Source: a virus. From it: a stretch of 21,157 nucleotides of DNA. Numbering within the stretch: position 1 is the first letter of the stretch; each line of letters opens with the position of its first letter. Below the pieces are notes generated by a model, which saw only the letters and a program-made list of their open reading frames with translations, made no database searches and was not told where the DNA came from. The position numbers were made by a program, and so were the translations under genes. This document shows positions 1-21,157 of the stretch, one piece after another. The stretch lies in the IMG/VR virus record IMGVR_UViG_3300034117_000654, positions 1-21,157 of that record; one strand, 5' to 3'.

Positions 1-134
1 ATCTTTACTTCTTTCAAGTTAGTTTTACGGATATCATTGTATGCCTTAGCTACAGTAGTTCCTTTATTGCCATCAACTTTTAAGGTTATCTTATTGTTGT
101 GTACAAAATCGTATATATCAAAATTCTTTGCCAT
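1..134 (-). CDS. 5' part of an unidentified gene after the prohead protease, cut by the left edge
   Basis: An ATG at 134-132 opens a frame that stays open for 44 codons to the window edge, so the gene is incomplete at its 3' end. It begins MAKNFDIYDFVHNNKI and continues with many Lys, Asn and Thr residues. It starts 2 bases after the protease stop codon, which suggests translational coupling within the head operon. In T4 the gene after the protease (21) encodes the scaffold (22), followed by the major capsid protein (23). The position therefore makes a head-core or scaffold-related protein possible, but nothing in the visible residues proves it. I do not recognise the family. Confidence 0.7.
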   Translation of the reverse strand, partial: MAKNFDIYDFVHNNKITLKVDGNKGTTVAKAYNDIRKTNLKEVK

Positions 135-136
135 TC

Positions 137-733
137 TTATATTATTTCAGTTATTATTTCTCTCATTAAGTCTTGTGCTTTACAGTAATCACCGCAAATA
201 TCAGTTCCGATTTGTTGTAAACCTCTATTAACCGATTCGTTTACAGGTACCATAAATGCACCTTGTGTAGATGGATTACTTACAAAATCCCAGCCAATTA
301 ATTCAAAATCTTCCTGTACTTCTACTTTGTTTCCAGACATTGGTCTTGTAGAACCCATACCTCTTGATGAAATACCTAATAGGATACCAGCTTTTAATAA
401 TTCTTTTAAGATGTTACCAGACGGAGTAGAAAGGACTTCAACAGTTCCACATAAATCATCACCGTCCCAATGAATCTCTCTAATATTGTGAGAAACATTC
501 TTTAAGTTAATTACAGTAGAATCCGGATGGTCTAATTCACCCAATGCTCTACGCTCTTTAATGAATACCTCATACTTCTTAGCTTCTCTCATTAAGATTT
601 CTTTCGGATAAATTCTTCCGTTTTGATTTTCAGCACCAGCTCTTTGTAGAATACCTTTAACAATGGTTCTTCCACCTTCATCTTCTTGTACCTTTCCCTC
701 AAATAATTTTGTTTCTATTAAAAGATTCTTCAT
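137..733 (-). CDS. 21: Prohead core protease, T4 gp21-like (peptidase S80 type)
   Basis: This 198-residue protein matches the T4 gp21 prohead protease family, which cleaves scaffold, core and capsid proteins inside the prohead before DNA packaging. Visible family marks are the RAGxxNxNGRIYP block at 31-43, the LGELDHPDS block at 64-72 with the putative catalytic His69, the GISSRGMGS block at 120-128 with the candidate nucleophile at Ser122 or Ser123, and the WDFVSNPSTQGAFM block at 148-161. The length is close to the usual 200-220 residues. A possible self-cleavage site of the LxE|G kind (L10-F11-E12|G13) lies near the N-terminus. The gene starts 14 bases after the stop of the upstream gene and ends 2 bases before the next start. 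Its place a few genes after the portal agrees with T4 order. Confidence 0.92.
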   Translation of the reverse strand: MKNLLIETKLFEGKVQEDEGGRTIVKGILQRAGAENQNGRIYPKEILMREAKKYEVFIKERRALGELDHPDSTVINLKNVSHNIREIHWDGDDLCGTVEVLSTPSGNILKELLKAGILLGISSRGMGSTRPMSGNKVEVQEDFELIGWDFVSNPSTQGAFMVPVNESVNRGLQQIGTDICGDYCKAQDLMREIITEII

Positions 734-747
734 TCTTATTTTAATTC

Positions 748-1449
748 TTAGTTTTTAAGTAAATCATTTATTACTTTATCGTATAATCTCATACTATTTG
801 TATTACCCGCGCCATCAAATCTTTTTTCTTTTTGTAAATATGAAACAACTTTATTTTTTAAAAGTTTTTCAACATCATTATTTTGAATCATTTTTTTGAT
901 AGCTGCTTTAAAATCATCTATTTCAGGAAATTCATTACCATCAGCATCTCTTGCTTCGGTTACTGATTCCATTTTACTTCTAATCTTATTAGCAATAGTA
1001 CCTAATTGAGATTTATCAACACCTAAACTATCAACTACCTGTGCAACTAATTGTAATTTTTGTACATTGTTTAATTTAGCATCTTTAATTTTATCAATTG
1101 CCTGTGCTAATTTCATTTTAACAGCAGATGGTATAGTAGCTTTTGGTAATTCAGTAGATATAGATTCTACTTTGTATTCCTCTCCATCAACTTCAAACTC
1201 ATCATCACCTTCTTGCTTTGCTTTAGAAACAGCTGCTCCAAAAGCATTACCTTCATTCTTTTCACCCTTACCATTCCAAGCAGAATCAATTTTGTTAAAG
1301 AAAGCTTTCTTTTCTTCATCTGACATTGCATTTATATCTTTACCTGCTTTATCTAAAGCTTTTTGAAAGAATGCCTGATATTCGTTTTCTTCTACCAATA
1401 CTTCTTTAACTAATTCTTTTAGTCTTGATTTTGTAATTGATGTGTTCAT
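748..1449 (-). CDS. Conserved phage protein of unknown function, probable prohead core component (233 aa)
   Basis: This is a highly charged, mostly helical protein without signal peptide or membrane segment. It opens with an amphipathic helix, RLKELVKEVLVEE at 9-21. A hydrophilic segment with an AFFxKxDxAWNGKGE pattern follows at about 49-63, then a Lys- and Leu-rich helical middle (110-160). The C-terminal part (175-233) ends in short helices. I recall similar proteins beside T4-like protease genes in environmental phages, but no enzyme motif is visible. The gene lies between the portal and the protease, where T4 has the small head-core genes 67 and 68, so a core or scaffold role is a reasonable inference. 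Its ATG lies 1 base after the upstream stop (TAATATG), a coupled arrangement. The start is the first ATG of the frame. Confidence 0.8.
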   Translation of the reverse strand: MNTSITKSRLKELVKEVLVEENEYQAFFQKALDKAGKDINAMSDEEKKAFFNKIDSAWNGKGEKNEGNAFGAAVSKAKQEGDDEFEVDGEEYKVESISTELPKATIPSAVKMKLAQAIDKIKDAKLNNVQKLQLVAQVVDSLGVDKSQLGTIANKIRSKMESVTEARDADGNEFPEIDDFKAAIKKMIQNNDVEKLLKNKVVSYLQKEKRFDGAGNTNSMRLYDKVINDLLKN

Positions 1450-1450
1450 A

Positions 1451-2038
1451 TTATAGTGTTCTAATTTTTTCTGAAAGATTCATTAACCTTTCTTTTATCT
1501 TATGTAAACTTTTGTGTGTTCTTTTATAGTAATCATCTCTTTTAACTCCATTCTCATTCTTTATCTTAGAATACCAGTTAACAAATTTTTCTACCTCACC
1601 TAATTGTTGTTTGATACTTGTCATACCTCTACTCATTTTAGCTTTAGGGGATGCATCTCCGTTTTTAATTTCTAACCAACGATTTTCATTTAAACTAGCT
1701 TCCTCATCATCTTTTGCTAATATCATACCACTTTTATCTGCAATTTCACCAGAATCACTACAATCAGTTGCAGTTGGTTTCATTGTTAATGGTTTTTTAG
1801 AGTTAGCAGGAACATCGTTTTTCAACCAATCCTTTGCTTCTTCTAAATCATCAACAACCTCACCACCAGTTACATTAGCTAATCTTTTATTTTTCTTTGC
1901 AGTTTGACCTGGCTTTGAAAATGCATTAGGAGTATCATATCCAGCAACTGCAGCAGTTCCAGTCATTTCCTCCAATTCCTTTTCGTCTTGGATTTCTTTA
2001 ACTATACCTCTGATTATTTCTTTTAGTCTATTTGACAT
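1451..2038 (-). CDS. Conserved phage structural-module protein of unknown function (195 aa)
   Basis: The protein has three visible parts. An N-terminal amphipathic helix, RLKEIIRGIVKEIQDE (4-19), resembles the N-terminus of the next gene's product. A low-complexity middle follows, with an MTGTAAVAGYDTPNAF block at 25-40 that I recall from other T4-like phage proteins. The C-terminal helical domain (about 119-195) runs NRWLEIKNGD ... EVEKFVNWYSKIKNENGVKRDDYYKRTHKSLHKI and is rich in Lys and aromatic residues. No catalytic motif is seen. An LEE|A sequence at 65-68 fits the prohead-protease consensus but could be chance in such an acidic stretch. The ATG overlaps the end of the upstream gene by 11 bases and the stop sits 1 base before the next start, so the genes are probably co-translated. 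A head-core or connector role is inferred from position only. Confidence 0.8.
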   Translation of the reverse strand: MSNRLKEIIRGIVKEIQDEKELEEMTGTAAVAGYDTPNAFSKPGQTAKKNKRLANVTGGEVVDDLEEAKDWLKNDVPANSKKPLTMKPTATDCSDSGEIADKSGMILAKDDEEASLNENRWLEIKNGDASPKAKMSRGMTSIKQQLGEVEKFVNWYSKIKNENGVKRDDYYKRTHKSLHKIKERLMNLSEKIRTL

Positions 2039-2909
2039 TTATCTTTGATTTTAATTCTTTGATTAACTCATAAGAAAGCATGATAGATGAAACGTTATTA
2101 TCAGATACAGTTTTACCAATTTTCATTTTTTCTAAAACAGAAATAGTTTCTGACAATTTAATTGTAGTTACTTTATCTGATATTTTAGATTTAATTGTTT
2201 TTAATTCTTTCACAATTTGTGGAAGTTCTACTGCTAAGTAATCTTTAAATTTAGATGTATTAGACATGTTATTGATATATTCTTTTAACAAGCCCTTTTG
2301 CTTTTCATCTAAATTTGTATATTTTTTATTGAAAGTTTCAACAAGAATCTTATAGGTTAGTAATCGTAGGTCTTTATCTTGTTTTTTGTAGGTTTCTATT
2401 AGTTTTGTACTATCAGAAGTAGGTTCAACTTTGTTTGAAGTTGGTCTTGAGATAATATTCTCAATTAATGTAATTTTAGAATTAAATACATCTTTAATAT
2501 CGTAGTTTTCAGATTTTTTAGATTCAAACACTTTATATATTGATGCTAGTACTTTATAATTAGTTATAGGAGATGTTAAAAATTGCTCTAATTCAAATTT
2601 TGAATTAATTTCTTTAATAAGATTGTATTTTTCTTTAGATAGCTTTACAACATTTAATTTAGAATGAGCCTGTGATACAGTCTCAACGAACATTTCAGCT
2701 TTTGCTTCTGAATTGTATTTTTCTTTTAATAGTAAATCATAAAGACGTAATTCTTTATTTAATTCAGTACCTGCGGCAAAGAATTCCTTTACTATATGTT
2801 TTGCGTTCTCAGTCTTATCTCCATTAAGAACTTCCAATGTTATTTGTCTTACTAATAATTCAAATAACACTCCAGTGTTCTTAACTTTGGAATGTTTTAT
2901 TTTTTTCAT
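2028..2909 (-). CDS. Conserved phage protein of unknown function following the portal gene (293 aa)
   Basis: This is a Lys-rich, almost entirely alpha-helical protein. It starts MKKIKHSKVKNTGVLFELLVRQ, an opening I recall from proteins encoded next to portal genes in other T4-like environmental phages. The remainder consists of heptad-like helices (for example 60-130 and 165-260) broken by a polar linker around 155-170. There is no signal peptide, membrane segment or recognised active site. The gene is the first after the portal, 68 bases downstream of its stop, and overlaps the next gene by 11 bases. By position it could be a prohead core or portal-associated assembly factor, like the T4 gene 67/68 products, though it is much longer than those. 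The ATG at 2909 is the first in frame and has no obvious Shine-Dalgarno sequence. Confidence 0.8.
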   Translation of the reverse strand: MKKIKHSKVKNTGVLFELLVRQITLEVLNGDKTENAKHIVKEFFAAGTELNKELRLYDLLLKEKYNSEAKAEMFVETVSQAHSKLNVVKLSKEKYNLIKEINSKFELEQFLTSPITNYKVLASIYKVFESKKSENYDIKDVFNSKITLIENIISRPTSNKVEPTSDSTKLIETYKKQDKDLRLLTYKILVETFNKKYTNLDEKQKGLLKEYINNMSNTSKFKDYLAVELPQIVKELKTIKSKISDKVTTIKLSETISVLEKMKIGKTVSDNNVSSIMLSYELIKELKSKINVK

Positions 2910-2950
2910 TTAATTACCCTATAATTTAACCTATGTACATAAACTAACAC

Positions 2951-2960
2951 ATATAAATAT
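2951..2960 (-). promoter_or_regulatory. Copy of the repeated intergenic promoter-like element (ATATTTATAT)
   Basis: In coding orientation this reads ATATTTATAT, the C-to-T variant of the core found upstream of other genes in the window. It lies in the 68-base gap after the portal stop, 41 bases upstream of the 293-residue protein's ATG. The gap contains no other recognisable signal and no terminator hairpin. The promoter role is inferred from recurrence and position alone. Confidence 0.35.
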
Positions 2961-2977
2961 AAACTTTTTAATGTTTA

Positions 2978-4759
2978 TTAAAATTTACTGTCATCTAACA
3001 GATTATTTTCATCTAAAAGGTCAGTTTTTTCAGTTTTTTCACTTAAAATCTTCTTTTTTGCCGAAATTCCGTTTATATATTCTTGTGCTATTTTCTTATT
3101 TGATTCATTTGTACGAGTTTCTCTCTTTCTCTCTTTCTCATTTTCTTTGTTTCCCAATGGGTCTCTACCTAATGGATGTTTATCTTTACCATATGTATTT
3201 CCCTCTCTTGGTCTACCACCTTTATTATCAACAATCTCCTGCTTCATTTTTTCAATCTCCTCCTCTACATTTTGTTGTTGAGGTGGATTTGCTGGGTCTT
3301 GTCCTTGCTGTTCAATTGAATTATAACGGAATCTATCTTTAAGGTCTAATACCATTTTAGCTCTTTCGGTATCCATCTCATCTTCACTTATACCAAATAT
3401 ATTATGATAAACCCAATCGGTAGATAACATGTTTAATGCTTTCATATCACTTGCCAATCTAACTTTTTCACTCCATAAGTTTACTTTTTCTTGCTCATAT
3501 ATTGTAGAAGCGTTTGTTAAAGTAAGTTGGAAGTTTGTCATTTCCGAATCATCTATACCTTGTCCAGCTAAGTGTACAATTGCAATCTTATATAATTCAC
3601 TAACAATTGTTCTTTGAATTCTTTCAATAGTTCTAGCAAAACGAACATCTTGTGCTGCTAAAGTTGCTTTACCATTTACATCTTCTTCATATCCTAAAAA
3701 TGCTTTAGGTATTTTAAGTGCTGCAAATAATTTAGCTTTTAAGTAATCAATATCCTCTATTGCCGTATATTCCAATCCAGACAAGTTGTCAATTGAAGTA
3801 CCGCTATCCCCACCTCTAACAGGTAAGAAGAAATCTTCCGTAAGGTTTTGGATATTGTATTTTAAATTATAATCACCTGTATTTTTATCAACAAATGGAG
3901 TTTTCTTCATTTTGTTAATAATCTTTTGCATGTAGTTATCTACTTCATTAGGATTAATATTACCAATATCAATTTTGAATATTCTTTTTTCAGGAGCTCT
4001 CATAATACGATGAATTAACATCGCATCTTCCATTAATTGTAATTGTTTCCAAACTCTACGGCCATTTTCAATCATAGCTTTACCATATGGAAGGAAGTTT
4101 GTATCTGATAATAAACGGAAGTGAGCTATTTCATAGTTCTCATATTCCTTTTTACCAAATCTATCTAATTCAACTTTAAACTTAACATAGTTTTGGTTCA
4201 TTGGGTCAGTACCTTCCAATCTTTCCGTATTATATACAGAGTATGGAGTTACATTAATAATACCCTTACCTTCTACCATTTCTAATGCTAAAAAGAAATC
4301 TCCGTATTTTACAAGGTTTCTAGTCCAAGGCCAAAGGTTAAATTCTATGTTTATAATATCATAAAATAAGTTATGTAGTATTGCACTTACATTTTCGTTT
4401 GATGATTTGATTGCTAATATATCACCATATTCATTCTTTGTTGTGGATTCATCCGAATAGATATCTAATGCAGATGCTATAATTGGGTCATTATCCATAG
4501 CATCATAATCTCTAAATAATTCTCTACGAACCTGATGGTATGCCATTGATTGTGCACCCTGATTGGTTTCGTAATATGACCTTTGTAATTTTGTATATCT
4601 ATCTCTAAGATTTACAAAATTTGTACTCATTTGCTTTTCATCCGTATCAACAACTCTACGCTTACCGTCTTTATCAACGGTAACAATAGCATTTGTTGAA
4701 AATAATTTCTTTAGTCTACCAAAAAAACTTTTACTGTCATCTAATTCTTGTTCTGCCAT
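2978..4759 (-). CDS. 20: Portal vertex protein, T4 gp20-like
   Basis: This 593-residue protein belongs to the T4 gp20 portal family, the dodecameric ring at the unique head vertex through which DNA is packaged and ejected; it also nucleates prohead assembly. Family marks include YHQVRRELFRDYDAMDNDP at about 74-92 followed by an IIASALDIYSDEST block, RGGDSGTSIDNLSG in the middle of the protein, and the very typical LKIPKAFLGYEEDVNGKATL and QDVRFARTIERIQR segments. The length is near T4 gp20 (524) plus an extended tail. The last 100 residues or so are hydrophilic, rich in Glu, Lys, Asn and Gln, and probably disordered. The gene follows the large terminase after a 64-base gap, whereas T4 has the sheath and tube genes (18, 19) between these two. 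The start ATG has no clear Shine-Dalgarno sequence. Confidence 0.96.
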   Translation of the reverse strand: MAEQELDDSKSFFGRLKKLFSTNAIVTVDKDGKRRVVDTDEKQMSTNFVNLRDRYTKLQRSYYETNQGAQSMAYHQVRRELFRDYDAMDNDPIIASALDIYSDESTTKNEYGDILAIKSSNENVSAILHNLFYDIINIEFNLWPWTRNLVKYGDFFLALEMVEGKGIINVTPYSVYNTERLEGTDPMNQNYVKFKVELDRFGKKEYENYEIAHFRLLSDTNFLPYGKAMIENGRRVWKQLQLMEDAMLIHRIMRAPEKRIFKIDIGNINPNEVDNYMQKIINKMKKTPFVDKNTGDYNLKYNIQNLTEDFFLPVRGGDSGTSIDNLSGLEYTAIEDIDYLKAKLFAALKIPKAFLGYEEDVNGKATLAAQDVRFARTIERIQRTIVSELYKIAIVHLAGQGIDDSEMTNFQLTLTNASTIYEQEKVNLWSEKVRLASDMKALNMLSTDWVYHNIFGISEDEMDTERAKMVLDLKDRFRYNSIEQQGQDPANPPQQQNVEEEIEKMKQEIVDNKGGRPREGNTYGKDKHPLGRDPLGNKENEKERKRETRTNESNKKIAQEYINGISAKKKILSEKTEKTDLLDENNLLDDSKF

Positions 4760-4798
4760 AATTTATTTTATCAGTTTTCTATTTTGACATTATATAAC

Positions 4799-4806
4799 AT
4801 AAATAT
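4799..4806 (-). promoter_or_regulatory. Weak copy of the repeated intergenic element (ATATTTAT)
   Basis: The coding strand reads ATATTTAT followed by GTTATATAATG, 39 bases upstream of the portal ATG, in the 64-base gap after the terminase stop. Only the 8-base core is kept. In DNA this AT-rich the single copy would not stand alone; support comes from the five other gaps carrying the same core. Confidence 0.25.
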
Positions 4807-4823
4807 CGTAAAATATCAAAACA

Positions 4824-6419
4824 CTACAACCATTGGGATAAATCCTCAAAATCATCCCCAACTCTCATTTTCCAAGGGTTATCATTCATTGTATCATTAC
4901 CACCATAAATCCCTTGAGATGTGTTTGATGTGATACCACTTACCGCTTGTTTGGTTAAATCAATACCTTCTTGTCTTAAACGAAGTGCGGTATCTCTAAC
5001 CCATAATCCAATTGATATAGCCATAACTAAGTCATCGTTATAACCTTTCATTGCTTCAGCTCTACCATTCATATAAATAAACGTAAATAATTCATCTATT
5101 AAACGAGATGAACGAATTATAATTGATTTCTCTCTAAAGTAATCAGTTAATTTAGATATGATTAAAGGTCTAGTCTTAGAAGTTGTTGAAAACCCAGCTA
5201 CTAATCCCTTTTCTTCACTTCTATATCTATTTGTCATTTGATGTTGTATATCAATGTATTTTAAATCCTTACTCATATAGAATAAGTTTTTATATCCTCT
5301 ATCAATTACTTGCTGAATTGTTGCCCAACCAATATTTGCGTTCTCTATTACAAGTAATGCATCATTATATTCTGTTGAAAGTGCTACTAAAAAGTTTCCA
5401 AAATCTTTAGTGTCTACCTTACCTCTATATTCTGCAACCTGTACGGAATTCACAATATCAATTACATGACAAGTAGAATAATCGGCACCATCTCCTCTAG
5501 CCACATCGGCCACTACCATATATGATTTAGAATAATCTGCATGCTCCCATTTCCAAAGATTTCCATCAAACCCACCTTTCTCAATTGGTGGTATTACATA
5601 TGTTTCTTTATAGAACATTAATAATTCAGGTTCAATTACAGTTTCACCAGAAGATATAAAATCACAATCACATTCTTGTGCTGCTTTCTTTGTACCCAAT
5701 AGCTTCTCTTGCTCATCTCTCCATTTTTGGTCTCTTTCAGGATGAACTGTCCAATGTAATCTGATTGTATTAAATGGATTTGTACTTTCTTCTGCGCCTA
5801 ACCAAGTTTGGTGAAACCAATTACCCACACCATTTGGCGTAGATAGTGCAATACAAGCCCCACCCGTTGAAAGCGTAGATTGAGCCGATACCCAAATCTC
5901 ATCAATATCATCAATGAAAGCTGCTTCATCAAATATAAGAAGTGATAATGCTTCAGAACGTCCTGCATCAGGAGAACTAGCAATAGCCTTAATTTGAGAA
6001 CCATTTTGTAAACGAAGGGAAAGCTTGTTATCTTCCATTGACCCACCTTTAAGCCAACTTGGAAGTAATTCATGCATCACTCTAACCTTAGTTACTAAGT
6101 TCTTTGCAACTTCTTGCTTTGTTGCGATTACCAACACGTTAAAATCCGTATTGAATATCATTTTCCAAAGTGAAAACCCAGCACAAAGTGTTGAGATACC
6201 AGTTTGTCTTGATTTTAAGACTACATTGAATCTATTATCTTTAAATTGAGTTAAAGTTTTTTCCTGAAATGGGAATAATTGAAATGGTATCTTACCTCTT
6301 ACAGGGTGCTGAATCATACAATACTTCTTCATAAAGTGAATAGGGTCTACCGCACACTTTTTATATTCTTCTGCAATAATCTCTTTTAAGGATTTCTTTT
6401 GTGTTATACCAGTACTCAT
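4824..6419 (-). CDS. 17: Terminase large subunit, T4 gp17-like ATPase/nuclease
   Basis: This 531-residue protein is the packaging motor and headful nuclease. The N-terminal ATPase shows the Walker A variant KSRQTGIST at 69-77, equivalent to SRQxGKT of T4 gp17, Walker B LLIFDEAAF at 160-168 with Asp164-Glu165, and the coupling motif ALSTPNG at 191-197. The C-terminal RNase H-like nuclease supplies three acidic residues: Asp305 in VADVARGDGADYS, Glu359 in LLVIENANIG, and Asp462/Asp463 in GYNDDLVMA. It is somewhat shorter than T4 gp17 (610) and lacks an obvious long N-terminal extension. The ATG comes 1 base after the stop of the preceding Cys4-protein gene, so the two are probably co-translated. 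The portal gene follows after 64 bases. All motor and nuclease residues look intact. Confidence 0.97.
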   Translation of the reverse strand: MSTGITQKKSLKEIIAEEYKKCAVDPIHFMKKYCMIQHPVRGKIPFQLFPFQEKTLTQFKDNRFNVVLKSRQTGISTLCAGFSLWKMIFNTDFNVLVIATKQEVAKNLVTKVRVMHELLPSWLKGGSMEDNKLSLRLQNGSQIKAIASSPDAGRSEALSLLIFDEAAFIDDIDEIWVSAQSTLSTGGACIALSTPNGVGNWFHQTWLGAEESTNPFNTIRLHWTVHPERDQKWRDEQEKLLGTKKAAQECDCDFISSGETVIEPELLMFYKETYVIPPIEKGGFDGNLWKWEHADYSKSYMVVADVARGDGADYSTCHVIDIVNSVQVAEYRGKVDTKDFGNFLVALSTEYNDALLVIENANIGWATIQQVIDRGYKNLFYMSKDLKYIDIQHQMTNRYRSEEKGLVAGFSTTSKTRPLIISKLTDYFREKSIIIRSSRLIDELFTFIYMNGRAEAMKGYNDDLVMAISIGLWVRDTALRLRQEGIDLTKQAVSGITSNTSQGIYGGNDTMNDNPWKMRVGDDFEDLSQWL

Positions 6420-6420
6420 A

Positions 6421-7104
6421 TTAATCTTTAAGAGGTCTTACTAAATCGTAATTTTTATCTTTTAATTTATCGTAAGCCTCATTTCTTAATTTAGTAACTT
6501 CTTCTATTTCTTTTTCAAAATTAATAATATCTGTCATTATTTCTGCTTTTAATTCATTAACATCCCTTTCCATACTCCAAGTTTCAATTTTACCATCTTC
6601 TTGAACTACTTCATAAGTTTGTTTTGCATCATTATATGCTTGTTGGAATTGTGAAATTACATCTTTACCATGTGCAATCATATTAGAATACATTTTATAA
6701 TCTTCATATGCTTCCCACAATCCATCATATTTTATTTGAGCTTCTCGTAATGCAAGACAATGTAAACAATATCCAGTTTTAGATATTAATTTTTTGTCAA
6801 CTCTACCTACTTTTATTGTTTTGCAGGTTTCAGATTTACAAGTATTTAACTTGTCTAGGTAAGCTCTAACCTCAGCCATAGTATCACCCAATTCAGATGT
6901 TTGAACTTTACCAGCTTCCAATTGCTCCCAAGACTTACCATCTTCATCAGTCCACTTATCACCAACTTCTCTTTTTATCTTTTTTTTATCTGCTCCAGAA
7001 AATGAAATAAATGATTCCTTTTCATATTCAGCACCATGCATTACCATATCAACCAACTTTCTACGAGTTGGATGCATAAACTTTTTATTGAATTCCTTTG
7101 CCAT
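6421..7104 (-). CDS. Cys4 (putative zinc-binding) coiled-coil protein before the terminase; possible small terminase
   Basis: This 227-residue soluble protein has three visible parts. The N-terminal region (1-65) contains HPTRRKLVDMVMHG and GDKWTDEDGKSWEQ. Next comes a four-cysteine cluster, Cys89-x4-Cys94 and Cys113-x2-Cys116, spaced as a zinc ribbon or knuckle. The long helical, coiled-coil-prone C-terminal half (120-215) is rich in Glu and Lys. I recall relatives with the same KWTD.DG.xWEQ and CxxC pattern upstream of terminase genes in other T4-like phages. The stop lies 1 base before the terminase ATG. T4 gene 16, the small terminase, sits exactly there, so a DNA-recognition or packaging accessory role is plausible. 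T4 gp16 itself has no zinc finger, so the assignment is inference. Confidence 0.82.
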   Translation of the reverse strand: MAKEFNKKFMHPTRRKLVDMVMHGAEYEKESFISFSGADKKKIKREVGDKWTDEDGKSWEQLEAGKVQTSELGDTMAEVRAYLDKLNTCKSETCKTIKVGRVDKKLISKTGYCLHCLALREAQIKYDGLWEAYEDYKMYSNMIAHGKDVISQFQQAYNDAKQTYEVVQEDGKIETWSMERDVNELKAEIMTDIINFEKEIEEVTKLRNEAYDKLKDKNYDLVRPLKD

Positions 7105-7123
7105 ACTATATACGATATATTTG

Positions 7124-7138
7124 TATATATAAGTATAT
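7124..7138 (-). promoter_or_regulatory. Perfect 15-base repeated promoter-like element upstream of the Cys4-protein gene
   Basis: The coding strand reads ATATACTTATATATA, ending 20 bases upstream of the ATG at 7104. The same 15 bases occur upstream of both small coiled-coil genes (10605-10619 and 14309-14323). It probably starts transcription of the Cys4 / terminase / portal segment. It resembles neither a complete Bacteroidota -33/-7 promoter nor a T4 late box read in the right direction, so a phage-specific promoter or factor-binding site is the likeliest reading. Confidence 0.5.
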
Positions 7139-7155
7139 CAAAATCAAAAAAACGA

Positions 7156-10146
7156 TTAAGAATCAAAAAATATGCCTAAAATCTGATTAAGCGGTGCGAA
7201 TGCACCTGTTAGTTTATAAGTGTTTCCCCCATATACGAATACCAATCCCTCATTTGGTACGATTTTATCAAATCCACCTAAAGCTTGCATCCTACTTAAT
7301 TCTAATTTAAGTTTTGCAATCTTTTTAGGGTCACCACTTGCTTTTACTTGAGATATTGTACTTTGTAATTTTGCTTTCATTTGTTTAGTAGCTTCTGCAG
7401 GATTTGCAGTTAATACTGATGTCATAAATGATAATACATCTGCACCAACACCTAAAAATATTTCCTCAAATCTCATTAAGTTTTGTTTTGATATTTTTTG
7501 TTGGTCTTGTTTATCCGTTTGTTCGGCCCAAGCTCGTATCTTATCATCCTTTATATCCCCTATACGAAAACTTTTATCTAAAAAAGCCCATCTTTTAATT
7601 AATCCTATTTTTTGCTGTGCATCCAATTTCTTTGCTCCCTTTTCTACAAAATTTGTCCACCATGCCTGATGATAATCTGCTACACCATCCGAGTCAGCTA
7701 ACCCAAATTCAGATTGTAGTTTAGAAATCATTCCCAAATATTTTCCTTGTAATTTAGAAAGATGCTCGGTTTTAGGAAGTGTTTGCATTGGAGGTCCCTG
7801 GATTGTATATTTAGATTGAACATGTGCATTTACTTGCTTAATCATTCCACCTAATACTTTTGCTGCGTCTTGATTTTGTCCAATTATAGTACCAGCCATA
7901 TCATAATCAAAAGTACCATGAAATACTAATAGGGGTTGATTGTAAGGGATTACGTTTACAGACGTTGGATATATTACTTCCAAATTCATAAACGAACTAC
8001 CATCCTTAAAAACCTTCTTACGTTGAGGTTCGGATAATGCTGCAATTGCTTTGGATAAATCTTGCATAGCGAAGTTGTAAGCATCAGTTAATCCACCTCT
8101 ACCGGCAAACTTATCTGCTACTTGTCCTATTGTCATAGCACCAACTCCTTTATCTTTTAAGTGAGATTTGTTACGAGCTGCAACCAATCTACCATTTACC
8201 CAACTAATTGCTAATGCCTGCCCATCAGTTTTTTCTCTTGCTAATTCCAAATCACCATTAAGGGCTCTTACTACTATTTGTTTAAGGTCACCAAATGTTA
8301 AACCCATTTCAATATCAAATGGATGTGCCATATGTCCATAAGCCCCACCTTCTAATAATATTGATTCTTTTATTGGGGTTTCAATTTTAGCTAACTTATC
8401 ATAGTATTTTAAATCTTCCCATAAATGGTCCATAGCTATTTCAGTTGCATATCTAATATCAGATGTATGCTCCATTTCAACTTTAATACCTTTTACCAAT
8501 TGAGGTTTGATATATTCTTCTGCAAATTGTTTTGGGTCATAATATCCTTTAGAATCCCACTTATTAGCCAAATCAATTAAAGTTTTACCATTTGCCAAAC
8601 CACCAGGAATTTTATCATTTATTTCTTTAACAGGCTCATATCCTTTATTTTGTGTATCTTTAGTATTTGTTTGGTGGCCTGGTTTAATTTTTCTATCATC
8701 ATCAAAATCTATTGTATCCAACTCGGCTCCATGTCCATAGTCAGGCGCATATGTAGAAGTTTTATGGTGATGTAAAAAATTATGTTCAGCATCTGTTTCT
8801 GCTTTATGATTTTTAGAATTTGTAACTTCATCAACTTCTTCATATTCATCATCACCATCTAATTTAGATTTTAATTTCTTAACATCTTTAGTATCAGGTG
8901 CCCCATTGATATATCCACCTGGCAAACTTAATCCAACACCAGCTCCACCGGGAAATCCCATCTCATCTAATAGGTTATCAAAATCTTCAACTATTTCTTT
9001 AATATCTTCTTTTGAAATTATTGTATCTTTTTGATTTTCAGGAAGTTCCCAAAATCTTTTAGGTTTTTTTACTGCTTTTTTAGGTTTTACTTCTTTCCAA
9101 TCTTCAACTTTATGTGGGTCATCTGCTGGGTTTAATGTGCTTTTTTCTACATTATTTATTTTGTAATACGATTTTCTAAATTGAGTTTCAGTATCTTTTG
9201 ATTTACCAACCCCTCTCATATTATCCGCTTTAGGTTTGTCTAATTGAGTGTATCCACCTTGCTTATACCAACCTTCAGGTTTTTCTTTGTTTAATATTCG
9301 TTTGTTTCTATCCGCAACAAATGAGGTATCCGGTTCAGCAGTTCCACTAAATCCTGCATTAGATGCGGCTTCTTTCAATTCTTCTTTTTTAGGAATTCTA
9401 AATGTTGCTACCTTCTTACCATTTATTGTTGGCATTCCCCAATCATCAGTTCCTATTGTTTTTACAACTACTTTTTTATTTTTAAATCTACCCATTAGAA
9501 TAGTATCTCCAATTTTTACATTTATTTTAATTTCCTCATTAATACATTCTTTTAAACTCTTTAACTTAAGGGTAATTAATTTGAATATTTGTTCATCAAA
9601 TTTAGGATATGCTTTTGTAAAGTTTTTCTTTCTATCGGCAGCGCTTCCAGCACTTAACCAATAACGAACATCAGTACCACTAATTGGGTTTGATGCTGAT
9701 GGGGATGCGTACACATATCCTCTATCTAAATATGGTTGAGTTACCTTTCCTTTATATGGTGTGAAATATTTACCACTTAAACGATTTTCATCTTTCTCAC
9801 CAACTACAACTATTAAACCAGTTGTATCTTCATCGTATTTGTTTAGAATTTCTTCAGGTGCATATGGATTTTTAATACTGACTATTTTGTTTGATGGAAT
9901 ACCAAACATCGTTGTCATTATTACTTTCTTTTCCTTAAAATTAAATGGAGATTTCTTTGAATCGGTAACATTAGAAGTTCCGATATATACACTATCCTTT
10001 CCGAATTTGCGTACTAAATTATCATAAGTTGCGTAATGTCCCTTATGAAATGGTTGAAAGCGGCCCGAATAGACAACAACTACTTTGTCTATCTTAGCCG
10101 CCTCTCCCAATATTGTTTCTACTAAAAAGTTTGATAATTCGCTCAT
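7156..10146 (-). CDS. NMNAT-like nucleotidylyltransferase fused to DUF5661-like and ligase-like (DUF6267-type) domains
   Basis: This is a 996-residue multidomain protein. Residues 20-200 form an NMN-adenylyltransferase-like domain with GRFQPFHKGH at 28-37 (the HxGH site) and ISGTDVR at 155-161, the counterpart of ISSTxxR; such enzymes join ATP to NMN to make NAD. A small beta-rich module follows at about 205-252, then a charged low-complexity linker (255-455) with a His-rich patch near 455-461. A DUF5661-like stretch spans 520-590 (VEMEHTSDIRYATEIAMDHL). The C-terminal 400 residues resemble the T4-like family I recall as DUF6267 and carry ligase-type motifs: Lys639-Thr-Asp-Gly642, Arg658-Asn-Lys, NLEV at 721-724, EGLVF at 966-970 and YKLT at 977-980. 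Candidate prohead-protease sites are LGE15|A16 and LLE599|G600. The NMNAT call is strong; the ligase fold is inference from motifs, and the substrate is unknown. Confidence 0.88.
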   Translation of the reverse strand: MSELSNFLVETILGEAAKIDKVVVVYSGRFQPFHKGHYATYDNLVRKFGKDSVYIGTSNVTDSKKSPFNFKEKKVIMTTMFGIPSNKIVSIKNPYAPEEILNKYDEDTTGLIVVVGEKDENRLSGKYFTPYKGKVTQPYLDRGYVYASPSASNPISGTDVRYWLSAGSAADRKKNFTKAYPKFDEQIFKLITLKLKSLKECINEEIKINVKIGDTILMGRFKNKKVVVKTIGTDDWGMPTINGKKVATFRIPKKEELKEAASNAGFSGTAEPDTSFVADRNKRILNKEKPEGWYKQGGYTQLDKPKADNMRGVGKSKDTETQFRKSYYKINNVEKSTLNPADDPHKVEDWKEVKPKKAVKKPKRFWELPENQKDTIISKEDIKEIVEDFDNLLDEMGFPGGAGVGLSLPGGYINGAPDTKDVKKLKSKLDGDDEYEEVDEVTNSKNHKAETDAEHNFLHHHKTSTYAPDYGHGAELDTIDFDDDRKIKPGHQTNTKDTQNKGYEPVKEINDKIPGGLANGKTLIDLANKWDSKGYYDPKQFAEEYIKPQLVKGIKVEMEHTSDIRYATEIAMDHLWEDLKYYDKLAKIETPIKESILLEGGAYGHMAHPFDIEMGLTFGDLKQIVVRALNGDLELAREKTDGQALAISWVNGRLVAARNKSHLKDKGVGAMTIGQVADKFAGRGGLTDAYNFAMQDLSKAIAALSEPQRKKVFKDGSSFMNLEVIYPTSVNVIPYNQPLLVFHGTFDYDMAGTIIGQNQDAAKVLGGMIKQVNAHVQSKYTIQGPPMQTLPKTEHLSKLQGKYLGMISKLQSEFGLADSDGVADYHQAWWTNFVEKGAKKLDAQQKIGLIKRWAFLDKSFRIGDIKDDKIRAWAEQTDKQDQQKISKQNLMRFEEIFLGVGADVLSFMTSVLTANPAEATKQMKAKLQSTISQVKASGDPKKIAKLKLELSRMQALGGFDKIVPNEGLVFVYGGNTYKLTGAFAPLNQILGIFFDS

Positions 10147-10160
10147 TATATAGTTCTTAC

Positions 10161-10171
10161 TATATAAATAT
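10161..10171 (-). promoter_or_regulatory. Variant copy of the repeated promoter-like element before the NMNAT/ligase-like gene
   Basis: The coding strand reads ATATTTATATA, differing from the 15-base element's core at one base (T for C). It ends 15 bases upstream of the ATG at 10146, inside a 31-base gap after the small coiled-coil gene's stop. The spacing to the start is similar to that of the copies before the coiled-coil genes. Confidence 0.4.
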
Positions 10172-10177
10172 TGGATA

Positions 10178-10582
10178 TTATTCTTTTACAACTTTCATTC
10201 CGTTTCCAGAAGATTGTTTTTGTTGCTGAGCTTGTTGTTCAGCTTGTTGTTGCTTTCTAGTTGGTGCACCTGGTTGATATTGAATTGTACCATCTTGTAA
10301 ATTAATTCTACCTTGTGGGTATTTATCATCCAATCCTTCAATTACTTCTTTTAGTTGAAATTGAACAGATTTAAATTCATCTTCAGCTTTTTCTAAAATT
10401 TCATCTAATCTAATCAATTCGTCTTGAATTTCTTTTTTTCTGATGTAAATACTTCCAAAATCAGCAATCATTAAATTTGTTTTTGATTGATAATCATTGA
10501 TTGTTTCAATAATATCTGTATCTAATTTAACTGTAGCAATCTCTATTTGTTGCTTTTGTGGAATTTTGTCTAATTCTGCCAT
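10178..10582 (-). CDS. Small coiled-coil phage protein, paralog of 14013-14297 (134 aa)
   Basis: Residues 20-90 form a long Glu/Lys/Ile/Leu helix typical of a coiled coil (IRKKEIQDELIRLDEILEKA). A short conserved C-terminal motif, KYPQGRINLQDGTIQY, follows at about 87-102, and then a Gln-rich tail (about 108-125) that is probably disordered. The helix plus motif aligns with the 94-residue protein at 14013-14297, sharing YQ, IR, RL, VI, a YPxG.I.L..G.I ending and total spacing. The two are clearly paralogs; the Gln-rich tail is unique to this copy. I recall similar small proteins in structural regions of related phages but know no function. The leader is A-rich without a Shine-Dalgarno sequence and carries the 15-base element. 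No enzyme motif is present. Confidence 0.82.
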   Translation of the reverse strand: MAELDKIPQKQQIEIATVKLDTDIIETINDYQSKTNLMIADFGSIYIRKKEIQDELIRLDEILEKAEDEFKSVQFQLKEVIEGLDDKYPQGRINLQDGTIQYQPGAPTRKQQQAEQQAQQQKQSSGNGMKVVKE

Positions 10583-10604
10583 AAAATTTGTTTTTTGTTG
10601 TTTA

Positions 10605-10619
10605 TATATATAAGTATAT
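10605..10619 (-). promoter_or_regulatory. Perfect 15-base repeated promoter-like element upstream of the 134-residue coiled-coil gene
   Basis: The coding strand reads ATATACTTATATATA, extended by a further TA, and ends 23 bases before the ATG at 10582. The leader between them is AAACAACAAAAAACAAATTTT-like, A-rich and without a Shine-Dalgarno sequence. The sequence is identical to the copies at 7124-7138 and 14309-14323. It sits at the end of the glycosylation block, so it likely restarts phage transcription after that block. Confidence 0.5.
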
Positions 10620-10632
10620 TGTTTTTTTATTT

Positions 10633-11781
10633 TTATAAGAATTTTTCTAATTCTTTTATTACCATTTCAGATGTTATTGATTTTGTACATTCAAATTGTC
10701 TTTCAGTACCTTTGTGGTCAGGACACCAATTCCAATCACTAGCATTCAATCTTAATCTGTTAAAACATCCTTCACATTTACCCTTTGGTGCAGAAATTCT
10801 ATAACAATCTGTCATTTCAGCCCAATCATATGAGAATCCACTAATTAGAACAGTTGGAACATTTAAACTCCAACTTAACCAGCTAAGTCCACTACCTATA
10901 CCAATAAATGCTTTTGATTTTAGCATTTCATCCATTACTAATTCTAAAGGTCCATTTGGATGCTTTACAACTCCGTTTGGTAATTTATTTCCCATATAAT
11001 CATCACCTTCCTTAGATACTAATTTTACTGTATAACCTTTATTGTTTAACCAATCTACAACATCTTGCCATCCGGTTGGATTATTCCAAAATTTAGATTG
11101 TGCCGTTCCAAATACACCAATACACACTTGTTTAAGAGTTGGGTCTATTTTTACATTTCTCTTTTTTATTTTTGTTCTAACTTCTACAAAATCCAATCCC
11201 AATATATCCGAACACATTTTTTGCATTGTTTGTGTTTTAGGGTCTATTGGATTTTTAAATAAATTTACAGAACTATCATCATTATAAAATAAACCAACAC
11301 AATACATAGCATATAAGTTTTCAACTCCCATCCCTGGAGTTGTAAATGTTATATTAGGATATTGTTCTATAAACATATCATTCATAAATGTGGAAGCTAT
11401 TACTTCGCATTGATGTTTTTTTCTAAATTCTTCAACATATGCAACCCAAGCTAAAGAATCCCCTAAAGCCCTTGAATCCATTGCTATATAAACACGCTTA
11501 CCTTTTGCATTATAAATGTATTCGTACCATAATTTATCATTTTCATAAATTTTTATTTTCCATTCTACACAATATTCTATACTACACTTGCACCAACAAT
11601 TATTTTTTATTGTTGTTGAGTAATGTATTTTATTTGTTTTATTATCTATGAATTCAACTTTATATTCTGAATTTGTACTTCCTTTTATTTCCACATACGG
11701 TCCTTTAACAAAATGAATTATCACTTTATTTTTTACCTCAACTATATTATTTTTGTTCTTTTTTAAATTATCGTATATCAT
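10633..11781 (-). CDS. Autotransporter-type protein O-heptosyltransferase homolog (GT9-like, Cys4 iron-finger)
   Basis: The 382-residue product resembles bacterial autotransporter heptosyltransferases such as TibC and Aah, which attach heptose to Ser/Thr of beta-helical surface proteins. An N-terminal beta-rich accessory domain (about 1-95) with a short Cys cluster (CWCKC) precedes a GT-B, GT9-like core. The core has YIAMDSRALGDSLAW at about 98-112, with an Asp where the family's catalytic base lies, GVFGTAQSKFW at about 222-232, and IGIGSGLSWLSWSLNVPTVLISGF at about 293-316 (quoted only as a position guide: GSGLSWL, VPTVLISGF). The C-terminal Cys336-x2-Cys339-x13-Cys353-x11-Cys365 matches the iron-finger signature of this family. 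ATG at 11781 overlaps the upstream stop (TAATG); a TTG at 11790 would add three residues and is less likely. Substrate is unknown; a phage fibre or a host surface protein are both possible. Confidence 0.85.
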   Translation of the reverse strand: MIYDNLKKNKNNIVEVKNKVIIHFVKGPYVEIKGSTNSEYKVEFIDNKTNKIHYSTTIKNNCWCKCSIEYCVEWKIKIYENDKLWYEYIYNAKGKRVYIAMDSRALGDSLAWVAYVEEFRKKHQCEVIASTFMNDMFIEQYPNITFTTPGMGVENLYAMYCVGLFYNDDSSVNLFKNPIDPKTQTMQKMCSDILGLDFVEVRTKIKKRNVKIDPTLKQVCIGVFGTAQSKFWNNPTGWQDVVDWLNNKGYTVKLVSKEGDDYMGNKLPNGVVKHPNGPLELVMDEMLKSKAFIGIGSGLSWLSWSLNVPTVLISGFSYDWAEMTDCYRISAPKGKCEGCFNRLRLNASDWNWCPDHKGTERQFECTKSITSEMVIKELEKFL

Positions 11782-13958
11782 TAACTCCAAGTTTTAACTG
11801 TTAAATCCAATAAAGAGAATCCCTCCGCTTGCTTACTATACATTTTATTTGTTGTATATCTTGGTCTTGGGTGATTTATAAATACGTGATTATACCAAAG
11901 GTCACCAACATCCCAACCACAATCTTTAAGTCTATCTACCCACCATTGTTTCTCTCTATTTGGAATTAAATAACAATGTGCAAGGTCTTGATTCGGTGCT
12001 GTTTTTGAAAACAACTCATCTATTTTTTCTTTACTTCTAGATGGATTATCTGCGAATGAAATGAATGGTACATCATCTCTTTCTGATAAGAAACATGCTC
12101 TATGTACAATCTCAACAAATTCTTCTAATCCAGTATAGATAAATGCATCTGCTTCAAATACTAAAGTGTAATCAAAGTTTTCAGTATCCATAGTTTCCAA
12201 TGCCATTCTATGTGCTAAATAACATCCATAGTGTCTACCAGTCATCCAACCCAAACCAGCACCAGGGTATAATTCACCCGGCTTATTATCTTTACTTATA
12301 TGTTCAGGCCTTCTACAATTTTCAGCCGGTGCAAATCCTTCGTATGGTTGGTTTACAATTGGTTCGTAATACATACCATACTTTTCTAATTGTTTAATAG
12401 ATTGAATAGATACTCTTTCTCTCATATCATTCGGTCTAGTCAACATATGCTTTATTTGAATACGAGGTTTCTTACGATACCAAGTTCTAAATCCTCTATT
12501 AAATTGTTTATAAAAGAATTCATCAGCTGCTTGTGTTACACCGGGAAAGAAACTTCCACCATAATCATCACCACTAATAATTCCACCCGGTTTTACTTTA
12601 TTATACCAAATATTAATATCATTTTTCACATCTTCATAACTATGCCCAGCATCTAACATTATATAATTTATACTATTGTTACTAAATTGATTAGCTGCAT
12701 TATGTGAAGTATCTTTTATAATATTAAAAGAATCATAGTTGTTTGATAGTACTGTGTTATCTATAAATTCATAAAATATATCTCCGTTAAATGTTCCAAC
12801 GATGTTTTGATGCAATTCTTCGTTATCAGTTCCTTTGAAAGTATCTACTGTTGTAAAATTAATAAATTTACCACATTCTTTTAATTTGGTTAATAAATAA
12901 TTTGTAGATTTACCAAACCAAGTTCCTACTTCAACAAATGTATCTCCATTATTTAATATAGTAGATGCATTATCATATAAATCTTGATATGAAAACCAAC
13001 CAGGTATTTCATTAAATTCCGGTTGTAGTGTTTCTAATACAATTCTTTTAGTTAATTTTAAATCTTCATCAATATAAGTTACCAATGAATTATTATCATA
13101 TGTATCTAAATATGTATGCAGTTTTCTAAATACAGAAGGAAGTTTATATGAAAGTGCTTCCTTAATTGATAACGGATTTAATTCTATTTTTGATGCAAAA
13201 TAAAACATATCACATGCTGCATAGAATGTATCAACGTCAGTTCGCTCTCCCCATATAATACAATTTTCAGGTTTATATTCCATTAAAGGTTTCCAGTAGT
13301 GTTCAAAGTTTCCAGCTTGATTTCCTACAAAGTGAAATTTAATTTTATATTTTTCTAATTGAGTTGCTATTGCAAATATTTCACCTTGGTTTTTGCCAGG
13401 TGAAAATAATCCAACATTAAGTACATGCTTCCAAGTTGGGTCTAATCCTAATTCTTTTTGTGCAGCCTCCTTATCAAATACATAATCTTCAATAGGGTAT
13501 TGCCATACATCGGTTTCTACTCCAGTTTCAATAAATCTCTGCCTACTCCATTCCGATACTAAAATGTATCTATCAGGATGATATGCTATTTCAGGTGGAT
13601 TTGTTAATGAACCATGTGTAGATGCTACAATAAAATAAGGTCTATCTTGTCTAAAAATAACGTCCAATGCAAATGGTGGTAAATCAAATTGTGGGATTTC
13701 CTGAAAATGGATTATATCAGGTTTAAAATCTTCAATTATTTGTAATATCCTAGATTTATCTTCCGCTAACGTATGTATTGGTACTAATGATTTTATTCTA
13801 TTTTTTTGAACTACAAAAGCATCACCACCACTATTGTTTATTTCAACAACTTCAATTTCAAAATCTTTTATGAATTCTTTTACCTGCTTATATAGGTATT
13901 GTGGTTGGCCCCCAGTAGAAAGATGCGGAGCAACATAAAGTAACTTCTTTTTTGGCAT
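11781..13958 (-). CDS. Three-domain fusion: GT4-like glycosyltransferase, class I methyltransferase, GT25-like glycosyltransferase
   Basis: This 725-residue protein joins three enzymes. Residues 1-310 form a GT-B glycosyltransferase of GT4 type, with LYVAPHLSTGGQPQYL at the N-terminus, NVGLFSPGKNQ at 181-191 and the E-x7-E pair Glu259/Glu267 in IELNPLSIKEAL. Residues 315-485 form a SAM-dependent methyltransferase (Methyltransf_24-like) with FVEVGTWFGKST at 341-352, VDTFKG at 371-376, IMLDAGHSYEDV at 433-444 and VKPGGIISGDDY at 455-466. Residues 500-725 resemble GT25 enzymes, with HMLTRPNDMRERVSIQS at 504-520, GCYLAHRMALETM at 578-590 and LVFEADAFI at 599-607 in place of the usual LIxEDDA. No membrane segment is seen. 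It has its own host-like promoter and is coupled by TAATG to the heptosyltransferase homolog, so both probably build one glycan. The sugar donors are unknown. Confidence 0.88.
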   Translation of the reverse strand: MPKKKLLYVAPHLSTGGQPQYLYKQVKEFIKDFEIEVVEINNSGGDAFVVQKNRIKSLVPIHTLAEDKSRILQIIEDFKPDIIHFQEIPQFDLPPFALDVIFRQDRPYFIVASTHGSLTNPPEIAYHPDRYILVSEWSRQRFIETGVETDVWQYPIEDYVFDKEAAQKELGLDPTWKHVLNVGLFSPGKNQGEIFAIATQLEKYKIKFHFVGNQAGNFEHYWKPLMEYKPENCIIWGERTDVDTFYAACDMFYFASKIELNPLSIKEALSYKLPSVFRKLHTYLDTYDNNSLVTYIDEDLKLTKRIVLETLQPEFNEIPGWFSYQDLYDNASTILNNGDTFVEVGTWFGKSTNYLLTKLKECGKFINFTTVDTFKGTDNEELHQNIVGTFNGDIFYEFIDNTVLSNNYDSFNIIKDTSHNAANQFSNNSINYIMLDAGHSYEDVKNDINIWYNKVKPGGIISGDDYGGSFFPGVTQAADEFFYKQFNRGFRTWYRKKPRIQIKHMLTRPNDMRERVSIQSIKQLEKYGMYYEPIVNQPYEGFAPAENCRRPEHISKDNKPGELYPGAGLGWMTGRHYGCYLAHRMALETMDTENFDYTLVFEADAFIYTGLEEFVEIVHRACFLSERDDVPFISFADNPSRSKEKIDELFSKTAPNQDLAHCYLIPNREKQWWVDRLKDCGWDVGDLWYNHVFINHPRPRYTTNKMYSKQAEGFSLLDLTVKTWS

Positions 13959-13975
13959 ATTTTTATTAATTGTAA

Positions 13976-14007
13976 CAAAGATACAAAATTATTTTGAAAC
14001 CACCAAA
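13976..14007 (-). promoter_or_regulatory. Bacteroidota-type promoter (TTTG - 20 bp - TATCTTTG) for the glycosyltransferase pair
   Basis: The coding strand shows TTTG (14007-14004), a 20-base spacer and TATCTTTG (13983-13976), matching the Bacteroidota housekeeping -33 (TTTG/TTG) and -7 (TAnnTTTG) consensus. Transcription would start near 13969, leaving a leader of roughly 10 bases before the ATG at 13958. I found no other CAAAnnTA complement in the intergenic gaps of this window. It implies that host RNA polymerase can express the glycosylation genes without a phage factor. Confidence 0.6.
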
Positions 14008-14012
14008 TTTAT

Positions 14013-14297
14013 TTATTCAGCGGATTCAAATATAACAATACCTTCTTTTAAATCTATTTCACCCTTTGGATATGTTTTTTCTAAATCTTTGATAACTTGA
14101 TTAAATTCTAAACCAATTTTATCAGATTCAGTTTCTACACCTTCTTTAACAGATTCTAATCTTTCAATTTCCAATTTTAATTCTCTAATTCTCAAATGAA
14201 CTTGTCCTAAATTTAATATCAATTCATTTGCTTGATTTTGATACGATACCAATTTGTCTAATGTTTCCTTTGGTAATTGTTCAGTCTTTTGTGCCAT
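14013..14297 (-). CDS. Small coiled-coil phage protein, paralog of 10178-10582 (94 aa)
   Basis: This acidic, single-domain helical protein has residues 12-75 forming a coiled coil (LRIRELKLEIERLESVKEG) and the ending KTYPKGEIDLKEGIVIF at about 74-90. It aligns along nearly its whole length with the 134-residue protein at 10178-10582 but lacks that protein's Gln-rich tail. It follows the giant fibre gene after a 31-base gap carrying the 15-base element and precedes the host-type promoter of the glycosyltransferase pair. Function is unknown; a small structural, chaperone-like or assembly role beside the fibre is a guess. A TATAAATA box (14312-14305, coding strand) overlaps the repeated element but lies so near the ATG that a T4-type late start there would make the message nearly leaderless. 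Confidence 0.82.
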   Translation of the reverse strand: MAQKTEQLPKETLDKLVSYQNQANELILNLGQVHLRIRELKLEIERLESVKEGVETESDKIGLEFNQVIKDLEKTYPKGEIDLKEGIVIFESAE

Positions 14298-14308
14298 AAT
14301 ATATTATT

Positions 14309-14323
14309 TATATATAAGTATAT
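14309..14323 (-). promoter_or_regulatory. Perfect 15-base repeated promoter-like element upstream of the 94-residue coiled-coil gene
   Basis: The coding strand reads ATATACTTATATATA, ending 12 bases before the ATG at 14297. It is one of three identical copies in the window and overlaps a TATAAATA sequence. It lies immediately after the fibre stop codon (14331-14329) with no intervening hairpin. Confidence 0.5.
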
Positions 14324-14328
14324 ATTTT

Positions 14329-17300
14329 TTAAGAATTAAGTTTAGATTCTAAATCCCTAACTTTTAAGGTTAATTCTTGAACTGCTTTCCATAGAACAAA
14401 TACTAATCCTTGCTTATCAATACCAGATGTCATCCATTTTTTATCTCCAGTTGGATTTTCCTCATCCTCATAATGCCAATCAAAATCAACCCAATCTTCA
14501 AAGCCAGCAGCAACTACTTCTTCCGCAATTACACCAGTTTGAATAGGAGGATTTTCTAAATCTTTATCAGCTTTCCAATAGTAATTTACAATTGGAACAC
14601 TTAATATTTTATCTAATAAATTATCAGGTTCCCAACTTGTAATATCATATTTATGCCTTATACACGAAGTATCTCTACCAATAGTCCAGTTACTAAGTGA
14701 TATTTCTAATCCTCTACGAGTTCCACCACCGGGACTATATAAACCAAATAAATAAACCGTAGGGAATGTTTCTCCACCCTGAGTTGTATATGTTAATTGT
14801 CCGGCTTTTCCATTACTTGCTTGCCAGTTAGTAAAACCAGTTCCTAATGATATGTTATTACCATTAGTATTAATGTGTCCAGCAGATGCTTCTATATTAA
14901 TTGCATTTCCACTACTTGTACCTTTTATCTGAACAGTTGAGTTTGTACCATCTCCAGTTAATTCGTACCACCCCTTTGATGTTAATACTGGGAGTGCTGT
15001 TGATGTACTTTTTTCTGCTTTAAAATATTTGTCTGTACCAGATGCAATTTGAATACCTGCACTTGTCAACTCAACTATTTCACTAAGTTTATTTAATTGT
15101 ATTGCTGGGAATGTTTGTGCGAAGAAAACATCAACATTACCACTAATAACAGCCCCCCATTGACTATGCCAAGGGTATGCATAATATGTTATACCGGCTT
15201 CTAAAGTAAGTGTTTGATTAGTGTTTCCTGTTCCCGTAACCGATGCACCAGTACCAGAGATATAAGTTGAAACATCAAAGTAACCTGCTGTAAGTGATGC
15301 GAATACAGTACCAGTTGGGTCATCTGTAGTGAATATATCAAATCCAAACTCTCCATTAATTACACCTGACCAAGGTGTATTTGGAGTGACTCCTACGTTA
15401 TTAGCAGAAAAATCAATATCACCATCTGAATATGTACCAGTAGCTCCTGTTAAATTAATTGCTGTACCATTGCCAGCTGTAAGTGTATAGTATTTAGTAG
15501 AACTATTACTCAAATATGTACTAGAATTGGCCGAACTTATTGTTGGTAAACTATCATTTATTGTAGCTACGGTAACGTTGACAGTACTTCCCCCAATTAC
15601 TGATAAAGCGCCTTTTTTTAATATCAAATCAGGATTACCACCGGCTGTTGTTTTTATGTAAATACTATTATTAGCTGCATCCAAAAATAAAGTAGATAAA
15701 TTATTTCTAATTAAACCAGAATCAATTATCCATCCATCAATACCTCCCAAATAACCACTATCAGCAGTGACTGAACCTGCAATAGTTAAGTTAGTACCAT
15801 CAAAATATAATCTATTTCCAAGTGAGAATTGACTGTTATTATCTACATAAAATGAAGTGTTTGAATTTTGATAAGTACCAGTTCCAATATAAATCTTTTT
15901 ATTAGTTCCATCTAATGTAATACCATTATTACCTACTTTAAATGTATTGGAAAAATAACCATTAACACCAGCAATCACAGGTGAATATATAAAATTAGAT
16001 GATATAAATGTACCAGGAAATGCACCATCTGCTAATTGTTGAGTTTTAGCTACTGCATTGGTAAATGCTGCACTTGCGGTTAGATTAGCTATATTTGCTG
16101 CCGAAGTAAGAGCAATTGCTGCTGAACTAGATGCTTGTAGAGATGCATATGCTTGCGTTGATGCATTACCACTACCTCCCATTATATTTAAATCTCCAGA
16201 TAATTCCAAACCAGTACCAGTCCATCTAAGATAGTTAGTACCGGTTGCATTTTTTAAAGAGAATCTTGGTTTATATTGAGTAGGCCCAGTTCCATCATTA
16301 TAAATACCCAACCATATACCAATATTGTCGTATCCAATTGTAGCGTATTGTCCAATTGCCATATACGGGTCTTCTCTACCACCAGCTAATACAATGTTTG
16401 CATAAGCACTACCACTATTATTACCAATATTAATTGTATTTTTTACAAATGATTCTTCAAATATTGCAATCTTAGCTGCCACAAAGAATTCTTCTTCTCC
16501 CAAATATTGCCACCAAGCGTTATCACCACCTGTGTTCGGTGCATGATAATTAACTAAAGTACCTTGCTTATTATATGTTGTTGGACCACTTCCACTAATT
16601 GCTGCATAATAAGTTACGGGAGATGTTCCATAAATAACCGCATCTCTTCTTGTATTTTGTGTTTCAACTGAACCACTATAATCTGTTGCATTATTCCATT
16701 CACCTCTCATTACAATACCAGGTCCAGTTGCTCCTTCTATTTGTATTGATAATGATTGTGTTTTATATAATGTTTCTCTACCTTCACATTCAATTTGATA
16801 AACTATTTCCGCAACAGTATTTGTTGATGGGTCTGTCCAATTTGTTATTGGTGGCATTGTAGCAGGAACACCGGTTACAAAGCTTCCATTTAACCAACTA
16901 TTTGGTAAAGTTAGCCAAGATGATTTTGAAAGTATAGAAACTCTACATTTATCCTTTGATAATCCAGTAGTACCATATGCATCAGTATCAGTTGCTGGTA
17001 ATGGATTTGTATTTGTTAATTCAGTACCTCCTCTATAAACTCTAATTTGATTACCAGTCCCAGATGTTGTAAATTCCCCAGATACTTTATAAACTGCAGA
17101 TGAATTTTCATTAGTCATCTTTATATCATACGGCGCAGGTGGTGTAAATTGTACAGCTATTGATTGAGTCACAAATTGAGTCTGTCTGGCCAAAGGTCTT
17201 ACTAATGGGTTGGTTGTAGATGAATCTCCCTCAAAATCTATTCTATATACAATTTGTCCAGATTTATTGGTTGCTGGGCTAAGCCAATCGGTAATATTTC

Positions 17301-20300
17301 CAATTTCTGCAGGATTTGACGATGGGAATTTTGTATCTGCCATAGTAACCCAAGCAGGTTTTGAAAATATGGATGCCGATGAATATCCCAACGCCCCAAT
17401 CGGGTTTCCCTGAAAGTCTAAATTTTCATCATATAAATTTGCTTGCGGTAATGGATGTTGGTTTGTTAATTGTTGAGTACCATTAAATGTGGTAATTTTC
17501 ATACCAGTTCCAGCAAACTGAGTTGTCCATAAATCTGCTGTTATAGAAGTACTTTCGTTTGATGCTACTAACTTATATGAATCTGCGCCGGCTTTTACAC
17601 CTGATATTGTTAATTGAGCTTCTGCTCTATATGGGTTTATTGTTGCAGATGTATATGGATTACCATCGGTGATTTTAACCGTAAATTTTTTTATTTCATC
17701 TGGCGCAATATCATTAAAGTTAACTGGAGTTGAAAAAACAACAGATGCTGGTGTCCCATTTCCTACAATGTTTTCAACTTCGGCCCCATCATTATCAAAT
17801 AAATAAAAATGTACTTTATCAGCAGATGATGTTGTGTTAAAAGCAGTTGCCGATAGTTCACTTCCTCCATAAGATGCAGGTGATACCCTACCATTTCTGT
17901 CATAGTTTATTGTGTATGCGGATGCTTTAAAATCAATACTACGAGCTTTTGGTGGAGTTACATTTTTTGTAAATGTTTGAGTTCTTGTATAGATTGATGA
18001 TGTTGGTAAATGCCCAGCTCCCAATGCGTATGGATATACTTGAATTGTATAAAGTGCACTTGCAGAAACATACGGATAATCAAATCTATCATAATTCATT
18101 CTTCCTGTTAATCCGGTTTTAGATGAACTTATTGATTGTGAGAAAGAACCAGTTAATATACTTCTAATATTTCCAAATTTTGTTTCTATTAAATTTATTG
18201 TATATGTACCCTTTCTATCATCGGCGTTTGCAAAAGATTCGGTTGTTGTTAATTTTAAAAAGTCTTCACCTTCTTTAACTTGTATTGTTGTATTAGCTGC
18301 TGAATATCCAGATGGGGTAATGTATCCAACTTCATCTGCAGTTAATGCTACCGATGTTGGTGATATTACTATTTGAATTGGTGGCGCTCCTTCTAATATT
18401 TTTGTATAATTTACAACTACACTTGCGGTATAGATTGATGATGTAAAATATGGATGAACCACTAACATATATTCTATACTTCCACTTAAATCTCGTAATT
18501 CGGATGATGCACTAATTATTAAAGATGCGGTATATGGCGTTCCAAATGATGATGTTAGATGTAAGTTTCCAGCTTTTACATTTTTTTCTATTATAGATGC
18601 CGTTGGGAATGTTACATTAGATAAGTAAAAAGTACCATGTGTATTTAAATTATTTGGAGTATATGCACTTGAACTAAACGCAAGGTATCTAGCACCTTGT
18701 TTTAATTTAATATCCGTAATTGAAGGTCTAAAATCATTTATAACACCTCTTGAGTTTGCTCCAAGAGTTATTGCAATTGGATTAACTTCAAATATAATAC
18801 TTTCATCTCCTTGCTTACCTTCTGGTACAATTGTGAATGTTTTATCTAAACTAACCGATGCCGATGTCCAAGGTTCAGTATATGTAAATGTTAATGTTAA
18901 ATTTTTAGTTTGGTTTAAAGGACTTCTTACATTACCACTTACTACTTGAGATGGGATTATATTTTTATTCTCATCTCTAGCAACAACCGTTAAAGTTGGG
19001 TCTAAACTTTGTGTATGATAATATAACCAATATTCAGGTACCCAATCTTTATTAATTGACATTGATGGATAAATCTGAAACGATGATGTTACTGATTGAA
19101 TTTCTCCGGGTGCTGTCCCTCTTTTTGCAAATGATGCGGTAGCAAATCCAAACACAGGTTTAAATAATGTTTCTGTTCTAGGATTTATTGTGAATGAATC
19201 TGCATTATATATAACAACACCACTATCTAATCCATCTTGCAAATCCTCCAATATAATAGATGCTAATACAGAAGAAGATACCTCATATGCAAATTTACCT
19301 GCGTTTGATGATGATGGTATTAAAAAAATTGTTCTTCTAAAATCTATTGAATCTCTATCAAATACTGCATTATAATCTATCTGCTTGCTACCCAAAGAAC
19401 CAGTAGTTAATCCATAAAACATACCACTTGCAGTTACATACGATAAGTTTACAAATTTATCTGGTTCTAAATTTGGATTTATTTCATAATTTTTTGAACG
19501 AGATAATATATGTAATTGTATATCAGAATAATTTTTTAAAGCTTGTTTACTTAAAATAATATCGTTTATACCATCAATTCTTACCGCTTGAATTTCTAAA
19601 GATGCCGTGCTACTATTTCTAATTTGAGTTCCTCTATAAGGTCTAATGATATGATTAACTCCACCAAACCCGTCTAATATTTTATATATGTTAATTGTAT
19701 CGGTAAATCCTTCACACTCTCCAGTTAGTTTTACCAATTGAACATTTATATCAGTACGAGAACCTGTGAAATTATTAACAGTCATTAAGACATTATCAGT
19801 TCCGATTCCGTTTAACAAACCAGGAAATTGTGCACCAGAACCAGTATATGCTCCAGATGCTGATAAATCATTTCCAAAAAAATCAAATGATGCAGATGTA
19901 TAATGTACCGAACCTGTTAGTAAAGTTTTTTCTTCTTCTATTGTTATAATTGTAGGTGGTACTGGATTAGAACCAGAATCAAATTGAAATCCTGCACTTG
20001 ATGCTATTAATCTTAATTGTTTGCGTATTGTTTGTAAGTTACCACCATCAAAAGTTTTGGTTTCTTCAACCAATACAGGTATATAATTATTATTTATATC
20101 ATAAAATTCAAAACGATATACAAACGTTTCCGCTGGTAAACTTCTTGGTACTGGTTGTACGAATGTAATTTCATCAGGGGAGAATGCAGTTTCTTGTGAT
20201 GCCTTTAAACTAACATCTGCTATATACCAATCACTTCCTTTTATATCAAAATATAATTTAGCATTATCTATTTGTTCTGCTTTTATATTTTCAGTAATAT

Positions 20301-21157
20301 TTTGTTTTTGAAGTAAAGCGTTTTGAGTTTTTAATGTTGTTATACTTTGCTTTACTTGTACAGTGGTTGGTGAACCATTTATTGTTATTTGTTTAGAACC
20401 ACTTAAATATGCTTCAATATAATTGTTAAGATTACCAACTGCTTCTTTTTTAACATTAAAATCTAAAGTGTATTCAATACCTTCATTTATATTAAAAGAT
20501 TTTGTTGTAAAGAATTTTTCAACTCCAATAGTACTATTTAGTTTTAAGGAATTATATAAAAAAGTTTGATTAAATGTAGTTACTAAATTATTTGATGATG
20601 ATACCCAATATTCTTTAAAATTACTATTGTCAAATAATCCATAGTTTTCTTGATTCTTTGTAGTAGATGCTAAATCAACTAAAATTTCATTTGATTCTAA
20701 TTGTATTTCTTGAACAAATTGAAAATCCGATAAATCTGCTGTTGATTTTCTGAATATTTTTACTCTAGCACAATCCCCAACAAACGTAGTTAAATCTGCC
20801 AATGTTATTTTTGCAAAAGAACCGGTTAAAGCTGTTTTTAAATTATCTACTCCTTCTGTATAATTAAATGTTGCAGTAAATGTTTCATTTGTAAAATTTT
20901 CAATTGGTGCAGCTGAACCAAATGCCGTATTAGTATATGGTGGCTGTACTAATATTTCTCTTGAATTAATTACTTCCGTAACTAATGGGGAATACTCTAT
21001 ACCAGGAATATCCAAATATGTTCCTACAACAGATGCTGTCCAAAATGTGTTTCCAACAGTTGTTAATAAATATTCTGTGGGTTGTGTAAAATTTAGTAAT
21101 GTTTGTCCTAAACTTGGCGTTAATGCCTGCCCATTTACAATACCAGTTTGAGTTTTT
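14329..21157 (-). CDS. Giant tail fibre / tip adhesin with Ig-like modules and S74 chaperone domain (5' end beyond window)
   Basis: The frame is open to the right edge. The 47 codons before the TTG at 21015 (reading KTQTGIVNGQALTPSLGQTL and on) continue without a stop, so that TTG is internal and the protein exceeds 2,270 residues. Numbered from 21015: 1-700 is beta-rich, Ser/Thr/Asn-rich sequence; 728-1427 holds five Ig-like modules; a GATGPG hinge lies at 1428-1433; a Trp/Tyr-rich segment (1437-1505) looks like a small carbohydrate-binding module. Residues 1616-1660 are Ala/Ser-rich, likely a trimeric coiled coil. Residues 1690-1770 show short beta repeats (LYFDGTNLTIAGSVTAD). The last 112 residues are a peptidase S74 intramolecular chaperone. 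The protein most likely binds the host surface. Whether it is a tail fibre, a central tip or a side fibre cannot be told from sequence. Confidence 0.93.
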   Translation of the reverse strand, partial: KTQTGIVNGQALTPSLGQTLLNFTQPTEYLLTTVGNTFWTASVVGTYLDIPGIEYSPLVTEVINSREILVQPPYTNTAFGSAAPIENFTNETFTATFNYTEGVDNLKTALTGSFAKITLADLTTFVGDCARVKIFRKSTADLSDFQFVQEIQLESNEILVDLASTTKNQENYGLFDNSNFKEYWVSSSNNLVTTFNQTFLYNSLKLNSTIGVEKFFTTKSFNINEGIEYTLDFNVKKEAVGNLNNYIEAYLSGSKQITINGSPTTVQVKQSITTLKTQNALLQKQNITENIKAEQIDNAKLYFDIKGSDWYIADVSLKASQETAFSPDEITFVQPVPRSLPAETFVYRFEFYDINNNYIPVLVEETKTFDGGNLQTIRKQLRLIASSAGFQFDSGSNPVPPTIITIEEEKTLLTGSVHYTSASFDFFGNDLSASGAYTGSGAQFPGLLNGIGTDNVLMTVNNFTGSRTDINVQLVKLTGECEGFTDTINIYKILDGFGGVNHIIRPYRGTQIRNSSTASLEIQAVRIDGINDIILSKQALKNYSDIQLHILSRSKNYEINPNLEPDKFVNLSYVTASGMFYGLTTGSLGSKQIDYNAVFDRDSIDFRRTIFLIPSSSNAGKFAYEVSSSVLASIILEDLQDGLDSGVVIYNADSFTINPRTETLFKPVFGFATASFAKRGTAPGEIQSVTSSFQIYPSMSINKDWVPEYWLYYHTQSLDPTLTVVARDENKNIIPSQVVSGNVRSPLNQTKNLTLTFTYTEPWTSASVSLDKTFTIVPEGKQGDESIIFEVNPIAITLGANSRGVINDFRPSITDIKLKQGARYLAFSSSAYTPNNLNTHGTFYLSNVTFPTASIIEKNVKAGNLHLTSSFGTPYTASLIISASSELRDLSGSIEYMLVVHPYFTSSIYTASVVVNYTKILEGAPPIQIVISPTSVALTADEVGYITPSGYSAANTTIQVKEGEDFLKLTTTESFANADDRKGTYTINLIETKFGNIRSILTGSFSQSISSSKTGLTGRMNYDRFDYPYVSASALYTIQVYPYALGAGHLPTSSIYTRTQTFTKNVTPPKARSIDFKASAYTINYDRNGRVSPASYGGSELSATAFNTTSSADKVHFYLFDNDGAEVENIVGNGTPASVVFSTPVNFNDIAPDEIKKFTVKITDGNPYTSATINPYRAEAQLTISGVKAGADSYKLVASNESTSITADLWTTQFAGTGMKITTFNGTQQLTNQHPLPQANLYDENLDFQGNPIGALGYSSASIFSKPAWVTMADTKFPSSNPAEIGNITDWLSPATNKSGQIVYRIDFEGDSSTTNPLVRPLARQTQFVTQSIAVQFTPPAPYDIKMTNENSSAVYKVSGEFTTSGTGNQIRVYRGGTELTNTNPLPATDTDAYGTTGLSKDKCRVSILSKSSWLTLPNSWLNGSFVTGVPATMPPITNWTDPSTNTVAEIVYQIECEGRETLYKTQSLSIQIEGATGPGIVMRGEWNNATDYSGSVETQNTRRDAVIYGTSPVTYYAAISGSGPTTYNKQGTLVNYHAPNTGGDNAWWQYLGEEEFFVAAKIAIFEESFVKNTINIGNNSGSAYANIVLAGGREDPYMAIGQYATIGYDNIGIWLGIYNDGTGPTQYKPRFSLKNATGTNYLRWTGTGLELSGDLNIMGGSGNASTQAYASLQASSSAAIALTSAANIANLTASAAFTNAVAKTQQLADGAFPGTFISSNFIYSPVIAGVNGYFSNTFKVGNNGITLDGTNKKIYIGTGTYQNSNTSFYVDNNSQFSLGNRLYFDGTNLTIAGSVTADSGYLGGIDGWIIDSGLIRNNLSTLFLDAANNSIYIKTTAGGNPDLILKKGALSVIGGSTVNVTVATINDSLPTISSANSSTYLSNSSTKYYTLTAGNGTAINLTGATGTYSDGDIDFSANNVGVTPNTPWSGVINGEFGFDIFTTDDPTGTVFASLTAGYFDVSTYISGTGASVTGTGNTNQTLTLEAGITYYAYPWHSQWGAVISGNVDVFFAQTFPAIQLNKLSEIVELTSAGIQIASGTDKYFKAEKSTSTALPVLTSKGWYELTGDGTNSTVQIKGTSSGNAINIEASAGHINTNGNNISLGTGFTNWQASNGKAGQLTYTTQGGETFPTVYLFGLYSPGGGTRRGLEISLSNWTIGRDTSCIRHKYDITSWEPDNLLDKILSVPIVNYYWKADKDLENPPIQTGVIAEEVVAAGFEDWVDFDWHYEDEENPTGDKKWMTSGIDKQGLVFVLWKAVQELTLKVRDLESKLNS
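14332..14667 (-). other. Peptidase S74 intramolecular chaperone domain of the fibre
   Basis: The final 112 residues start at the Ser of DTSCIRHKYDI, with the S-x4-K spacing of the Ser-Lys dyad used for self-cleavage in endosialidase-type fibres. They continue with NLLDKILSVPIVNYYWK, TGVIAEEV, GIDKQGLVFVLWKAVQEL and a terminal coiled coil. Known S74 domains trimerise the fibre and then cut themselves off just before the Ser. Here that would release the part encoded by 14332-14667. Confidence 0.88.
16735..18834 (-). repeat. Array of five diverged Ig-like modules within the fibre
   Basis: Modules begin near 18834, 18402, 17973, 17610 and 17166 and end at 16735, each about 120-150 residues. They share an opening such as FTIVPEGKQG or KILEGAPP, then an SPTSVALTADxxGxI-like strand, a core with I.....G, and an ending YxxxxxPY...S.Y or YRIDFEG / YQIECEG. 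The last two are the most alike: TQQLTNQHPLP against GTELTNTNPLP, IFSKPAWVTM against ILSKSSWLTL, and ITDWLSPATN against ITNWTDPSTN. The protein-level repeats are diverged; I saw no long DNA-level repeat. Confidence 0.7.

Follow-up and report, generated by a model that had tools for sequence, protein, structure and literature searches.

Results

A 996-residue reading frame in a head-gene neighbourhood

The window, a 21,157-base IMG/VR fragment, encodes on its minus strand a 996-aa protein (Table 1), and the plus strand over the same positions is rich in stops. The terminase, portal and prohead protease genes all share the strand of this ORF, forming a head-gene neighbourhood, and the protease aligns with T4 gp21 across the GEL(D/N)HP and SSRG motifs. 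Elsewhere on the minus strand, positions 11781-13958 encode a 725-aa protein with a glycosyltransferase group 1 domain, a methyltransferase domain and a weak glycosyltransferase 25 match, and positions 14329-21015 encode a fibre-like protein of great length, whose Peptidase_S74 chaperone domain lies close to its C-terminus.

When the chain was compared with those of its relatives, both ends were conserved and the middle was a mosaic. The aa 205-259 module sits right behind the leader in some marine relatives, the end of the aa 385-440 module matches the position of a recurrent alignment break (aa 440), and GYEPVKE, similar to the ending of the aa 441-508 module, stands before the NMNAT domain in some marine relatives. 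From its sequence, the protein thus looks like a head-region modular polyprotein, a point missing from the first-pass annotation of this DNA.

Table 1. Features of the locus (a slash within a motif marks the module junction or candidate cleavage point)
Feature	Positions	Strand	Remarks
T4 gp21-type prohead protease (Peptidase_S77)	137..733	minus	E 1e-26; candidate cutter of the polyprotein
T4-type portal protein	2978..4759	minus	
Terminase large subunit	4824..6419	minus	second gene downstream of the 996-aa ORF; a 227-aa ORF in between
996-aa polyprotein-like ORF	7156..10146	minus	ATG at 10146
Leader MSELSNFLVETILGE, aa 1-15	10102..10146	minus	candidate capsid-targeting propeptide; ends in site LGE/A
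NMNAT-like domain, aa 16-200	9547..10101	minus	HxGH = HKGH, ISGTDVR; family profile
Small module (KIGDTILMGRFKNKKVVV...), aa 205-259	9370..9534	minus	ends KEELKE/AASN
Variable stretch, aa 260-384	8995..9369	minus	ends DIKE/IVED
Module (GVGLSLPGGYINGAP), aa 385-440	8827..8994	minus	ends YEEVDE/VTNS
Module, aa 441-508	8623..8826	minus	ends YEPVKE/INDK
Module with DUF5661, aa 509-599	8350..8622	minus	Pfam aa 548-589, E 2.7e-7; ends ILLE/GGAY
RNA-ligase-like nucleotidyltransferase domain, aa 600-996 (397 aa)	7159..8349	minus	alignment, predicted structure, weak Pfam
K639, motif I (KTDG), predicted adenylylated lysine	8230..8232	minus	invariant (n=49); register of Pfam RNA_ligase matches
E723, motif III (NLEV)	7978..7980	minus	invariant (n=49)
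E966, motif IV (EGLVF)	7249..7251	minus	invariant (n=49)
K978, motif V (YKLTG)	7213..7215	minus	invariant (n=49); T replaces the second lysine of KxK

The N-terminal domain is of the NMNAT type

The annotation had taken HxGH (FHKGH) and ISGTDVR as marks of an NMNAT-type domain, and this reading held. GRFQPFHKGH lies at aa 28-37 and ISGTDVR at aa 155-161, and Pfam CTP_transf_like matches aa 25-161 above its gathering cut-off (E 1.3e-7, 32.3 bits vs 21). GRxQPF, H37 and SGTxxR are kept in an alignment of 27 relatives, and of the 11 PDB matches to the profile of the NMNAT family 10 are named NMNATs, the other being entered as hypothetical protein MJ0541. Judged by sequence, aa 16-200 is an NMNAT-type domain, with NMN as its putative substrate. 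In many marine loci (for example L094, L136 and L142) GxHH (QPFGPHH) stands in place of HxGH, so that substrate or mechanism might differ in those.

The C-terminal domain carries invariant nucleotidyltransferase motifs

Five motifs resembling those of covalent nucleotidyltransferases, KTDG, RNK, NLEV, EGLVF and YKLT, had been listed in this order for the C-terminal region, and all were found at the positions given (K639, E723, E966 and K978). Because short motifs such as KxDG occur by chance, conservation was chosen as the criterion. In an alignment of 49 sequences that are 37-98% identical to the window protein (residue numbers are P0002 numbering + 599), the five residues on which the annotation had staked the nucleotidyltransferase reading, K639, D641, E723, E966 and K978, are all invariant, as are R658, K660, H605, H608, P609 and F610. 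The same five are invariant in a 9-sequence set covering jumbo phages and the Microcystis phage Mel-JY01. Motif V reads YKLTG or YKFTG, with a single lysine, and so departs from the canonical KxK. The distance from motif III to motif IV, previously flagged as unusually long at about 240 residues, is 243.

In a viral-contig search, 497 stretches encoding relatives were confirmed and 80 of them retained, and in an alignment-based search 516 were confirmed, with 80 more distant ones retained; single-sequence scans for distant relatives found few or none. Pfam returned no match for aa 600-996 of the window protein itself. By hmmscan, RNA_ligase (PF09414) was weakly matched by 30 of the 49 members (best E 9e-4) and the next family by 4; the PF09414 matches that were viewed all score <27 bits, below the curated cut-off, and cover profile positions 5-33, the EKxDG...ARNK stretch at the motif I end. 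When the ligase-like family was searched by sequence in the PDB, all that came back were helical matches (eS6, TetR), which look spurious and were set aside. Two relatives have one in-frame stop each within the domain, at differing positions (L043 2692-2696, L086 2824-2828), and a distant homologue (24%; L372 6001-7227) lies on a 410-kb contig that is binned as a Firmicute and is possibly a large phage.

The predicted fold resembles that of RNA ligases

The structure predicted for the ligase-like domain (pLDDT 83, pTM 0.76) places strands and helices in the ligase order of motifs I, III, IIIa, IV and V, and shows a helical insertion, about 170 residues long, between IIIa and IV, which accounts for the long spacing between motifs III and IV. 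When the model was compared with the PDB by Foldseek, ranks 1-20 were all ligases, 19 of them RNA ligases, including archaeal-type RNA ligases (8uce/2vug), T4 Rnl1 (2c5u) and Naegleria Rnl (5cou); rank 13 is an Aquifex protein annotated as a putative ATP-dependent DNA ligase. E-values ranged from 0.02 to 0.7 (best 0.021), with prob up to 0.75 and low TM-scores. As no single match is significant, the argument lies in the consistency of the matches, and the structural comparison that the annotation had proposed leaves the ligase fold well supported, short of proven. Altogether, aa 600-996 very probably form a covalent nucleotidyltransferase of the RNA-ligase type.

The weak fold E-values and the KxT form of motif V would also fit a degenerate ligase fold that serves only for structure or binding; this we hold to be quite improbable, since none of the catalytic positions varies among 49 diverse sequences. 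A role as replicative DNA ligase was judged unlikely because a 274-kb relative already encodes a DNA ligase. Mel-JY01 and LR756508 carry canonical RNA ligases separately.

The two domains recur together

The fusion of the two domains in one phage protein, as first read from this sequence, is real and recurs. Both domains were found in 115 ORFs; the sole ORF with NMNAT alone has a ligase-like ORF directly downstream on the same contig, and most ORFs that show only the ligase-like domain are interrupted by a contig end. The 639-aa protein of Mel-JY01 is the simplest form, and L130 has a two-domain form of 650 aa. In the jumbo phage L084, neighbouring genes encode first a 421-aa ligase-like protein and next a protein of 653 aa that ends in an NMNAT domain; a DUF5661-like gene follows. 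The N-terminal part of this 653-aa protein (L084 9298-11259; ENLDGSTVYV...IIFEG...DSIVF) resembles a second, lysine-less ligase-like domain.

A comparable pair occurs in cyanophages, where the 591-aa protein S-PM2d138 of Synechococcus phage S-PM2 has DUF6267 (E 2.8e-113) in front and NMNAT behind it. In a set of 99 unique DUF6267 loci, one of them unassessable, NMNAT is fused in 23 and encoded by the next gene in 75, that is in 98/98 assessable loci; the family members are related, so that these counts, and the junction and leader statistics given below, are not independent. The pair thus exists in three arrangements, with NMNAT first, with the ligase-like domain first, or in adjacent genes, and the pairing is not accidental.

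DUF6267 itself has KWDG, QGD, EGxV and VK motifs in the order of the ligase-like family, with a similarly long gap, and an HxxH stretch precedes motif I in both. An affinity to DUF6267, the family named in the annotation, stood only in part: Foldseek matched the ligase-like model to the S-PM2 DUF6267-NMNAT protein (E 3.6e-4), whereas the Pfam HMM (PF19782) matched neither the window nor the loci of the ligase-like family and profile-profile comparison of the two families was not significant. The structure predicted for DUF6267 (pLDDT 80, pTM 0.68) retrieved no ligase from the PDB. The two families are likely related, but on account of these profile-profile scores and of the PDB search the relationship stays unproven, and the DUF6267 label was not adopted for the window protein. 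In cyanophages the DUF6267-NMNAT pair is located among replication genes and has no comparable leader, so head delivery cannot be essential to the pair.

NadV and the source of NMN

Every phage NadM is said to come with a NadV (PMC9503650). Among six genomes searched, NadV was present in G001 and could be found in none of the others, Mel-JY01, S-PM2, immuto, LR756508 and G002 (the last possibly incomplete); the window, for its part, covers only a fragment. NadV-NadM salvage was therefore rejected as a general explanation, and the source of NMN must be the host or a reaction that uses NAD+.

One such reaction would be that of an NAD+-dependent ligase that recycles its own cofactor: taking AMP from NAD+ releases NMN, from which NMNAT and ATP would restore NAD+. 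The near-obligatory pairing in three arrangements and the need for another source of NMN in the five genomes speak for such a cycle. Against it, the LigA-type NMN-binding Ia domain was not recognised in the ligase-like domain and the top fold matches are nearly all RNA ligases. Known RNA ligases of the matched kinds use ATP, which also counts against it. We regard NAD+ dependence with such recycling as possible, though unlikely; an ATP-dependent ligase accompanied by an NAD+ supply is the likelier arrangement.

Companion domains point to RNA repair

In longer marine relatives (about 1,100-2,463 aa), a P-loop domain matching AAA_33/zeta toxin often precedes NMNAT, and one has a weak phrog polynucleotide-kinase match. 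The longest chain (2,463 aa, L085 1896-9284) joins kinase-like, PolyA_pol, PolyA_pol_RNAbd, HD, NMNAT and ligase-like domains. PolyA_pol, PolyA_pol_RNAbd and HD together are the domain set of CCA-adding enzymes. Kinase, CCA-adding and ligase enzymes are tools of phage tRNA repair (surveyed in PMC7824862), and by their sequences these companions are pointing to RNA (tRNA) repair. The 274-kb relative encodes 26 tRNAs (L249) and a tmRNA (L253 11074-11460).

Other modules were also seen. One relative (L094 1450-5058) has a Zn_protease domain (PF05618) in its variable middle, at aa 424-546. Flavobacterium phage immuto encodes, in its pre-terminase region, a protein annotated as NMNAT in which a zincin-like HEMIHH motif occurs; this protein (gp088, L259 1-2604) also carries a GSKADFGDLDI nucleotidyltransferase-like motif and an NMNAT-like GGFKPPHLAH. 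A Vibrio phage has a DUF5661-DUF2213 fusion among its late genes.

Leader and module junctions resemble prohead-protease sites

T4-type and giant-phage prohead proteases cleave after Glu (PMC5694885); in T4, gp21 cuts gp24 at MAKINELLRE/S, removing the first 10 residues, and gp23 at FLTE/A, removing 65 (PMC9958956). T4 IPI has STITE/A, the cut position being assigned in this analysis, and the capsid protein of a relative of the window phage has LLDE/ATQ where T4 has FLTE/AEI. The window leader is amphipathic and resembles T4 capsid-targeting peptides. As a sequence pattern, a hydrophobic-x-Glu site is present in 39 of 45 family leaders (for example MNKLTEWLTKPFLDE and MKGLAKFLVETILGEAA) vs 35% of other ORFs.

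Similar sites coincide with the module junctions. In 61 of 62 unique windows a hydrophobic-x-E site immediately precedes NMNAT, vs 51% of shuffled and 30% of random ones; the modules preceding NMNAT differ, yet the site stays. BLAST segments between family members end <=6 aa from hydrophobic-x-Glu in 62% of cases vs 24% at random, with the peak at offset 0, and when duplicate contexts were removed, module ends lay <=2 aa from such a site in 34% vs 10%. Hydrophobic-x-D, -Q, -A, -S and -G were below chance at module ends. [KR]xE was 4.3x enriched there, so that the T4-type motif does not make up the whole junction signal, and many marine members have LLLM/GG in place of LLxE/GG ahead of the ligase-like domain, so that this junction is not always cuttable.

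These last two features would fit one enzyme with several functions that stays uncut throughout, its hydrophobic-x-Glu junctions reflecting recombination at short homologous linkers. The junction sequences are mutually similar (KEELKE, YEEIDE, YKKVNE), could stem from such recombination and could alone promote shuffling. We find an uncut enzyme rather doubtful, as the leader, the prohead protease and the head-gene context speak against it, as do the capsid-protein site of the same residue class and the lack of enrichment of the other hydrophobic-x residues.

Discussion

The reading that we favour, to which we give about an even chance, is that the protein is a head-associated, protease-cut 'polyvalent' polyprotein of a T4-like phage that delivers RNA-repair and NAD-making domains. 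The amphipathic leader would carry the chain into the prohead core, where the gp21-type protease would cleave after hydrophobic-x-Glu wherever two modules meet. This would release NMNAT, several small modules and the RNA-ligase-type nucleotidyltransferase, which would enter the host together with the DNA. There the ligase domain would self-adenylylate on Lys639 and join RNA ends, in all likelihood those of tRNAs cut by host defence nucleases, with end healing supplied in the longer relatives by the kinase-like domain and the CCA-adding/HD enzyme. NMNAT would turn NMN into NAD+ at the same place, replacing NAD+ used by host defences or by repair. What the computation establishes is the fusion, the conservation, the pairing, the RNA-ligase-like motifs with their fold trend, the leader pattern and the match of sites to module junctions; packaging, cleavage, injection, the enzymatic activities, the tRNA substrate and the purpose of the NAD link are inferred from these. 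That such a capsid-delivered chain of shuffled modules, punctuated by prohead-protease sites, also holds an NAD+-dependent RNA ligase recycling NMN through its linked NMNAT is quite improbable in our estimate.

The two activities might instead be independent counter-defences packed together, NMNAT restoring NAD+ drained by host NADases and an unrelated RNA ligase standing beside it as another piece of the same arsenal. Polyvalent proteins do unite disparate activities (PMC5512222), and phages are understood to make NAD+ as a counter to NADases (PMC9503650). We consider this somewhat unlikely: the pair is kept in all assessable DUF6267 loci, beyond what a loose arsenal predicts, and most genomes searched yielded no NadV.

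Polyvalent proteins of phages and conjugative elements carry disparate enzymatic domains and are believed to enter the host along with the DNA (Iyer et al. 2017, PMC5512222). The window family likewise holds several unrelated enzymatic domains in one phage polypeptide; it differs in that zincin-like metallopeptidases are the proposed processors there and a prohead protease is proposed here. The text of that paper leaves NMN enzymes unmentioned, and it links none of its 2H domains to RNA ligases. The internal, or ejection, proteins of T4 (IPI-III, Alt) bear a capsid-targeting sequence (PMC3012670, PMC5694885, PMC9958956) and share with the window ORF, which also lies near head genes, a short N-terminal leader with a gp21-type site and fast-changing content, but they are separate proteins, whereas here, from sequence alone, one long chain of many modules is known.

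S-PM2d138 has in one protein an NMNAT domain and the ligase-like motif order, with a motif III-IV gap of ~245 residues; it differs from the window protein in its reversed domain order, its replication-gene surroundings, the lack of a leader and the insignificant profile-profile score. RNA ligases share the order of the KxDG, RNK, E, EG and K motifs and are the best fold matches, and the window domain departs from them in its helical insertion, its KxT motif V and its below-cut-off scores. With the NadM/NadV salvage of phages (PMC9503650) the family shares a HIGH-type NMN adenylyltransferase, but it has no recognised Nudix domain and NadV was mostly not found. A literature search for the NMNAT-ligase pairing and for a protease-punctuated chain found neither, most subscription journals lying outside its coverage, and searches on DUF6267, the T4 leader sequence and Mel-JY01 retrieved no papers.

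If this reading is true, hundreds of freshwater and marine T4-like viruses would hold a virion-delivered kit that couples RNA sealing to NAD+ supply. It would provide a testable function for the ligase-like family, and perhaps for DUF6267, common in the cyanophage loci examined, and would add an undescribed branch of RNA ligases with a helical insertion. Prohead proteases, beyond acting on single head proteins, would then also mature an arsenal polyprotein.
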